A stretch of 64,000 bases of DNA from Flavobacterium xinjiangense (GTDB taxonomy: Bacteria > Bacteroidota > Bacteroidia > Flavobacteriales > Flavobacteriaceae), in the NCBI RefSeq assembly GCF_900142885.1, contig NZ_FRCL01000005.1, positions 186,001 through 250,000 on the forward strand. Direction: 5' to 3'. The translations under genes were made by a program, and so were the position numbers. Each line of letters starts with the position of its first letter. Position 1 is the stretch's first letter. This document shows, piece after piece, positions 1 to 64,000 of this stretch. The notes beneath the pieces were generated by a model, which saw nothing but the letters and a program-made list of their open reading frames with translations, ran no database searches and was not told the DNA's origin.

Positions 1-308
1 ATTAACGATAATTTTTGTTTTTCAAAAATTAAATGGAAAAATTAAACAACGACGCTGATATTCAGCGAAATCGTTTTCTTTAAATAGTAATAATGAAGTG
101 GTGTTATAGAGAAAAATATCAATATCAGCTCCGATGCAAACTTTAGTGCTAGTGATACTGTGTTTTTTAAAATTACCTGATATCATTTTGCCTGATTACA
201 GTTAGTTCTAATTTAATTACATAAAATTAATTTTTACACTATTGATTGTCAAGCTTTTAAATAAAATTAACTATATTTATAGTAGTATTAACTAAAAACA
301 GTATAAAA
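1..308. other. Left-edge non-coding stretch with weak promoter
   Basis: I see no gene in this stretch. Near its right end TTG at 246-248 and TATATTTA at 272-279 resemble a Bacteroidota promoter (TTTG, spacer, TAnnTTTG) for the gene starting at 309, with a 23-base spacer and one mismatch in the -7 element. The rest is AT-rich and without clear hairpins. Confidence 0.35.
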
Positions 309-1244
309 ATGAAAAAAGCATTACTAATTGTGATGGTGGTTTTTACTTACATCACTTACGCACAAAAAAAAGCGAATGGTACTATTTATATGGATCATCC
401 GGCAATTAATGTGGTTGAATCGATGACTAAAGCTTTTGTCAGCGGAGATGCTGACAAGGTAGCCAGTTTTTTAGCTGATGATTTCAAATCTTTCAATGGC
501 ACTGACATGAATGAAAAAGCAGGAGATAAGGCCTCCTTTTTAAAAAGAGTGAAGTATTGGAAAGATAATATTGATTATCTAAGTATCAAACGTTCAACAG
601 GAGCTTATCCGGATGCATTAGAATATATAGATGATGCTCAAAAAGATGTTGTTTGGGTGCAGACATGGGAAGATGTAAAAGGAGTGCATAAAAAAACCGG
701 CGTAAAAATAGATATGCCTTTGCATCAATTATTTGTGGTGAATAAAAACAATAAAATTAAATCAATTACAAAATATAATAACAATAGTATTTTTGATGAA
801 ATTGGAAGCAGTTCTGATGAAAGAAAAAACGGTACGATATACAATCATCACGACTATATTAACAAGGTTAGGGCCATGATCTATTCATTTGAAAACAAAG
901 ACTATGATAAATCCTATAGTTTTTACGATAAAGAGGCAAAATTCAGAAGTATTAATATGGCTCCAGATGAAAAAAGCATGACCTTGGATCAGATGAAAGA
1001 AAATGATAAAAAATTAATGGCACAATTTGACATTACAAGTATTGATGTGGTTGGCTACCCTGACTATTTAAACTATGAGATGGGTAATGCAAAAGTGGTG
1101 CAATCTTGGTGGAATTTTAATATGACCAGAAAATCAGACAATAAAAAAATTGTAATGCCAATACTTTTTATTGACACTTTCAATGATAAAGGATTGATTG
1201 TTGATGAAATTGCTTACTACAGTGAGAAACTCATGGAGAAATAA
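309..1244 (+). CDS. Secreted protein with two NTF2/SnoaL-like domains
   Basis: The protein has 311 residues and opens with a signal peptide (residues 1-18, hydrophobic core ending TYAQ), so it is exported. The mature part is an internal duplication: NGTIYMDHPAINVV near residue 23 and NGTIYNHHDYINKV near residue 178 start two related halves of about 150 residues. Each half looks like the cone-shaped NTF2/SnoaL fold, judged from length, aromatic content and motifs such as VVWVQTWEDVKG and KVVQSWWNFNM. Such domains bind small hydrophobic ligands or act as simple enzymes, but no catalytic set is evident. It is a single-gene unit closed by a strong hairpin. The exact function is unknown. Confidence 0.75.
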   Translation: MKKALLIVMVVFTYITYAQKKANGTIYMDHPAINVVESMTKAFVSGDADKVASFLADDFKSFNGTDMNEKAGDKASFLKRVKYWKDNIDYLSIKRSTGAYPDALEYIDDAQKDVVWVQTWEDVKGVHKKTGVKIDMPLHQLFVVNKNNKIKSITKYNNNSIFDEIGSSSDERKNGTIYNHHDYINKVRAMIYSFENKDYDKSYSFYDKEAKFRSINMAPDEKSMTLDQMKENDKKLMAQFDITSIDVVGYPDYLNYEMGNAKVVQSWWNFNMTRKSDNKKIVMPILFIDTFNDKGLIVDEIAYYSEKLMEK

Positions 1245-1273
1245 TTATTGCCAATAAAAGAATCATTCTTTGT

Positions 1274-1314
1274 AAATCATAAAGCCGAAACAAACTGTTT
1301 CGGCTTTATGATTT
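1274..1314. terminator. Bidirectional hairpin terminator
   Basis: A perfect 18-bp stem (1274-1291 with 1297-1314) closes a 5-base loop; the core is AAGCCGAAAC/GTTTCGGCTT. It lies between the convergent genes ending at 1244 (+) and 1355 (-), and A and T tracts on both sides suit termination in both directions. Confidence 0.85.
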
Positions 1315-1354
1315 TGTAGCAACGTGACGGGGATATATTCGCCAATTGGCAAAA

Positions 1355-1795
1355 TTATTCTACATAGTCTTTACTTCTGTCTCCCAAAATAAACATTTTC
1401 TTTTTTTCAAAGTGAATAGAAAAATGCGCGTTTATCCATCCTTCATTAGTTTCACTTCCAGTAGTTGTTTCTTTGTTTTTGTACCAAAGCGTATAGACCG
1501 CATAATTAAATCCTTTTTGGTATTTGGGCGTCCCGTTTTCAAAGCATTCCATACCCCAAATCATAGTTGTTTTTGATAAGTCATCCAGCTGAAAAATCCC
1601 TGTTCCATCTGGATTTAATTGCACGATAGGTTCTGCTGCTCCTTCAAATAAATAGGTTCCGGTTATGGGGTAATCAATAGTTGTAGTTAGATAATGGATT
1701 CCATCTTTGGCGGAGATTTTATCGATGTTATTTTGAGCATAACTGATAGTTGCAAAGAGCATCAATGCTAAAAACGAGAGTATAAAGTCTTTCAT
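1355..1795 (-). CDS. Small secreted protein, unknown function
   Basis: The 146-residue product starts with a clear signal peptide (about residues 1-20, ending SYAQ) and then a compact domain rich in beta-forming residues and tryptophan, with a repeated style of short strands such as GTYLFEG and GTGIFQLDD. It has no lipobox, so it should be periplasmic or secreted. I do not recognise a named family. The GTGIFQLDD-type strand resembles lipocalin-like or META-like small proteins of Bacteroidota, but this is a guess. It converges with the upstream gene on a shared terminator. Confidence 0.65.
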   Translation of the reverse strand: MKDFILSFLALMLFATISYAQNNIDKISAKDGIHYLTTTIDYPITGTYLFEGAAEPIVQLNPDGTGIFQLDDLSKTTMIWGMECFENGTPKYQKGFNYAVYTLWYKNKETTTGSETNEGWINAHFSIHFEKKKMFILGDRSKDYVE

Positions 1796-1898
1796 TTGTT
1801 AAGGCTAGATATAAGGTTGTTAGCCAAATCTAGTTAATTGTATTTTTTTGAGCAAATAATATGCTATAAATAAAATGCAACAGTTTTAATGCTCGAAA

Positions 1899-2378
1899 TT
1901 ACTTGGGTCGCCTGTATAATGGTAATGAAGTGTAACAGGCCAGCGCTTCGGCGCCAAAATCCCCTTCTTCGCTGAATGTCAATACAAACAATGCTTTCAA
2001 AGGATGGTCTTGTCGTATGTTTTCAATTGCCTGTAATGTCAGTCGTTTTGCGATTCCTTTCCTTCGATATTCTTCTAAAACTAGAGCGGAGCATAGGTAT
2101 AGCGCTTCATATTTGGTATCTAATTGTGTTCTTTCAAACAGTTCTTTTTCCGAAATTGCCTGATCAAGAAACTGATGCATGAAGTCCAGCGTGGTAGGGA
2201 TTAGTAAAATCCATGCTACTGGACCATTTCCATCATCATATTCTGAAACTGTAGCGGGATGTATTCGCATCAATCGCTCGAGCACCTCCTGATTTACATC
2301 AAGCTGTTCAGGATCATTTTTGACAGCGAAAACTTCGTCAGCCAATTGTAACATTCGTTCAAAATTGCTTTTAGGCAT
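1899..2378 (-). CDS. GNAT family N-acetyltransferase
   Basis: The 159-residue protein carries the acetyl-CoA binding motif A of GNAT enzymes in the form EEYRRKGIAKRLT (about residues 102-114, R/Q-x-x-G-x-G/A signature), after a strand ALYLCSALVL that supplies the central beta sheet. The C-terminal motif B region (ALACYTSLPLYRRPK) is short. GNAT enzymes transfer acetyl groups from acetyl-CoA to amines; the substrate cannot be inferred here. The N-terminal 80 residues have no obvious family motif. It is cytoplasmic, with no signal peptide. It lies 55 bases downstream of the HD-domain gene on the same strand and could be co-transcribed with it. Confidence 0.75.
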   Translation of the reverse strand: MPKSNFERMLQLADEVFAVKNDPEQLDVNQEVLERLMRIHPATVSEYDDGNGPVAWILLIPTTLDFMHQFLDQAISEKELFERTQLDTKYEALYLCSALVLEEYRRKGIAKRLTLQAIENIRQDHPLKALFVLTFSEEGDFGAEALACYTSLPLYRRPK

Positions 2379-2433
2379 GTATTAAAAATAAAAATTCAGC
2401 CATTGCTTAGTTTACTCAAAACTAGGTCAATTT

Positions 2434-3033
2434 TTACAATCTTTCTAAATTCTTGGTTTGTTTAATAAGTTGATTAAGGTTCTTTATTTTTCCTTCAGTT
2501 CTATTGTGAATGCAGTAGGCAGTATGATAAAAGTGCGATTGCAGAAAATTTATTTGTATTTCGTTCCATTCCTCCAAGCTGAGATTAGGATTGTAGTGCT
2601 TTAATTCCAAGTATAGTTTGTTCCCAATGTGCTCAAAATTATCCGTTCCCAGATATTCGAGATCGGCATCTGCAAGAATACATTCTAGTTTGGTTTTTGG
2701 TTTTTGAGGTATTATAGTGGCTCTGATCATGCCAGAAATGATTTCGATTTCTTTTTTGGTGTATCCAAAATCTGGTAATTTTTTTTCAGCCAGTCGAATG
2801 CCTTCTTCTTCATGTCCCTCAGTACCAGTGTTGATAAATCCAGCATCATGAAACAGTGCCGCAGTTTTTAGTAGTAGTATGTCAGCTTCATTTATATGTT
2901 CTTGCTGAGCAATATATTCTGCTATTTTTACCACATGTTGTGTATGTTTCCAATGGTGATAAATAAGAAATGGTGACAATCTGGATTTTAAACAATCCAA
3001 GACATTTATAGACAATGCATTCCAGTTTTTCAT
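2434..3033 (-). CDS. HD domain phosphohydrolase
   Basis: The 199-residue protein shows the HD superfamily metal motif: a first histidine in YHHWKHTQHVVKIAEYI (about residues 25-41), the HD doublet in AALFHDAGF (about 58-66) and a later aspartate in CILADADLEYLG (about 123-134). HD proteins hydrolyse phosphomonoesters or phosphodiesters, often of nucleotides. The layout (H near 30, HD near 63, D near 126) fits the single-domain predicted metal-dependent hydrolases. It has no membrane segment and no fused sensor, so it is a soluble enzyme of unknown substrate. Confidence 0.8.
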   Translation of the reverse strand: MKNWNALSINVLDCLKSRLSPFLIYHHWKHTQHVVKIAEYIAQQEHINEADILLLKTAALFHDAGFINTGTEGHEEEGIRLAEKKLPDFGYTKKEIEIISGMIRATIIPQKPKTKLECILADADLEYLGTDNFEHIGNKLYLELKHYNPNLSLEEWNEIQINFLQSHFYHTAYCIHNRTEGKIKNLNQLIKQTKNLERL

Positions 3034-3110
3034 ATAAATACTATTGATTTTTTAGGATAGGGCATTAGTACTCACTTTCTTCATTGAACCTCCTGTCATA
3101 ATTATTTCAT

Positions 3111-4001
3111 TTAAGAATGTTTTTGCTTATTTCTTAGAATTCCTCCACTCGCTTCTTTAATGTATTGAATAAACATAAAAGCTTTAGGGTCTAATTTTCT
3201 TATTTCATCTTTGATTCTAAGTAATTCAAGTCGGGTCACTACCGTGACAATGATATCGCAGTCCGTTTTCATATCGAAAGTATCAGGTAAATAGCCGCGT
3301 TCGCCTTTAATTACTGTAATTCCTTTTCCGAATTTTTTTACGATTAGAGCCTTAATGTCGTCACTTTTGGATGAAATGATATTTAAGGAAGTGTATTGTT
3401 CTAAACCTTGGGCGATATAATCAAGTGATTTTATGGCCGAAAAATAAGTAACTATCGAATATAATGCAGTCGCAATTCCAAAATACCACGCAGCGGCCAG
3501 AAATAATAAGGTGTTCATAGCAAAAATGACTTCTGACACATTAAGCCCAATTTTTCGGGTAGTTAATAAGGCAAGAATTTCTACACCATCAGCGGTTGAA
3601 CCACTTCGAATACACAAACCCATCCCGATACCTATAAGGCAACCACCAAACAAGGCAATTAAAAGGCGATCTGTAGTAACGGCATCGATATGTATAAAGG
3701 TCATAGCAGCTGCTATCAATAAAAAAGTGATTAAACTTTGTATGGCAAATGTTTTCCCCAGCAGCCTTTTTCCTAAAAACAAGAACGGCAGATTTAAGCT
3801 GAGTACCAGAATTCCAAATGGCAAATGGGTGATTTCATGCATAAGTATGGATATACCTATAATCCCTCCGTCCAAAAATTTATTGGGTATCATAAACCCT
3901 TTTAATGCCAATGTAATAAATGCGACACCCACAAAATTTAAAACAATATTTTTAGGATGAAATATTTCCTTCCAGTCAATAGGTTGATGTTCAATATTCA
4001 T
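3111..4001 (-). CDS. YitT family membrane protein (DUF161/DUF2179)
   Basis: The 296-residue protein has five or six hydrophobic segments in the first 200 residues (for example NFVGVAFITLALKGF, FLDGGIIGISILM, LLFLAAAWYFGIATALYSIV) and a soluble C-terminal domain of about 80 residues (KGERGYLPDTFDMKTDC onwards). This order, YitT membrane repeat followed by DUF2179, defines the YitT family of inner membrane proteins found widely in Firmicutes and Bacteroidota. Their substrate is not established. The glycine-rich GSTADGVEI segment is a family hallmark. It is transcribed alone, away from the divergent gene at 4178. Confidence 0.85.
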   Translation of the reverse strand: MNIEHQPIDWKEIFHPKNIVLNFVGVAFITLALKGFMIPNKFLDGGIIGISILMHEITHLPFGILVLSLNLPFLFLGKRLLGKTFAIQSLITFLLIAAAMTFIHIDAVTTDRLLIALFGGCLIGIGMGLCIRSGSTADGVEILALLTTRKIGLNVSEVIFAMNTLLFLAAAWYFGIATALYSIVTYFSAIKSLDYIAQGLEQYTSLNIISSKSDDIKALIVKKFGKGITVIKGERGYLPDTFDMKTDCDIIVTVVTRLELLRIKDEIRKLDPKAFMFIQYIKEASGGILRNKQKHS

Positions 4002-4177
4002 AAGGATGAATTTGGATTAAAATCCTTTAAATATACTACTTTATTTTGATAAATATTGATTATATTTACCTTATAATTAGTATGTTAGCTTCGATTTTGT
4101 TTCATTGGTTTCCCCAGCCATTTTTAAATTAATAGTTTTCTAAATTAGATTTTATTAACCTTTTAAATATATCAATT

Positions 4178-4576
4178 ATGGCAGATGTAATCGTCAATCT
4201 AAATGTTGACACAAGTCAAATTTCCGTACAAAATGTTGATCCTTTTTGTAATTTTGGACAAGGTCCAGGGATTAGTAATGAAGATTTTTTAACTAGGGTA
4301 AATGCTGGCGATACCGTAATCTGGCAAGGTGTGTCCAGCGTAACACCGCTAGATACGGTCAATATTACCAATATAAATCATAGTGGTGGTAATAGTGTTT
4401 TTAGTCACGATAATTTATCTGGAAATGGGCAGCATCCGGAAAAAGTTTCCGGCGCTGTTCGAAACAATGCCCGTGGGGAAACAGAAAAATATACCATAAT
4501 GTTTAACGTTTTCAATAATGGCATTAGACGACCGGGTATTTTTAGCATTGATCCGAAATTAGCGATAAATCCATAA
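4178..4576 (+). CDS. Small beta-rich protein coupled to adenylate cyclase
   Basis: The protein has 132 residues, no signal peptide and no membrane segment. It is rich in valine, asparagine and glycine and reads as alternating strands (ADVIVNLNVDT, GDTVIWQGVSS, KYTIMFNVFNN), consistent with a small beta sandwich. The phrase VNAGDTVIWQG resembles the opening strand of cupredoxin-like folds, but the metal ligands of cupredoxins are not evident. I do not recognise the family. Its stop codon overlaps the start codon of the next gene by one base (TAATG), so the two are translationally coupled; this suggests that it acts together with the adenylate cyclase, for example as a ligand-binding or regulatory partner. 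That role is inference. Confidence 0.65.
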   Translation: MADVIVNLNVDTSQISVQNVDPFCNFGQGPGISNEDFLTRVNAGDTVIWQGVSSVTPLDTVNITNINHSGGNSVFSHDNLSGNGQHPEKVSGAVRNNARGETEKYTIMFNVFNNGIRRPGIFSIDPKLAINP

Positions 4577-6405
4577 TGGAACTACCCTTTTTTAAATATT
4601 ATTTTTCAGTTTCCCTTTGTGTATTTTTTTTTCATTTAAGTATTTCAGCCCAAGAGCAAAAAGTGGCAGATAGCCTAGTGAAAATTTATCAGGAAGGGAA
4701 TCTTGATAATTCTGAAAAATTAGAATTACTTAGGAATTTATCTTTTAATGAAGTGAATAATCTCAAATTATCCTTAAAATACGCAGAAGAACTTATCGCA
4801 CTTTCCAAATTAGAAAAAAACTATTTATATCTGCATCGTGGCTATTTTCAAAAAGGGAATAAACTCAGACTCTTAGGAGATTTGAATAAATCGCTGGATG
4901 CTTTTTTCAAAAGTGAAGAGGCAGCAACTAAAGCAAAATACAATATAGGACAAGGGACCGCATATTCTTCAATCGCGGATGTATATTCAGTAATGGGAAA
5001 TTCTAAAAATGCCCAAATATACTACGACAAAGCAATCAAATTATTAAGAAAAACAGACAATTCAATTGGTTTAGCGTCAGCTTTACTCAACGCAGGCGAC
5101 GAATATTCAAAAAACAAGAAATATGATTTAGCTTTACGTTATTTTAAAGAATCAGGAGAAATTTTCAAGAAGGCTGATTATTTAAGTGGTACAGCTTATA
5201 ACTTGGGAAATATAGGAATGGTATACGCAGAGCAGGGAAAGGATGTATTGGCAAAGAATTATATTAGTCAATCCATAAAAATACTGGAAGAACTAAAGGA
5301 TTATTATGCCATTTCAGATTATCTGACGTACATGTCAGATATTTATTTAAAACAGAATGATTGGACTACAGCACTCAATTATGCGCAAAGAAGTCTAGAA
5401 CTAGCCCAAAGATATGGGTTGAAAGATCAAATCAGTAACTCAAATCTCAAACTTTCTGAGCTCTATCAAAAAGCCGGTAATACTGCTGAATCCTTTAAAT
5501 ATTATAAAAATCATATTGCTTATAGGGATAGCGTTACTAATCTCAAATCTGTTCAGCAAATGGCTGATTTGCGAACGGATTATGAAGTTTCCCAGAAACA
5601 GTCGGAAGTCGATTTACTAAACCAGGGAAAGAAAAACCGGCAGATTATGGCAATTTCATCTGCTGTTTCAGCGGCACTTGTTTTTTTATTGGCCTTCGGA
5701 ATGTACAGACGTTATAAATTCATAAAGAAAACTAATGTTATTATTGAAGAAGAAAAGAATCGGTCAGACCACTTATTGCTTAATATTCTTCCTGAGGAAA
5801 CAGCGCATGAGTTAAAACAAAATGGGAAAGTACTAGCCAAAAAGTTCGAATCGGTTACCGTATTGTTTACTGATTTCGAAGGATTTACATATTATGCGGA
5901 AAAGTTATCACCAGAGAAATTGGTAGAAAGCGTGGACTATTATTTTTCGAAATTTGATGAAATTATGGCAAAATATGATTTAGAAAAAATCAAAACGGTC
6001 GGGGATTGTTATATGTGTGCGGGAGGATTGCCTTTTCCAACAGACGATCATGCTTTTAAAATGATTCATGCCGCTTTTGAAATAGCCCAATTTGTTAGGG
6101 ATTCAAAAAATAATAATCCTCTAAATCATACCCGTTTTGAAATTCGCATCGGGATTAATTCCGGGCCGGTAGTAGCCGGAGTCGTTGGGACGAAGAAATT
6201 TGCGTATGACATTTGGGGAGACACCGTAAACATTGCATCTCGTATGGAAACTAATTCAGAACCAGGCAAAATCAATATATCTCAAAATACCTATGAGTTG
6301 ATTAAAGAGACTATTAATTGTGAATATAGAGGAGAAATTGAAGTGAAAAACAGAGGAATGATGAAAATGTACTTCGTAAATAGTCCTAAGTATAAAACGG
6401 TGTAA
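4576..6405 (+). CDS. TPR-containing class III adenylate cyclase
   Basis: The 609-residue protein has a signal peptide or N-terminal anchor (residues 1-25), five or more tetratricopeptide repeats up to about residue 320 (for example AYSSIADVYSVMGNSKNAQIY style units), one membrane span at about 355-378, and a cytoplasmic class III nucleotidyl cyclase domain at about 420-605. The metal-binding aspartates are visible in LFTDFEGFT (near 430) and KTVGDCYM (near 475). The lysine in KIKTVGD and the aspartate in YDIWGDTVNIASRM (near 543) are the adenine-selecting pair, so it should make cAMP rather than cGMP. TPRs outside the membrane probably bind a protein signal. It overlaps the preceding small gene by one base. 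Confidence 0.88.
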   Translation: MELPFFKYYFSVSLCVFFFHLSISAQEQKVADSLVKIYQEGNLDNSEKLELLRNLSFNEVNNLKLSLKYAEELIALSKLEKNYLYLHRGYFQKGNKLRLLGDLNKSLDAFFKSEEAATKAKYNIGQGTAYSSIADVYSVMGNSKNAQIYYDKAIKLLRKTDNSIGLASALLNAGDEYSKNKKYDLALRYFKESGEIFKKADYLSGTAYNLGNIGMVYAEQGKDVLAKNYISQSIKILEELKDYYAISDYLTYMSDIYLKQNDWTTALNYAQRSLELAQRYGLKDQISNSNLKLSELYQKAGNTAESFKYYKNHIAYRDSVTNLKSVQQMADLRTDYEVSQKQSEVDLLNQGKKNRQIMAISSAVSAALVFLLAFGMYRRYKFIKKTNVIIEEEKNRSDHLLLNILPEETAHELKQNGKVLAKKFESVTVLFTDFEGFTYYAEKLSPEKLVESVDYYFSKFDEIMAKYDLEKIKTVGDCYMCAGGLPFPTDDHAFKMIHAAFEIAQFVRDSKNNNPLNHTRFEIRIGINSGPVVAGVVGTKKFAYDIWGDTVNIASRMETNSEPGKINISQNTYELIKETINCEYRGEIEVKNRGMMKMYFVNSPKYKTV

Positions 6406-6460
6406 ATTAACTTAAGTTACAAAGCCAGATGTTAGATATATCGTATTTTTGTAATGTATA

Positions 6461-6615
6461 AATTCTGTTTAGTAGTACTGTTACTAGTTTGATAGGTTGG
6501 CGAAATGGCATCAAGTACATAGAGGTTTTCCAACCTTCCGTCTATGACCAACGAAATGGTACACGAGTTTGATACCCATTGATTAGTTTATAAAACCGTA
6601 TTTCTAAACAGAATT
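6461..6615. repeat. Small element bounded by 12-bp inverted repeats
   Basis: AATTCTGTTTAG at 6461-6472 is repeated exactly in inverted form at 6604-6615. The 131 bases between contain further short complementary words (GGTTGG and CCAACC) and a direct repeat of AACGAAATGG/GGCGAAATGG type. It codes for nothing and I see no clear target-site duplication. It may be a miniature inverted-repeat element or a structured untranslated region downstream of the cyclase. Confidence 0.45.
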
Positions 6616-6668
6616 ATTTTATCTGACATAAAATTAAGCAATATATAGCTCCTGAAAAGACAAAAAAA

Positions 6669-7859
6669 TTAAGGGATAACATTCAGGTGGCGTGCAAGAA
6701 AAACGCCCATGCTAAAACAAGATTGAAGAAGATAGCCGCCAGTAGGTGCATCCAAATCAATCATTTCCCCAATGCAATAGTTGTTCTTCATCATTTTTAA
6801 TTCAAAATTTTCATCCAAGGCATTCAACTGAATTCCTCCCGTTGTGGATATTGCTTCATCCAACAGGGCAGAACCGGTGATTTCAATACGTAGATGTTTG
6901 ATGTTTTGTGCCAAAAGTTCCGAATTCAGGTAGGTTTCTTTTGAAAGATAGGTTTTCAAAAGTCCAATTTGCGCCGGACTCATTTTAAGCTCTTTTTGCA
7001 GTTTTTCGCTCGTCTTTTTTAGGCTTGATTTTTGGATTTTTTGAAGTAAATCATTATAACTTAATGTCGGTTTTAAATCTAAGAAGATAGTAGCCCTTTG
7101 CTTGGCATTGAGCTCCTTTCGAATTTGCGGGCTGATGGCATAAATTGCATTTCCTTCCAGACCAAAACGAGTAATCACCACTTCGCCTTTTTGAGTTTTA
7201 TCGCCACAGCTAATGGCTATATTTTTAAGTGGATTTCCTTCATGTAAGTTTATAAAATCATCGCGCCAGTTGACTCCGTAAGCACAATTGGAGGCTTTGA
7301 AAGGAACAACGTCTATTCCTCGTTTTTTGAATAAACCTAGCCAAGTCCCATCAGAGCCGGTTACTTTCCAGCTGCCACCGCCCAAGGCAAAAATGGTATA
7401 ATCCGATTTGACTTCGATATCAGTATTGAAAACAAGATCTTGGTTGGTATTCCAACCCGTCCAAGTATGTTGATATTGAATAGCAACACTGCGCTTATTG
7501 AGAACATCAAGAATTGCATTGAGCACTTCGATGGGTTTAATGCCGCTTTCCGGATATACACGTTTACTAGTGCCGATGTAGGTTGGGATGCCCATGAGAT
7601 CAATCCATTTTTGAAAATCGTGGTTGTCGAAATCGAGTAGGGCTTCCTGTAAAAAATGGGATGGAGTATAACGCTGAATCAGTTGCGCAATTGGTTCAGA
7701 ATGGGTAAGATTAAATCCGCCTTTTCCAGCCACAAGAAATTTTCTTCCAAGCGTTTTGTTCTTCTCGTAAATGGTAACATTAAATTGCTGCGGATCGAGA
7801 AATGCGGCGAGTAAAAGCGCTGCAGGTCCTCCTCCAATAATTGAGACTGATTTCTTCAC
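6669..7859 (-). CDS. HI0933-family FAD-dependent flavoprotein
   Basis: The 396-residue protein begins with a dinucleotide-binding Rossmann motif (VSIIGGGPAALLLAAFL, residues 5-21), followed by the family motif GKGGFNLTHSEP (about 46-57) that marks the HI0933/YhiN group of predicted NAD(P)/FAD oxidoreductases. The C-terminal GEMIDLDAPTGGYLLQSCFSMG segment (near 366-387) is the second FAD-contacting element. The reaction of this group is not known. Length and ends match complete family members. It is soluble and monocistronic. Confidence 0.85.
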   Translation of the reverse strand: MKKSVSIIGGGPAALLLAAFLDPQQFNVTIYEKNKTLGRKFLVAGKGGFNLTHSEPIAQLIQRYTPSHFLQEALLDFDNHDFQKWIDLMGIPTYIGTSKRVYPESGIKPIEVLNAILDVLNKRSVAIQYQHTWTGWNTNQDLVFNTDIEVKSDYTIFALGGGSWKVTGSDGTWLGLFKKRGIDVVPFKASNCAYGVNWRDDFINLHEGNPLKNIAISCGDKTQKGEVVITRFGLEGNAIYAISPQIRKELNAKQRATIFLDLKPTLSYNDLLQKIQKSSLKKTSEKLQKELKMSPAQIGLLKTYLSKETYLNSELLAQNIKHLRIEITGSALLDEAISTTGGIQLNALDENFELKMMKNNYCIGEMIDLDAPTGGYLLQSCFSMGVFLARHLNVIP

Positions 7860-8013
7860 CCTGCAAAAATACGCTATGTTTAAGGATTAAACGGGTTATA
7901 GGATTTTTTATTAATTATTTACGATGGTAAAACGGTGCTAAAATAGTCGTTTAAAATAAATTCTGTTGACTTTGCAGGCACAGAATGCGCGATCGAGTTT
8001 ATTCGTTTTTTTA

Positions 8014-8412
8014 TCAATTAACAATAATGAATTCAACAGATACTAATTTTATTGAATTTATCTTTCCTAATGTTAGATTAAAAGGTTCTTCAACATTATA
8101 AACTTCTGTAAAGCTTGAATTTGCTGCAATTTCAATATAAGGCGGAACTTTTTTGATAGGAGTTAATATCAATCCATCATAATTTGAAGTTATATGAGAA
8201 ACTCCTTTTATTGCAACATTGTTAGGGTTAGTATATTTTATTTCATAATGTAAGCGAGATGAATTATTACCTGTGTCAGGAGTATATTCAAATAATAAAA
8301 CTTCATAAGTAACATTTTTCAATGTTTCTTTTTCAGGTGTTGAATCATTGTCATTAGCACAGCCAAAAAGCATTAGAAACAACGGAAGTAAAAAAAGCAC
8401 TTTTATTTTCAT
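8014..8412 (-). CDS. Small lipoprotein, unknown function
   Basis: The 132-residue product has a lipoprotein signal peptide with lipobox LFGC (Cys 18) followed by an acidic stretch (ANDNDSTPEKE), which is typical of exported Bacteroidota lipoproteins. The mature domain of about 105 residues reads as a beta sandwich (NVTYEVLLFEYTP, LHYEIKYTNPN, FTEVYNVEEPF) and may be an adhesin-like or immunoglobulin-like fold. No family recognised. It sits alone beside a long non-coding repeat region. Confidence 0.65.
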   Translation of the reverse strand: MKIKVLFLLPLFLMLFGCANDNDSTPEKETLKNVTYEVLLFEYTPDTGNNSSRLHYEIKYTNPNNVAIKGVSHITSNYDGLILTPIKKVPPYIEIAANSSFTEVYNVEEPFNLTLGKINSIKLVSVEFIIVN

Positions 8413-8484
8413 AACATTAAATTCTTTTCGAGCTAAAATCCTGATAAAAATCAGTAGCGTCTCGTTAACGGAGCAATCCAGTAT

Positions 8485-8610
8485 AACGTTCCCGCGCTAC
8501 AAGCAGTTTGGGACTAAATTAAGCCCATTCTTCGGATTTGCCAAATCTTCCAAATACAAAACCATATTTAAATTAAGCCAAATCCCCAAATTGCTTGTAG
8601 CGTGTGTTAT
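8485..8610 (+). repeat. Dispersed inverted-repeat element, copy A
   Basis: The arms CGCTACAAGCAGTTTGGG (8495-8512) and the inverted CCCAAATTGCTTGTAGCG near 8585-8602 pair almost perfectly. Inside, the word AAATTAAGCC occurs twice in the same orientation. A related copy, with the same AACGTTCCC start, GCTACAAG arm and two AAATTAAGC words, lies inverted at 39571-39705. Such mobile-looking non-coding units commonly separate accessory genes in Flavobacteriaceae, although the mechanism of spread is not known to me. Confidence 0.6.
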
Positions 8611-8650
8611 AGGGCGGTTGTTTTGTTGAAATTACAATTATCACACAAAA

Positions 8651-8935
8651 TTTTCACGCTTCTGTTGGCAAAATCCAATTTTCACTTTTCTGTTCGTAAT
8701 TTCGGCGTATTATTTTCAATTATTCACTTTTTAATTTCTGCGTTAAACTTTTCAAGTTTCTGCTGGCGGATTCCGACTTTCACGCTTCTGCTTTTCAGAT
8801 TCCAATTTTCAAGCTTCAGTTGGTAAGTTCAAACTTTCCCGCTTCAGTTTTTCGTCTGTTTATTGTCAGAGCCCAACTTTCCGACTTCTGTTGGCGATTT
8901 CAATTTCACGCTTCTGTTTTGTAATTTTCTGCGAG
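8651..8935 (+). repeat. Degenerate 28-29 bp tandem repeat array
   Basis: About nine or ten units of the type TTTTCACGCTTCTGTTGGCA follow one another, starting near 8651, 8679, 8713, 8749, 8778, 8806, 8834, 8877 and 8903. Units have diverged (CACGCTTCTG, AAGTTTCTGC, AAGCTTCAGT, CCGACTTCTG). The array is bracketed by an inverted pair GTTATAGGGCGGTTG (8606-8620) and CAACTGCCCTATAAC (8981-8995). There are no unique spacers, so it is not a CRISPR. Confidence 0.65.
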
Positions 8936-9135
8936 TTACAAACTTTATTTGAAATCGAAATTAACTGCGTAATTTCGGCACAACTGCCCTATAACTTGTA
9001 TATATGCGAAACAAACTTTCGTATATACACCCAATTATGGCTCGATAGGCGAAACTTTGTTCGTTTTATCTATTTTCAAATATATTAAAATTTTCTTACA
9101 AATTATCAATGAGATTTTAAATCGTTCCCACAAAA

Positions 9136-9161
9136 AAAGCGCTCCTTTTCAGGAACGCTTT
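9136..9161 (-). terminator. purL terminator
   Basis: On the minus strand AAAGCGTTCCT and AGGAGCGCTTT pair with one internal mismatch and are followed by a T tract (the A run at 9132-9138 on the plus strand). It lies 21 bases past the purL stop codon. Confidence 0.75.
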
Positions 9162-9181
9162 CAATATAATAAATCAAAAAA

Positions 9182-12100
9182 TTATTTTTTATCCATCCAT
9201 TTTCTGGCATTGACAAAGGCTTCATGCCAAGGTGAAACTTCATCGTCTCGGTCTTTTGGGTAATGCGCCCAGTTCCATTGAAACGTAGAACGCTCGATGT
9301 GTGGCATCATAACCAAGTGACGTCCTGTTTTGTCGCAAAGCATCGCAACATCAAAATGAGAACCGTTTGGATTAGCAGGATAGCCTTCATAGGCATATTT
9401 AGAAACAATATTGTAATTTTCTTCGCCCATTGGCAAGTTAAATTTTCCTTCTCCGTGTGAAACCCAAACTCCAAGGGTACTTCCTGCTAATGAAGAAAGC
9501 ATCACTGAATTATTTTCCTGAACCGTAACCGAAGTAAAAATACTTTCGTGTTTTTGGCTCTCGTTATGCAACATTTTTCCGTGTACTTCATGCTCCGGAT
9601 TAATTACTTCGAGTTCCATAAACAATTGGCAACCGTTACAAATTCCCACTGACAACGTATCTTCACGTTTGAAGAAATTGTCTAAAGCGGTTTTTGCTTT
9701 TTCGTTGTATAAAAACGCTCCCGCCCAACCTTTGGCAGAACCCAGTACATCCGAATTTGAGAATCCTCCCACAGCACCAATAAACTGAATGTCTTCCAAA
9801 GTTTCACGACCCGAAATCAAATCGGTCATGTGAACATCTTTCACATCAAAACCAGCCAAATACATCGCATTCGCCATTTCACGTTCCGAATTACTTCCTT
9901 TTTCACGGATAATTGCCGCTTTTGGTCGTGGTTGAGAAGCGTCGATTACGGGTTTCTTTCCTGTAAAATGAGTTGGGAAAGTATACTGTAATGCTTGGTT
10001 TTTATAATTGTCGAAACGCGCTTGTGCTGTTCCGTTCTTTGATTGTTTTTGGTCTAATAAAAATGAAGTTTTAAACCAAATGTCCCTGTATTTTGCAATG
10101 TCTAATTTGCAAGGACCAAAGTCTAAAGTCGCTTCACTGGTTGCAGTTCCTAATTTGTAGAAACTAACCCCGTTTTGGTTTAACTTGTTTTCTAAAGTGG
10201 CATCGTTTTTAGCTTGAAAAACAATTCCAATGTTCTCTGCAAAAAGATATTTGATGATGTCTTTTTCTTCAAAAACAGAGAAGTCTATTTTTGCTCCCAA
10301 ATTCACATCAGCAAAACACATTTCCAATAAAGTCGTGATCAAACCACCACTTCCAATATCATGTCCTGCAAGAATGTTATCTTCCAAGATTAATTCCTGA
10401 ATGGTATTGAACGCTTTTTTGAAGAAAGCCGCGTCTTTTATTGTTGGCGTTTCGGTTCCAATTTTGTTCAGAACTTGTGCAAAAGATGAACCTCCTAATT
10501 TATATTCGTCTTGCGACAAATTGATATAATAAATAGAACCGCCGTCTCTTTGTAAAACAGGTTCCACTACTTTTCTGATATCCGTACAGTTACCACCTGC
10601 CGAAATAATTACCGTTCCCGGCGCAATCACTTCGTCATTCGGGTATTTTTGCTTCATAGAAAGCGAATCTTTTCCAGTTGGAATATTGATTCCCAATTCG
10701 ATTGCAAAATCAGAACATCCTTCAACAGCAGCGTACAAACGAGCGTCTTCACCTTCGTTTTTACACGCCCACATCCAGTTGGCCGAAAGGGAAATTCCTT
10801 TCAATCCGTCTTTAATTGGTGCCCAAACAATGTTTGATAATGATTCGGCAATCGCATTTCTGCTTCCTGCCACAGGATCAATCAAAGCCGAAATAGGAGC
10901 GTGGCCTATTGAAGTCGCAATTCCTTCTTTTCCTAAATAATCCAACGCCATCACACCACAATTGTTCAATGGTAATTGCAAAGGTCCCGCACATTGTTGC
11001 TTGGCCACTTTTCCGCCCACACAACGGTCGACTTTATTAGTCAACCAGTCTTTACAGGCAACCGCTTCTAATTGAAGTACTTGCTCTAAATAAGTGGCGA
11101 TATTTTTTGTGGTATATTCTAAACCAGCATAGTTGTATTCGATCGTTTTATCGGTCATCACTACTTTTGGAGAACTTCCAAAAAAGTCTTCCAAAGCAAA
11201 ATCCATTGGTTTAGCACCGGTAGTTTTTGACTCGAAAGTAAAACGATGATCACCGGTTACTTCTCCCACTTGATACATTGGAGAACGTTCCCGATCAGCA
11301 ATTTTTTGAAGTAAATCAATATTTTCTTTTCCAATAACTAATCCCATTCGCTCCTGAGATTCGTTACCGATGATTTCTTTTGCAGAAAGCGTAGGATCGC
11401 CCACAGGCAATTTGTCTAAATCAATCAAGCCTCCTGTTTCTTCCACTAATTCCGAAAGACAGTTTAAGTGTCCTCCAGCGCCGTGATCGTGAATGGAAAC
11501 AATTGGATTATTGTCGCTTTCTACCAAACCACGAATGGCATTGGCAGCACGTTTTTGCATTTCCGGGTTCGAACGTTGTATCGCGTTCAATTCAATTCCT
11601 GAACCAAAAGCTCCAGTGTCTGCTGAGGAAACCGCAGCTCCACCCATCCCGATTCTATAATTTTCACCACCCAGAATAACGATTTTATCGCCTTCTTGTG
11701 GTTTGTGTTTTATCGCTTGGTCTAATTTTCCGTACCCAATTCCACCAGCCTGCATGATTACTTTGTCGTAACCTAATTTTCTAGCCTGTGTTGAGCCTGC
11801 AGAAGCATTTTCTTGGTGTTCGAAAGTAAGAACAGAACCCGTGATTAGGGGCTGTCCAAATTTGTTTCCAAAATCAGAAGCTCCGTTAGAGGCTTTGATC
11901 AAAATATCCATTGGCGTTTGATACAGCCATTTTCTTTCTGAAACTGCATCTTCCCATGCTCTGTTTTCTGCTAATCTGGAATACGAAGTCATGTAAACTG
12001 CGGTTCCTGCTAATGGCAACGAACCTTGTCCACCTGCTAAACGGTCACGGATTTCTCCACCTGAACCTGTTGCAGCTCCGTTGAAAGGTTCTACGGTTGT

Positions 12101-12856
12101 TGGGAAATTGTGTGTTTCCGCTTTTAATGAAATAACCGAATCAAAATCTTTTGTTTCGTAGAAATCCGGTTTGTCAGCGCTTTTTGGAGCAAACTGTTGC
12201 ACTCTTGGTCCTTTAACAAAAGCCACGTTGTCTTTGTAAGCCGAAACGATATCGTTAGGATTTTCTTGAGACGTTTTCTTAATCATTTTGAATAAAGAAG
12301 ACTCTTTCTCTTCGCCGTCAATTATAAATTTTCCGTTGAAAATCTTATGGCGACAGTGTTCTGAATTGGCTTGTGAGAAACCAAAAATTTCAGAATCCGT
12401 TAGTTTTCGCCCTAATTTAATCGCTAAATTATCTAAATAATCTACTTCATCAGGACTTAAAGAGAGTCCTTCTTTTTTATTGTAAGCGGCAATATCATCG
12501 ATGTCCAAAATAGCTTCCGGAAGTACGTTGATAGTGAAAATATCTTGATCTAGCTCGGCGTATTTTTGCGAAAGCATTGGGTCAAAATCAGAGAAGTCCG
12601 CTGTAGTTTTGTGAAATTCTTCGATTCGAATGATTCCCGCAATCCCCATGTTTTGGGTGATTTCGACAGCATTCGTGCTCCAAGGCGTAACCATAGCGGC
12701 ACGAGGACCAACAAAAAAATCCGTTAGTACGGATTTTTCTATTTTATTTGAGTCGGCAAAAAGCCAGTTTAATTTTGAAATGTCTTGAGCTGAAATTTCG
12801 TTTTGCGTTTGTACTGCAAAAACAGTTTTGCTTTGGTTTTCAAAGAAATGGATCAT
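9182..12856 (-). CDS. purL: Phosphoribosylformylglycinamidine synthase
   Basis: This is the single-chain FGAM synthase, which converts FGAR, ATP and glutamine to FGAM in the fourth step of de novo purine synthesis in the cytoplasm. From the ATG at 12856 it has 1224 residues, the normal length of the long proteobacterial-type enzyme. It shows the N-terminal linker, two AIRS-like ATP-grasp halves (SLKAETHNFPTTVEPFNGAA and the later GKDSLSMK) and a C-terminal glutaminase domain with nucleophile Cys in VGICNGCQLF and the catalytic His-Glu in MPHIERS. The open frame extends ten codons upstream, but the likely -7 element lies there (12884-12891), so the ATG at 12856 is preferred. Confidence 0.96.
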   Translation of the reverse strand: MIHFFENQSKTVFAVQTQNEISAQDISKLNWLFADSNKIEKSVLTDFFVGPRAAMVTPWSTNAVEITQNMGIAGIIRIEEFHKTTADFSDFDPMLSQKYAELDQDIFTINVLPEAILDIDDIAAYNKKEGLSLSPDEVDYLDNLAIKLGRKLTDSEIFGFSQANSEHCRHKIFNGKFIIDGEEKESSLFKMIKKTSQENPNDIVSAYKDNVAFVKGPRVQQFAPKSADKPDFYETKDFDSVISLKAETHNFPTTVEPFNGAATGSGGEIRDRLAGGQGSLPLAGTAVYMTSYSRLAENRAWEDAVSERKWLYQTPMDILIKASNGASDFGNKFGQPLITGSVLTFEHQENASAGSTQARKLGYDKVIMQAGGIGYGKLDQAIKHKPQEGDKIVILGGENYRIGMGGAAVSSADTGAFGSGIELNAIQRSNPEMQKRAANAIRGLVESDNNPIVSIHDHGAGGHLNCLSELVEETGGLIDLDKLPVGDPTLSAKEIIGNESQERMGLVIGKENIDLLQKIADRERSPMYQVGEVTGDHRFTFESKTTGAKPMDFALEDFFGSSPKVVMTDKTIEYNYAGLEYTTKNIATYLEQVLQLEAVACKDWLTNKVDRCVGGKVAKQQCAGPLQLPLNNCGVMALDYLGKEGIATSIGHAPISALIDPVAGSRNAIAESLSNIVWAPIKDGLKGISLSANWMWACKNEGEDARLYAAVEGCSDFAIELGINIPTGKDSLSMKQKYPNDEVIAPGTVIISAGGNCTDIRKVVEPVLQRDGGSIYYINLSQDEYKLGGSSFAQVLNKIGTETPTIKDAAFFKKAFNTIQELILEDNILAGHDIGSGGLITTLLEMCFADVNLGAKIDFSVFEEKDIIKYLFAENIGIVFQAKNDATLENKLNQNGVSFYKLGTATSEATLDFGPCKLDIAKYRDIWFKTSFLLDQKQSKNGTAQARFDNYKNQALQYTFPTHFTGKKPVIDASQPRPKAAIIREKGSNSEREMANAMYLAGFDVKDVHMTDLISGRETLEDIQFIGAVGGFSNSDVLGSAKGWAGAFLYNEKAKTALDNFFKREDTLSVGICNGCQLFMELEVINPEHEVHGKMLHNESQKHESIFTSVTVQENNSVMLSSLAGSTLGVWVSHGEGKFNLPMGEENYNIVSKYAYEGYPANPNGSHFDVAMLCDKTGRHLVMMPHIERSTFQWNWAHYPKDRDDEVSPWHEAFVNARKWMDKK

Positions 12857-12883
12857 TGTTGTATAGTTTGTTGTATTGCGGTG

Positions 12884-12918
12884 CAAATTTAGTCAATTAA
12901 GATTAAATTTGGAACAAA
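12884..12918 (-). promoter_or_regulatory. Probable purL promoter
   Basis: Read on the minus strand, TAAATTTG (12891-12884) is a perfect -7 element and TTTG near 12918-12915 is a possible -33 element with a spacer of 23 bases. Transcription would start near 12877, upstream of the ATG at 12856 but downstream of the first codon of the longer frame. Confidence 0.5.
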
Positions 12919-12920
12919 AA

Positions 12921-12942
12921 AAAGCGGCAATTTTGCCGCTTT
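12921..12942 (-). terminator. Terminator of the secreted endonuclease gene
   Basis: AAAGCGGCAA (12921-12930) pairs with TTGCCGCTTT (12933-12942). On the minus strand the stem is followed by a run of T, and it lies 26 bases past the stop codon of the nuclease gene that ends at 12968. Confidence 0.85.
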
Positions 12943-12967
12943 CTAATTATCGATGCTGCAACTAAAA

Positions 12968-15799
12968 CTAGTTTATAATCAGTTTCTTAATCAAGGATTT
13001 TGAGTCGTCTGTTATTTTTACCAGATACACTCCTTTGTTAAGGTTCGTCACAGATAAGGCTGAGCCGTCTGCGTTCTTAATTTCAAAAACCTTCTGACCT
13101 AGGACATTAAAAATTTCAATTGAAAAGGCTTTATTCGAATTGTCTATTGAAAAGTTCCCGTTCGAAGGATTTGGATACATTTTAAAATCGCTATTATCTA
13201 CAATTGCAGTCGTTTTAGTTGATTTTGTTGCGATACGACTTCCAAAATTACTACAGGTGTCAACGGCATAGGAATCCCATTGCGTAGTAATATTGAATGT
13301 TGTAGTTGGAGAAGTTACAGTCGATTTTCTTCTTAAAGTTACATCAATTGCAAAATCCGCCGTTCCTCCATTAAAAGTTCCAATGATATCGATTAAGACT
13401 CCGTTTTTAAATAAACCTACAGCATCATTTCCATTAAATGCCATTTCAGCAGCTGATGTAGAAAGGTTTGCTGTAGTTGTAGAATAACAACTTAAAGCAA
13501 TCAAACTGTTTACAATCGTAAATTTACCGCCGTTATTTAAAGTTCCTGTCAGAGCTAATCCTGTACTCCAGGCTCCGGCACCATTTGTTTGTTTTTTAAT
13601 GCTGTAAATTGACATATTTACGGCACCTCCTGTAGCATTCGAAATTTCCAATGCTTTGTTATTAGAAGAACCCTCAATATATTCAGAAAACAATAAGTCG
13701 GAAGCAGTTGAACCACCCGCAATAGTAGTAACATTAACTGTATTGCTTGCTGCGGAAACATTTCCGGCGGCATCTTTAGCTTTTACAGAAAAAGTGTAGG
13801 CTGTTGAAGCTGTTAATCCCGTTACAGCATAAGTAGTTGCGATTACAGTAGCTTTCAAAGTCGCACCTTGGTACACATCATAGGCAGTTACGCCTACGTT
13901 ATCCGTTGAAGCTGTCCAAGATAAATTGGTAGCGGTTGCGGTAGTTCCTGAAGCTGTTAAAGACGTTGGAGCTGTTGGAGCAGTCGTATCGGTTGTTGCT
14001 GCGGTAATTGTTACAGAATAATCTTCTACTTGTCCAAAAGGAATCGCTTCACAAGCGGTTGGAATTGCATTGTATTTCAAAGAAACTCTCATTCTGGTTG
14101 TTCCTAAAGTTGCCGCAGTTGGTATAGTGATAGAACCTGAAACGGGAGTCGTTGTAGACGCAGCTTTAGACCAAACTAATTCTCCAGCATCTGTAAATAG
14201 ACCGTTTTGGTTGTAATCAATCCAAACTGCACATCCTTCGCTATATACCGTACTCGTCCAAATAGGTGTAATGGTAATTGTATAAGCAGTTCCACGTGTA
14301 GTATTTGTAGCTATTGAAGTGAAGTTTTCATAACCTGCTGTTCCAACAGATGAATTGTTTATGGTTCCAAAAACGACTTTACTGATTTTTTCATCAGCAG
14401 TACTGTTTCCTGAAGAAGCGCAATAGGTTGTTGTAGCCGCTGAAGTCGTTACACTAACTACATTGCTTGAAACAGAAATATTTCCGGCAGCATCTTTTGA
14501 TTTTACTGAAAAAGTGTAAGCTGTGGCAGCTGTTAAACCTGTTACGGAATAAGTTGTGCCAGTTACCGTTGCTTTTAGGGTTGCTCCTTGGTACACATCA
14601 TACCCTGTTACACCAATATTATCATTAGCGGCAGTCCAACTTAAATTGGTTGCTGTGCTAGTAGTTCCGGAAGCTATTAATGAAGTTGGTGCTGTTGGCG
14701 CTACGGTGTCAGTCGCGCCAGTAGTTGTAGCGTTAGCTGTATTGCTTGCAACAGATGTATTTGCTGCTGCATCTTTAGCTTTTACATAAAAAGAATACTC
14801 TGTTGATGCTGTGAGTCCAGTGATTGTTGTAGATAATCCCGTTACAGTTGCTTTTAATGCATTATTCATATAAACATCATATCCTGTAACGCCAATGTTA
14901 TCAGTTGCGGCTAACCAGCTTAATGAAACTGAATTTGATGTTGAAGCCGTTACCGCTAAACTTGTCGGAGCAGTTGGTGCTTGAGAGTCAGCTGTTGGAT
15001 TCCAAACTGCCTGCACATATTCAGGATGATCGATGTAAGGATTTCTATTGCTTTGTGTACTGTAAATAGCATTGTTACGAGCAATTTCTCTTGCATTTAC
15101 TGGGTCTTGCGTATTCCAGGCTAAAAGCATGTTTAAAAAAGCAGTTGTAAATACCTGATTGCTTGTTCCGTTAAACATAGGAAAAGTATAACCAGAAACC
15201 GTAGTTTCATAACGCGTTGCAAAATAAAAGTACATTCTGGCAATGTCACCTTTGAATTCGTCTATTGGTTCAAAAACTGTACCTGTATAACCTGATACGG
15301 CACTTGATCCAAGTTTGCTGCCATTTAAGGAAGTCCAAGTCGCTGATGCAACCATTCCGTGAGGATAATTAGATCTTTGACCGTTTACTTTTCCATCTGT
15401 TGGTGTTATAAAATGGGCATCAGAAACCATAGGTGCTGCAGATCCAAAACTAGATTGAGGAATAATGTGCTCTCTGTTGTAGCAATCTCCTTCAACACTA
15501 TAAGTTCCGCATCTTTGTGTTGTTCCCAAAGAATAATTATAAGGATCAGTTCCAGCAGGTTTTTCAGAATACATGTCCAAAACGGAACCGTCATTTTCAT
15601 AAAAATTATCAACATCCGAAGTTTGATAGGTAGTATATAAACCAGCATATCCATTGTCAACGTGACCTTTAATAATGTTATATAATTGGGTTTTCAAGGT
15701 GTACCCCGTTCCGGTGGCAGTAGAATAATAGCCCGTTGGTATTTGGGCAATACCCGCAGTGCAGAGCATTACTAATAAAAAAGAGTAGATTTTTTTCAT
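12968..15799 (-). CDS. Secreted endonuclease I with FN3, GEVED and T9SS domains
   Basis: This 943-residue exported nuclease has a signal peptide (1-18), an endonuclease I domain (about 25-270) with the metal-binding motif CYNREHIIPQSSFG and the DAHFITPTDGKVNGQRSN segment, two fibronectin type III domains (about 273-360 and 364-450), a GEVED beta domain (about 455-597, ending FGQVEDYSVTI), a third FN3 (about 600-690), a lamin-tail-like domain (LLFSEYIEGSSNNKALEIS onward) and a C-terminal type IX secretion sorting domain (from about 875, with YPNPSNGNFSI and KGVYLVKI). It probably degrades extracellular DNA at the surface or outside the cell. The FN3 units are close copies, so recent internal duplication is likely. 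Confidence 0.9.
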   Translation of the reverse strand: MKKIYSFLLVMLCTAGIAQIPTGYYSTATGTGYTLKTQLYNIIKGHVDNGYAGLYTTYQTSDVDNFYENDGSVLDMYSEKPAGTDPYNYSLGTTQRCGTYSVEGDCYNREHIIPQSSFGSAAPMVSDAHFITPTDGKVNGQRSNYPHGMVASATWTSLNGSKLGSSAVSGYTGTVFEPIDEFKGDIARMYFYFATRYETTVSGYTFPMFNGTSNQVFTTAFLNMLLAWNTQDPVNAREIARNNAIYSTQSNRNPYIDHPEYVQAVWNPTADSQAPTAPTSLAVTASTSNSVSLSWLAATDNIGVTGYDVYMNNALKATVTGLSTTITGLTASTEYSFYVKAKDAAANTSVASNTANATTTGATDTVAPTAPTSLIASGTTSTATNLSWTAANDNIGVTGYDVYQGATLKATVTGTTYSVTGLTAATAYTFSVKSKDAAGNISVSSNVVSVTTSAATTTYCASSGNSTADEKISKVVFGTINNSSVGTAGYENFTSIATNTTRGTAYTITITPIWTSTVYSEGCAVWIDYNQNGLFTDAGELVWSKAASTTTPVSGSITIPTAATLGTTRMRVSLKYNAIPTACEAIPFGQVEDYSVTITAATTDTTAPTAPTSLTASGTTATATNLSWTASTDNVGVTAYDVYQGATLKATVIATTYAVTGLTASTAYTFSVKAKDAAGNVSAASNTVNVTTIAGGSTASDLLFSEYIEGSSNNKALEISNATGGAVNMSIYSIKKQTNGAGAWSTGLALTGTLNNGGKFTIVNSLIALSCYSTTTANLSTSAAEMAFNGNDAVGLFKNGVLIDIIGTFNGGTADFAIDVTLRRKSTVTSPTTTFNITTQWDSYAVDTCSNFGSRIATKSTKTTAIVDNSDFKMYPNPSNGNFSIDNSNKAFSIEIFNVLGQKVFEIKNADGSALSVTNLNKGVYLVKITDDSKSLIKKLIIN

Positions 15800-16070
15800 C
15801 GTTTTAAAAAATTTGGTTTTGGTTAAAATTTGTTGAGGCCAAAACTAAGGCTTTAAATGCGACACTATATTAAGAAATTATTAACATAATTATCAATTTC
15901 GTAAATTTAGATAGGAAAATCACTTAAATAATGCTGATATATTACTAAATTAAGGGGTAAACAAGAAATGTTTTTGTTGAAAAGTTTTGGGTTTTAAGAT
16001 TCAACGGTGCATGAATAAGATTAAATATTCTTTACAGAAAATAATGAAGTTTTTAGTTGTATTGTAGGTA

Positions 16071-17597
16071 CTATTTTGGAAATGGTTTGTTTTGATACGC
16101 TCCTAAATCCGGTGGTAAAGTGCGAGTGTTCCCTATGATATCTAATGGAATCAGATAAGCCGAATTCCCTTTTGCGAAAGCGGCAGAAGTATCGTCAATA
16201 TTGAATTTGTTTTGGGAAACTTTATAGAATTTAGGGTCTTTATTCAAAATTATAGCGTTATAATGTGCAGTATCTGTTCCAAATTGATAATCGGGATTCG
16301 TGGTGAATGTATTGGATATATTATCAAATTTCAGCAGACAATTATTGAATTGGTATTGGAAAGCTGCACCCGTTTTTTTCTTCAATATCATTTCAGTGGA
16401 ATAAGAACCATAGATAATACAATTGTTGAAGGTTGCTGCGGTTAAATCTTTTACTTCAGGAACCGCACCCGTAATGTAGTTGCTCACAAAAACGGCAACT
16501 TGCTCAGAACTGTTCCAATTGTTATTGAACGTACAATGCGTGAATTTATAATTTCCTCCGTAAGAACAAGCCAAACTAGCCTGACCCGCATTATTAATCA
16601 CCAGATTTTCTCCGTTAATTTTTGCGGTCTGCGCCAAAATTCCATAATTAGCACAATTGTAAATTTGGGTATTTTTTATATTTACGGTCGTTCCGTCATT
16701 GTTTTGAACCAATAATCCAATGGTAGCATTTTTGATGGTAAGGTGATTCACGGTATTGTTGGTGCTGCCATTGGTTAGCCAAATCGTTCCCCATTGCCCC
16801 GGAACATCTGAATAATCAGGTTCTAAACGGTCTCCTTCAAAAATGACTTCTTTCTCGAGTTTATCGGTAGTAGAAACGGCGCCATTCACATTGATCGAAG
16901 CAGTATTGGAAATAATAAGACCAGAATTTGCGTGAAAATGAACCCTTGATCCTGCATCAAAAGTTACCGTTTTTCCAGAGGGAACTGCGGCATAACCATA
17001 AATTACGTAGGGTTTTGTGTTTTTAAAATGGAGTTCATTTCCGTTTACGGGGTCATTTTCATCCAAAAAGAAACCATCAATTTTTTCGTCACCAATGGGA
17101 AGTGTTTCGGTGGTTCCATCAGCAAAACGTTTTGGATAAAGGAAAATGGCATCTTGAATTAAGGTCACCAATTCTATTTTTTGAAGATTTACGCCACTGT
17201 CAAACTGAATTTGGTCGGTGTATAGAAAATCAGCTGGATTGGCATCAGCAATATTGGCGGTAGTTTCTATGAAAATATACAAACTGTCCTTGGCTAATAA
17301 ATCTACATTGCTGAATATTTTACCGTTGTTTCCCTGCATTCCGTCAACGGTCATTCTGTATTTTGAATTCAATCCTTTGGCTAATTGTATGGTGGGAATG
17401 GTGATGTCATTTTTACTATTATTATAGACTTTTAATCGGTACGTGCTGGAACCAATGTTAGTGAAAACAGTATCTAAATAAATAGTGTCTTTAGAAAAAG
17501 TCAAATCACCTGTGCTGGCAGTTGTCTCAAAATCACTTCGACAGGAGCAAACTGAAATCAATATTCCAATAAATAACAATAAAGTAATAGGACGCAT
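16071..17597 (-). CDS. Lipoprotein with right-handed beta-helix
   Basis: The 508-residue product begins with a lipoprotein signal peptide (ILISVCSC, lipobox near residues 16-19). An N-terminal beta-sandwich region (about 25-150, SKDTIYLDTVFTNIGSSTYR) is followed by a parallel beta-helix (about 195-500) with regular asparagine-rich turns (NTVNHLTIKNATIGLLVQNN, TVNIKNTQIYNCANYGILAQ). Beta-helix lipoproteins of this type in Bacteroidota are usually annotated as right-handed parallel beta-helix proteins; some are polysaccharide lyases, but I see no catalytic signature. It is likely anchored in the outer membrane. It is divergent from the menaquinone pair at 17736. Confidence 0.75.
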   Translation of the reverse strand: MRPITLLLFIGILISVCSCRSDFETTASTGDLTFSKDTIYLDTVFTNIGSSTYRLKVYNNSKNDITIPTIQLAKGLNSKYRMTVDGMQGNNGKIFSNVDLLAKDSLYIFIETTANIADANPADFLYTDQIQFDSGVNLQKIELVTLIQDAIFLYPKRFADGTTETLPIGDEKIDGFFLDENDPVNGNELHFKNTKPYVIYGYAAVPSGKTVTFDAGSRVHFHANSGLIISNTASINVNGAVSTTDKLEKEVIFEGDRLEPDYSDVPGQWGTIWLTNGSTNNTVNHLTIKNATIGLLVQNNDGTTVNIKNTQIYNCANYGILAQTAKINGENLVINNAGQASLACSYGGNYKFTHCTFNNNWNSSEQVAVFVSNYITGAVPEVKDLTAATFNNCIIYGSYSTEMILKKKTGAAFQYQFNNCLLKFDNISNTFTTNPDYQFGTDTAHYNAIILNKDPKFYKVSQNKFNIDDTSAAFAKGNSAYLIPLDIIGNTRTLPPDLGAYQNKPFPK

Positions 17598-17735
17598 TGT
17601 GATAGATTTTTTGTAAAAATAGGAAAAAACTCATTTGGATAGCTATGAATTTTGATTTTGAGATTAGATTATCAATTGTTTTGGTGTTTTCTAAATTATC
17701 TTTTAATTAAATTTACATTTTAAAAAAATAAAGGG

Positions 17736-18164
17736 ATGACATTAGATAAAGTTAAAATGCTGGAATACTGCAATGAATTTTCAAAGAATACCTTGATGGA
17801 AACCTTAAATATTGAATATATTGATGCAGGAGAAGGTTTTTTAGTAGCCAAAATGCCAGTCAACCCATCTGTTCATCAACCTATGGGATTGTTGCATGGC
17901 GGAGCCTCGGTAGCTTTAGCAGAAAGCGTGGGCAGTGCGGCTTCCCATTTTTTTATTAATGATAAAGAACATGAAGTACGTGGAATTGAAATTTCAGCGA
18001 ACCATTTAAAAAGTATTCGTGAAGGAGTTGTTTACGGTACGGCGCGAATTATTCATAAAGGCAGGACGCTACATCTTTGGGAAATTAAAGTGACAGATGA
18101 AGCCGGAAATCTGATTTCATTATGTAAATTGACTAATATGGTTTTGACCAAAGAGAAAAAATAA
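17736..18164 (+). CDS. Hotdog-fold thioesterase, probable DHNA-CoA hydrolase
   Basis: The 142-residue protein is a PaaI-type hotdog thioesterase: the helix and loop HQPMGLLHGGASVALAESVGSAA (about residues 48-70) contain the conserved HGG and the catalytic Glu. These enzymes hydrolyse aromatic or acyl-CoA thioesters. The next gene, 46 bases downstream on the same strand, encodes an isochorismate synthase, so the natural role is hydrolysis of 1,4-dihydroxy-2-naphthoyl-CoA in menaquinone synthesis. The substrate is inferred from the neighbour. A possible promoter (TTTG at 17680-17683, TAAATTTA at 17708-17715) lies just upstream. Confidence 0.8.
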   Translation: MTLDKVKMLEYCNEFSKNTLMETLNIEYIDAGEGFLVAKMPVNPSVHQPMGLLHGGASVALAESVGSAASHFFINDKEHEVRGIEISANHLKSIREGVVYGTARIIHKGRTLHLWEIKVTDEAGNLISLCKLTNMVLTKEKK

Positions 18165-18210
18165 AATTTGAAGACCGTTTTTCATTAAAATCCATTTTAA
18201 AATTTAATCT

Positions 18211-19302
18211 ATGATAGATTTCTATATAAAAGTAAAACAGCAACAAGCTCAGAATTTACCTTTTGTCTTATACAGAAAACCCAATGATATCAAATTAGCG
18301 GGTTTTTTTCAGAATAACGACCATTTATATTTTGCCGAAAATTTTGAAGAGAGCGGTTTCGTTTTTGCCCCTTTTGAAGGCAGTCAAATGATTCTTATCC
18401 CTAAAAAGGAGTCTGTAAAATGGGAAACTCTAATTACATCTTCAGCAGACAGTACTTTTTCTGATTTCAAAGAATCAGAAGACAGGCAAGCCAAAGAGCA
18501 TTTTGAAAAACTTGTTCAAAAAGGGATTGATGCTATTGCAAATGGAATTCTGAAAAAAGTGGTTTTGTCACGGAAAGAAATTGTTGGTTTGTCCGGTTTT
18601 GATTTAGTCTCCATTTTTGAAAAATTAATTCAAAGTTATCCAACTGCTTTTTGTTATTGTTGGTTTCATCCAAAAATAGGATTGTGGATGGGTGCAACAC
18701 CGGAAAGATTGCTAAAGGCCACTAATAAGAAGTTTAGTACAATGGCACTGGCGGGAACACAAAAACTTGAAGGTACGGCTGAAGTAATCTGGGAGAAAAA
18801 AGAAATGGAGGAACAGCAATTTGTTACTGATTTCATTATAAATAATCTGAAAGATCTGTCTTCAGAAGTGTCGGTTTCCAGTCCTTATACCATTCAAGCG
18901 GGAACTTTGGCTCATATAAAAACGGATATTGAGGGCGTAATAAAGGAAAATTCCAGTCTGAAGCAAATAGTTTCCGTATTACATCCGACACCTGCCGTAT
19001 GTGGCTTACCTAAAGACGCTGCCAAAGCTTTTATTTTGGAAAATGAAGGCTATGAGAGAGAATATTATACTGGGTTTTTAGGAGAGTTAAACAAGGAAGG
19101 ATTTAACAAAGAGGAATTAAAAACGGATTTATACGTTAACTTGCGGTGCATGCAAATTAAGATGGGTGCGGAACTCGCAATGACGCAAGCGCATTTGTAT
19201 ATGGGCTGCGGCATTACAGTTGATAGTATTCCTGAAAAAGAGTGGAGGGAAAGCGTTAATAAATCGGCGACGATGAAGAAAATTTTAGATTTGGAGCAGT
19301 AA
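18211..19302 (+). CDS. menF: Isochorismate synthase (chorismate-binding enzyme)
   Basis: The 363-residue protein has the chorismate-binding fold of MenF, EntC and TrpE. Recognisable signatures are KVVLSRKEIVG (general base lysine region, near 117), LWMGATPERLLK (near 157), STMALAGTQK (near 172), the WEKKEMEEQQFVTDFI helix and HPTPAVCGLPKDAA (near 258), and the C-terminal MGCGITVDSIPEKEWRE carrying the metal-binding Glu. It converts chorismate to isochorismate, the first step towards menaquinone. The neighbouring thioesterase supports menaquinone rather than siderophore synthesis. It is soluble. Confidence 0.88.
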   Translation: MIDFYIKVKQQQAQNLPFVLYRKPNDIKLAGFFQNNDHLYFAENFEESGFVFAPFEGSQMILIPKKESVKWETLITSSADSTFSDFKESEDRQAKEHFEKLVQKGIDAIANGILKKVVLSRKEIVGLSGFDLVSIFEKLIQSYPTAFCYCWFHPKIGLWMGATPERLLKATNKKFSTMALAGTQKLEGTAEVIWEKKEMEEQQFVTDFIINNLKDLSSEVSVSSPYTIQAGTLAHIKTDIEGVIKENSSLKQIVSVLHPTPAVCGLPKDAAKAFILENEGYEREYYTGFLGELNKEGFNKEELKTDLYVNLRCMQIKMGAELAMTQAHLYMGCGITVDSIPEKEWRESVNKSATMKKILDLEQ

Positions 19303-19396
19303 TTCACAAAATGATTTCTGTTTCTGATGCAGTAAAATAAACAGTTGCTTTGCAACATTAAACATTAAATAAAAAAAAACTTTAAACGAATTTTTG

Positions 19397-20113
19397 ATGA
19401 AATTAGATATACTAGCTTTTGGTGCGCATCCGGATGATGTAGAATTAGGCTGTGCCGGAACCATTTTAAAAGAAATTTCCTTAGGTAAAACAGTTGGAAT
19501 AATTGATTTAACCCGCGGTGAATTAGGAACGCGCGGTTCAGCTGAAATCAGGGATCAGGAAGCAAATGCTGCAGCAAAAATTCTTGGGGTTTTAGTACGC
19601 GAGAATTTAGAAATGCGGGATGGTTTTTTTGTAAATGACGAAAAACATCAGCTAGAAGTCATAAAGATGATTCGCAAGTATCGACCAGAGATTGTCTTGT
19701 GTAATGCAATTGACGATCGTCATATTGATCATGCAAAGGGAAGCAAATTAGTTTCGGATGCTTGTTTTCTATCAGGATTGAGAAAAATAGAAACTAGTAT
19801 TGACGGAGTAAATCAGGATGCCTGGAGACCTAAATTAGTTTATCATTACATGCAGTGGAAAAACTTGGTGCCAGATTTTGTTGTTGACATTACAGGTTTT
19901 ACGGATAAGAAAATTGAATCTATTATAGCGTATCGTTCGCAATTTTATGATGCTAATTCTAAAGAACCGGAATCACCAATCACCAGTAAAAACTTCTTTG
20001 AAAGCCTTAATTACCGTTCTCAGGATTTAGGAAGGCTCGTGGGAGTGGATCATGCAGAAGGTTTTACTGTTGAAAGATATTTGGCAGTCAATAGCTTAGG
20101 AGATTTGATTTAA
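19397..20113 (+). CDS. bshB1: Bacillithiol biosynthesis deacetylase BshB1
   Basis: The 238-residue protein is a LmbE/PIG-L zinc deacetylase. The metal-binding motif AHPDDVELG (about residues 9-17), the catalytic-site segment DDRHIDHAKGS (about 112-122) and RGELGTRGSAEIRDQEA (about 46-62) match BshB1, which deacetylates GlcNAc-malate to GlcN-malate in bacillithiol synthesis, a thiol used by many Flavobacteria. The frame is open one codon earlier (TTG), but the ATG at 19397 is the natural start. It follows the menF-type gene by 94 bases in the same direction. Confidence 0.92.
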   Translation: MKLDILAFGAHPDDVELGCAGTILKEISLGKTVGIIDLTRGELGTRGSAEIRDQEANAAAKILGVLVRENLEMRDGFFVNDEKHQLEVIKMIRKYRPEIVLCNAIDDRHIDHAKGSKLVSDACFLSGLRKIETSIDGVNQDAWRPKLVYHYMQWKNLVPDFVVDITGFTDKKIESIIAYRSQFYDANSKEPESPITSKNFFESLNYRSQDLGRLVGVDHAEGFTVERYLAVNSLGDLI

Positions 20114-20140
20114 TTTTCCTGTAATTTTTTAAAAAAATTA

Positions 20141-20171
20141 TTTGCAGAAGTAAACTTATGTTGTATATTTG
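20141..20171 (+). promoter_or_regulatory. tRNA-His promoter
   Basis: TTTG at 20141-20144 and TATATTTG at 20164-20171 are separated by 19 bases. This is an exact match to the Bacteroidota primary sigma consensus (TTTG, N19, TAnnTTTG). Transcription would begin near 20178, ten bases before the tRNA. Confidence 0.85.
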
Positions 20172-20187
20172 CCACCGCTAAGCAAAT

Positions 20188-20262
20188 GGTGGTTGTAGCT
20201 CAGTTGGTTAGAGCATCGGTTTGTGGTACCGAGGGTCGCGGGTTCGAGCCCCGTCTCCCACC
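20188..20262 (+). tRNA. tRNA-His (anticodon GTG)
   Basis: The cloverleaf reads as G-1 at 20188, acceptor from 20189, TAGCTC D-arm entry, anticodon stem TCGGT/ACCGA around the loop TTGTGGT with anticodon GTG, and T arm GCGGG-TTCGAGC-CCCGT. The extra 5' G opposite C73 is the identity feature of tRNA-His. CCA is not encoded. Positions 5-68 (T-C) and 6-67 (T-T) of the acceptor stem do not pair, which is unusual but may be lineage-typical. Confidence 0.95.
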
Positions 20263-20271
20263 CAGAAAGCA

Positions 20272-20301
20272 AAAGCTTCGAAGAAATTCGAGGCTTTTTT
20301 T
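20272..20301 (+). terminator. Terminator after tRNA-His
   Basis: AAAGCTTCGA (20272-20281) pairs with TCGAGGCTTT (20287-20296) with one G-T wobble, followed by a T run. It lies 10 bases after the tRNA. Confidence 0.85.
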
Positions 20302-20683
20302 GTGGAATAAACTTTCATGAAATTATTGCGTTTATTTATTGGCTTGAATATTGTAATAGGGATGCTGTAAATCGCATGACAATTTGAATTCGGTTAGAAT
20401 TTTGATCATGAGACAATTGAGGACACTAATTTTGTAGAAAAGGTAAACTCTGAAAACTAGTATAAATAGACTTTCAGAGGCAATTCTAAAAGCGGCAGGA
20501 AGTATAAGTTTTTGAAATTGATCGGAGGAATACTGAATATAACAGTTAGATTCTTAAGGTCTGTCTAATAAAGTTCGTTTTTAAGTATTCATATTTCCTT
20601 TTGTCTATCTTTGCCTTCATTGATGTCTGATTTTCAAATACTATTTTGTATTCAAAATTTTTAAATATCATTGAAACTAACAA
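20302..20683. other. Non-coding gap before histidine kinase
   Basis: No gene or clear repeat is visible. TATCTTTG at 20606-20613 is a perfect -7 element for the downstream kinase gene, but I find no good TTTG at the right distance, so this promoter may be weak or activator-dependent. Confidence 0.4.
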
Positions 20684-21880
20684 ATGAAAAACGAGCAAAT
20701 CAATTCTAAAATTCTCAAAAGTAATTATATTCCAACTTCGGAATTTTATAGTCAAATCATAGACAGCTTGCAGGATTACTCCATTTTTACTCTTGACAAT
20801 GATTTTGTAATTAATAGTTGGAGCTCTGGGGCAACAAAAATTTTTGGTTACGAACCGGATGAAATTATTGGGGAACACTTTGACATCATTTTTACAGAAG
20901 AAGACAAACAAAATGCTATACCAAAAAATGAAATTATAACAGCATTAAAGGAGGGAAGAGCAACAGATAATAGATGGCACCTTTGTAAAGATAAGAGTGT
21001 GTTTTATGCTTACGGATTAGTTTTTCCATTAACTGGAATCGATGGTGAAATGTTAGGATACGTTAAAATCCTTCGCGACTTGACAGAAAGGAAGAAATCA
21101 GAAGATGCTATAAAAAATTATGTCAAAGAGTTAGAAGATCTAAATACGCATAAAGAAAGTGTTCTTGCTATTCTTTCGCATGATTTGAGAAGTCCGCTGT
21201 CAAGTATAATTGCAACGACTGGCTATTTGAAAGCAAATTTTGAACGACTTGATCCTAGTATTGTTAAAGAAATGCTTGAGCTGCTTCATAAAGCATCGAT
21301 CGACGAGTTAAATATGTTAGATTACTTAGTCGAGTGGGCAAGAATAAAATATGCAGCGGAAGTGTTTTCTCCAAGAAAAATTGAATTAGTCCAGTATGTG
21401 ACAAAGGTGTTTGACACATTAAATGATACGGCTTCTTTAAATACAATAAATCTTCATCATGAAATTGAGGAGAATACTAAAGTTTTTGCCGATGGAAAGA
21501 TGTTGCTTTCGATTATTCAAAATATAGTTTCAAATGCTATAAAACATTCCTTACCCGGCGGTGAAATTACGGTTACGGCTAAAAACCAAGATGATAAAAT
21601 AATAGTCCGAATCAAGGACTCAGGCATTGGAATGTCTAAAGAAATTCAAGAAAAACTTTTTACGCCGCAAATGAATATCCTATCCAAAGCTAGATTAGAA
21701 AATAAAGGCGCCGGGATTGGATTATTATTAGTGAAAGGCTTTTTAGAAAAAAATGGTGGTGAAATATGGGTAGAAAGCACACCTGGGGAAGGTTCTTCTT
21801 TTTATTTTACTTTGCCAATGGAAAAACCGCTGCATAAAATAGACAGTGGTGATGAAATTATGTTTGATGAGAGTGCTTAA
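20684..21880 (+). CDS. PAS domain sensor histidine kinase
   Basis: The 398-residue protein has a PAS domain (about residues 20-145, DYSIFTLDNDFVINSWSSGA and a C-terminal DLTERKKSEDA cap), a HisKA dimerisation domain with the phosphoacceptor histidine in LAILSHDLRSPLSSI (near 165), and a HATPase domain with N box NIVSNAIKHS, G1 box IKDSGIGMS and G2 box NKGAGIGLLLVKGF. It has no membrane segment, so it is a cytoplasmic sensor, perhaps of redox or a small ligand. No response regulator gene is adjacent, so it is an orphan kinase. Confidence 0.9.
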   Translation: MKNEQINSKILKSNYIPTSEFYSQIIDSLQDYSIFTLDNDFVINSWSSGATKIFGYEPDEIIGEHFDIIFTEEDKQNAIPKNEIITALKEGRATDNRWHLCKDKSVFYAYGLVFPLTGIDGEMLGYVKILRDLTERKKSEDAIKNYVKELEDLNTHKESVLAILSHDLRSPLSSIIATTGYLKANFERLDPSIVKEMLELLHKASIDELNMLDYLVEWARIKYAAEVFSPRKIELVQYVTKVFDTLNDTASLNTINLHHEIEENTKVFADGKMLLSIIQNIVSNAIKHSLPGGEITVTAKNQDDKIIVRIKDSGIGMSKEIQEKLFTPQMNILSKARLENKGAGIGLLLVKGFLEKNGGEIWVESTPGEGSSFYFTLPMEKPLHKIDSGDEIMFDESA

Positions 21881-21905
21881 TAATTTTTATACAATATATT
21901 AGAGA

Positions 21906-21931
21906 AAAAGTCCAGTAGATGGGCTTTTTTT
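21906..21931 (+). terminator. Terminator of the histidine kinase gene
   Basis: AAAAGTCC (21906-21913) pairs with GGGCTTTT (21921-21928), with one wobble and a 7-base loop, followed by more T. It lies 25 bases after the kinase stop codon. Confidence 0.7.
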
Positions 21932-21950
21932 GTGTTCTAAATCTAAATAA

Positions 21951-21987
21951 AAAAAGAGCTTTGAATTTCTTCATGGCTCTTTTTTTT
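21951..21987. terminator. Second hairpin with flanking A and T tracts
   Basis: AAAAAGAGC (21951-21959) pairs with GCTCTTTTT (21976-21984) around a 16-base loop and is followed by T. Because both ends have homopolymer tracts it can terminate from either side, including transcripts from the minus-strand peptidase gene. Confidence 0.6.
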
Positions 21988-22020
21988 ATGGTTTGCGCAA
22001 GGGATAGCAGTGTAAATCCT

Positions 22021-22063
22021 TTTATTATTCTGTCAGGGTTCAAAACCCTGACAGAATAATAAA
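22021..22063. repeat. Perfect 20-bp palindrome
   Basis: Bases 22021-22040 pair perfectly with 22044-22063 around a 3-base loop; the core is CTGTCAGGG/CCCTGACAG with AT-rich outer arms. It stands next to a copy of a dispersed element (22072-22121) and has a structural counterpart at 57008-57037. It may also stabilise or end the minus-strand peptidase transcript. Confidence 0.8.
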
Positions 22064-22071
22064 AGATTGAA

Positions 22072-22121
22072 ACGTATAGCCCGACTAAGCTGTAACGCCA
22101 GTGGAAGCGTGGATGTGCCCC
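22072..22121 (-). repeat. Dispersed element copy, GTCGGGCTATACGT family
   Basis: Read on the minus strand it starts near GGGGCACATCC and ends AGTCGGGCTATACGT. A related copy (GTGCCCCTCC, GTCGTGCTGTACGT) is at 56954-57000 on the plus strand. In both cases a long palindrome follows within about 10-20 bases on the ACGT side. Confidence 0.5.
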
Positions 22122-22131
22122 AATTATAAAT

Positions 22132-23145
22132 TTATTTTTTATCTACTACCGGACGATTTTCTCTGTTTGCCAATTCCCAGGCGGTTACAAAAGCAAATTG
22201 AGCTCTTTTGGCCAATGCGTCATATTCAATTTTATTTGGTTCATCCGTTTTTTGATGATAATCAGCATGAACGCCATTAAAAAGGAAAACAGCAGGAATA
22301 CCATTTTTGGCAAAATTATAATGATCAGAACGCTCATAAAAATGATTCGGATCTTTTGGATCATTGTATTTATAGTCTAAATCTAATTTTGTGTATTTTG
22401 CATTTGCAATAGTACAAATGGTGTTTAAATCAGTTGATAAACGGTCAGCACCAATTACATATACGTAGTTGTTTGTGTTCGCATGTGCGTCATCACGACG
22501 ACCAATCATATCAATATTAATGTCGGTTATCGTGTTTGCTATTGGAAACAAAGGGTTTTCTGAATAATAGCGAGAACCGTGCAAACCGTGCTCCTCTCCA
22601 GTCACATGAAGAAAAAGAATAGAACGTTTAGGACCATGACCATCTTTCTTTGCTTTTTCGAATGCTTGTGCGATTTCCAGTAAAGCGACAGTTCCTGAAC
22701 CATCATCATCAGCACCATTGTATACTTCGCCATCCTTGATCCCTACGTGGTCGTAATGTGCTGAAATAACCAGAACTTCATTAGGTTTCTCGGAACCTTC
22801 GATATAGGCCCAGATATTCTCTGAATCAGGCAAATTTTCGTTGCGTTTTGCGTTTAGGAAAGCAGCGGGGATTCTTTGGTAATAATCAGTGGCTCCTTTA
22901 GGAAAGGAAACGTTGTTTTTCTTGTATTGATTGATTAGGTAAATACCTGCTTTTTTTTGTCCTGCAGAGCCCGTTTCGCGTCCTTCCATAGAATCAGCAG
23001 CAACGATATACAAATGCGTTTTTAATTCATCTGCTGTAATTGTGTTCATGTACTTTGTAGGGTCGACATCAGTGACACTCATTTTTTGACTGGTGCAACT
23101 TATGTTTAAAATTATAAGTAAACTGAATGCGGTTATTTTTCTCAT
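22132..23145 (-). CDS. M28 family zinc metallopeptidase lipoprotein
   Basis: The 337-residue protein has a lipoprotein signal (LIILNISC, lipobox Cys 17) and an M28 aminopeptidase-like catalytic domain. The zinc ligands and catalytic residues are visible in VISAHYDHVG (His), GADDDGSGTVALLE (bridging Asp), TGEEHGLHGS (Glu-Glu) and INIDMIGRRDD (Asp), with a final His in YERSDHYNF. M28 enzymes remove N-terminal residues from peptides. Its start lies five bases after the stop codon of the DUF3667 gene, so the two form an operon. Confidence 0.9.
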   Translation of the reverse strand: MRKITAFSLLIILNISCTSQKMSVTDVDPTKYMNTITADELKTHLYIVAADSMEGRETGSAGQKKAGIYLINQYKKNNVSFPKGATDYYQRIPAAFLNAKRNENLPDSENIWAYIEGSEKPNEVLVISAHYDHVGIKDGEVYNGADDDGSGTVALLEIAQAFEKAKKDGHGPKRSILFLHVTGEEHGLHGSRYYSENPLFPIANTITDINIDMIGRRDDAHANTNNYVYVIGADRLSTDLNTICTIANAKYTKLDLDYKYNDPKDPNHFYERSDHYNFAKNGIPAVFLFNGVHADYHQKTDEPNKIEYDALAKRAQFAFVTAWELANRENRPVVDKK

Positions 23146-23150
23146 GTTTT

Positions 23151-24206
23151 TTAATGTAAATTGATAAATGTATATATGGCAAATAAAGCAAGAATTATAC
23201 TGATTACAATGAAATTAATAAAAAATAAGCAGGTACTTTTTATAAATGAAACCAATCGTGTCTCTCCGTAAAAACGATGATGTGCAGGAAAAAAGTAATA
23301 AATCATCCAGATTACTCCAGCCACGTCCATTAATCCTGTAATAAAATTGATTAGGCTGTAGTTCCCGATAAGGGAAGTTGTTTTATGTATGATGAAAAGG
23401 ATTAGGTTTATCAATAACAAAAACGAATAATAATGAAGCGTGAAAATGCCGTGATCAAAGTAATACCACCTTTTTTTGTCGTGAAAAAGCCATAGAAAAA
23501 AGGCAAATAAGGGCATATATATCAATAGTAGTTTTGGAAAATTATGAATAAAAGATTCTGTTCCTTTTTCGATTATTTCCTCAGTGGTATTATTTTGGAC
23601 AACTATAATCCCTTTTTTTAGAATCCAATATTCAAAGGAATTAAATTTGTCTTCTTGTTTACCGAATTTCTGGATGGAGTCCAGTTCTTGCACAGTTTTG
23701 ATTTCAAAATTATGAGAATTACTTGCCTTTAGGTCTTTTTCTTTGGACTGACTTATTGTTTTTTGAATGCTGCCTGTAGTCTTTTTTGATGTGTTTTCAG
23801 AGATGATTATTTCATTTAGTTTTTTTTCTTTTCGAGTTTCATTTTTCTCCATTGGACTTTTTGAATCCTCTTTCAAAAATTCAGTTGATGCAGGAGGAAA
23901 GAGAGAAATTAAAAAAAAAGTAATAAAGCTAATGAAAATATAGAGTCTTACCGGAGCTAAATACGATAATCGTTTTCCGGAAAGATATTCTTTGGTTAAA
24001 GTTGCCGGCTTGAATAAGAGGTTTTTTATGGTTTTCCAGAAGGCGTTTTCGTAGTGTGTTAAATCTTCAAAAAAATGAATAAACAGGTGATGGAATGTTT
24101 TTCTGGTATCGGTATTTTCCTGACCGCAATTAGGACAAAATCTATTTTCTACAACGTACCTGCAATTTAGACAGGTTTTATCTTTTCTGATTATACTTTT
24201 TGACAT
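23151..24206 (-). CDS. DUF3667 zinc-ribbon membrane protein
   Basis: The 351-residue protein begins with a zinc ribbon (CLNCRYVVENRFCPNCG, residues 17-33), then the DUF3667 signature (TFHHLFIHFFEDLTHYENAF and YLSGKRLSYLAPVRLYIF, about 44-95), a long charged lysine/serine-rich loop (about 120-190) and four or so membrane helices. DUF3667 proteins are common in Bacteroidota; their job is unknown. The start is the ATG at 24206, preceded by an AT-rich leader. It is upstream of, and very close to, the M28 peptidase gene. Confidence 0.88.
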   Translation of the reverse strand: MSKSIIRKDKTCLNCRYVVENRFCPNCGQENTDTRKTFHHLFIHFFEDLTHYENAFWKTIKNLLFKPATLTKEYLSGKRLSYLAPVRLYIFISFITFFLISLFPPASTEFLKEDSKSPMEKNETRKEKKLNEIIISENTSKKTTGSIQKTISQSKEKDLKASNSHNFEIKTVQELDSIQKFGKQEDKFNSFEYWILKKGIIVVQNNTTEEIIEKGTESFIHNFPKLLLIYMPLFAFFLWLFHDKKRWYYFDHGIFTLHYYSFLLLINLILFIIHKTTSLIGNYSLINFITGLMDVAGVIWMIYYFFPAHHRFYGETRLVSFIKSTCLFFINFIVISIILALFAIYTFINLH

Positions 24207-24304
24207 AAAAAAAACAGTGTAAATTCTAGATTTTTGTTAAATTTTAATATAAAACTAACAAAAAAACCGAACTTCTACTGTTTTTTAAAAAATATATTTA
24301 AAAA

Positions 24305-25075
24305 TTATTTTAAAACTTCCTTCAAGAAAGAATTCATTCGTTCCCAGGAACGTTTGGCTGCTTTTTCGTTATAAGCTGCTCCTTTCGAATTATCATTTCC
24401 AGCTTCAGGATCTGTAAAGGCATGTACTGAATTAGAGTAATAAATCATTTCCCAATCTGCTTTTGTATCTCTCATTTCTTGCTGAAAAGCGGCTACCTCC
24501 GCAGCTGGCACATAAGTGTCATCAGCACCATGTAAAACCAATATTTTTGCAGTGATTGGATTATTAACTCTAGCAGCATCACGTCCTAAACCACCGTGAA
24601 AAGAAACTGCTCCTCGAATTTTCATTCCTGCTCTTGCTGCTTCGAGAACACCAGTTCCTCCAAAACAGTAGCCTATCACAACAATGTTATCTGGATTTGC
24701 ACCTGCTTTTACTAATTGATCTAAAGCAAGTTGAATGCGTCTTTGGTAATCAGTCACATTGTTTTTGTAGAAACCGGCTTGCTTTCCTGCTTCCTGTGTA
24801 TTTGTTGGGTAGTTTCCCTCGCCATAAATGTCTGCTACAAATGCATAATATCCCATTTTTGACAATTGTTCTGCTGATTGTTTTGCGTGCGTATCTATTC
24901 CTTTCCAAGCGGGAAGAATTAAGATTCCAGGTTTAGTTTTGCTTGCTTTTTTTGGAGCAATTGACAATCCATTTAATTTTTGATTTCCATCTGTGTATTT
25001 TACTGTTTTCAATTGTGCAAATGCGCCATTGGAAAACAATACGAATCCTAAAAGGGCAAAGAAAATATTTTTCAT
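24305..25075 (-). CDS. Dienelactone hydrolase family protein, secreted
   Basis: The 256-residue protein has a signal peptide (1-20, SNGAFA) and an alpha/beta-hydrolase fold. The catalytic triad of dienelactone hydrolases is visible: nucleophile Cys in VIGYCFGGTGV (near 137), Asp in LVLHGADDTYVP (near 185) and His in NSVHAFTDP (near 216). The family hydrolyses lactones or esters; periplasmic members in Flavobacteria have no known substrate. It is transcribed alone. Confidence 0.88.
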   Translation of the reverse strand: MKNIFFALLGFVLFSNGAFAQLKTVKYTDGNQKLNGLSIAPKKASKTKPGILILPAWKGIDTHAKQSAEQLSKMGYYAFVADIYGEGNYPTNTQEAGKQAGFYKNNVTDYQRRIQLALDQLVKAGANPDNIVVIGYCFGGTGVLEAARAGMKIRGAVSFHGGLGRDAARVNNPITAKILVLHGADDTYVPAAEVAAFQQEMRDTKADWEMIYYSNSVHAFTDPEAGNDNSKGAAYNEKAAKRSWERMNSFLKEVLK

Positions 25076-25187
25076 ATCAGTTGTTTTTATTTTTACAAAT
25101 GTCTCAATTAATTGGTGCTAAAATTACGACTTTGATTTTTTTATCTTATGACTGTATTTTTATTTCTTATGATAATCATTAGAGAGA

Positions 25188-25382
25188 TTATTCTCCGGGA
25201 TGATAGGTTTTTTTGAACATCTTCTTTCTAAAACAAGATGTCTTTGAATAGTCCTTTTTGATACATTTCAGCCTAGTCGTAGAAATGTTTTGATTTTGGA
25301 TTGCTGCTATTTCCGCTCGCCAATAGAGACTTGGCTTTTGTTTTTGGACCAAATTATACTGTATATACAAAACTGTTGCCAT
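25188..25382 (-). CDS. Possible small basic protein
   Basis: A 64-residue reading frame rich in lysine, with no signal peptide, lies 25 bases downstream of the Lrp-type gene on the same strand. It has no recognised family and no convincing ribosome-binding site, so it may be a chance frame. I list it because spacing and direction would allow co-transcription with the regulator. Confidence 0.25.
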   Translation of the reverse strand: MATVLYIQYNLVQKQKPSLYWRAEIAAIQNQNISTTRLKCIKKDYSKTSCFRKKMFKKTYHPGE

Positions 25383-25407
25383 TAAATCATTTTTGTTGAC
25401 TATTAAG

Positions 25408-25863
25408 TTAGAGACTTACATTCCTTTTGAAGGCGCAACCTAACTCTATGATAGAATCTGTTTTTGATATTCCGGGGATATTGTCAATTTTTTCATAAAG
25501 AATCTTTCTCATGTGCTCATGGTCTTGCGCTACTATTTTTATGTAAAGTGTAAAAGAACCGGTAACATAATAACATTCGGTTATTTCAGGAATGTTTTTT
25601 AATTCGGCAATAATTCGATTCGAATCCTGGTCTTTGTTTAATGTGATGCCGGTGAAAGAGGCCCAATCGAAACCAATTTTTTTCTCATTAATAATTGGTT
25701 TTATCCCAATAATTATTCCTTGGTCAATTAATCGGTTGATCCGCTGGTGAACCATTGTATTGGATATTTTTAAAGCTGTGGCAATGGCTGAATACGCCAT
25801 TCTGCCATCTTTTTCAAGTTCTTTAATAATATTGATGTCGAATTCATCTAATAATACATCCAT
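25408..25863 (-). CDS. Lrp/AsnC family transcriptional regulator
   Basis: The 151-residue protein has the AsnC-type N-terminal helix-turn-helix (LDEFDINIIKELEKDGRMAYSAIATALKISNTMVHQRINRL, about residues 5-45) and the C-terminal RAM ligand-binding domain (about 65-145, with ITECYYVTGSFTLYIKIVAQD). Such regulators sense amino acids and often control the adjacent divergent gene. Here the divergent operon is ornithine aminotransferase and arginase, so arginine or ornithine sensing is likely. It is separated from that operon by 228 bases. Confidence 0.9.
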   Translation of the reverse strand: MDVLLDEFDINIIKELEKDGRMAYSAIATALKISNTMVHQRINRLIDQGIIIGIKPIINEKKIGFDWASFTGITLNKDQDSNRIIAELKNIPEITECYYVTGSFTLYIKIVAQDHEHMRKILYEKIDNIPGISKTDSIIELGCAFKRNVSL

Positions 25864-26034
25864 GAGTTTTTCTATTAAATTAAAAAGTAATTTTTAATAA
25901 GTATAAAAGTAATTATTATTTTTCATCTAATACTAAAAACAGTAAATACTTTGCGTAAAATGACTTATTTTCGTACAAATAAAAGAAATATTAATTTTTT
26001 TACGTCAAAATCAAGTCAAAATCATTGTATTTTA

Positions 26035-26064
26035 TTGTTAAATAAAAAATATTAGTTATTTTTG
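26035..26064 (+). promoter_or_regulatory. rocD promoter
   Basis: TTG at 26035-26037 and TATTTTTG at 26057-26064 are separated by 19 bases, an almost exact Bacteroidota primary promoter. The 60 bases upstream are very AT-rich and could bind the divergently encoded Lrp-type regulator. Confidence 0.75.
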
Positions 26065-26091
26065 TTTCAAAGTTTTTAAAAATAGTAAGTT

Positions 26092-27375
26092 ATGGAACAC
26101 ATTGATCAAACACTTTCTTCAAAGTCTAACGAGTTGATAGGAAAAGAAAATAAATACGGTGCTCACAATTACCATCCTCTGCCGGTAGTTTTGGAAAGAG
26201 GAGAGGGAGTACATGTTTGGGATATTGACGGGAAAAAATATTTTGATTTCCTATCTGCTTATTCTGCGGTAAATCAAGGACATTGTCATCCAAAAATTGT
26301 GGGTGCGATGGTGAAACAGGCGCAAACATTGACATTGACTTCACGTGCTTTTTATAACGATCAATTGGGGCCTTATGAAGAATTCATGACGAAATATTTT
26401 AATTTCGACAAGGTATTACCAATGAATACAGGAGCTGAAGCGGTAGAGACTGCTTTGAAAATATGTAGAAAATGGGCTTATGAAGTAAAAGGAATTCCTG
26501 AAAATCAAGCACAAATAATTGTTTGTGAGAATAATTTTCATGGAAGAACTACTACTATTATTTCGTTTTCAAATGATGAAAATGCACGTAAAAGCTTTGG
26601 TCCTTTTACAGAAGGATTTATAAAAATACCATATGATGATATTGAGGCATTGGAAAATGTTTTAAAATCAACAAAAAATATTGCAGGTTTCTTGGTGGAA
26701 CCAATTCAGGGAGAAGCCGGCGTTTACGTTCCTTCTGAAGGTTACTTGGCTAAAGCCAAAGCACTTTGTGAAGAACACAATGCTTTGTTTATTGCTGATG
26801 AAGTTCAAACAGGGATTGCGCGTACGGGAAGATTATTGGCTACTTGCGGAAACTGTTCTTGTACAAAAAGTTGTGAAAACAAACCAGAAGTTAAACCAGA
26901 TATTCTTATTTTAGGTAAAGCCATTTCAGGTGGTGTTTATCCGGTTTCGGCTGTATTGGCTAATGATTCAATTATGAATGTAATCAAGCCGGGACAACAC
27001 GGTTCAACTTTTGGTGGAAATCCAGTTGCTGCTGCCGTCGCAATCGCAGCTCTTGAAGTGGTTAGAGATGAAAATTTGGCTGAAAATGCCGCTTACTTAG
27101 GGGAAGTTTTAAGAAATGGACTTAACGAAATCGCGGCAAGAAACCCGTTAATCACATTGGTTCGTGGTAAAGGATTATTGAATGCTATTGTGATCAACAG
27201 TGATGAGGAATCCGATTTGGCTTGGGATATTTGCATGAAGTTTAGAGATTACGGTTTATTGGCAAAGCCAACACACGGAAACAAAATTAGATTTGCTCCG
27301 CCATTAGTTATTACCGAATCTCAAATTCACGAATGTCTGGCGATTATTGAAAGAGCATTAAACGATTTCAAATAA
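26092..27375 (+). CDS. rocD: Ornithine--oxo-acid transaminase
   Basis: The 427-residue class III aminotransferase converts ornithine and 2-oxoglutarate to glutamate semialdehyde and glutamate with pyridoxal phosphate. Visible signatures are [18 protein letters not shown] (near 50-67), [13 protein letters not shown] (PLP phosphate site), [13 protein letters not shown] (cofactor-binding Asp) and the Schiff-base lysine in [15 protein letters not shown] (near 281). An extra [12 protein letters not shown] stretch after the cofactor Asp contains four cysteines and is found in related Bacteroidota enzymes as far as I recall. The next gene overlaps its stop codon, giving an arginine degradation operon. 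Confidence 0.93.
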
Positions 27376-28349
27376 TGGTAATTACAATGGAAAAAGCAAT
27401 CAAATTAATAAAAAACAGATCTGATATTGGTGCTGGAACCAGAGGTTCTGATATGGGAATTGATGCAATCGAAATTGCCGCTATTAACCAAAATAGCGAT
27501 TATTTTAATCAATTTGAATTTGAAGATGTTAAAACACACAACGAATCCATTTATGATAAAAACAGAAGCACTTCAGCCAAAAGAATCGAGCATGTTGTAG
27601 AACAATGTACTCGGGTTTGTAATGCGGTGAAGAAAAATTTAAAGGATAATTTTTTTCCAATAGTATTGTCTGGAGATCATTCTTCGGCATTGGGAACCAT
27701 AAGCGGAATAAAAGCGGTTTATCCGGAGCAGACATTGGGAGTGATTTGGATTGATGCTCACGCTGATTTACATTCGCCTTACACCTCTCCGTCGGGAAAT
27801 ATTCACGGAATGCCTTTGTCTGCTGCTATTGCTGACGATAATTTGAGTTGTCAGAATAACGAAGTTCCTGCAGAAACGCAAGAGCTTTGGGAAGAAATGA
27901 AGAATATTGGCCACCCAGGCGCTAAAATACTTGCTGAAAATTTAGTTTATTTTGGCGTTCGTGACACCGAAGAAGCGGAAGATAAGCAGATAGAAAAATT
28001 AAAGATCAGAAATTATATGGTGGCAGAAATGCGCTATCGCGGTCTTGAAAAATGTGTTACAGAAGCGTTGTCAAAGTTGTCGCACTGCGATCGTTTGTAT
28101 ATTTCTTTTGACGTGGATTCGATGGATTGTGATATGATCTCTTATGGAACAGGAACGCCAGTCCCTAAAGGATTTGATCAGTACGAAATAATTGCAATTA
28201 TCAACCAAATTATTGAGTCTAAAAAAGTAGTTTGTATTGAATTTGTGGAGGTTAATCCATTGTTGGACACCAAAGGAAATAAAATGGCAGAAACTGCTTT
28301 TGAAGTTCTGGAAGCAATCACATCCACCCTTATTTTACCAGTGGAATAA
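27375..28349 (+). CDS. Arginase family protein
   Basis: The 324-residue protein has the binuclear manganese motifs of ureohydrolases: LSGDHSSALG (near 96), IWIDAHADLHSP (near 121), SFDVDSMDCD (near 246). It likely hydrolyses arginine to ornithine and urea, which rocD then consumes. Agmatinase or formimidoylglutamase activity cannot be excluded, but the rocD partner favours arginase. The first ATG overlaps the rocD stop codon (TAATG); a second ATG 12 bases later (27387) is an equally good start and would give 320 residues. Confidence 0.88.
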   Translation: MVITMEKAIKLIKNRSDIGAGTRGSDMGIDAIEIAAINQNSDYFNQFEFEDVKTHNESIYDKNRSTSAKRIEHVVEQCTRVCNAVKKNLKDNFFPIVLSGDHSSALGTISGIKAVYPEQTLGVIWIDAHADLHSPYTSPSGNIHGMPLSAAIADDNLSCQNNEVPAETQELWEEMKNIGHPGAKILAENLVYFGVRDTEEAEDKQIEKLKIRNYMVAEMRYRGLEKCVTEALSKLSHCDRLYISFDVDSMDCDMISYGTGTPVPKGFDQYEIIAIINQIIESKKVVCIEFVEVNPLLDTKGNKMAETAFEVLEAITSTLILPVE

Positions 28350-28371
28350 ATTGATCGAATATAATTATATA

Positions 28372-28409
28372 AAGAAGCCCAAAATCTACCATTAGATTTT
28401 GGGCTTCTT
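28372..28409. terminator. Bidirectional terminator between arginase and ferritin-like genes
   Basis: A perfect 16-bp stem (28372-28387 with 28394-28409) surrounds a 6-base loop; the core is AAGCCCAAAATC/GATTTTGGGCTT. It lies between the ends of the plus-strand arginase gene and the minus-strand ferritin-like gene. Confidence 0.85.
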
Positions 28410-28508
28410 ATTTGAATTGATAAAATTTAAAGATGTGTAAATTTCCAAAAATTATACGATGATCTTTAATCCATAAACATCAGTTAGTATTTTCTAAGGC
28501 TTCTATTA

Positions 28509-29309
28509 TTATACAATAAATAGTCCCGCGATAGCAACTGCTTGATCTGTCGTGAGAGGTTCATCGTAGGATTCTGATCCTGCTTCTACACCAAATAATG
28601 TCGAGGTGTTATAACCTGCTTGATTTGTATTTTCTTCACCATTATATACTGCTTGAGTTGCCTCAGGCATTCCCGCTCCCCTTTGATTTAATGTAATCCA
28701 TCCTTTTAGACCTCGTAATCTCCTTACCTCAGAGGCGTGGCGTGCTTCAACAGAATGAATCTGTAAAGCGGCGGTTAATAAATCTGGAGCAGATATTAAA
28801 TTAGTAGCTTGACCTTTATAAGCTCTTACACCTGTATCTTCGAAAGCCTGCGCTAAAGCTAAAAATGTCGGATAATCATTAAACGGATGAAAAGCGCCGC
28901 CAACTGTAAAATCAAAAGTTGGTTTCTCTACAAAATTTGGACTGCCAACCCCTCCTAATCCATTTATCAAAAAAGTTACATGATCGGTCTCATGAGCTGA
29001 AATCTGCATGAAAACTTTCTCATCCCTGCCTCCGGTAGGAATAACACCAGATTCTAATCCCATAATGTAATATTCTTTTTCAAGATATTCCAATGTCAGT
29101 GCTAGCTGTAATGCGCCAATAGGATTGCTGGGTGTAGGCTTAATTTTTCCATAAGCAACATTTGTCAGTGATGAAAGTCCAAATGGAATGGAGGCTAATG
29201 TTAAATTTTTCCCCAATTGACTTATTTTTCCTAAACTATCTCTTCTCGAACCCTGACTTTGCATTAAATCTTCATTAGCAAAAGACGCTATAAATTTTAA
29301 TATGTTCAT
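28509..29309 (-). CDS. Ferritin-like protein with Tat-type leader
   Basis: The 266-residue protein has the twin-arginine leader GSRRDSLGKISQLGK (about residues 20-34) and a four-helix ferritin_2 domain (about 60-225). Di-iron ligand motifs are visible: TLEYLEKEYY (Glu), ISAHETDHVTF (Glu and His), AFEDTGVRAYKG (Glu) and SVEARHASEVRR (Glu-x-x-His). Related proteins are called desiccation-related or ferritin-like; their function is not established. It follows a paralogous gene by 27 bases on the same strand, so they form an operon. Confidence 0.85.
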   Translation of the reverse strand: MNILKFIASFANEDLMQSQGSRRDSLGKISQLGKNLTLASIPFGLSSLTNVAYGKIKPTPSNPIGALQLALTLEYLEKEYYIMGLESGVIPTGGRDEKVFMQISAHETDHVTFLINGLGGVGSPNFVEKPTFDFTVGGAFHPFNDYPTFLALAQAFEDTGVRAYKGQATNLISAPDLLTAALQIHSVEARHASEVRRLRGLKGWITLNQRGAGMPEATQAVYNGEENTNQAGYNTSTLFGVEAGSESYDEPLTTDQAVAIAGLFIV

Positions 29310-29336
29310 AATTTCTATTTTTTTATATGTTATGTA

Positions 29337-30113
29337 TCACGGTAAGTATAAAGCGGTGAAAGTTGTTGCGATAAATCCACTTGCAATTGCAATAACTTCA
29401 GAAGGATTTTTCTTTACATCAAGTCCTGTAGTAGTATCGACAACATCATCTCCTGCAAAATCTTTAGAATTTGGATTTATTAAACTCCTAATCGCAGATG
29501 CATGCCTTGCTTCTACAGAGACGATTTTACCTGCCAGAAGTAAATAGTCCGGATTGGTAATTAACCTGCCTGCTCCGTTATAAGCTGCCACTCCAGTATC
29601 TTCAAGGGCTTTGGCGGTCGCCAATACATCCGTACGGCTGTTAAAATTTAAACTTCCATAATTAAATTCTAAATGAGGGAGTAATTGGTGTTTTGGATTG
29701 GGAAGTGCTCCCGTAAGTGCTGTTTTAAAAAATTCTCGGTGAATTACTTCATGATGGTATAAATCCACCAGTACCTGTTGGTCCTCAGCTGTGAAATTGC
29801 TTGTGAATCCGCTTGCATTCACAACTCTGGTATAAAAATCAGCCTCTAGCTGCTCCAGAGCATATGCATAAGTCAATACACCCAAGTCACCTGCACCTAA
29901 ATCAAAAACACCATCTTTTGTTCCAGGAAAATGACCTTGCCCATATTTAGATGTAAGGCTGTTAGTGTTATTAGCTAAACCTAATTCATTGTCATTGCTA
30001 CAACCTGTTAAAAACAAACCAGTACTCAAAACGGTAAGCCCACTAATTTTGAGGAATTCCCTCCTGTTTTTGATAGGAGAATTTACTTCTTTAATCTGTA
30101 CTACATTTTTCAT
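29337..30113 (-). CDS. Ferritin-like lipoprotein with Tat-type leader
   Basis: The 258-residue protein has an NRREFLK twin-arginine motif (residues 16-22) and a following hydrophobic segment with lipobox FLTGC (Cys 38), so it is probably a Tat-exported lipoprotein. The ferritin_2 domain (about 62-225) shows YALEQLEADFY, LYHHEVIHREFF, ALEDTGVAAYNG and SVEARHASAIRS, carrying Glu and His ligands for two iron atoms. It is the first gene of a two-gene operon with its paralogue. Roles in iron or peroxide handling in the periplasm are plausible but unproven. Confidence 0.85.
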   Translation of the reverse strand: MKNVVQIKEVNSPIKNRREFLKISGLTVLSTGLFLTGCSNDNELGLANNTNSLTSKYGQGHFPGTKDGVFDLGAGDLGVLTYAYALEQLEADFYTRVVNASGFTSNFTAEDQQVLVDLYHHEVIHREFFKTALTGALPNPKHQLLPHLEFNYGSLNFNSRTDVLATAKALEDTGVAAYNGAGRLITNPDYLLLAGKIVSVEARHASAIRSLINPNSKDFAGDDVVDTTTGLDVKKNPSEVIAIASGFIATTFTALYLP

Positions 30114-30708
30114 AATTTAAACATTTAAAAAGTTATTAATTGTGTTAATAAATGATTTAGTAGGTGCATTAAAATTGAGGGTGTTTTCTGAAATGAGTGT
30201 TTTATACAAGTTTTATTTAATACTTTTTAGGTAATTTCGATGAACAATCCCAGTTACACAATAATTGATCAAGATTGGTCACACTATTTAATCGAGTAGG
30301 TAGGTTATTTTTAAAACGAGTTTTTTTTTGAGGGATATAAAATTAATAAAAAAATAATAACATACTGTAGTTAAGTATCTTAAATTCAAAAAGTTATAAT
30401 TGTTTAAGGAAAATGCTTGCCAATTTATTGAATCCTCCTTTGTTGCTTTATGTTTTATGTTTTTGGATTTAAAATAGGGTTAAGTTTAACATATTAAAAT
30501 ATCCTATTTCTGGACTGGATAAAAATTTTAAAATGGAAACTTAAAATATTTTCGAGATTTTGGGTTTTCTGTTTTACGGATTTTACAGATTTGGTATTGC
30601 TTTGTTCCTTTTTTAATAAATAAAACGGTTTAAATCTTGCTATATTCATTTTGCATGCAATTATAGTTAATTGTTCGTTCAACTTCACATATTTACGTAT
30701 ATTTGCAA
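30114..30708. other. Long AT-rich intergenic region upstream of moeA
   Basis: About 600 bases separate the divergent ferritin-like and molybdenum operons. I see no gene; one 64-codon minus-strand frame (30494-30688) lacks supporting features. TATATTTG at 30698-30705 is a perfect -7 match and TACGTA at 30695-30700 overlaps it, just ahead of the operator-like repeat at 30709. Confidence 0.5.
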
Positions 30709-30724
30709 TAAGTATTTTTACTTA
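30709..30724 (+). promoter_or_regulatory. TAMGTA-N4-TACKTA site upstream of moeA
   Basis: TAAGTA, four bases TTTT, then TACTTA is a perfect inverted repeat. Its last TA is shared with TAGTTTTA (30723-30730), a one-mismatch -7 element 12 bases before the moeA ATG. The same repeat in the same relation to a -7 element stands before the nitrate reductase, porin and narK genes. Confidence 0.65.
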
Positions 30725-30741
30725 GTTTTATTCGAGAATGT

Positions 30742-31914
30742 ATGATACAAGTAGACCAAGCCTTATCGATTATTACACAAAATAGTTGCAAGTTGCCTAT
30801 CAGAAAAATTAAAGTGGCAAAATCACTTGGTTTTATTTTGGCGGAAGCAATTTATTCGCCAATGGATATGCCGCCTTTCCGTCAATCAGCGATGGATGGT
30901 TACGCTTTTGCATTTAGTGAATTGCAACAGTTTAATGTGGTAAGTACTTCACAAGCCGGTGATTTTTCGAATAAAAAAATAAAAAAAGGAGACGCGATCA
31001 GAATATTCACAGGTGCTTATGTTCCGGATAATTTGGATACGGTTGTGATGCAGGAGCATACTACGGTTGCAAATCAAACGGTTGAAATTGTAAAAATGCC
31101 GCAACAGTTTGCTAATGTTAGGGACAAAGGCGAGCAAATAAAAGAAAACGAACTTGTACTTGAAAAAAATACAGTTATTACCGCTGCAGCTATTGGATTT
31201 TTAGCTTGTTTAGGGATAACTGAAATAACGGTGTATGCCAAGCCAAAAGTGGTGATTGTTGTTACTGGTAACGAATTGGTAAAAGCTGGTAAGAAAATAT
31301 CTGAAGGAAAGATTTACGAAAGTAACTCTATTATGCTTGAATCTGCTTTGCAGGGAATTGGGATTAAGAAAGTCGAAACATTCCGGGTAAAGGATAATTT
31401 GAAAGCGACAAAAAGAATTTTAAAAAGCTGTCTTGCTGCTTTTGATGTTGTGCTTGTTTCGGGCGGAATTTCGGTTGGGGATTATGATTTTGTCAAAGAA
31501 GCACTTTTGTCCAATGGGGTTGAAGAGTTGTTTTATAAAATTAATCAAAAGCCTGGAAAACCGTTGTTTTTTGGAAAAAAAGACAAAACGATTGTTTTTG
31601 CCTTGCCTGGAAATCCAGCTTCAACATTGACCAGTTTTTATATTTATGTTCATCCGGCGCTAAAAAAAAATATGGGTTTTGAAGCAATTCATTTGCCAAA
31701 AATCAAACGAAAAATAACTACCCAATTTGTAAACACATCCGGGAAAACCTTATTTTTGAAAGGCTGGTGTGATGATGAAAAAGTGACGGTTTTAGAGAGT
31801 CAGAGTTCAGCGATGTTAAACACTTTTGCAGGAGCGAATGCTTTAATTTATTTGCCTCATGATGTGGTAAATATTGAAAAAGATCAGGAAGTAATGGTTA
31901 TACCACTTAATTAA
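30742..31914 (+). CDS. moeA: Molybdopterin molybdotransferase
   Basis: The 390-residue protein is MoeA, which inserts molybdate into adenylylated molybdopterin to complete the molybdenum cofactor. Signatures are PPFRQSAMDGYAF (near 43-55), GDAIRIFTGAYVP (near 83), VVSGGISVGDYDFVKEAL (near 235-252) and KPGKPLFFGKK with ALPGNPAS (near 273-295). It is the first gene of an unbroken plus-strand cofactor operon. Its promoter region carries the inverted repeat found at the nitrate assimilation genes, so coordinated expression with nitrate reductase is likely. Confidence 0.94.
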   Translation: MIQVDQALSIITQNSCKLPIRKIKVAKSLGFILAEAIYSPMDMPPFRQSAMDGYAFAFSELQQFNVVSTSQAGDFSNKKIKKGDAIRIFTGAYVPDNLDTVVMQEHTTVANQTVEIVKMPQQFANVRDKGEQIKENELVLEKNTVITAAAIGFLACLGITEITVYAKPKVVIVVTGNELVKAGKKISEGKIYESNSIMLESALQGIGIKKVETFRVKDNLKATKRILKSCLAAFDVVLVSGGISVGDYDFVKEALLSNGVEELFYKINQKPGKPLFFGKKDKTIVFALPGNPASTLTSFYIYVHPALKKNMGFEAIHLPKIKRKITTQFVNTSGKTLFLKGWCDDEKVTVLESQSSAMLNTFAGANALIYLPHDVVNIEKDQEVMVIPLN

Positions 31915-31922
31915 TTATACAG

Positions 31923-32666
31923 ATGTCAATAGTAAATAATGATTTTTTGATTGTATTCGGCGTATTATTAGCGGTGGTTGCGTTTTTGTATTCCAGCGTG
32001 GGTCATGGTGGTGCATCGGGATATTTAGCTTTGATGGCAATTTTTGCATTCCCTGTTTCGGTGATGAAACCTTCAGCATTGTTGCTTAATTTGTTCGTCT
32101 CGGGAATTTCTTTTTTCTTTTATTATAAAAAAGATTTCTTCAAACCCAGACTGTTTTATCCTTTCGCGATCACTTCCGTACCAGCGGCTTTTATTGGCGG
32201 GATGATTCCGTTAGAAAATAGTTTTTATAGGATATTGTTAGGAATCGTATTGATTCTGGCAGCGTTGCGGTTGTTCGGTTTTTTTAATTCGAAAGAAGCT
32301 GAAAGTACCAAAATAAATATTCCGCTGGCTATGGGAATAGGTTTTGGAATAGGTCTATTATCCGGAATGTTAGGTATTGGTGGTGGCGTTATCCTGAGTC
32401 CAATCCTATTATTATTGGGTTGGGCAACGTTAAAAGAAACAGCAGCCATTTCAAGTTTATTTATTTTGGTGAATTCTATTGCAGGACTTTCGGGCTATTT
32501 TATGGGGGACAAAACGTTTCCAACAGAAAGCTTTTATTTAGTTCCAATAGCAGTTTTTGGAGGAATGTTAGGAGCTTATTACGGGAGCGGATATTTTTCC
32601 AATAAAGTGCTGAAATATGTGTTGGCAACGGTAATCCTATTAGCGAGCGTGAAGTTGATTGTTTGA
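31923..32666 (+). CDS. TSUP family (TauE/SafE) membrane permease
   Basis: The 247-residue protein has seven or eight hydrophobic helices and the two family repeats, YSSVGHGGASGYLALMA (near 23-39) and LSGMLGIGGGVILSPILLLL (near 142-161). TSUP proteins export or import small sulfur compounds or organic anions such as sulfite and sulfoacetate. Its place, nine bases after moeA, suggests a role tied to nitrate or cofactor metabolism, perhaps handling an anion, but the substrate is unknown. It is in the inner membrane. Confidence 0.85.
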   Translation: MSIVNNDFLIVFGVLLAVVAFLYSSVGHGGASGYLALMAIFAFPVSVMKPSALLLNLFVSGISFFFYYKKDFFKPRLFYPFAITSVPAAFIGGMIPLENSFYRILLGIVLILAALRLFGFFNSKEAESTKINIPLAMGIGFGIGLLSGMLGIGGGVILSPILLLLGWATLKETAAISSLFILVNSIAGLSGYFMGDKTFPTESFYLVPIAVFGGMLGAYYGSGYFSNKVLKYVLATVILLASVKLIV

Positions 32667-32807
32667 TTTTTTATTAAAAGATTAAAAGATTGAAAGATTC
32701 AAAAATATGTTCACATGATTAAAAGTTAAGGTTTTTAAATTTAAACGCTAAATATTTAGTATCACAATCGTTCAATATTAAATTTTTTAATCATTAAATT
32801 ATTTTAT
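32667..32807. other. Low-complexity AT-rich gap inside the Moco operon
   Basis: The word AAAAGATT and close variants are repeated near 32675-32700, and TTTTTTAATCATTAAATTA near the right end is partly complementary to it. No gene or terminator with a GC-rich stem is visible, so transcription may continue into mobA. Confidence 0.4.
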
Positions 32808-33380
32808 ATGCAAGTATCGATTCTTTGTGGAGGAAAAAGCAGCCGAATGCAGTCAGAAAAAGGCTTGGTATTGTACCAAAACAAACCTTTTATCGAGCAT
32901 ATTATTGAAGCTGTTTTACCAATATCAAGTAACATTCAATTGATTACTAATACAATTGATTACGATTATTTGTCCTACAGGAAAATAAAAGATATAGTTT
33001 TTGATAAAGGGCCTTTGGGCGGAATATACACTGCGCTAGTTCATTCGAAAACTGAAATGAATTTGATATTGAGTTGCGACATTCCATTAATTTCTACCGA
33101 AATACTTCGGGAATTGATTGAAAAGCATGGTGCAAATTTTGATGGTTCTGTTTTTGAAGACACGAATCGGATGCATCCTTTGATAGGAATATATTCGAAA
33201 AGAATACTACCTGTTTTAAAAAAGGCAATTGATGGCAATGAATTGAAAATGATGCACTTCATTTCAAATGTAAAACATCAATTGATTCCGATTACGGATG
33301 CCAAAAGACACTTGTTTAAAAATATAAATTCTGTTGCCGAGTTGAACGAATTGAATACCAATTTATCCCAGTTAAAATGA
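32808..33380 (+). CDS. mobA: Molybdenum cofactor guanylyltransferase
   Basis: The 190-residue protein has the nucleotidyltransferase signature LCGGKSSRMQSEKGLV (residues 5-20; family pattern GGxSxRMGxDK) and ILSCDIPLIS (near 87-96), which binds metal and nucleotide. It attaches GMP to molybdopterin to form the guanine dinucleotide cofactor used by DMSO-reductase-family enzymes, the family to which the nitrate reductase encoded at 48-52 kb belongs. Its stop codon overlaps the start of the next gene (ATGA). Confidence 0.92.
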   Translation: MQVSILCGGKSSRMQSEKGLVLYQNKPFIEHIIEAVLPISSNIQLITNTIDYDYLSYRKIKDIVFDKGPLGGIYTALVHSKTEMNLILSCDIPLISTEILRELIEKHGANFDGSVFEDTNRMHPLIGIYSKRILPVLKKAIDGNELKMMHFISNVKHQLIPITDAKRHLFKNINSVAELNELNTNLSQLK

Positions 33381-34174
33381 AAAATTCAAATACACCAAAA
33401 TTGACAATCGTCGGGGCAGGTCCCGGAGATGTAGAGTTGATTACTTTAAAAGCTATCAAAGCGCTGGAAAGTGCAGATGTTGTTTTGTATGACGCCCTTG
33501 TAAATGAAGAGTTATTGCAATATGCTACCCATGCTGAAATCATTTTTGTGGGTAAGCGTTTTGGTTGTCACGCCTACAGTCAAGATCAAATTAATGAATT
33601 GATTGTGTCGATGGCAAAACGTTTTGGTCATGTCGTTCGATTTAAAGGCGGAGATCCATTTGTTTTTGGCAGAGGAAGCGAAGAGATAGAATATGCTCAA
33701 AAATTTGATTTAGAAACTGCTATTGTTCCTGGAATTTCATCTGCTTTAGGAGTGCCGGCGTCTAATGGAATCAGTTTGACGCAAAGAAGAGTGGCCGAAA
33801 GTTTTTGGGTAATAACCGGAACTACTTCGGATCATAAATTATCTAAAGATGTGGCTTTGGCATCGCAATCCTCAGCGACGGTGGTGATATTGATGGGAAT
33901 GAATAAGCTGGACGAAATTATTTCGATTTATCAAAACAACAGAACCGACGATTTGCCTATTGCCATCATTCAAAACGGAACAAAAGACACGGAGAAAAAA
34001 GTGGTGGGAACCATTAGCTCTATCGCAAAATTAGTTCAAGAGCACCAACTTTCTTCTCCGGCAATTATTGTCATTGGTGAAGTGGTGCGAAATGCTTCAA
34101 AATTGACGCAATATTTTCAAGAGGAGAACTTAGAAGATGAATTTGTTTTTCAAAATTTAGATATAGCCATATGA
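33377..34174 (+). CDS. cobA: Uroporphyrinogen-III C-methyltransferase
   Basis: The 265-residue SAM-dependent methyltransferase has the SUMT signatures LTIVGAGPGDVELITLKA (residues 9-26) and VVRFKGGDPFVFGRGSEE (about 84-101) plus VPGISSALGVPASNGI (about 118-133). It makes precorrin-2, the precursor of siroheme. Siroheme is the prosthetic group of NirB nitrite reductase, which explains its presence inside a molybdenum cofactor operon: both cofactors are needed for nitrate assimilation. The later dehydrogenase and ferrochelatase steps are not encoded in this window. It overlaps mobA and moaD by four bases each. Confidence 0.93.
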   Translation: MKNSNTPKLTIVGAGPGDVELITLKAIKALESADVVLYDALVNEELLQYATHAEIIFVGKRFGCHAYSQDQINELIVSMAKRFGHVVRFKGGDPFVFGRGSEEIEYAQKFDLETAIVPGISSALGVPASNGISLTQRRVAESFWVITGTTSDHKLSKDVALASQSSATVVILMGMNKLDEIISIYQNNRTDDLPIAIIQNGTKDTEKKVVGTISSIAKLVQEHQLSSPAIIVIGEVVRNASKLTQYFQEENLEDEFVFQNLDIAI

Positions 34175-34407
34175 TAGCGGTGAAATATTTTGGCGCCATA
34201 GCCGAAAAAACAAAAAGTTCGGAAGAAGAATTTTCTTTTTCAGGCATGCCTTTAGGTGATTTATTGCTGGCATTAGAACAGAAATACCAATTGGGGCAAT
34301 TTTCTTTTAGTGTTGCGATAAATCAAAAAATAGTGCAGCATACAGCAAATTATGTGTTGAAAAGTAATGATATTGTTGCTTTATTGCCACCATTTGCCGG
34401 AGGGTAA
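34171..34407 (+). CDS. moaD: Molybdopterin synthase small subunit
   Basis: The 78-residue ubiquitin-like protein ends in the obligatory Gly-Gly (LLPPFAGG), which is activated by adenylation and carries the thiocarboxylate sulfur for dithiolene formation. It partners MoaE and is activated by the MoeB encoded next. It starts inside the cobA stop codon, so it is translationally coupled. Confidence 0.92.
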   Translation: MIAVKYFGAIAEKTKSSEEEFSFSGMPLGDLLLALEQKYQLGQFSFSVAINQKIVQHTANYVLKSNDIVALLPPFAGG

Positions 34408-34491
34408 AGATTTAAGATTAACTATTTAAGATTTTTGATTTTAAAAAAAGTTAGCAGTCAGTAATAAAACTTTTGTTTTAAACCTAAATTT

Positions 34492-35571
34492 ATGGAAACA
34501 GCACGATACAACCGACAAATTATACTTCCTGAAGTAGGGATTAATGGACAACATAAACTGCAGCAAGCCAAAGTCTTGATCATTGGTGCAGGAGGATTGG
34601 GTGTGGCTGTTTTACCGTATTTGGCTGCAGCCGGAATAGGAGAAATTGGGATTATTGACGATGATAGAATCGAAGTGACCAATTTGCAACGCCAAGTGAT
34701 TTACAAAAGCAGTTCGGTGGGAAAAAGTAAAGTTCTTGAAGCAGCAACAATGGCTTTGGAACTCAATCCTTCGATAAAAATAAATGCAATCACGGAAAAA
34801 TTAGATTCGAAAAATGCGATTTTGTTATTCGAACAATATGATATTGTGGTTGACGCCACGGATAATCTGACTACTAAATATTTGATTAATGATGCGTGTT
34901 GCGTAACCAACAAACCATTTGTTTACGGTTCTATTTATAAATTTGAGGGGCAGGTTTCTGTTTTTAATTATAAAAACGGACCTACATACCGCTGTTTGTT
35001 TCCAGAGGAAAATAGTGAAGTGAGAAACTGTAATGATGCAGGTGTTATGGGAATATCGGTGGGAATCATCGGTATGTTTCAGGCTAATGAAGTATTGAAA
35101 ATGGTTTTGGGAATAGGGGAGTTGTTGTCTGGAAAATTATTGGTTTATAATATGTTGAATAACGAACAACAGAAGTTTGATTTTTCAAAAACAGACACAA
35201 GTACTATTGATAAAGTAGCTTTCGAAAATAAATATACTTCGGTTGAAAGTGCAACAATTGAAATCAGTGCTGCTCTTGCATTGGAACAAATAAATAATAA
35301 AAATGTTGTTTTTCTTGATGTTCGAAATTCAGAGGAATATCCAAAAATAACAATCCAGAATGGACTTCAAATTCCGTTAGACCGTTTAGAATCTGCATTG
35401 CACCAGTTGGATAGTAATGCGGAAATATTTGTTTTTTGCCAATCCGGAATTAGAAGTAAAAAGGCAGTGGAGATTCTTAGAAATAATAATTTTGCGACTG
35501 CCAAAAGTATTGCTGGTGGCGCTAAAGCATTGGATAAAATACTGCATAAAGGAACGGTTTCTGTTACCTAA
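34492..35571 (+). CDS. moeB: MoaD-activating adenylyltransferase with rhodanese domain
   Basis: The 359-residue protein is a ThiF/MoeB-type E1 enzyme: ATP-binding VLIIGAGGLGVAVLPYLAAA (about 25-44), IIDDDRIEVTNLQRQVIY (about 52-69) and VVDATDNLTTKYLIND (about 118-133). A C-terminal rhodanese domain (about 260-355) has the active Cys in VFCQSGIRSKKA (near 309). It would adenylate the MoaD C terminus and deliver sulfur to it. The two Cys-x-x-Cys zinc pairs of the E. coli enzyme are not evident (only YRCLFPEE remains), so the zinc site may be lost. Confidence 0.9.
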   Translation: METARYNRQIILPEVGINGQHKLQQAKVLIIGAGGLGVAVLPYLAAAGIGEIGIIDDDRIEVTNLQRQVIYKSSSVGKSKVLEAATMALELNPSIKINAITEKLDSKNAILLFEQYDIVVDATDNLTTKYLINDACCVTNKPFVYGSIYKFEGQVSVFNYKNGPTYRCLFPEENSEVRNCNDAGVMGISVGIIGMFQANEVLKMVLGIGELLSGKLLVYNMLNNEQQKFDFSKTDTSTIDKVAFENKYTSVESATIEISAALALEQINNKNVVFLDVRNSEEYPKITIQNGLQIPLDRLESALHQLDSNAEIFVFCQSGIRSKKAVEILRNNNFATAKSIAGGAKALDKILHKGTVSVT

Positions 35572-35588
35572 AATATAAAAATAAAATC

Positions 35589-36023
35589 ATGAGTAAGAAA
35601 ACTGTTTTCATTCAGGGACCTATTTCTTCGGAATTTATAGGGCAGTCTATTGCGAAACACCAATCGAAAACCACTATTGGGGCACACAATATTTTTTTGG
35701 GTCAGGTCAGAGCCGATGCAATTGATGGGCAAACGGTAGTTGCAATTGATTACACCGCTTACGAAGAAATGGCAGACGAAGCCCTGAACGTAATTAGAGA
35801 GAAAGCGTTCGCGCAATTCGATTTGATTTGCATGCACATTTATCACAGTTTGGGCGTGGTTAAAGCGGGAGAAATATGCTTGTTTGTGTTTGTTTCGGCA
35901 ACCAGAAGAAAGCAAGTATATGAAGCCACGGAAAAGATTGTGAATTGGATTAAAACAGATGTGCCTATTTTTGGTAAAGAAATCTTTGAAAATAGTACTT
36001 TTACTTGGAAACAGAATACTTAA
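35589..36023 (+). CDS. moaE: Molybdopterin synthase catalytic subunit
   Basis: The 144-residue protein matches MoaE, the large subunit that converts cyclic pyranopterin monophosphate to molybdopterin using MoaD thiocarboxylate. Recognisable segments are IFLGQVRADAIDGQTVVAI (about 35-53), YEEMADEALNVI (about 57-68), ICMHIYHSLGVVKAGEICLFV (Arg/Lys and His active region, about 80-100) and RKQVYEATEKIVNWIKTDVPIFGKE. It lies 17 bases after moeB. Confidence 0.93.
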   Translation: MSKKTVFIQGPISSEFIGQSIAKHQSKTTIGAHNIFLGQVRADAIDGQTVVAIDYTAYEEMADEALNVIREKAFAQFDLICMHIYHSLGVVKAGEICLFVFVSATRRKQVYEATEKIVNWIKTDVPIFGKEIFENSTFTWKQNT

Positions 36024-36183
36024 CAGTCATAAAGTCAAAGGTCGAAAGTCTTAAAGTGGATTAGCTTGAAGTCTTTTTGAATACTATAAATAGACTAATC
36101 CAAACGAATTAAAAATAACGGTTTTATTGTTTTCAAGAGGCTGACTTTGCAACTTTAGACTTTAAAACTTTAGACACATAAAA
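36024..36183. repeat. Intergenic AAAGTCT-word repeats
   Basis: The left part (36026-36058) is built of AAAGTC, AAAGGTC and GAAAGTCTTAAAGT; the right part (36142-36175) of GACTTTGC, AACTTTAGACTTTAA and AACTTTAGAC, which is partly complementary. The stretch could fold on itself. It lies inside the operon and shows no T-tailed terminator. Confidence 0.5.
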
Positions 36184-37098
36184 ATGGTTGATATCACACA
36201 TAAAATAAGTACACTCCGTACAGCAACTGCAAAGGCAACAGTAATTGTTAGTCTTCAAGCCACAATTGATGCCGTTGTAAATAATCTGGTGCCAAAAGGA
36301 AACGTACTGGAAATGGCTAAAACTGCCGGGTTATTTGCCGTAAAAAACACGCATTTATCGATTCCTGATTGCCATCCTATTCCAATTGAATTTACATCGG
36401 TGGAATATGAAATCAATGAATTAAGCATTGACATTATTTTCAAGGTTAAAACGGTTTACAAAACCGGAGTTGAGGTCGAGGCGATGCACGGTGCTTCGAT
36501 TGTGGCGCTTACGATGTATGATATGCTTAAACCTATTGACAAAAATATCGAGATTTCGACGATTAAATTAATTAGTAAGGAAGGCGGAAAATCGTCTTTC
36601 AAAAATAGATTTCCATCCGCTATTACAGCGGCGGTTTTCGTTTGTTCCGATTCAATTTTCGCAGGAGATAAACAAGATCGTTCCGGTAAAATAATTGTTG
36701 AAAAACTGGAAATTAGCGGAGTCGAAACGACGCATTACGAAATCATCCCAGATGAAATCGATGTGATTCAAGAGCGCACTAAAGCTTTCGCCAAAGAAAA
36801 TCAATTGATCATTTTTACGGGAGGAACCGGGCTTTCGCCAAGAGATGTTACACCGCAAGCACTGGAACCGTTGTTAGAAACCAGAATTCCGGGAATTGAG
36901 GAAGCCATACGCAGTTATGGGCAAGAACGCATGCCGTATTCGATGCTTTCCAGAACCGTTGCAGGAACTTTAGGGAATACTTTGGTACTGGCTTTACCAG
37001 GTTCAACCAACGGCGCAAAGGAATCCATGGATGCCATATTTCCTCATGTGCTGCATGTTTTTCATATTTTAAAAGGCAAAAATCATGACACCAATTAA
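36184..37098 (+). CDS. moaCB: Bifunctional MoaC-MoaB molybdenum cofactor protein
   Basis: The 304-residue protein is a fusion. Residues 1-145 are MoaC, cyclic pyranopterin monophosphate synthase (MVDITHKISTLRTATA, KGNVLEMAKTAGLFAVKNT, IPDCHPIPIEF, VEVEAMHGASIVALTMYDM). Residues 150-304 are MogA/MoaB, molybdopterin adenylyltransferase (AAVFVCSDSIFAGDKQDRSG, IFTGGTGLSPRDVTPQALEP, LPGSTNGAKESMDAI). The two halves act at the second and third stages of cofactor synthesis. It overlaps moaA by 14 bases. Confidence 0.93.
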   Translation: MVDITHKISTLRTATAKATVIVSLQATIDAVVNNLVPKGNVLEMAKTAGLFAVKNTHLSIPDCHPIPIEFTSVEYEINELSIDIIFKVKTVYKTGVEVEAMHGASIVALTMYDMLKPIDKNIEISTIKLISKEGGKSSFKNRFPSAITAAVFVCSDSIFAGDKQDRSGKIIVEKLEISGVETTHYEIIPDEIDVIQERTKAFAKENQLIIFTGGTGLSPRDVTPQALEPLLETRIPGIEEAIRSYGQERMPYSMLSRTVAGTLGNTLVLALPGSTNGAKESMDAIFPHVLHVFHILKGKNHDTN

Positions 37099-38092
37099 CG
37101 CTGTTTTAACGGATGATTTTGGACGTAAACACAACTATTTGCGTATTTCCTTAATTGAGAAATGCAATTTGCGTTGTACCTATTGCATGCCAGCCGATGG
37201 AATTGTATTAAGTCCAAAAGCGAGCTTGATGACGGCTGACGAAATTCACGCCATCGCCCAAACATTCGTCAATAATGGTGTTGACAAAATAAGATTGACC
37301 GGCGGGGAACCGTTGCTACGAAAAGATTTTCCTGAAATCATAGCCAAACTGGCTTCGCTTCAAACCGAGATTTCCATCACTACAAACGGAATTCTGATTA
37401 ACAAACATATTGACGTTTTAAAGCAGTTTAACGTCAAGAAAATCAACCTGAGTTTAGATACTTTGGTGGCATCCAAATTCCATTCGATTACGCTTAGAAA
37501 CCAGTTTCAGAGTGTAATTGATAATTTGCATTTATTGTTGAACAATGATTTCAAAATCAAAGTAAATGTGGTTTTGATTAAAGGATTCAATGACGATGAA
37601 ATTATTGATTTTATTAAGCTCACCGAGTTTTCACCCATTTCGATTCGGTTTATAGAATTCATGCCTTTTGCAGGAAACGAGTGGGACCGTAGCAAAATGG
37701 TTTCTCAAAAGGAGATTTTGGATCAGGTGCAACATCATTTCCCGGAATCGGATGTGGAGAAATTAGAAGACGATAAAAACTTCACTGCCAGAGAATTCAA
37801 AATAAAAAACTATTTGGGAAGTTTTGGGATTATCAGTTCGATAACTAATCCTTTTTGTGACGGTTGCAACAGAATTCGCCTTACAGCCAACGGGAAAATA
37901 AAAAACTGTCTGTTCTCCAACTCCGAAACAGATTTACTGACACATTTCAGAAATAGTGAAGCGATAGAAGACTTGATTGCTTTTGCCATTAAAAGCAAAA
38001 AGAAAGTACGCGCAGGAATGACTACTATCGAGGATGTAAACAATCCCGCTTTGAATCAAGACAACCGTAGCATGATTGCTATTGGCGGTTAA
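37085..38092 (+). CDS. moaA: GTP 3',8-cyclase
   Basis: The 335-residue radical SAM enzyme starts cofactor synthesis by converting GTP to 3',8-cyclo-7,8-dihydro-GTP. It has the N-terminal cluster motif CNLRCTYC (Cys-x3-Cys-x2-Cys, about residues 27-34), the GGEPLLR SAM site, a second C-terminal cluster motif NPFCDGCNRIRLT with the third Cys in KNCLFS, and the required C-terminal Gly-Gly (AIGG). It is the last gene of the operon. Confidence 0.95.
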   Translation: MTPINAVLTDDFGRKHNYLRISLIEKCNLRCTYCMPADGIVLSPKASLMTADEIHAIAQTFVNNGVDKIRLTGGEPLLRKDFPEIIAKLASLQTEISITTNGILINKHIDVLKQFNVKKINLSLDTLVASKFHSITLRNQFQSVIDNLHLLLNNDFKIKVNVVLIKGFNDDEIIDFIKLTEFSPISIRFIEFMPFAGNEWDRSKMVSQKEILDQVQHHFPESDVEKLEDDKNFTAREFKIKNYLGSFGIISSITNPFCDGCNRIRLTANGKIKNCLFSNSETDLLTHFRNSEAIEDLIAFAIKSKKKVRAGMTTIEDVNNPALNQDNRSMIAIGG

Positions 38093-38436
38093 TACTACAA
38101 TTTTTTTAGGAGCTTTTCCCGTTATTCGTTGCAACCCTGTTTCGACTGCTATCTGGGCTTGGGCTTTTGTGTAAAAAAGACCGTGAATGAGGTTTCCCGT
38201 AAAGTTTACAATCACGAAGATATTATTTTTGAAAATAAGTTAATTATCAAAGCTAATTTATCAGATTTTTCGGTAATTAATTTGTATGTTTGAAATTAGT
38301 AAAGTCTGATGTTTATCACAGCTGTCTAATCAATTTAGGGGGTGATAAGTCTTATAAATTCAGCAGTATTACTAGTTAGCTGTAATACTCTCTAAAATCG
38401 TAGAAAAAGAACCAAAAATAATCAAAAATAATCAAA
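38093..38436. other. Non-coding gap with dispersed repeat
   Basis: The left third (38107-38168) matches a repeat class also seen at 41770-41833. The right part is AT-rich with no obvious hairpin. This gap marks the border between the cofactor operon and an accessory patch. Confidence 0.45.
38107..38168 (-). repeat. Dispersed intergenic repeat, copy 1
   Basis: On the minus strand it begins near AGCCCAAGCCCAGATAGC and ends near GGGAAAAGCTCC. The copy at 41770-41833 has AGCCCTGATGGTAGCGGC and GGACAGCAGGAG in the same order. The middle is variable. This looks like the widespread Flavobacterium intergenic repeat of that layout, which I recognise from memory only. Confidence 0.45.
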
Positions 38437-39561
38437 ATGAAAATTCCGAATAGCATTATTCCACTTGCATACGAAGTCTCAAAAGAATTTTACGAAGGCA
38501 ACATTTCATTAAAAGACGCGACAGCAAAACTTATCAAGGACAAAAGTATTAACGAAAATTCTGCTCGTGATTATTTTTATAATTTTAAGTATTTATTGGA
38601 AGGGAAAAAATTCACAAGAACTTTAAATGCTGACACTATGGAATATTTTTTCACTCATATTTTTGAAGATTATGGAGAAAAAAATATTTTAAATTGTTTG
38701 ATAGCTTTAAGAGAACATATTGAATATTATGAAGCACAAAATAATACAACAATGCGCAAAATGCGTTCAATTCACAAAAAATTTGCAGACAGAATAGTTG
38801 AACCAACTTTAATAACAAACATTGACCAACTTTATCAAAATATAGAAACTGTTGAATTAAGCTTAACTGATGGAACAGAAGAAGAAAGAATTGAAAGCGC
38901 AAAATTGATTAAGCGAGGAACTTGTTTTGTTGCTTATCAAATTGAAAATGAATTGAGATTTGCACCAAGCAGATTTTTAGGTTATCAAAATAATAAAATA
39001 TTCAAGTTTGCATCAACAGATATTGATGGAAGAGAAACAAACAAAGCAATAAATTCTATTTTAAATTCAAAACCAATAATTGACAATAATCTTGAAAAAA
39101 AATATTTAGAATATTGTGAAAAAATTGGAATAAAACCACAATTAAAAGGTGGAGCTTATGCAGTTACAAGAAAGTATTGGAAAATCAGCATCAAAAATGA
39201 TTTCAATAGTAATACTGATTTATCAGGAGAATTTCCAGAAGGAAAAATTGTTGAAAGAACACATAAAGCAAGAGAAAGAAATTCAAAAGTAGTAGAATTA
39301 GCAAAAAATAATTTCAAAAATAAACACGGAAAACTATTTTGTCAAGTTTGCGATTTTGACTTTGAAGATAATTACGGAATTGTTGGAAAAGATTTTATTG
39401 AAGGACATCATACAATTGCTGTGAGCGAAATGCCTGCGGATTACAAAACAAAACCAGAAGAAATTGCAATGCTTTGTGGTAATTGTCATCGAATGGTCCA
39501 CAAAAAAAGGCCTTGGTTGACAATGGAAGAATTAACAAAAGTCTTAAAAACTAAAACATAA
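38437..39561 (+). CDS. HNH endonuclease domain protein
   Basis: The 374-residue protein ends in an HNH nuclease domain (about 300-370): zinc Cys pair in CQVCDFDFEDNYG, the catalytic His region EGHHTIAVSEMP and the second Cys pair with His in MLCGNCHRMVHKKRPW. The N-terminal 270 residues are a separate domain with a helical first part (FYEGNISLKDATAKL) and no family I can name. The layout, unknown recognition domain plus C-terminal McrA-like HNH, is typical of predicted restriction endonucleases. It stands alone in a repeat-rich patch, without a methyltransferase, so modification-dependent restriction is a possibility, not a demonstrated role. Confidence 0.82.
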   Translation: MKIPNSIIPLAYEVSKEFYEGNISLKDATAKLIKDKSINENSARDYFYNFKYLLEGKKFTRTLNADTMEYFFTHIFEDYGEKNILNCLIALREHIEYYEAQNNTTMRKMRSIHKKFADRIVEPTLITNIDQLYQNIETVELSLTDGTEEERIESAKLIKRGTCFVAYQIENELRFAPSRFLGYQNNKIFKFASTDIDGRETNKAINSILNSKPIIDNNLEKKYLEYCEKIGIKPQLKGGAYAVTRKYWKISIKNDFNSNTDLSGEFPEGKIVERTHKARERNSKVVELAKNNFKNKHGKLFCQVCDFDFEDNYGIVGKDFIEGHHTIAVSEMPADYKTKPEEIAMLCGNCHRMVHKKRPWLTMEELTKVLKTKT

Positions 39562-39570
39562 AAAAATAAG

Positions 39571-39705
39571 TACTACAGCTAATGCAAGTTTTGCGCTATC
39601 GTGGTTTTTAGGCTTAATTTAAAGTGGTCGTGCGTTTTGAAATTTAGTGATGAAACGAAAATAAAGCTTAATTTAACCCAAAACCTCTTGTAGCAAGGGA
39701 ACGTT
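39571..39705 (-). repeat. Dispersed inverted-repeat element, copy B
   Basis: Read on the minus strand it starts AACGTTCCC, then TTGCTACAAG, a TTTTGGG block and AAATTAAGC, and carries a second TTTAAATTAAGCC about 60 bases later. This is the same order as copy A at 8485-8610, in opposite orientation. The far arm has diverged more. Confidence 0.6.
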
Positions 39706-39733
39706 TAGCAGTAAGCTTAAAAAAGAACGAAAA

Positions 39734-40393
39734 ATGAATGATAAAATCGATATTTTTGAATCTATAAAATCGGATGCTATCAACGAATTATCCCCCGAAA
39801 TTCTTGAAACAGGTCTTGATTATTTAACTGATTCTGAAGTTTTAAAAGACATTCCTATTTTCGGTATTGCGTTTAAAAGTTATAATTTATACCAAAGGGT
39901 AACTGAAACATTTTTTATAAAAAAACTACTTAAATTTCTTTTTGAATTGAGAGAAATCCCTTTGTTAGAAAGAGAAAAATTTATAAAGAAACTTGAAATT
40001 AATCAAGAAACTAATAAAGCTGGTGAAAAACTACTCATTACAATAAATCGTCTCAATGATATTGATAAAGCAGAAATAATTGGAAGATTATTTAAAAAAA
40101 CAATATTAGGCAAAATTGAATTTGAAGATTTCAGTAGATTAACGCACATAATTGATAACGCTTACATTCACGATTTGAAATTACTAAAAAACAATATTTA
40201 CTTGAGGTATGTTAATGATGATATCAAATCTAGTTTACATCAAGTAGGTTTATTAAATCAAAACATATCTGATGTAGAAAGACAAAAGAGATTTTTAGAA
40301 CGTGTTGGAAGTAAAAGTGATGTGCAACCGAAATTTGAATATAAAGTTAATCAATATTGTGAAATATTAGTAGAACATGGTTTTAAAGAATAA
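39734..40393 (+). CDS. Conserved protein of unknown function
   Basis: The 219-residue protein has no signal peptide. Its first 75 residues contain a short amphipathic or membrane-associated stretch (LKDIPIFGIAFKSYNLYQRV followed by FFIKKLLKFLFELREI), and the rest is charged and helical (INRLNDIDKAEIIGRLFKKTILGKIEFEDFSRL and a final NQYCEILVEHGF). From memory, proteins with this layout occur sporadically in many bacteria, but I cannot name a family or function. Its company (HNH nuclease, RAYT) suggests an accessory gene. Confidence 0.6.
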   Translation: MNDKIDIFESIKSDAINELSPEILETGLDYLTDSEVLKDIPIFGIAFKSYNLYQRVTETFFIKKLLKFLFELREIPLLEREKFIKKLEINQETNKAGEKLLITINRLNDIDKAEIIGRLFKKTILGKIEFEDFSRLTHIIDNAYIHDLKLLKNNIYLRYVNDDIKSSLHQVGLLNQNISDVERQKRFLERVGSKSDVQPKFEYKVNQYCEILVEHGFKE

Positions 40394-40411
40394 AGTTCTG
40401 CTACCCCCGCT

Positions 40412-40435
40412 ACCGCACGAATCCTTTCGTGTGGT
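40412..40435 (+). repeat. REP palindrome, copy 1
   Basis: ACCGCACGAA pairs with TTCGTGTGGT around TCCT with one G-T wobble. The 5' extension CGCT is a likely guide tetranucleotide of the kind recognised by RAYT enzymes. Confidence 0.85.
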
Positions 40436-40485
40436 TCATGTAGATTAAAACTAAACTTTCTATATTAATATTAAAGACAGTAACT

Positions 40486-41052
40486 ATGAGTAGAAATTAT
40501 AAATTTTATAATCCAGAGGGTTTGTATTTTATAAGTTTCTCCGTAGTAGGTTGGTTAGATGTATTTACTCGTAATGAGTACAAAGATTTATTTCTTGAAA
40601 GTGTAGCATTTTGTCAAAAAAACAAAGGATTAGAAATTCATGCTTGGTGTATTATGAGCAATCATGTGCATTTAGTTTTTAGGAGTATAAGTGGTCAAAA
40701 TCCTGAATTATTGATTGGTGATTTAAAAAGGTTTACCAGTCAATCAATTGTAAAAAGTATACAAGAAAATCCAAGAGAAAGCAGAAAAGAATTCTTGTTA
40801 GATTTTTTTAAAAAACAAGCTGAAAAAAGTTCAAATGTAAAACACTATCAATTTTGGCGTCATGATAATCAACCTATTGAGTTGTGGAGCAATAAAGTTA
40901 TTCAACAAAAGATAGACTATGTACACAATAATCCTGTAGAAGGGGGCGTAGTTTATAAAGCAGAAGATTATGTATACAGTAGTGCCATGGATTATTCAGG
41001 TCAAAAAGGATTAATTGATGATGTAGTTGTTTTTAGAATGTTTGGTATTTAA
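40486..41052 (+). CDS. REP-associated tyrosine transposase (RAYT)
   Basis: The 188-residue protein is a Y1 transposase of the IS200/IS605-related RAYT group. It has YFISFSVVGWLDVF as first strand, the HUH metal motif in NHVHLVFRS (about residues 59-67), a KRFTSQSIVKSI helix and the C-terminal IDYVHNNPVEGGVVY segment that holds the catalytic tyrosine and the family's NPV motif. RAYTs nick and join single-stranded DNA at REP hairpins and are usually domesticated, one-copy genes. The palindromes on both sides are its likely substrate. Its 3' end is repeated just downstream (41097-41166). Confidence 0.92.
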   Translation: MSRNYKFYNPEGLYFISFSVVGWLDVFTRNEYKDLFLESVAFCQKNKGLEIHAWCIMSNHVHLVFRSISGQNPELLIGDLKRFTSQSIVKSIQENPRESRKEFLLDFFKKQAEKSSNVKHYQFWRHDNQPIELWSNKVIQQKIDYVHNNPVEGGVVYKAEDYVYSSAMDYSGQKGLIDDVVVFRMFGI

Positions 41053-41061
41053 CGACAACGA

Positions 41062-41085
41062 ACCACACGAAAGGATTCGTGCGGT
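41062..41085 (-). repeat. REP palindrome, copy 2
   Basis: ACCACACGAA pairs with TTCGTGCGGT around AGGA. It is copy 1 turned around, followed by AGCGG, so the two face each other across the RAYT gene. The sequence TAGCGG ends the first 70-bp duplicated unit. Confidence 0.85.
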
Positions 41086-41137
41086 AGCGGAGGATTATGT
41101 AGTTGTTTTTAGAATGTTTACTATTTAATGACAATGA

Positions 41138-41161
41138 ACCACATGAAAGGATTCGTGCGGT
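41138..41161 (-). repeat. REP palindrome, copy 3
   Basis: ACCACATGAA pairs with TTCGTGCGGT around AGGA, with one more mismatch than copy 2 (T for C, tolerated as G-T wobble). It belongs to the second 70-bp duplicated unit. Confidence 0.8.
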
Positions 41162-41201
41162 AGCGCTAGGAACTTTAGCAGAAATCTTTAAAAACCATTT
41201 T

Positions 41202-41648
41202 ATGAGGAAAATATCGATAATTTTTTTATTCATTACAACATTAACATTCGCTCAAAGGAAGATTGATAAATTACATTATGCGAAAACATTAATTGCTGTT
41301 CCTGAAAATTGTACTGCAAAATCAGAATATGAAATAATTGATTGCAGTGGATTTTCTACTCAATGGCTATTTCTGAGTGACGAAATGGTAAAACAAAAAG
41401 TTAACGAGCAAATTTCTAAACAAATTGAGCAGCAATTTGATTATAAAAACAAAAAAGAAATTAAATTTTTTTCACAGAAGGAAATGTTCGAAGGGAATAT
41501 TTACCAAATGAAAAAAGGGACTTATAGAATTATTGGGTTTGGCCGAGTAAATGGTATTGCGTTGGTTTTAAATTTAGGATTCGAAAAAGAAGTTAAGTCG
41601 AACTCAGACTTAAATGAATTTGAAAAAAACTTTATTCAATTTCAATAA
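41202..41648 (+). CDS. Small secreted protein, unknown function
   Basis: From the ATG at 41202 the product has 148 residues and a signal peptide (MRKISIIFLFITTLTFAQ). The mature part (about 130 residues) contains a single Cys pair region (PENCTAKSEYEIIDCSGFST) and a C-terminal stretch YRIIGFGRVNGIALVLNLGF that may be a strand pair. The frame extends 33 codons further upstream, but that part is the duplicated RAYT-REP sequence, so it is not the natural start. The family is not recognised. Confidence 0.6.
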   Translation: MRKISIIFLFITTLTFAQRKIDKLHYAKTLIAVPENCTAKSEYEIIDCSGFSTQWLFLSDEMVKQKVNEQISKQIEQQFDYKNKKEIKFFSQKEMFEGNIYQMKKGTYRIIGFGRVNGIALVLNLGFEKEVKSNSDLNEFEKNFIQFQ

Positions 41649-41686
41649 GACTTCTGTTAACAGCCGGTAAACGAAATTACACCGCT

Positions 41687-41730
41687 ACCGCACAAAATGA
41701 AATTCGACGAAGTCAATCCTTTCGTGTGGT
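41687..41730 (+). repeat. Diverged REP palindrome
   Basis: ACCGCAC at the left and TCCTTTCGTGTGGT at the right match the arms of the REP at 40412, but about 20 extra bases separate them. CGCT precedes the left arm as in the intact copies. Confidence 0.65.
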
Positions 41731-41769
41731 TTCTATGTAGAAATGTCATTATGAAAAAAGTTCGTTATT

Positions 41770-41833
41770 CCTAGCCCTGATGGTAGCGGCATCCTCGTAA
41801 CGCAGTGGAGAGATACAGCGGACAGCAGGAGAT
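41770..41833 (+). repeat. Dispersed intergenic repeat, copy 2
   Basis: It starts CCTAGCCCTGATGGTAGCGG and ends ACAGCGGACAGCAGGAG. The related copy 1 is at 38107-38168 in opposite orientation. The central part differs. Confidence 0.5.
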
Positions 41834-41972
41834 TTCGTTCTTTTAAACTGCAATCATTCTGCTCCTAAAGAAAATCAACTTTCGCTTAATTGTACGTGTT
41901 CTCTGGTGCAATGCAATTTATTTGCCGCCGACTCACTTTTTTTGATTTGTATAAATTAATTTGGAAACAAAA

Positions 41973-41999
41973 AAGGTGGCCCGTTACCAGACCACCTTA
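41973..41999 (-). terminator. katG terminator
   Basis: AAGGTGG pairs with CCACCTT around a 13-base partly paired loop; on the minus strand the stem is followed by TTTTTTG. It lies 24 bases after the katG stop codon. Confidence 0.7.
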
Positions 42000-42022
42000 A
42001 TACTATAAAAACAAGAATGAAA

Positions 42023-44620
<2,598 letters not shown>

Positions 44621-44908
44621 ATGAACATTTACAAAACCGAAATTCTGAATAAGATTTGCTATACAGAACTTGTTTATGAACGAATTAATAAAAAGTTAAA
44701 TAGCAAGTACCAAAAGTCAGTAATTGAGAAAATGCTTTTTGAAATAATAAAAGAAACAAATGAAATTCATTTTCAGAAAATCGGTAAAAACTTTTATATT
44801 TCAAACATTGAACATAATATCAAAATAACAATAAATTCAAACACTTATAGAATTATAACTGTTGACCGAATTACAAAAAACGAAAAGCAAAATGACAAAC
44901 GGATTTAA
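44621..44908 (+). CDS. DUF3781 domain protein
   Basis: The 95-residue protein matches DUF3781 along its length: LNKICYTELVYERINKKLN (about 9-27) and FFQ/FQKIGKNFYISN with the IKITINSNTYRIITVDR tail (about 50-83). The family is small, cytoplasmic and of unknown role, and is found next to GyrI-like effector-binding proteins in several Bacteroidota and Firmicutes as far as I recall. It overlaps the following gene by 17 bases in a different frame. Confidence 0.8.
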   Translation: MNIYKTEILNKICYTELVYERINKKLNSKYQKSVIEKMLFEIIKETNEIHFQKIGKNFYISNIEHNIKITINSNTYRIITVDRITKNEKQNDKRI

Positions 44909-45341
44909 AATAATCGGGATTTCAACTCGAACAACAAACAAAGACAACCAAGCGCAACAAGATCTGGGAAATCTTTGGGGACAATTTTTCTCGAAAAATT
45001 TATTAAACATAATTCCTAACAAGATTTCTAATGAAATTATAGCGATTTATACGGACTACAAAAGTGACTTTACGGAAGATTACACGACAATAATTGGTAT
45101 TCCAGTATCAACTTTGGACGAAATTCCAGACGGATTAATCGGCCGTGAATTTCAATCTGAAAATTTTAAAAAATTCACTGCAAAAGGTGAAATGCCGAAT
45201 GCTGTTGTAGCTGCTTGGGTTGACATTTGGCAGAAGGACAAAGAATTAAACAGAAAATACAGCTATCATTTTGAAGTTTACGGAGAGCGATCGCAAAATG
45301 GAGAAAATTCAGAAGTTGAAATTTTCATTGCAACGAAATAA
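44892..45341 (+). CDS. GyrI-like effector-binding domain protein
   Basis: From the ATG at 44892 the protein has 149 residues and is a stand-alone AraC-type effector-binding (GyrI/SOUL-like) domain: FKIIGISTRTTNKDNQAQQDL, LWGQFFS, IIAIYTDYKSDFTEDYTTIIG, and the C-terminal YSYHFEVYGERSQNG with EVEIFIATK. This is close to the integron cassette protein Cass2 type, which binds cationic drugs. It may protect against or sense small hydrophobic molecules. The frame extends upstream to a TTG, but the ATG gives the standard start. It is translationally linked to the DUF3781 gene. Confidence 0.8.
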   Translation: MTNGFKIIGISTRTTNKDNQAQQDLGNLWGQFFSKNLLNIIPNKISNEIIAIYTDYKSDFTEDYTTIIGIPVSTLDEIPDGLIGREFQSENFKKFTAKGEMPNAVVAAWVDIWQKDKELNRKYSYHFEVYGERSQNGENSEVEIFIATK

Positions 45342-45349
45342 CAACACCA

Positions 45350-45475
45350 GCCACTAACAGCTGTTTTGATATAGTTTCGGATTTAATGCAAGTACTGTTT
45401 CGCATCAAGTTTTCGTTAAGCCAAAAAATGAAAGGTTACGAACCACACACAATGGCAATGCAGGAAAACAGCAGA
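45350..45475. repeat. Structured non-coding unit with inverted ends
   Basis: GCTGTTTT near 45360-45367 is inverted as AAAACAGC near 45464-45471, enclosing about 95 bases with no gene. It separates the GyrI-like gene from the Coa1-like gene. The layout resembles the inverted-repeat elements at 8485 and 39571, but the sequence differs. Confidence 0.4.
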
Positions 45476-45539
45476 AGATAGTTTCAACTAAAATTTCGGA
45501 GAAAAAATAATTGAAAAACAGAACAGTAAAATAAAAGAA

Positions 45540-45998
45540 ATGGATAACGAATTAGTTGTTGAGAAAAGTTGGTGGAAAAGAAATTGGAAATGGTTTTTTC
45601 CAACTTTACTGTTACTGTTACTGTTTTTGCTTCTATTTGGTTCAATTTTGAGTTCAAGTATTGACGGAACTGTAACTGATATTGCTCAAGCGTATTCTGA
45701 CAATTCACTTTATGAAAAGGCAATTGAAAAAGCGAAAATGAATAAAAGAGTTCTTGAAGTTATTGGAGCAATAGAACCGATTGATAAATTAGCAATTTTG
45801 GAAGGAAATGCGATTTATTCAAACCATAATAATTCAGTTGAATTGTCAGTCAGAATAAAAGGAAATAAAGGAAAAGGAAAAATGGATATTTCTGCTCACA
45901 AAAACGGGAATGAATGGGTATATAAAGAAATAAACATCCGTGTAAAAGAGCCTAAAGAAGAAATTCAAATGTTAAAAGATACAATTGGGGAAAAATAA
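45540..45998 (+). CDS. Coa1-like membrane protein
   Basis: The 152-residue protein has one N-terminal membrane helix (WFFPTLLLLLLFLLLFGSIL, about residues 19-38) preceded by the tryptophan-rich WWKRNWK, and an extracytoplasmic domain with EKAKMNKRVLEVIGAIEPI, VELSVRIKGNKGKGKMDISA and NEWVYKEINIRV. This order matches proteins annotated as cytochrome c oxidase assembly factor Coa1 family in bacteria, many of which have no oxidase gene nearby. A role in oxidase assembly is therefore uncertain. Confidence 0.75.
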   Translation: MDNELVVEKSWWKRNWKWFFPTLLLLLLFLLLFGSILSSSIDGTVTDIAQAYSDNSLYEKAIEKAKMNKRVLEVIGAIEPIDKLAILEGNAIYSNHNNSVELSVRIKGNKGKGKMDISAHKNGNEWVYKEINIRVKEPKEEIQMLKDTIGEK

Positions 45999-46151
45999 TT
46001 GTAAATCTAGGCTTCCTTTATCCGCAACTCAAGTGGCATAACGGTAGAGGTAATGTAGCACAGACAGTATAAAAAATTAACACTATGAACCCTAAGACCG
46101 ATTGATTATGTTAAATAATTGGATCGAATGAGTTTTTTAAAGAATGATTAC

Positions 46152-46700
46152 TTACTTCAATTCCACTTTGACATTATACTGATTTAAACTCAAAATAGTT
46201 TCTATAGACCCAAAGGTGGCAATGCTTCTTTGATACTCTCTTTCCTTTTTTAAAGCAATTTGTTTCACGCAGTTTTGAAACCGACTCACTTCTTTTAAAG
46301 TGGTTAAAATTAATCCGGGAACGGGAACATTTTTTCCTTCTTTGTCTTTGGAAACCATCGTAAAATAAGAAGAGTTGCAATGTTTCACGACTCCGGTCTG
46401 GATATTTTCGGCCTCCACACGAATGCCAATAATCATTGAACTGGTTCCAACGTAATTCACACTAGCTTTCATGGTAACTAGTTCGCCCACTTCAATTGGT
46501 TTTAGGAAATTTACTGTATCCACAGAAGCCGTTACGCAGTAGTTACCTGAAAATCTTGAAGCGCAGGCAAAAGCAATCTGATCGAGTAAGGATAGAATAT
46601 AACCTCCGTGAATTTTACCACTAAAATTAGTGTGCGATGGAAGCATTAACTCAGAAATAGTGATGTGAGAGGAACTTACCGTTTTGAAAGTACTGTTCAT
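46152..46700 (-). CDS. Acyl-CoA thioesterase (hotdog fold)
   Basis: The 182-residue protein is a YciA/BACH-type hotdog thioesterase: LMLPSHTNFSGKIHGGYILSLLDQIAFACASR (about 19-50) contains the HGG motif and catalytic Asp, and VNFLKPIEVGELVTMKASV the second strand pair. It hydrolyses medium or long chain acyl-CoA. The C-terminal extension (about 135-182) is basic and not conserved in E. coli YciA. It stands alone between the accessory patch and the nitrate cluster. Confidence 0.88.
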   Translation of the reverse strand: MNSTFKTVSSSHITISELMLPSHTNFSGKIHGGYILSLLDQIAFACASRFSGNYCVTASVDTVNFLKPIEVGELVTMKASVNYVGTSSMIIGIRVEAENIQTGVVKHCNSSYFTMVSKDKEGKNVPVPGLILTTLKEVSRFQNCVKQIALKKEREYQRSIATFGSIETILSLNQYNVKVELK

Positions 46701-46860
46701 TTGATGAATATTTTTGTTTTAACCATTAAGAAATTAAGTATGAAAGCTTAATTTTTCTTAATTTATTTAATGGTTTGGTCTAAACCTATAGGTTATTGTG
46801 CAATATAGCCTCTAGAATCTAAAAGGATGATAAATTAATTGGTAGCTAATTGTCTTGAGA

Positions 46861-48303
46861 TTATGATAAAGTGTCCAGTTTCTGTCCTGTTAATACAATA
46901 AAATTTATTTTTGGAGATTCACATAACGAACAGCAATAATCTTCCGGTAAATCTTTGAATAGGACGCCTTTTTCAATTCCTTGACTAACATCACCATATT
47001 CTGAATTGTATAAAGTCAGACATTCCGGGCATTGATGGATATCTTGTGCTGCTTTCTCTTTTTTGGTTGCAGCGGGACTAATTTCCACCGATTGATTTCC
47101 TAGTTCTTCAAAATATTTCCTGCTCAATTCAATCAAAATGTTTGGTAATTCCAGTTTATCGACATCTTGGGTATGAACAATATATTCTTTAGTATTTGGA
47201 TCAAAATTTTTGGCATACAAAACATTATATGTGTCTCTGATTTTGATGGATTCTAAGTCTTTTGGCAATTCATTTTTCTCCACTACAATCGAAGTGAAGT
47301 AATGTCCCTCACGATTGTATTCTGATAAACCAAAGGTCAGTCCGTAAGTACTGATGTCAAACTGATCAAGCGTTCGAACCAGAAAAGTCTTCAAATTCAA
47401 TGCCCATTCCATCGCAACAGGTAAGTGCCAGTTAAGTTCCAATAAAGAATGGCGTACATTAATTCCTTTTTTGCCCAAGAATTTTTCCCAATCTAATTTT
47501 CGTTCCTTTGGAATCCCTTTTATAATGAAGGATTTCCATGGCGTGATGCATATTTTTCCAATTTTGCAATCAAAACATAAATCGCACATTTCTTTCAGAA
47601 AGTCTAAATCGTACAGGTTATTTCTCCAATACAATCCTAACCAATATTGGTCAATTCCTAATCGGTTCATTCCCTCATAGTAAGGAAAGGGGTAGAACGG
47701 AATATTCAAAGGTTTGTCTATTGTTCTATTATTGGTGTCCAAAGCTTCGCTTAGCAATTGAAAAATCATATCAACAGAATCAGGTTCCTCTTCCAGTATT
47801 TTTTCAATGGCATAATATATTTCTGCTATATTCCAACTGTAGATCAGTACGGGATACATTTCCATTTTATCCCATTTTGGCAGGCGGACATATAGAAACC
47901 AGTAATCCTCATGATCGGAAGCAATAAAGTTGATATGCCCCGTAAACAATGGAACTAACTGTTGTTTTGGATCGGTGATGTTTACTTTTAGCTTGGGTTG
48001 TTCTTTAAATTGCTCTAAAATATACAAAAATTTATTTCCGGTAAGCCAAGGCGTATTTCTGAAAATATCGGTAGACACATAAGACGAAACGATGTTATTC
48101 CCACTTTTTTCATTGGGATAAACAAAATGATTCTTACCTGTTTTTTCCTTTTCAATGTGGTTGAAACCTTTAGGGAATATGATATCCTGTCTGGAACCAA
48201 AGGAGATGGATTCCAGTCCTTGTTCTAAAGCCATATTTACAATTCCACGCAATTCTCCTGGTGAAATAACGCCTCCTTTTACTATTAGTCTTGTCAATTC
48301 CAT
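46861..48303 (-). CDS. Rubredoxin fused to degenerate nitrite/sulfite reductase scaffold
   Basis: The 480-residue protein has a first ferredoxin-like half of the nitrite/sulfite reductase type (GELRGIVNMALEQGLESISF, residues 16-35), a middle domain (about 75-230), a Cys cluster C240-x2-C243-x2-C246-x5-C252, a second half (ICITPWKSFIIKGIP, 251-265) and a C-terminal rubredoxin with C425-x2-C428 and C458-x2-C461. The siroheme/4Fe-4S cysteines normally following the second half are absent (LLELNWHLP stands there). It cannot be a normal siroheme reductase; an electron carrier for the adjacent nitrate reductase or the nitrite reductase is the likely role. It lies 81 bases downstream of the nitrate reductase gene on the same strand. 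Confidence 0.75.
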   Translation of the reverse strand: MELTRLIVKGGVISPGELRGIVNMALEQGLESISFGSRQDIIFPKGFNHIEKEKTGKNHFVYPNEKSGNNIVSSYVSTDIFRNTPWLTGNKFLYILEQFKEQPKLKVNITDPKQQLVPLFTGHINFIASDHEDYWFLYVRLPKWDKMEMYPVLIYSWNIAEIYYAIEKILEEEPDSVDMIFQLLSEALDTNNRTIDKPLNIPFYPFPYYEGMNRLGIDQYWLGLYWRNNLYDLDFLKEMCDLCFDCKIGKICITPWKSFIIKGIPKERKLDWEKFLGKKGINVRHSLLELNWHLPVAMEWALNLKTFLVRTLDQFDISTYGLTFGLSEYNREGHYFTSIVVEKNELPKDLESIKIRDTYNVLYAKNFDPNTKEYIVHTQDVDKLELPNILIELSRKYFEELGNQSVEISPAATKKEKAAQDIHQCPECLTLYNSEYGDVSQGIEKGVLFKDLPEDYCCSLCESPKINFIVLTGQKLDTLS

Positions 48304-48384
48304 ATTCTATAGTTTAGAGTTTACAGTCACAGTTTACAGTCTCAGTGCGCAACTGAAAACTGAGACTGAGACTTGAAAACTAAT
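48304..48384. repeat. AGTCTCAG-type intergenic repeat with hairpin
   Basis: GTTTACAGTCACAGTTTACA is a short tandem repeat, followed by CAGTCTCAGT (48337-48346) that pairs perfectly with ACTGAGACTG (48359-48368) around a 12-base loop. It fills the gap between the nitrate reductase and rubredoxin genes. It has no T tail, so it may process or stabilise the message rather than end it. Confidence 0.6.
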
Positions 48385-51300
48385 TTATTTAATCTTCGCT
48401 AATATTTCTTTCACTTCAGTTTTACAACTTCCACAACCTAATCCGGCTCCGGTGGTTTTGCATAATTCAGTAAAATTAGTAACGCCGCTTTTTATGGCTT
48501 CTTCAATATTTCCGCTTCCTACCTGACTGCAAGAGCAAACTAATTTGCCTATTACTGGTTTTGTATTCGAACTTCCTCTCAGCAAAGTGTTTCTTTTATC
48601 AGATAATTCGATTTTGCTTTCGATCATTGTTTTGAACTCCGCAAACTCATTTTTATCACCCATTAAAATAGCACCTACTAATAAGTCATTTTTGACGATA
48701 CATTTTTTATAGTATCTTTTTCCTAAATCAGCAAACACAATTTCTTCGTATGAATCATCATTGTCAGGGATTTCTATTTCGCCAATACTGCACAAATTAA
48801 TGTCTTCGAGTTTCAGAATATTCATCAACACCGAACCTTTATAAAAGCTGCTGATATCTCCGGCCATATAATTTGCCAAGACATCCGCTTGTTCTTCAGC
48901 TGCCGATGTTATTCCGAATAACTGGTTGTTGAATTCAGCGATTTCACCAATGGCAAAAATGTTTGGATTCGAGGATTGCAAATACTGGTTTACTTTTACG
49001 CCACGCCCACAGGAAATGCCGGATTCTTTGGCTAATTCTATATTTGGGATGGTTCCAATGGTGTATACGATGGCATTAGCAGTTATGATACGACCACTTT
49101 TGAGCGCGATTTCTATTTCATTTGGATTATCTGTTTCGAACACGGTACTGACTTCATTATCAAAATAAATTTGAATATCACGAAGTTGGACTTCTTCGGC
49201 AAGTAATTTACTCGAAATTCGGTCTAATTGGCGTTCCATTAATCGGGAAGCCCTTTGAATTATCGTAATTTTTACTTTTTTATGTTTTAAGGCTGCAGCC
49301 AATTCCAATCCTAATAATCCGCCGCCAACGATAACTACATGCTGCTCTTCGGGAATTAAATTAGTGTTATCCAGATAGTTTTTCAAGCGGTCTGCATCTT
49401 CTTTTTTTCTGATGGTGAATCGTCCGGGTAAATGCAATTGTGCATTTTCGGGAATAAAAGGGCGGCTTCCTGTTGCTAATATTAAGGAGTCGAAAGAATG
49501 GGTAATGCCGTCACTATCTAGAATTATATTTTCTTTAGTATTGATGTTGTCAATTGAAACGCCAGATTTCATCGTGATATTTAAGTGGCGTAAAGCTTCG
49601 TCTTTTATTTTTAAAAGCTGTTCCCAAGAAAGTTCTGCAGTTACATATTCCGGTAGTAAAACTCGGTTGTAAAAAGGATTCTCTTCATTCGAAAAAACAA
49701 TAATTTCATCCGAAGTGTTGATTTCTCTGTAGTTCTGAATAAATCGGAAAGCAGCTGCTCCAGCACCTACAACCGAGATTTTTTCGAAAGGTTTCACGTA
49801 TTTGGCCACGGAAACGGTAGTAAACTTAAAATCAGGTTCTTTTGAAACAGGATCTACAAGCGTATTCGTTAAATTATTTGTTCTATTCAAATCATTTTCC
49901 AATTGTTTTCCCCAGTGCATCGGTAGGAAAACAACGCCTTCTCTTATGGTGTCAGCCACTTTTGCTTTTACACGAACAGTCCCGTTTTTGCTGGTTACCA
50001 CAACAATATCTCCGTTTTTTATGGATGCTTTATAGGCATCAATAGGATTTATTTCAAGCACGGGACTTGGTATATGGGTCATCAAGCGGGATACTTTTCC
50101 CGTTTTCGTCATCGTATGCCATTGATCACGAATGCGCCCGGTTGTTAAAATAAACGGAAACCTGTCATTTGGTTGTTCGGAGGTATTTTCAATCGCTGTC
50201 GGCAGATTAAATATCGCTTTTTCCGATGGCGTATAGAATTTTTTATCGGTAAATAAACGCGGCGTTCCGGGATGTCCGTAATCAGGGACAGGCCATTGAA
50301 AGGTCCCTTCGTTTTTTAGACGATTGTAATTTAAAAAGGAAATATCAATTGTGGTGTTTTTTGTCATTAAACAATATTCCTTATAGATATCTTCGGTACT
50401 GTTGAAATTGAATCCTGTGAAATTCATTTTTTTAGCAAAACGAGTCAGAATTTCCACATCAGGCAGTGCTTCTCCCGGTGCATTGATGCCCTTTGGCAAA
50501 TAGGATATTCGTCTTTCAGAGTTGGTCATCGTACCTTCTTTTTCTAACCAACCAGCTGCGGGTAATAATAAATCGGCAAATTTTGAGGTATCCGCATTAT
50601 GAGAAATGTCCTGAACAACTACAAATTTGGCATTAGCCAATGCTTTTTCTACTCTGCGAGAGTCTGGTAAACTCACTAACGGATTGGTACAGATAACCCA
50701 AATCGCTTTCATTTTTCCGGATTCTAAGGCATCAAACATTTCCGTAGCCGTTAATCCCGGTTTTTCAGAAATCCCGTCAACTCCCCAAAAATCAGCGACT
50801 TCTTTTCGGTGAACGGGATTGTTCAATTCTTTATGAACTGCGAGTAAGTTTGCCATACCACCCACTTCACGACCGCCCATTGCGTTGGGTTGTCCAGTCA
50901 ATGAAAAAGGTCCGGAACCTGGTTTTCCTATTTGTCCGGTTAGTAAAGAAAGATTAAGTAATGCGGTATTTTTATCTACGCCAATAGCACTTTGATTCAA
51001 TCCCATGGCCCAAAGCGAAAGAAATCCTTTGGCTTTACCAATGATGTCGGCCGCTAATTTAATGTCATTCAAAGGAACTCCACAAAGTTTAGATGCTTTT
51101 TCCAGGGAACTGGAAAGAACTAAATCCTTGTATAATTTGAAATTTTCAGTATGGTTTTTAATGAAATCATTGTCGGCATATCCTTTTTCGATTAGCCTTT
51201 TTGCCAAAGCATGGTACAAAATAATATCAGTACCCGGAATGATTTGTAAATGCAAATCGGCAGCTAAAGCCGAATCTGTTTTTCGAGGATCAACAACGAT

Positions 51301-51897
51301 GATTTTTGTTTTCGGATTTTTTTCCTTGTGTTGTTCGATTCGTCTAAAAAGAATAGGGTGACACCAAGCAGGATTAGCTCCTGTTATCAAAAAAGTATCT
51401 GCCAGTTCAATATCGTCGTAAGCGATTGGTACAGAATCTTCACCAAATGTTTTCTTGTAGCCCGCCACCGCTGAACTCATGCACAAACGAGAGTTAGTAT
51501 CGATATTATTGGTTTTCAGGAACCCTTTTACCAGTTTGTTTACCAAATAGTATTCCTCAGTAAGGCATTGTCCGGAAATGTAGAACCCAACACTGTCAGG
51601 ACCGTGTTTTTTTATGATAGCCGAAAAAACGGCTGCCGCACGATCTAGCGCGGTGTCCCAGCTCACTCTTTCCATGGGATGAGATTTGCTCCATCTCATT
51701 TCGGGATAAAGAATTCGATCTGAAGTATCGTTCACCACATAATGCAAGTTCATCCCTTTTGAGCAAAGCATCCCTTTATTTACGGGATGGTCTTTATCTC
51801 CCGTAACGGTTACTCCATTTTTTGCATCATTGGTTACTATAATTCCGCAACCTACTCCACAATAGGAACACGTGGTTTTTATTTCTGAATTTTGCAT
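48385..51897 (-). CDS. Assimilatory nitrate reductase fused to FAD reductase and BFD domain
   Basis: The 1170-residue cytoplasmic protein has three parts. Residues 5-700 are a molybdopterin oxidoreductase of the NasC/NarB type with a 4Fe-4S site (C10, C13, C17 and C45), the guanine dinucleotide contact regions and no Tat signal. Residues 705-1070 are a NirB-like FAD/NAD(P)H oxidoreductase (ISVVGAGAAAFRFIQNY, near 707; a second Rossmann VVIVGGGLLGLELAAALK). The last 55 residues are a BFD-type 2Fe-2S domain (KLVCSCSQVG and GAGLGCGSCKTEV). It can take electrons directly from a reduced pyridine nucleotide to reduce nitrate. It is divergent from the Fnr-like gene. Confidence 0.9.
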   Translation of the reverse strand: MQNSEIKTTCSYCGVGCGIIVTNDAKNGVTVTGDKDHPVNKGMLCSKGMNLHYVVNDTSDRILYPEMRWSKSHPMERVSWDTALDRAAAVFSAIIKKHGPDSVGFYISGQCLTEEYYLVNKLVKGFLKTNNIDTNSRLCMSSAVAGYKKTFGEDSVPIAYDDIELADTFLITGANPAWCHPILFRRIEQHKEKNPKTKIIVVDPRKTDSALAADLHLQIIPGTDIILYHALAKRLIEKGYADNDFIKNHTENFKLYKDLVLSSSLEKASKLCGVPLNDIKLAADIIGKAKGFLSLWAMGLNQSAIGVDKNTALLNLSLLTGQIGKPGSGPFSLTGQPNAMGGREVGGMANLLAVHKELNNPVHRKEVADFWGVDGISEKPGLTATEMFDALESGKMKAIWVICTNPLVSLPDSRRVEKALANAKFVVVQDISHNADTSKFADLLLPAAGWLEKEGTMTNSERRISYLPKGINAPGEALPDVEILTRFAKKMNFTGFNFNSTEDIYKEYCLMTKNTTIDISFLNYNRLKNEGTFQWPVPDYGHPGTPRLFTDKKFYTPSEKAIFNLPTAIENTSEQPNDRFPFILTTGRIRDQWHTMTKTGKVSRLMTHIPSPVLEINPIDAYKASIKNGDIVVVTSKNGTVRVKAKVADTIREGVVFLPMHWGKQLENDLNRTNNLTNTLVDPVSKEPDFKFTTVSVAKYVKPFEKISVVGAGAAAFRFIQNYREINTSDEIIVFSNEENPFYNRVLLPEYVTAELSWEQLLKIKDEALRHLNITMKSGVSIDNINTKENIILDSDGITHSFDSLILATGSRPFIPENAQLHLPGRFTIRKKEDADRLKNYLDNTNLIPEEQHVVIVGGGLLGLELAAALKHKKVKITIIQRASRLMERQLDRISSKLLAEEVQLRDIQIYFDNEVSTVFETDNPNEIEIALKSGRIITANAIVYTIGTIPNIELAKESGISCGRGVKVNQYLQSSNPNIFAIGEIAEFNNQLFGITSAAEEQADVLANYMAGDISSFYKGSVLMNILKLEDINLCSIGEIEIPDNDDSYEEIVFADLGKRYYKKCIVKNDLLVGAILMGDKNEFAEFKTMIESKIELSDKRNTLLRGSSNTKPVIGKLVCSCSQVGSGNIEEAIKSGVTNFTELCKTTGAGLGCGSCKTEVKEILAKIK

Positions 51898-51966
51898 TAT
51901 TGAATTTCTTTATTAATAATGAAAGCCTGGTATGTATTCTCTATCTATCTTATGAAAGTGTAAAAA

Positions 51967-51992
51967 TAAGTATTTTTACGTATTAATACGTA
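51967..51992 (-). promoter_or_regulatory. Double TAMGTA-N4-TACKTA site before nitrate reductase
   Basis: Three half-sites, TAAGTA (51967-51972), TACGTA (51977-51982) and TACGTA (51987-51992), are each ten bases apart, giving two overlapping inverted repeats with spacers TTTT and TTAA. On the minus strand the last TA is shared with TATTTTTA (51968-51961), a one-mismatch -7 element of the nitrate reductase gene. It may also act on the divergent Fnr-like gene 193 bases away. Confidence 0.75.
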
Positions 51993-52184
51993 TTAAATGA
52001 ATTTTATTTTATATTTTTGGTTAAAATAAATTGGAGCCCTGAATTGTCTCAGTACCAATTTTAAATTTAAACCGAGACATTGCATTATTCAAATTAAAAA
52101 ATGGTAATGAAGAATTGCGAATAGTATATTGCTTTGTCCGTTCACGGTTGTCTAGGGCCTTTTATAAACAAATAGTAGCGTAGT

Positions 52185-52883
52185 ATGAAAGAAGAATTAG
52201 CCACTTGTACCAGCTGTGTGAATGAAAATTGCTTCATTAAAAAACATATTCATTTAGAACAAATGAAAAGCTATATTGACAGAAAACGCAGTTTTACTTG
52301 TAAAAAAGCGCAGCAATTTATTATTGAAGGCGCGCCTATTCAGGGTTTGTACTTTATCCATAAAGGAAAAGTAAAAACGGTGAAAACAGGTATTAACGGA
52401 AGGGAACAAATTGTGAGATTAACCAAAGATGGCGATACGGTTGGTTTCAGAGGTTTCGGGACCAGTAAGCGCTATCTCATTGGTGCGTATGCGCTGGAAG
52501 ATACCACATTGTGTAATTTCAGTAATGAAGATATGCTGGAAATACTTCATAATGTTCCTGAATTTACATTTGATCTAATGCTGTTTTATGCAGAAGAATT
52601 GAATAAAAGCGAGAATAATATCCGTAAAATTGCGCAAATGAATGTACGTGAGAGAGTGATTGATACCTTGTTGTATATCCATAGAAAATTTGGACAAATC
52701 AATGGCGTAATAGAACTTGATTTATCCCGAAAAGAGATTGCTGATTTTGCAGGAACCAATGATGAACAAGTAATTCGGGTAATATCAAGTTTAAAAAAAG
52801 AACTGCTTATAAAAACTGTCGGTAAGAAAATAGGCTTAGTTAATCCTGACAAATTAAGATCAGAAATTAAAGAACACAAATAG
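52185..52883 (+). CDS. Crp/Fnr family regulator with Fnr-like cysteines
   Basis: The 232-residue protein has a cyclic-nucleotide-binding type fold (about 30-140) and a winged helix-turn-helix (about 155-225, LSRKEIADFAGTNDEQVIRVISSL). Cysteines C8, C11 and C16 at the N terminus (CTSCVNENC) and C110 (LEDTTLCNF, at the place of Fnr Cys 122) match the four cluster ligands of Fnr, with spacing 2 and 4 instead of 2 and 5. It may carry a 4Fe-4S oxygen- or NO-sensing cluster. It is encoded divergently from the nitrate reductase and may bind the inverted repeats described here; both points are inference. Confidence 0.88.
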   Translation: MKEELATCTSCVNENCFIKKHIHLEQMKSYIDRKRSFTCKKAQQFIIEGAPIQGLYFIHKGKVKTVKTGINGREQIVRLTKDGDTVGFRGFGTSKRYLIGAYALEDTTLCNFSNEDMLEILHNVPEFTFDLMLFYAEELNKSENNIRKIAQMNVRERVIDTLLYIHRKFGQINGVIELDLSRKEIADFAGTNDEQVIRVISSLKKELLIKTVGKKIGLVNPDKLRSEIKEHK

Positions 52884-53199
52884 ATACAAGAATAAATCCC
52901 GCCTTTTTTTGTCTTCATCCTTTTCCTTTCAGCATGCCATCTCCTTCTGGAGAACGCGCAATCTTCCTTTCTTTTATTAATATATAGAATCGCTTTTTAT
53001 CTTTCTAAAAGCCGATTGACTTGATTTCTACACTATAAATTTTTGTTATACGTATTTTTCACTAGATGTTTGATGATTCTAAAGCCACAGTATTGTTACT
53101 GTTCTTGCCTTTTTCTGTCAAATAGCAGAAGTAAAACCGTTTTAATCCCGTTGTTTTAAGTGTTAAAAAGCTATTTTCTCCTGTTATTTAGATGACGAC
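52884..53199. other. Intergenic region upstream of the porin gene
   Basis: No gene is visible. A short hairpin (TCTCC-TTCT-GGAGA, near 52939-52953) stands after the Fnr-like gene. The rest is AT-rich leader for the porin promoter. Confidence 0.4.
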
Positions 53200-53215
53200 T
53201 AAGTATTAATACTTA
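53200..53215 (+). promoter_or_regulatory. TAMGTA-N4-TACKTA site before the porin-nrt operon
   Basis: TAAGTATTAATACTTA is a perfect 16-bp palindrome. It shares the GTATTAATAC core with the palindrome before the nitrate reductase. It is followed two bases later by a perfect -7 element at 53218-53225, so it occupies the place of the -33 element. Confidence 0.75.
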
Positions 53216-53217
53216 TT

Positions 53218-53225
53218 TAAATTTG
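53218..53225 (+). promoter_or_regulatory. -7 element of porin promoter
   Basis: TAAATTTG matches TAnnTTTG exactly and lies 27 bases before the porin ATG. No TTTG stands at the usual distance upstream; instead the palindrome at 53200-53215 does, which suggests activator-dependent transcription. Confidence 0.7.
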
Positions 53226-53251
53226 CTTCATACTAATTAAAACATAAGACT

Positions 53252-54688
53252 ATGCAAAAGTTTAAAACCACATTGGCAGGGATTCAACGTTTAAAAATAG
53301 GAAAAATTTCAAAATCACTTTTTTTGGGAATTGCCTTAACAGCATTAAGTCAAAACGAAGCGAAAGCACAATTTACAGCAACAGGACAAATCAGAGAGAG
53401 AACCGAGCTAAGAGCGGGACAAGGAACATTGCAAAAAGAGGGTGATAAAGCTGCCTTATTCAATTCTCAAAGAGCACGATTAAACATAGGTTTTACAGGA
53501 TATCGATTTAAAGTTTTTATGGCATTGCAAGATGTACGCGTTTGGGGACAAGATGCTTCTTCTATAAACAGGACTACTACCGAAGCAAATAATGGAATCC
53601 TTTTGCACGAGGCTTGGGGAGAGATTATGTTAAACGATACTATAAGCACTGTCCAAAACTTATCTTTAAAAATAGGGCGTCAGGAAATTTCTTATGACGA
53701 CCAAAAAGTATTGGGAGGTCTAGATTGGTTACAACAAGGAAGACGTCATGATGCTATTGTTTTCAAATTTGCGAATGAAGGCTGGATCGCTGATGTTGGA
53801 GCAGCATTCAATCAAAACAAAGAAGGCAATACAGGAACAGTTTATAATGGTGTTCCAACCGCTTATGGTGCTGGTACAAACGGAATTGGAACCATGTATA
53901 AATCGTTTCAGTATGCGTATTTGGGTAAGAAATTTTCCTTTGGTGATATCTCATTTTTATTCTTCAAAGATGATTTTAATAAATATACAAGCGTAACTTC
54001 TGGAACTCCGGCTGTAACTACTAAAGTTTATGGAGAAGGAGTTTGGAGCCGTAATACAACTGGTTTTTACTTTAATACGAATCCAACAAGAAAAATTAAT
54101 ATCGCGGGAAGCCTTTATCATCAAGGTGGACATGACAAAGATGGGCGTTCTGTAAGCGCTAATCTGGCGTCGATTACATCAACATTACAAGTAGGGAGAA
54201 AATTATTTGTAGGACCTGGAATTGATTATTTATCAGGAACTGATGGGACAAAAGCGGTAACAGCTACTTCACAAAGCAATCTTTTTGACCCGCTTTATGG
54301 AACTCCACACAAATTTTGGGGAAGCATGGATTATTTCTACGCTGCAAATGGTTTTGGAAAACAAGGATTGCTAAACTACTTCTTCAAAGCTAAATATAAT
54401 ATGAGAGACAATCTTACTTTACAATTAGATGTTCATGGTTTTCAGTCAGCAAATACATTATCTAATGGTACTGGAGGAGAGTTAGATTCTTATCTAGGAA
54501 CTGAAGTTGATATGCTTGTAAAATATAATCTGACTAAAATGATCAATATCGAAGCCGGTTATTCTATCATGAAAGCTACGAATTCTATGGCGTCAGCAGC
54601 GGTTAAGAATGTTACAAACCCGGATCTTAGCCCACAATTTGCTTATGTGATGCTTAACATTAAACCTAATTTTTTAGCTAAAAAATAA
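53252..54688 (+). CDS. Alginate-export-type outer membrane porin
   Basis: The 478-residue protein has a signal peptide (about 1-36, ending AKAQ) and a beta-barrel sequence of alternating amphipathic strands ending LKI-type strands and a terminal strand FAYVMLNIKPNF. Features of the alginate export (AlgE-like) family are the N-terminal GQIRERTELRAGQG and RQEISYDDQKVLGGLDW regions. Such barrels often sit with substrate-specific uptake systems. Here it is directly followed by nitrate ABC genes, so it is probably the outer membrane channel for nitrate. Its start is 27 bases downstream of the -7 element. Confidence 0.82.
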   Translation: MQKFKTTLAGIQRLKIGKISKSLFLGIALTALSQNEAKAQFTATGQIRERTELRAGQGTLQKEGDKAALFNSQRARLNIGFTGYRFKVFMALQDVRVWGQDASSINRTTTEANNGILLHEAWGEIMLNDTISTVQNLSLKIGRQEISYDDQKVLGGLDWLQQGRRHDAIVFKFANEGWIADVGAAFNQNKEGNTGTVYNGVPTAYGAGTNGIGTMYKSFQYAYLGKKFSFGDISFLFFKDDFNKYTSVTSGTPAVTTKVYGEGVWSRNTTGFYFNTNPTRKINIAGSLYHQGGHDKDGRSVSANLASITSTLQVGRKLFVGPGIDYLSGTDGTKAVTATSQSNLFDPLYGTPHKFWGSMDYFYAANGFGKQGLLNYFFKAKYNMRDNLTLQLDVHGFQSANTLSNGTGGELDSYLGTEVDMLVKYNLTKMINIEAGYSIMKATNSMASAAVKNVTNPDLSPQFAYVMLNIKPNFLAKK

Positions 54689-54715
54689 TTCTCATTAATT
54701 TTAAATCAATTCAAC

Positions 54716-55942
54716 ATGAAAACTATAAAAAAACAAATAGCAAACCTTTTAACGGCATCAACGATGATTTTGTTAGTCGTAAGTGCCGCTTTTACAAAAA
54801 TAAGTGGCCAAAATGATCCAGTACGATTAGGGTTTATTCCCTTAACGGATTGTTCTCCAATTGTTATGGCAAAAGAATTAGGCTTGTTTAAAAAATACGG
54901 AGTAGAGGTTGTAGTAACCAAAGAATCGTCTTGGGCAAATGTTCGTGATAAAATCCTGACTGGCGAATTAGACGGAGCACATTGTTTGTATTCCATGCCA
55001 TTTTCAGTGTACACAGGAGTAGGGGGCAAAGCCGGTTCTGAAATGAAAATAGCGATGATGTTGAATGTAAACGGTCAAGCCATAACACTTTCTAATGATT
55101 TTTGTGGCAAAGTGGGCTTCAAACAAATGAATAAAGTAACACCAGTGGTTGCGGCTAAATTAAAAGCGGAGAAAGAAGTGACTTTTGCAATGACTTTCCC
55201 CGGAGGAACACACGATTTATGGCTGCGCAACTGGATGTCTATCGCCGGTTTGAATCAAAAAGCAGTAAAAATTATCACGATTCCGCCTCCTCAAATGGTT
55301 GCGAATATGAAAGTGGGTAACATGGATGGTTTTTGTGTTGGAGAGCCATGGGGTGGTGTTGCTGTAAAACAAGGAATCGGATTTACACAAGTTGCTTCTC
55401 AGGACATTTGGAAAGATCATCCTGAAAAAGCTTTGGTGGTAAACAAAGATTTCAGCACAAAAAGAAAAGCTGATTTAGTAAAAGTGATGAAAGCGGTTAT
55501 GGAAGCTTGTATCTGGTTAGACAATCCGTCAAATCGTAAAAAAGCAGCTTCAATTATCGGTAGAGCACCTTATGTAAATGCTCCAGCTGATGTTATCGAA
55601 GCCAGACTAATGGGAGATTACAATTTAGGTTGCAACCAAGGAACTCAAGTATATGCCAAAGATTATATGCTGTTTCACAAAGGCGGTACTGTTAATTATC
55701 CTCGTAAATCGTATGCAATTTGGGCAATGGCACAGTTTGTACGATTCGGATATTTGAAAGAAGCACCAAATTACGCTGCAATTGCCGATAAATTAATCCT
55801 GCAGGATTTGTATGAAGAAGTTGCTAAGAGCATGAAAATAAAAATTCCTAATGACGACATGAAACCGTTTTCTCTAACCATGGATAAAACTGTTTTTGAC
55901 CCATCAAATCCTGCAGCCTACTTAAAAGTTGTAAAAAGATAG
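54716..55942 (+). CDS. nrtA: Nitrate ABC transporter substrate-binding protein
   Basis: The 408-residue protein belongs to the CmpA/NrtA family of periplasmic nitrate, nitrite or bicarbonate binding proteins. It has a signal sequence (about 1-30), the VRLGFIPLTDCSPIVMAKELGLFKKYG entry (near 38-64), CFTF/GGTHDLWLRNW (near 160) and GNMDGFCVGEPWG (near 203). It has no lipobox Cys, so it is a soluble periplasmic protein. It follows the porin gene by 27 bases and precedes the permease and ATPase genes. Confidence 0.9.
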   Translation: MKTIKKQIANLLTASTMILLVVSAAFTKISGQNDPVRLGFIPLTDCSPIVMAKELGLFKKYGVEVVVTKESSWANVRDKILTGELDGAHCLYSMPFSVYTGVGGKAGSEMKIAMMLNVNGQAITLSNDFCGKVGFKQMNKVTPVVAAKLKAEKEVTFAMTFPGGTHDLWLRNWMSIAGLNQKAVKIITIPPPQMVANMKVGNMDGFCVGEPWGGVAVKQGIGFTQVASQDIWKDHPEKALVVNKDFSTKRKADLVKVMKAVMEACIWLDNPSNRKKAASIIGRAPYVNAPADVIEARLMGDYNLGCNQGTQVYAKDYMLFHKGGTVNYPRKSYAIWAMAQFVRFGYLKEAPNYAAIADKLILQDLYEEVAKSMKIKIPNDDMKPFSLTMDKTVFDPSNPAAYLKVVKR

Positions 55943-56056
55943 AATAGAATATATGGGATCCTTAATTACTGTAGTCATGCCGTCTTATGTATGGTTACAG
56001 TAAAATACGGGGTTTAAAGAATACAAAATGCCTAATTGAACTAAAATTTTAATAAA

Positions 56057-56944
56057 ATGTCTGATAAAAACACATTAACCGTTGATGCCTTCGACCAAGT
56101 AATTAGCGTTTCGACTGAAAGCAATAATGCAGTGGCATCTGAAAATATTAAATTCAAATTGATCCTTAATACAGTACTTGTAAAAATAAAATCATTGGCA
56201 TTAGCCAGTTTAGGTTTGTTGGTTTTTGCAGGATTCTGGAGCCTACTAAGTTATTATAGTAAAGATGCGCTGCCTGGCCCAAAAGCAACATTGACTGTTT
56301 TATATGAAATGGTAAGCGACCCTTTTTATGATTATGGTCCTAATGACAAAGGAATTGGACTGCAATTATTCAGTTCCATAAAAACAGTGTTAATAGGATT
56401 TTTATTGGGTTCATTAATCGCTATTCCTATTGGTATACTGATGGGAGCAAGTTCAATATGCAAACAAATTTTTTATCCAATTGTTCAACTTTTAAAACCT
56501 GTTTCTCCGTTAGCTTGGTTTCCTATAGGTTTGGTTGTGTTCAAAGATACCGGTATGGCTACTATATTTATTGTTTTTATTACCTCATTGTGGTCTACAC
56601 TTATAAATACCTCTTTTGGTGTAGCGTCGATTCCGCAAGATCATAAAAACGTAGCTAAAGCTTTTGGTTTTACCAAAATGCGTTACCTGACCAAAATTTT
56701 AATACCCTACAGTTTGCCTCATATCATTACCGGATTGCGTTTAAGCATCAGTGTTGCATGGTTAGTAATTGTTGCCGGTGAAATGTTATCTGGCGGTGCA
56801 GGAATTGGTTTTTTTGTTTGGGACAGCTGGAATGCATTAAGTCTCGAAAAAGTAATATCAGCCATCATAATCATAGGTATTGTAGGATTACTTTTTGATA
56901 AATTATTTACTTATATCGAAAATAAAGTGGCTTACAAAGCATAA
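56057..56944 (+). CDS. nrtB: Nitrate ABC transporter permease
   Basis: The 295-residue inner membrane protein has six likely membrane helices and the binding-protein-dependent permease motif EMLSGGAGIGFFVWDSWNALS (about 245-265, EAA loop region), with TVLIGFLLGSLIAIPIGILMG and KPVSPLAWFPIGLVVF typical of NrtB/SsuC permeases. The N-terminal 45 residues are a soluble extension. It lies 114 bases after nrtA. Confidence 0.9.
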   Translation: MSDKNTLTVDAFDQVISVSTESNNAVASENIKFKLILNTVLVKIKSLALASLGLLVFAGFWSLLSYYSKDALPGPKATLTVLYEMVSDPFYDYGPNDKGIGLQLFSSIKTVLIGFLLGSLIAIPIGILMGASSICKQIFYPIVQLLKPVSPLAWFPIGLVVFKDTGMATIFIVFITSLWSTLINTSFGVASIPQDHKNVAKAFGFTKMRYLTKILIPYSLPHIITGLRLSISVAWLVIVAGEMLSGGAGIGFFVWDSWNALSLEKVISAIIIIGIVGLLFDKLFTYIENKVAYKA

Positions 56945-56953
56945 TAATCTAGG

Positions 56954-57000
56954 CGTGCCCCTCCGTAAAACTACGGGTCGTGCTGTACGTTCCCGCTTTT
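56954..57000 (+). repeat. Dispersed element copy, GTCGTGCTGTACGT family
   Basis: It begins GTGCCCCTCCG and ends GTCGTGCTGTACGTTCCCGC. The related copy is at 22072-22121. A palindrome follows at 57008-57037 in the same relative place as the palindrome at 22021-22063. Confidence 0.5.
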
Positions 57001-57007
57001 TTTTATC

Positions 57008-57037
57008 AATTGCCACGGGTTATGACCCGTGGTAATT
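57008..57037. repeat. Palindrome between nrtB and nrtD
   Basis: AATTGCCACGGGT pairs with ACCCGTGGTAATT around TATG with one wobble; the core is CCACGGGT/ACCCGTGG. It lies inside the nrt operon and has no long T tail, so it may limit expression of the ATPase or stabilise the message. Confidence 0.7.
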
Positions 57038-57150
57038 AATAAAAAAAGAGCTCCACTGCCATCACTCACCCAAACCCATAAAACGACCAATTCACTATTA
57101 ACCAACAACGATTTAATTTTTCATCATTAAATCATTTAAATAAAAAGATC

Positions 57151-57957
57151 ATGAGCTATTTAGAAATCAAAGATTTGGAAATTTCGTTTCCAACTCCAAA
57201 AGGGAAATATATTGCAGTAAGAGATATTAATCTTTCTATCAAAAAAGGAGAAATTGTATCCATCATTGGACATTCAGGATGTGGGAAATCAACAATTATG
57301 AATGCTATTGCAGGAATGCTAACGCCAACAGGCGGAACAGTTGAATTAGACAATCAAAAAATAAAAGGGCCAGGACCAGATCGCGGAATTGTTTTTCAAA
57401 ATTATTCCCTTTTACCCTGGATGACTGTAGAACAAAACATTTTTCAAGCAGTTGATTCGGTAATGAATTGTTCTAAAAAAGAGAAACAGGAAATCGTAGA
57501 GAAAAACCTTAAAATGGTTAATTTATACGAACACAAAGATAAATTACCTGGGCAATTATCCGGCGGAATGAAACAAAGGGTAGCAATCGCAAGAGCATTT
57601 TCTATAAATCCAGGCGTTTTATTATTGGATGAGCCTTTTGGAGCTTTAGATGCACTTACTAAAGGAACCATGCAATTAGAAGTTTTGAAATTATGGAATT
57701 TGAATAACAGAGACAAAACGATTGTAATGATTACGCATGATATTGAAGAAGCATTGTTCTTATCCGATAGAATTGTGGTATTGAATAACGGTCCGGCTTC
57801 AACCATCAGAGAAATAGTTGAGGTTCATTTGCCAAGACCAAGAAACAAAATCGAAATCGTAAAAATGCCCGAATATATAGAGTTAAGAGATAAGTTATTA
57901 CACCTATTAACTGATAAATTCTCCATTGAAGACATGGGAATGGTGTATAAAAGTTAG
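57151..57957 (+). CDS. nrtD: Nitrate ABC transporter ATP-binding protein
   Basis: The 268-residue ATPase has Walker A GHSGCGKST (about 43-51), the signature LSGGMKQRVAIARA (about 134-147), Walker B VLLLDEPFGALD (about 157-168) and the switch His in VMITHDIEEA (about 191-200). It belongs to the NrtD/SsuB/TauB group and would power uptake with NrtA and NrtB. It lies about 200 bases after nrtB, behind the palindrome, and is closed by a strong terminator. Confidence 0.92.
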   Translation: MSYLEIKDLEISFPTPKGKYIAVRDINLSIKKGEIVSIIGHSGCGKSTIMNAIAGMLTPTGGTVELDNQKIKGPGPDRGIVFQNYSLLPWMTVEQNIFQAVDSVMNCSKKEKQEIVEKNLKMVNLYEHKDKLPGQLSGGMKQRVAIARAFSINPGVLLLDEPFGALDALTKGTMQLEVLKLWNLNNRDKTIVMITHDIEEALFLSDRIVVLNNGPASTIREIVEVHLPRPRNKIEIVKMPEYIELRDKLLHLLTDKFSIEDMGMVYKS

Positions 57958-57980
57958 TTTTATTTAATTTGTTTATGGTT

Positions 57981-58013
57981 AAATCCCCGTAATGATTATC
58001 ATTACGGGGATTT
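57981..58013 (+). terminator. Terminator of the nrt operon
   Basis: A perfect 15-bp stem (57981-57995 with 57999-58013) with a 3-base loop and T-rich 3' side; the core is CCCCGTAATG/CATTACGGGG. It lies 23 bases after the nrtD stop codon and ahead of the convergent DUF4265 gene, so it may serve both sides. Confidence 0.85.
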
Positions 58014-58069
58014 TGATTTTAATGATGCTTATTGTGAATCAAGAATTCATTCTGTGATCTAAACATAAT

Positions 58070-58531
58070 TTAGTACCAATGGTTTTTTGACAAATTGGGT
58101 TCTGCATACGTTATTATATTGTTTTCTTCCAGTTCCATTAGTTTCTCTCTAATTGGAGTATAATCTGCAGCAGCTAGGATTTCTATAACGAAGTAATCGT
58201 CGTTGAACTTTTCAGATTCGCAACACAAACTAGTGAAAAATTCGCGTACATCATTTACCACATAAGATTTATCTTTTAGAATAACTTGGATAGTTGAATT
58301 TCCAGAATGTATAATCGTTTCTCTATAAGTCAATTTGTTTTCTGTTTCGTCAAATTCGGCTAATACAATATCGCCACAGGAAACAGAAGCATAAAAAGGG
58401 ATATTATCCAGTTTGTACAATCCTTCTTCGGCGTTAATAGTGGTTGCCCATAAATTTTCAACAGTCCGATCATTTAAAATAGCACTAAAAAACCTAAAGA
58501 GTATTTTTACACTAGTTTCTTGTTCTTTCAT
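58070..58531 (-). CDS. DUF4265 domain protein
   Basis: From the ATG at 58531 the protein has 153 residues; the frame is open seven codons further upstream. It is a soluble protein with the DUF4265 signature: TTINAEEGLYKLDNIPFYASVSCGD followed by IVLAEFDETENKL, an STIQVIL strand and IREKLMELEENNIITYAEPNLS near the end. DUF4265 is of unknown function. It stands between the nrt operon and narK on the narK strand; TATATTTG at 58606-58599 on the minus strand is a perfect -7 element for it. Confidence 0.75.
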   Translation of the reverse strand: MKEQETSVKILFRFFSAILNDRTVENLWATTINAEEGLYKLDNIPFYASVSCGDIVLAEFDETENKLTYRETIIHSGNSTIQVILKDKSYVVNDVREFFTSLCCESEKFNDDYFVIEILAAADYTPIREKLMELEENNIITYAEPNLSKNHWY

Positions 58532-58627
58532 TATTTGTATTTTGAATGCCAAATTAAAGATTCGCTATTTTGGAATCATTTGGAATTGATTTAAAAATCA
58601 AATATACGTCTATTGAATACAAAAAAA

Positions 58628-58655
58628 AAAGCCTTTGAACGCATTCAAAGGCTTT
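58628..58655 (-). terminator. narK terminator
   Basis: AAAGCCTTTGAA (58628-58639) pairs with TTCAAAGGCTTT (58644-58655) around CGCA. On the minus strand it is followed by a run of T. It lies 20 bases after the narK stop codon and upstream of the DUF4265 promoter. Confidence 0.88.
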
Positions 58656-58674
58656 CTGCATAAGTCTTTTTTTT

Positions 58675-60165
58675 TTATTTTCTGGAAGATTGTCTTTCCA
58701 TCACTTTAGATAAATCAGGTTGTTTTTCGTTCATGATTTTGGTTACGGTATAATGCATCCAAATCAGGCATATAGCTGAAAATAGAAGAACAAATATCCA
58801 TGAGCTCGACCAAACACCGGTTGCAGTCAATAAATATCCGAAGATAATTGGTCCAAAAAATCCGCCCAATCCACCTATCATTCCTACCATTCCACCTACA
58901 ACCCCCACTTCTGTCGGGAAATATTCAGGAATGTGTTTGTAAACGGCAGCTTTCCCAATTCCCCAAGAAATACCAATGAGGATTACTAAAACTAAGTACA
59001 CCCACATATTAGCATCGAAACGGATGTGAGTTATTCCCTTAGCAACCAATTCTTTTTTCTTCACTTCTTGATTTTGGGATACAACCACTTGCTGCCATGA
59101 AGTCCGTATGGGAAAAATGGAGCTTTCTATAGGTTTTTCTACTTTTTGAGCGATTAGGAAATCTTTCTCACCAATTTTCACATTAGTGTCAGAAATGGCA
59201 GTAACTGTTCCTTTTTTTGTTGCCATTACACCGGGACCGGTTGTAGTAATATCCATTTTTGGAACCATCAGCAAAGCACTCAATACCACCGAAGAGGATA
59301 GCACCCAATACATTACTTTTCGGGCACCGAATTTATCTGATAAGTAACCCCCAAAAGCACGAATCACGCCAGAAGGTAAGCTGAACATCGTAGCAAATAA
59401 ACCACCCATAACTAAACTCGTTTGATACACGTTCATAAAGTTGGGTAATAACCATTGGGAATAGGCTACAAAGCATCCAAATACTAAGAAGTAATAGGCT
59501 CCAAATCTCCAAACGCGAGCACTTTTTAAAGAGTGAAGCATTTGAGTTACCGTTTTTGTTTGGTTTTCTATTTTTTTGTTTTTTGCAAAAATTAAAAAAA
59601 CAATACCAATAATTACCAAAGCTGCACCGTAAATAACCGGTAATAATTTCCAGCCATTTTGCGGGTCTTCGACTGAAAAATGGTTCAGCAGCGATGGCGC
59701 AATAAAAGTGGTTATGGCAGCTCCTGCATTTCCCATTCCAAAAATACCTAATGCTCTACCTTGCCATTCTTTTGGGTACCATATAGAAGTAAATCCAATA
59801 CCGACAGCAAAACTGGTTCCTACCATTCCAAAGAAAAAGCTTAGAAGGGCAAACATGAAAAAACTATCCGCTAAAGGAAGTAAAAACAACGGAATAGAGC
59901 AGAGTAGGAGTAGAATTGAAAAAACATATTTTCCGCCAAACTTGTCAGTCAAAATACCGATTGGCAAACGCATAATAGAACCGGTCAGAATTGGAATTCC
60001 AAGGAGCCATCCCACTTGGACAACGCTCCATTTAAAAATACCATTGTCTACTAAGAAGGTAACTAAAACCCCATTTAAAGTCCAACATGCAAAACATATA
60101 GTAAATGCAAGCGTATTTAAAAACAAAATTTTATGTGATTGCGATAATGAGTTTGAATTTTTCAT
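58675..60165 (-). CDS. narK: NarK-type nitrate/nitrite MFS transporter with soluble insert
   Basis: From the ATG at 60165 the protein has 496 residues with 12 likely membrane helices of the NNP family; the two nitrate signatures GMGNAGAAITTFIAPSL (helix 5 region, about 143-159) and GLGGFFGPIIFGYL (helix 11 region) are clear. An extra hydrophilic segment at about residues 304-386 (TKKGTVTAISDTNVKIGEKD, then VAKGITHIRF) interrupts the membrane part, where E. coli NarK has only a short loop. It takes up nitrate or exchanges nitrate and nitrite. The frame is open seven codons further to a TTG, but that lies in the promoter. Confidence 0.9.
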   Translation of the reverse strand: MKNSNSLSQSHKILFLNTLAFTICFACWTLNGVLVTFLVDNGIFKWSVVQVGWLLGIPILTGSIMRLPIGILTDKFGGKYVFSILLLLCSIPLFLLPLADSFFMFALLSFFFGMVGTSFAVGIGFTSIWYPKEWQGRALGIFGMGNAGAAITTFIAPSLLNHFSVEDPQNGWKLLPVIYGAALVIIGIVFLIFAKNKKIENQTKTVTQMLHSLKSARVWRFGAYYFLVFGCFVAYSQWLLPNFMNVYQTSLVMGGLFATMFSLPSGVIRAFGGYLSDKFGARKVMYWVLSSSVVLSALLMVPKMDITTTGPGVMATKKGTVTAISDTNVKIGEKDFLIAQKVEKPIESSIFPIRTSWQQVVVSQNQEVKKKELVAKGITHIRFDANMWVYLVLVILIGISWGIGKAAVYKHIPEYFPTEVGVVGGMVGMIGGLGGFFGPIIFGYLLTATGVWSSSWIFVLLFSAICLIWMHYTVTKIMNEKQPDLSKVMERQSSRK

Positions 60166-60183
60166 AATACTTATATTTTTTGT

Positions 60184-60205
60184 CAAAATTAAGTATTAAA
60201 ACGTA
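60184..60205 (-). promoter_or_regulatory. narK promoter with overlapping inverted repeat
   Basis: On the minus strand TAATTTTG (60191-60184) is a perfect -7 element. The inverted repeat TAAGTA-TTAA-AACGTA (60190-60205, one mismatch) shares its last TA with it, as at moeA and the nitrate reductase gene. Starts of transcription and translation would be close together, so the leader would be short. Confidence 0.65.
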
Positions 60206-60242
60206 TTTAAAATCTGCTAAAACACAGTTTTATGAAAATAAT

Positions 60243-60280
60243 TAAGTATTTATACGTATTTTTATATTAATTGATACGTA
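60243..60280 (-). promoter_or_regulatory. Upstream TAMGTA-N4-TACKTA site of narK
   Basis: TAAGTA-TTTA-TACGTA at 60243-60258 is a full inverted repeat; another TACGTA half-site is at 60275-60280, 22 bases from the second half-site (about two helical turns). These lie upstream of the promoter-proximal repeat at 60190-60205 and downstream of the response regulator gene. Confidence 0.65.
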
Positions 60281-60319
60281 TTCATCGTTGCCTGAAATAA
60301 AAAGGTGTCTTTAAAAGGG

Positions 60320-60976
60320 CTATAACAAGGAATATTCAGTTGCTTTATTAGAAAGTTCCATAAGGTTTTTTACTTTCAATTTTTTCATCAAGTTAAAACG
60401 GTGCACTTCAGCGGTTCGTTTACTAATATCCAAAGCTTCGGCAATTTCCTTATTCCCTTTTCCGGACAATAAAAGTTTAAGGATTTCCTTTTCTCTTTTG
60501 GTTATCAGTTCTTCATCTAGTAATTGTTTTGTTTCTACCGCACCGGATGGATTGCTGAGTTGGCCAATTAATATGGATGAAATATCACCACTAAAGTATT
60601 TTCCTCCATTAGCAACGGTATGAACTGCTTTGAGGAACTCTTCTTTGCTGGAACCCTTAAGTAAGTATCCATCAGCTCCTGCTTTGATTGATTTTAATAC
60701 GTATTCTTCTGACTCGTGCATTGAAAGCATAACAATTTTAACCATATTGTTTTGGCTTCGCAATTTTTCGACTACTTCAATACCGGTCATGTTAGGCATG
60801 CGAATGTCTAAAATCAGTAAGTCAGGTTTTGCTGTTTCTACTATTTTTAACGCCTCTAGACCGTCTGTAGCTTCTCCTGCAACTTCTATGTTGGCTTCGT
60901 TCTCTAATAATGATTTGATACCATCTCTTACAAATACATGATCATCTGCCAGAACCACTCGAATAGTATTACTCAT
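60320..60976 (-). CDS. NarL/FixJ-type response regulator
   Basis: The 218-residue protein has a receiver domain (1-120) with acidic pair D10-D11, phosphorylation site D57 (LLILDIRMPN), Thr/Ser in VMLSMHES and Lys in LLKGSSKEEF, and a LuxR/NarL helix-turn-helix domain (about 150-215, LITKREKEILKLLLSGKGNKEIA with AEVHRFNLMKKL). It is encoded just downstream of its histidine kinase on the same strand (126 bases apart) and should control nitrate genes. The TACGTA half-sites in its own promoter region suggest autoregulation. Confidence 0.9.
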   Translation of the reverse strand: MSNTIRVVLADDHVFVRDGIKSLLENEANIEVAGEATDGLEALKIVETAKPDLLILDIRMPNMTGIEVVEKLRSQNNMVKIVMLSMHESEEYVLKSIKAGADGYLLKGSSKEEFLKAVHTVANGGKYFSGDISSILIGQLSNPSGAVETKQLLDEELITKREKEILKLLLSGKGNKEIAEALDISKRTAEVHRFNLMKKLKVKNLMELSNKATEYSLL

Positions 60977-61004
60977 AACTTACTTAATTTTGAAATATGA
61001 TTAT

Positions 61005-61041
61005 TACGTATATTAACCTAAATATTAAGCTAAGATACGTA
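61005..61041 (-). promoter_or_regulatory. TACGTA half-sites upstream of the response regulator
   Basis: TACGTA occurs at 61005-61010 and 61036-61041, 31 bases apart (three helical turns). The second belongs to a degenerate inverted repeat TAAGCT-AAGA-TACGTA (two mismatches). They lie in the gap between the kinase and regulator genes. Confidence 0.5.
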
Positions 61042-61101
61042 TTCTGATGAAATTATTTTATTTGGAGTGAAAAAAGAGTGAATTTTGTAAAATTAGCAGG
61101 A

Positions 61102-62910
61102 TTATATAGGAATATTGAAAGTGATTCGGGTTCCTTCACCTAGAATAGAGTTAATAAAAACCCGACCATTAATATATTGAATCCTTTCTTTCATAAAAAG
61201 CAATCCCATGCCGGACTCGCTGTTTCGCTTTTTTTCTGCCTCATTAATGTCAAAACCTTTCCCGTTATCATCGATTGTGATACTTAATATAGAATCGCTA
61301 TGAGACAATTGTACGATAATATGAGTAGAATCAGCATATTTAATGGCGTTGTTAATTGCTTCTTGCGTGAGCCTGTAAATGTTGATTTCTATTAGGGAAT
61401 CCAGTCGCTGATCAAAATTTGTTTTATTATAAAAAAGGATGTTTTTGCCCGTTAATTTTGATAATTCCTGTGCGAGTTTTGCCAGTGCAGAATTGATACC
61501 ATGATCGCTCAATTCCGGCGGCATCAAGTTGAAAGTGGCCGTTCGGACTCCTTTTATAATATCCAGCGATAATTTTTTCAGGTAGTCGATTTTCTGGGCC
61601 GATTTTTCTTTATCATCCAGATTGATACTTTCCAGACTAAATTTTAATCCAGTAAGCATTTGGCCTATGCCGTCATGGATTTCTCTGGCAATTCGGTTTT
61701 GTTCATTTTCTTGATTTTCAACAATTTTACTAGAAATGATTTTCTGCTGATTGATTTTATCGGTTACATTTTCTGTGTTCAGTCGTTCGACTTCCTGTTC
61801 CGCTTTCTTGCGTTCGGTGATGTCAAAGCATATAATAAGCAATTCAGATTCATCTTTTTTTATGGTCACCGGAACCATTGATAGATCCAGCCAAAGTGAT
61901 TCTCCTTTTCTATTGGTAATATTGAGTTCTCCTTGCCAGCCACTGCGTTGCTTTTCGGCAATAATACGGTCAATTACCACTTGCTCTTTTTCTATTGGAG
62001 TCAAAACCTGTGAGAATGTTTTGTCAGAAATAAATGGATTGTATTGTAGTAGTTTAGAGAATTTTTCGCCAATATGAATCACCGTTCCATCAGGCGCAAC
62101 ACGACAATAAAGCAATGTATTCTCCATGGCATAATTAAGTGATTTTAGTTCTTTAACAGAATTTTCTTTTACTTCACTAATTATCTCCGTATTGTAAGCG
62201 AGCTTTAATGCTTTTTTTTCGGAGAGTAGTAGTTTTGCGATCAGTTTTTCTACTTTCTGGTTTGTAGGTTTAAAAATGAACATGAACTCGAGTAGTAAAA
62301 TTAATAATGTAAAAGCTAAAATTGCATATTCAGTTTTACTTTGCTGGGTTACTTTTTCCAGCGCCTCTTTGTCGTATTCATTAACAATTTGGTTCATTTT
62401 AGACAGGAAAACCACTTGATTTTCAAGTATGGATTGAACTAATTTTTGATTTTCAGACTCCTTTATGTTACGTTTTTTATTTTCTAAAAAAAGGGTAGTG
62501 GCATTAACAATACTGTCAAAATTAGGTTTAATTATCCTAAATAATTCGGAAAGGGTTGCGCTTTTTTTCCTAGGAAAACCAAGGCTGTCATTTCCTTTTT
62601 CTAAATTATAATGCGTCGTTTTCCAAAGTGAAAGCGTTTCCCTGATCGTACTGATTTCTTCCTTTTTTTTGGTCGTATCCGCAACAAAATTCAGTATCAA
62701 AACTTCTTTTCCTAACTTCTGGCTCAGCATTCTTTGCTTCCCTGAAATATTTATGATTCGGGAGTCGCTCAATTGACTGTTGAGATTGTATTGTATCAAT
62801 AATTGACTTAACAATACCGTAATGGCAATGGTCAATAAGGCGAAAAGATACAATGACCTTAAGCTTTTAAATGAAATAGTATCGATAGATCCTTTGACGC
62901 TTTTTTTCAT
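61102..62910 (-). CDS. PilJ-PAS hybrid sensor histidine kinase, probably nitrate-sensing
   Basis: The 602-residue membrane protein has TM1 (about 19-39), a periplasmic PilJ-type helical sensor (about 45-190, with RIINISGKQRMLSQKLGKEV, similar to the P box of NarX), TM2 (about 195-213), a PAS domain (about 265-370, ending DITERKKAEQ) and a HisKA_3/HATPase core with His 412 in NRIAREIHDGIGQMLTGLKF and an ATP lid of the NarX/DegS type (IYRLTQEAINNAIKYA, GMGLLFMKERI). It should phosphorylate the NarL-type regulator encoded next in response to nitrate or nitrite. Confidence 0.88.
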   Translation of the reverse strand: MKKSVKGSIDTISFKSLRSLYLFALLTIAITVLLSQLLIQYNLNSQLSDSRIINISGKQRMLSQKLGKEVLILNFVADTTKKKEEISTIRETLSLWKTTHYNLEKGNDSLGFPRKKSATLSELFRIIKPNFDSIVNATTLFLENKKRNIKESENQKLVQSILENQVVFLSKMNQIVNEYDKEALEKVTQQSKTEYAILAFTLLILLLEFMFIFKPTNQKVEKLIAKLLLSEKKALKLAYNTEIISEVKENSVKELKSLNYAMENTLLYCRVAPDGTVIHIGEKFSKLLQYNPFISDKTFSQVLTPIEKEQVVIDRIIAEKQRSGWQGELNITNRKGESLWLDLSMVPVTIKKDESELLIICFDITERKKAEQEVERLNTENVTDKINQQKIISSKIVENQENEQNRIAREIHDGIGQMLTGLKFSLESINLDDKEKSAQKIDYLKKLSLDIIKGVRTATFNLMPPELSDHGINSALAKLAQELSKLTGKNILFYNKTNFDQRLDSLIEINIYRLTQEAINNAIKYADSTHIIVQLSHSDSILSITIDDNGKGFDINEAEKKRNSESGMGLLFMKERIQYINGRVFINSILGEGTRITFNIPI

Positions 62911-62922
62911 ATTGAAAACTAA

Positions 62923-63510
62923 TTACAATCCGAGAGCCTCTTTTATCAATGCAAGATTTTCAGGACTGAAGTTTATTTTTAGTGCCTCCTGATGTCCTTT
63001 TTCAGACATTTTATTCCAGGTTTTGAGAATGATGTTTTTCATTTTCTCCCTGTCATGTTTGTGGACAAAAGGGTCTAAATAAAATTCCAGAAATACTAGG
63101 CATATAACGTCTTCTAATAGCTGTGTTTCTTCGTCTTTTTTAAGTAATTTTTTTTCGATTAGAAAGGAGACCCGATCAATAAAAGCGTCATCGTACTCTG
63201 CTTTTTCTAAAATTGTTGCTGTAGTTTTAGCATGAAATTTTTTCAAATCCTCTCGCCATCTTAAATAACCCACACGATCCATTGGGTAGGATTCTCTAGC
63301 AATTTTCCAGCGACAAATGTGTTGTGCCTTAGAGGCTATTTGAACTGCTTCGGATGCATGTGGATGAAAATTCATAAGTCTTTCATACATTCGATTCGAA
63401 TATAATAATTCTTTTGGATAGCTTTTTTCTTGATATATTTCGTGGTTTGGATCTTGAGCGTTTTCTGCATCAATCCATTTACTAGCGTTCTGGAATGGCG
63501 TTGTGGTCAT
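62923..63510 (-). CDS. DUF4202 domain protein
   Basis: The 195-residue soluble helical protein matches DUF4202: FQNASKWIDAENAQDPN (about 5-21), LLYSNRMYERLMNFHP (about 35-50), EAVQIASKAQHICRWKIARESYPMDR (about 54-79) and YLRWREDLKKFHA (about 83-95). The His, Arg and Trp residues of these motifs suggest a metal or phosphate site of HD-like character. The function is unknown, but the family is repeatedly found in nitrate assimilation clusters of Bacteroidota, Alphaproteobacteria and Planctomycetes, as far as I recall. It is 12 bases upstream of the kinase gene. Confidence 0.82.
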   Translation of the reverse strand: MTTTPFQNASKWIDAENAQDPNHEIYQEKSYPKELLYSNRMYERLMNFHPHASEAVQIASKAQHICRWKIARESYPMDRVGYLRWREDLKKFHAKTTATILEKAEYDDAFIDRVSFLIEKKLLKKDEETQLLEDVICLVFLEFYLDPFVHKHDREKMKNIILKTWNKMSEKGHQEALKINFSPENLALIKEALGL

Positions 63511-63539
63511 TTAAAATGTTTGAAATCAAAGATACATAA

Positions 63540-63917
63540 TTAATCCAAAAAGCCAACGAAAACCTCGTCATCTACAATTTTTACGGGATAGGTTGCTATT
63601 TTTAAATCATCCCCATTCAGATTAGAACCATCTACAAGAGAAAATGTTTTTTTGTGCATAGGGCAAGCTATTTTAGGAATATCCTCAGCAGAACCAATCA
63701 TTCCTCTTGAAAGTACCATTTCCATTTTATGCGGACATAAGTTTTGACAGGCATACCATTCGTTTCTTCGGTCAAATTTTATAATGGCTATTTGCTTGTT
63801 TTTGTATTTGATGCAACCACCACCATTACTAGGAAAGTCTGAGGTGTTTCCTGCCTTGAACCATATTTTTACCTCATTTTGAGAAACGTTTTCGTATTGA
63901 TTTAGAATGTTTTCCAT
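63540..63917 (-). CDS. nirD: Nitrite reductase small subunit NirD (Rieske)
   Basis: The 125-residue protein is the Rieske-type small subunit of NAD(P)H nitrite reductase. The 2Fe-2S ligands are visible as Cys-x-His in NLCPHKMEM (near 61-69) and Cys-x-x-His in ACPMHKKTF (near 83-91). It works with the siroheme subunit NirB, which reduces nitrite to ammonium. The nirB gene is not in the window; it would be expected upstream of this gene, beyond position 64000. The next gene downstream is DUF4202, 29 bases away. Confidence 0.88.
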   Translation of the reverse strand: MENILNQYENVSQNEVKIWFKAGNTSDFPSNGGGCIKYKNKQIAIIKFDRRNEWYACQNLCPHKMEMVLSRGMIGSAEDIPKIACPMHKKTFSLVDGSNLNGDDLKIATYPVKIVDDEVFVGFLD

Positions 63918-64000
63918 TTTAAAAATCTTTTAATTTTTTCCTCCTCCAGCCCCTCTTCAAAATAGAGGGAGCCGAGAGCTGAAAGTTAATTAGTTGTATA
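63918..64000. other. Right-edge sequence upstream of nirD
   Basis: No gene starts or ends here. CCCTCT (63951-63956) and AGAGGG (63964-63969) form a short hairpin within a CCTCCTCCAGCCCCTC stretch that resembles a common Flavobacterium intergenic repeat. This may be the spacer between nirD and a gene beyond the edge. Confidence 0.4.

Follow-up and report, generated by a model that had tools for sequence, protein, structure and literature searches.

Relation to described systems

Rubredoxin is linked to nitrate reduction in clostridia, where it is a free small protein; no paper on this link was found in the open-access literature searched. In RubNIR, the Flavobacterium xinjiangense protein analysed here, the rubredoxin is carried on what appears to be a dead reductase scaffold, and the database name of the entire protein is just "rubredoxin". 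Passages of two papers on Aquirufa list "rubredoxin" among the genes of the assimilatory nitrate operon (PMC12528234, PMC11861422), and the figure legend of a review names "rub, rubredoxin" among the genes of unclear involvement in nitrate metabolism (PMC8199190). A reductase-like scaffold is not described in the passages concerned of these three sources. In a further paper, rubredoxin occurs in the reference list only (PMC12300631). No description of the scaffold was found among the open-access literature matches listed.

The scaffold itself resembles the siroheme nitrite and sulfite reductases (NirA, CysI/SiR), which combine PF03460 and PF01077 domains. It shares with them the four-part layout, the ferredoxin-like halves, the Arg of the TTRQ motif and the Asn of the RNIT motif. 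Unlike these enzymes, RubNIR lacks both Cys pairs of the 4Fe-4S/siroheme centre, carries an extra rubredoxin and belongs to a family in which none of 19 diverse members matched PF01077 at E <= 0.1. CobG, the precorrin-3B synthase (TIGR02435), has a tetrapyrrole as its substrate and is weakly matched by 11 of these 19 members (best 8.3e-6), and we presume that it shares a TPW(R/K) turn with RubNIR. The RubNIR analysed here differs from CobG in its TIGR02435 score, which is 11.0 bits where the cut-off is 234.8, and the three listed NCBIfam models all stayed below their cut-offs. The CxxC...CxxC pattern and the intervening loop are those of rubredoxin (PF00301); unlike a PF00301 rubredoxin, the domain sits on the C-terminus of a 410-residue scaffold, is shortened in at least three members and is absent from one clade. 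Finally, the nitrate-reductase-associated proteins of family PF09655, which we take to include cyanobacterial NarM, are similar in that their small gene is paired with an assimilatory-type nitrate reductase. In contrast to this likeness in context, there is no sequence relation to RubNIR (no match at E <= 1), and in 7 genomes a PF09655 gene stands beside RubNIR as a gene of its own. No paper on NarM maturation was found in the open-access literature searched.

Domain architecture of RubNIR

RubNIR is encoded on the minus strand of the window, which is the whole 64-kb stretch of DNA that was analysed. The following features were assigned to the gene:

46861..48303, minus strand: RubNIR gene, 480 aa, predicted siroheme-less nitrite/sulfite reductase fold with C-terminal rubredoxin (ORF and Pfam)
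48124..48303, minus strand: first ferredoxin-like half, residues 1-60 (structure model and joint alignment)
48187..48192, minus strand: Arg38-Gln39, at the TTRQ-motif position of siroheme enzymes, kept in 204 of 204 homologue rows (alignment)
47470..47646, minus strand: second ferredoxin-like half, residues 220-278 (Pfam, structure model and joint alignment)
47533..47544, minus strand: TPWK, residues 254-257, second-half counterpart of the TTRQ position (alignment)
47068..47469, minus strand: counterpart of the second NIR_SIR domain, residues 279-412, without siroheme cysteines (joint alignment)
46900..47037, minus strand: rubredoxin domain, CxxC...CxxC, residues 423-468 (Pfam)

The original prediction had recognised two halves of the reductase fold, a lack of the siroheme cysteines and a C-terminal rubredoxin from the sequence, and each of these was borne out. 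Pfam placed NIR_SIR_ferr on two stretches of the protein (1e-8), and the four-part layout was recovered when the protein was aligned jointly with NirA proteins and the sulfite reductase of the same genome. The rubredoxin is of canonical type, and its match (6.8e-10; 39.3 bits against a gathering score of 23) marks a putative metal site, for which iron and zinc are indistinguishable from sequence. The NIR_SIR 4Fe-4S/siroheme domain was not found by Pfam in RubNIR, and in the joint alignment RubNIR lacks both siroheme/4Fe-4S cysteine pairs: the stretch of the first is deleted and other residues take the place of the second. The NirA proteins and the sulfite reductase display both motifs in the same alignment. 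PF03460 was matched by 19 and PF00301 by 17 of the 19 diverse members. RubNIR relatives were not found in the viral contigs scanned.

A structure prediction, which had been proposed along with a comparison to NirA, was run on the window protein together with 54 of 80 relatives (the Flavobacterium rows, alignment A1). The comparison did return NirA (1zj8) as the top Foldseek match (445 columns, E 2e-5), followed by sulfite reductases and plant nitrite reductases; the AF2 model itself was poor (mean pLDDT 48.7) and usable only at residues 1-60 and about 221-278. As a consequence of the poor model, TM-scores were near 0.25 and the rmsd was above 10 A. The match is thus read as consistent with the fold family only, and the position of the CxxC or of a pocket in three dimensions was not drawn on. 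A profile-profile comparison of alignment A2 with four NirA proteins gave only a crossed match of the first half to the second half (probability 36%) and was set aside in favour of the joint alignment.

The Arg of TTRQ and the Asn of RNIT are both retained in RubNIR according to the joint alignment. Arg38 is presumably the counterpart of Arg117 of E. coli sulfite reductase, and for Arg83, Arg153 and Lys215, by what we take to be the numbering of that enzyme, no counterpart was seen when the joint alignment was read by eye. Among the basic residues that we assume to contact substrate or siroheme, Arg38 is kept and the other counterparts were not seen. The conserved face of Arg38-Gln39, Asn70 and TPWK may serve as a docking or anion-binding surface.

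The Cys240-252 cluster

An additional claim of the original prediction was a second iron site formed by four cysteines ahead of the second half:

47575..47586, minus strand: C240-x2-C243, both Cys present in 69 of 83 clusters (homologue alignment)
47548..47568, minus strand: C246 to C252, C246 present in 4 of 83 clusters and C252 in 32 of 83 (homologue alignment)

All four cysteines were indeed found in the window protein. The 204 homologue rows were sorted at 75% identity into 83 clusters; each row is a unique protein string, so a gene found by two routes may have been counted twice. The proposed family search for the pattern then found that the cluster is not conserved, the outcome that had been named beforehand as speaking against the site: all four cysteines are kept in 2 of 83 clusters, and a four-Cys iron site as a family-wide feature is refuted. 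The other parts of the original prediction stand by this criterion. Counted by row, C240 occurs in 191, C243 in 196, C246 in 91 and C252 in 133 of 204. A new iron site at this position is most improbable, because only the CxxC of C240 and C243 is widespread and even this motif is incomplete in 14 of 83 clusters, including the fusion-adjacent L209, L212 and L213. What speaks for such a site, apart from the broad distribution of the CxxC, is the Flavobacterium group (the window protein and relatives, 55 rows), in which C240, C243 and C246 never vary and C252 hardly does. Outside Flavobacterium, the four-Cys pattern was seen in rows L159 and L162 only.

Linkage to a nitrate reductase fusion

In the window, RubNIR lies 81 bp downstream of a nitrate reductase gene on the same strand, and a component of nitrite reductase is found further along:

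48385..51897, minus strand: nitrate reductase fusion, 1170 aa, with molybdopterin/Fe4S4, FAD with Rubredoxin_C, and BFD [2Fe-2S] modules (Pfam)
63540..63917, minus strand: NirD (Rieske), nitrite reductase small subunit (family match)

NirB lies just beyond the window end. The surroundings include a Crp-like regulator, an alginate-export-type porin, an ABC transporter with an NMT1-type binding protein, a NarK-like MFS protein, a kinase with a response regulator, DUF4202 and NirD, the nitrate-specific names of these neighbours being given by context. No PF09655 gene was found within the 64-kb window. The original view that the cluster holds no other electron carrier was wrong, because the fusion has both FAD and a BFD [2Fe-2S] domain and NirD is present. 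An ORF resembling a REP-type transposase (40486-41052) and a catalase-peroxidase-like gene (42023-44248), both named by eye, also lie in the window.

The suspected tie to nitrate reductase was confirmed across genomes and proved far stronger than anticipated. The fusion is found on the same strand and at most 1.5 kb upstream of RubNIR in 182 of 187 rubredoxin-bearing rows, and it is present in every one of the 69 genomes tested that have a copy with rubredoxin (28, 5 and 39 genomes from three sets, with 3 overlaps removed). The adjacency count covers rows with at least 500 bp of upstream sequence, 4 of 204 rows being set aside for falling below 500 bp, and the second copies of genomes G806 and G951 lie outside it. 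The gap between the two genes has a median of 77 bp, with 19 overlaps and 12 gaps over 300 bp. Five rows form the exceptions. In L204 and L217 the fusion lies farther upstream, beyond a gene of 545 aa (of the aldehyde dehydrogenase family in L204); in L214, NirD and NirB stand between scaffold and fusion; L207 is an additional copy, its genome having an adjacent pair as well; and in L246 a PF09655-type gene lies directly upstream, followed by the contig end. Extra rubredoxin-bearing copies away from the fusion are found in G780 (L207), G806 (L267) and G951 (L268), and G884 has one on another contig whose upstream side is cut by the contig end (L269); the fusion is present elsewhere in each of these genomes. 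The second copies L267, L268 and L269 share the same neighbours. The fusion of G849 is one open frame that was matched in two pieces.

Examination of 19 loci with their neighbours verified that in 16 no ORF of at least 90 aa separates RubNIR from the fusion. A PF09655 gene lies between them in L124 and a 262-aa ORF without Pfam match in L126, while L127 (genome G126) reaches the contig end with no fusion at the locus and none elsewhere in that genome. Among the fetched loci, PF09655-type genes are found beside RubNIR in G091, G817, G576, G735, G916, G784 and G710. Genes of PF09655 or a similar type adjoin the scaffold at L124, L246, L169, L186, L232, L194 and L182. Plasmid records yielded four matches, all from Bacteroidota, and in the two examined with gene annotation the labels given to the pair are "nitrate reductase" and "rubredoxin".

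A draw of 395 genomes across the phylum contained the scaffold in 29, the full-length fusion in 33 and both in 28 genomes, the remaining matches being to rubredoxin only. In five of these genomes a fusion of 48-54% identity is present and no scaffold was detected, and siroheme NirA-type genes are present at four of the five loci. These distant fusions (L131-L135) share the same layout, in operons with flavodoxin-like and reductase-like genes (named by eye).

This near-constant partnership of RubNIR with the nitrate reductase fusion is new here. Judged from sequence, RubNIR is a genuine and conserved partner with poor annotation, in which a known fold and a known domain are joined in a non-catalytic combination, and it is best explained as a dedicated, non-catalytic partner of the Bacteroidota nitrate reductase fusion. 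Nitrate assimilation in many Bacteroidota thus appears to involve a partner that is hidden under the database name "rubredoxin", and a catalytic siroheme fold would have been turned into a non-catalytic partner whichever of the functions discussed below applies. RubNIR could be deleted in a laboratory Flavobacterium.

A possible electron carrier or maturation factor

The original prediction had left open whether the protein is a donor or a chaperone for nitrate or nitrite reduction; the evidence leans towards an electron carrier and falls short of proof. We tentatively propose, as a reading that has nearly an even chance of being right, that RubNIR is a non-catalytic docking scaffold presenting its rubredoxin as an electron carrier to the fusion. 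The scaffold would dock on the nitrate reductase and place the rubredoxin near the FAD module, which is of the rubredoxin-reductase/NirB type. Electrons could then pass from FAD to rubredoxin and on to the 4Fe-4S/Mo site, either beside the built-in [2Fe-2S] domain or in its place. If so, Bacteroidota nitrate reduction would have a second electron route, of which no description was found.

The carrier reading is favoured by the reductase fold with its missing centre, by the linkage itself, by the lack of the full fusion in most genomes that have a rubredoxin-less copy (see below) and by the Rubredoxin_C region borne by the FAD module of the fusion, the latter being no proof of a rubredoxin partner because NirB has a similar FAD module. 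Further evidence comes from fusions without their own [2Fe-2S] domain. The BFD Cys pairs are kept in 115 of 117 partner-linked fusions, so the built-in chain looks complete, which counts against the carrier reading. Only L205 and L218 deviate; both belong to second copies in genus g333 in which the fusion stops before the BFD domain, and the fusions of L264 and L265 have the same tail. The adjacent partner retains a canonical rubredoxin in L205, L264 and L265, and in L218 it is broken into two frames. The BFD loss in g333, seen in one lineage only, would be permitted if RubNIR substitutes for the built-in carrier. All four of these second fusions adjoin a scaffold gene (genomes G762, G800, G713 and G750).

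Other observations fit the carrier reading less well. In at least three members (L125, L126 and L215) the rubredoxin loop is cut to a short knuckle that keeps the four Cys and might bind zinc. Extra copies stand away from the fusion, the partner in L218 is broken, five fusion genomes have no detected scaffold, the loss of rubredoxin described below amounts to one event in one clade, and the RubNIR model is of unusable quality. The main rival, which we regard as less likely, is that RubNIR is a maturation or stability factor for the fusion. It would help to insert cofactors or to fold or protect the enzyme, and its rubredoxin-like domain would be a recognition module with a bound metal. In favour of this are the tight, almost one-to-one pairing with a reductase that seems to have a full electron chain of its own, and the shortened knuckles that keep only the four Cys. 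If this explanation is true, it would account for a step needed for making the enzyme elsewhere. Against it, most RubNIR rows keep a canonical rubredoxin and the five more distant fusions occur without a detected scaffold. The separate PF09655 gene adjoining RubNIR in 7 genomes also weighs against this role and shows that an associated factor of a known family can coexist with it, a second factor still being compatible.

Members without rubredoxin

Family f4, to which genome G554 belongs, contains the scaffold in 63 of 274 genomes, and in 14 of these a copy without rubredoxin was found. The fusion was searched in 51 of the 63 scaffold genomes and in 8 genomes without scaffold. Of the 14 genomes, 12 do not have the full fusion; the other two, G914 and G877, have it beside a separate rubredoxin-bearing copy in addition to the rubredoxin-less one. 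The remaining 37 scaffold genomes tested all have the fusion, and it was found in none of the 8 scaffold-free genomes (0/8), where G804 matches the Mo part only. A partial match of about 550 query residues in G831 was scored as lacking the fusion. Genomes with a shortened knuckle (G662, G190 and G391) were scored as rubredoxin-bearing, as was G800, which has one copy with the rubredoxin as a separate ORF and one broken copy. L024 (contig end) and L217 (rubredoxin as a separate ORF) were left out of the rubredoxin-less count. The absence of the fusion from 12 of the 14 genomes indicates that the rubredoxin tracks nitrate reductase and that the role of the scaffold is separable. This natural experiment, in which rubredoxin is absent where nitrate reductase is absent, hints at which domain does which job.

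In the tree, the 13 representatives of the rubredoxin-less proteins group in a single clade (support 1.0) nested within the rubredoxin-bearing family, and their origin is therefore one evolutionary event and not twelve. The clade comprises 14 proteins (L249-L260, L173, which is the same gene as in L216, and L109). Of 5 pairs tried, 2 yielded substitution rates, with dN 0.041 against dS 1.393 and dN 0.099 against dS 1.460; in the other three dS was saturated. By this measure, the rubredoxin-less scaffolds are still under selection.

The genomic context of this clade bears on a third explanation, that RubNIR is a ligand-holding pseudo-enzyme. The scaffold would still bind siroheme, nitrite or another anion on its conserved face and would bridge nitrate reductase and siroheme nitrite reductase or serve siroheme enzymes, which we consider improbable. 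It is suggested by the basal rubredoxin-less members of G989 and G554, which lie between sulfite reductase and tetrapyrrole/siroheme genes, by Arg38-Gln39 and further conserved positions of the face that siroheme enzymes use, and by CobG being the most frequent weak match apart from rubredoxin. Such a context was, however, not seen in the other 12 of the 14 members (in G126 the upstream side is cut by the contig end). Moreover, G813 and G993 have the scaffold and no PF01077 protein at E <= 1e-5 (G993 is 81% complete), and for several basic residues of siroheme enzymes, as we assume their numbering, no counterpart was seen in RubNIR. The gene labelled HemA in rubredoxin-less contexts is an aminotransferase (PF00155) according to Pfam. 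An equally doubtful evolutionary version would be that a tetrapyrrole- or anion-binding pseudo-enzyme kept the siroheme-side face and dropped the Fe-S centre, bridging nitrate and siroheme nitrite reductase where it has a rubredoxin and, in one family, being freed for another process where it does not. The rubredoxin-less scaffold of L216, the one member scanned, has no Pfam match at E <= 1e-5, and the sulfite reductase adjoining it (L216:9418-11547) has an unusual C-terminal match to a HEPN domain.
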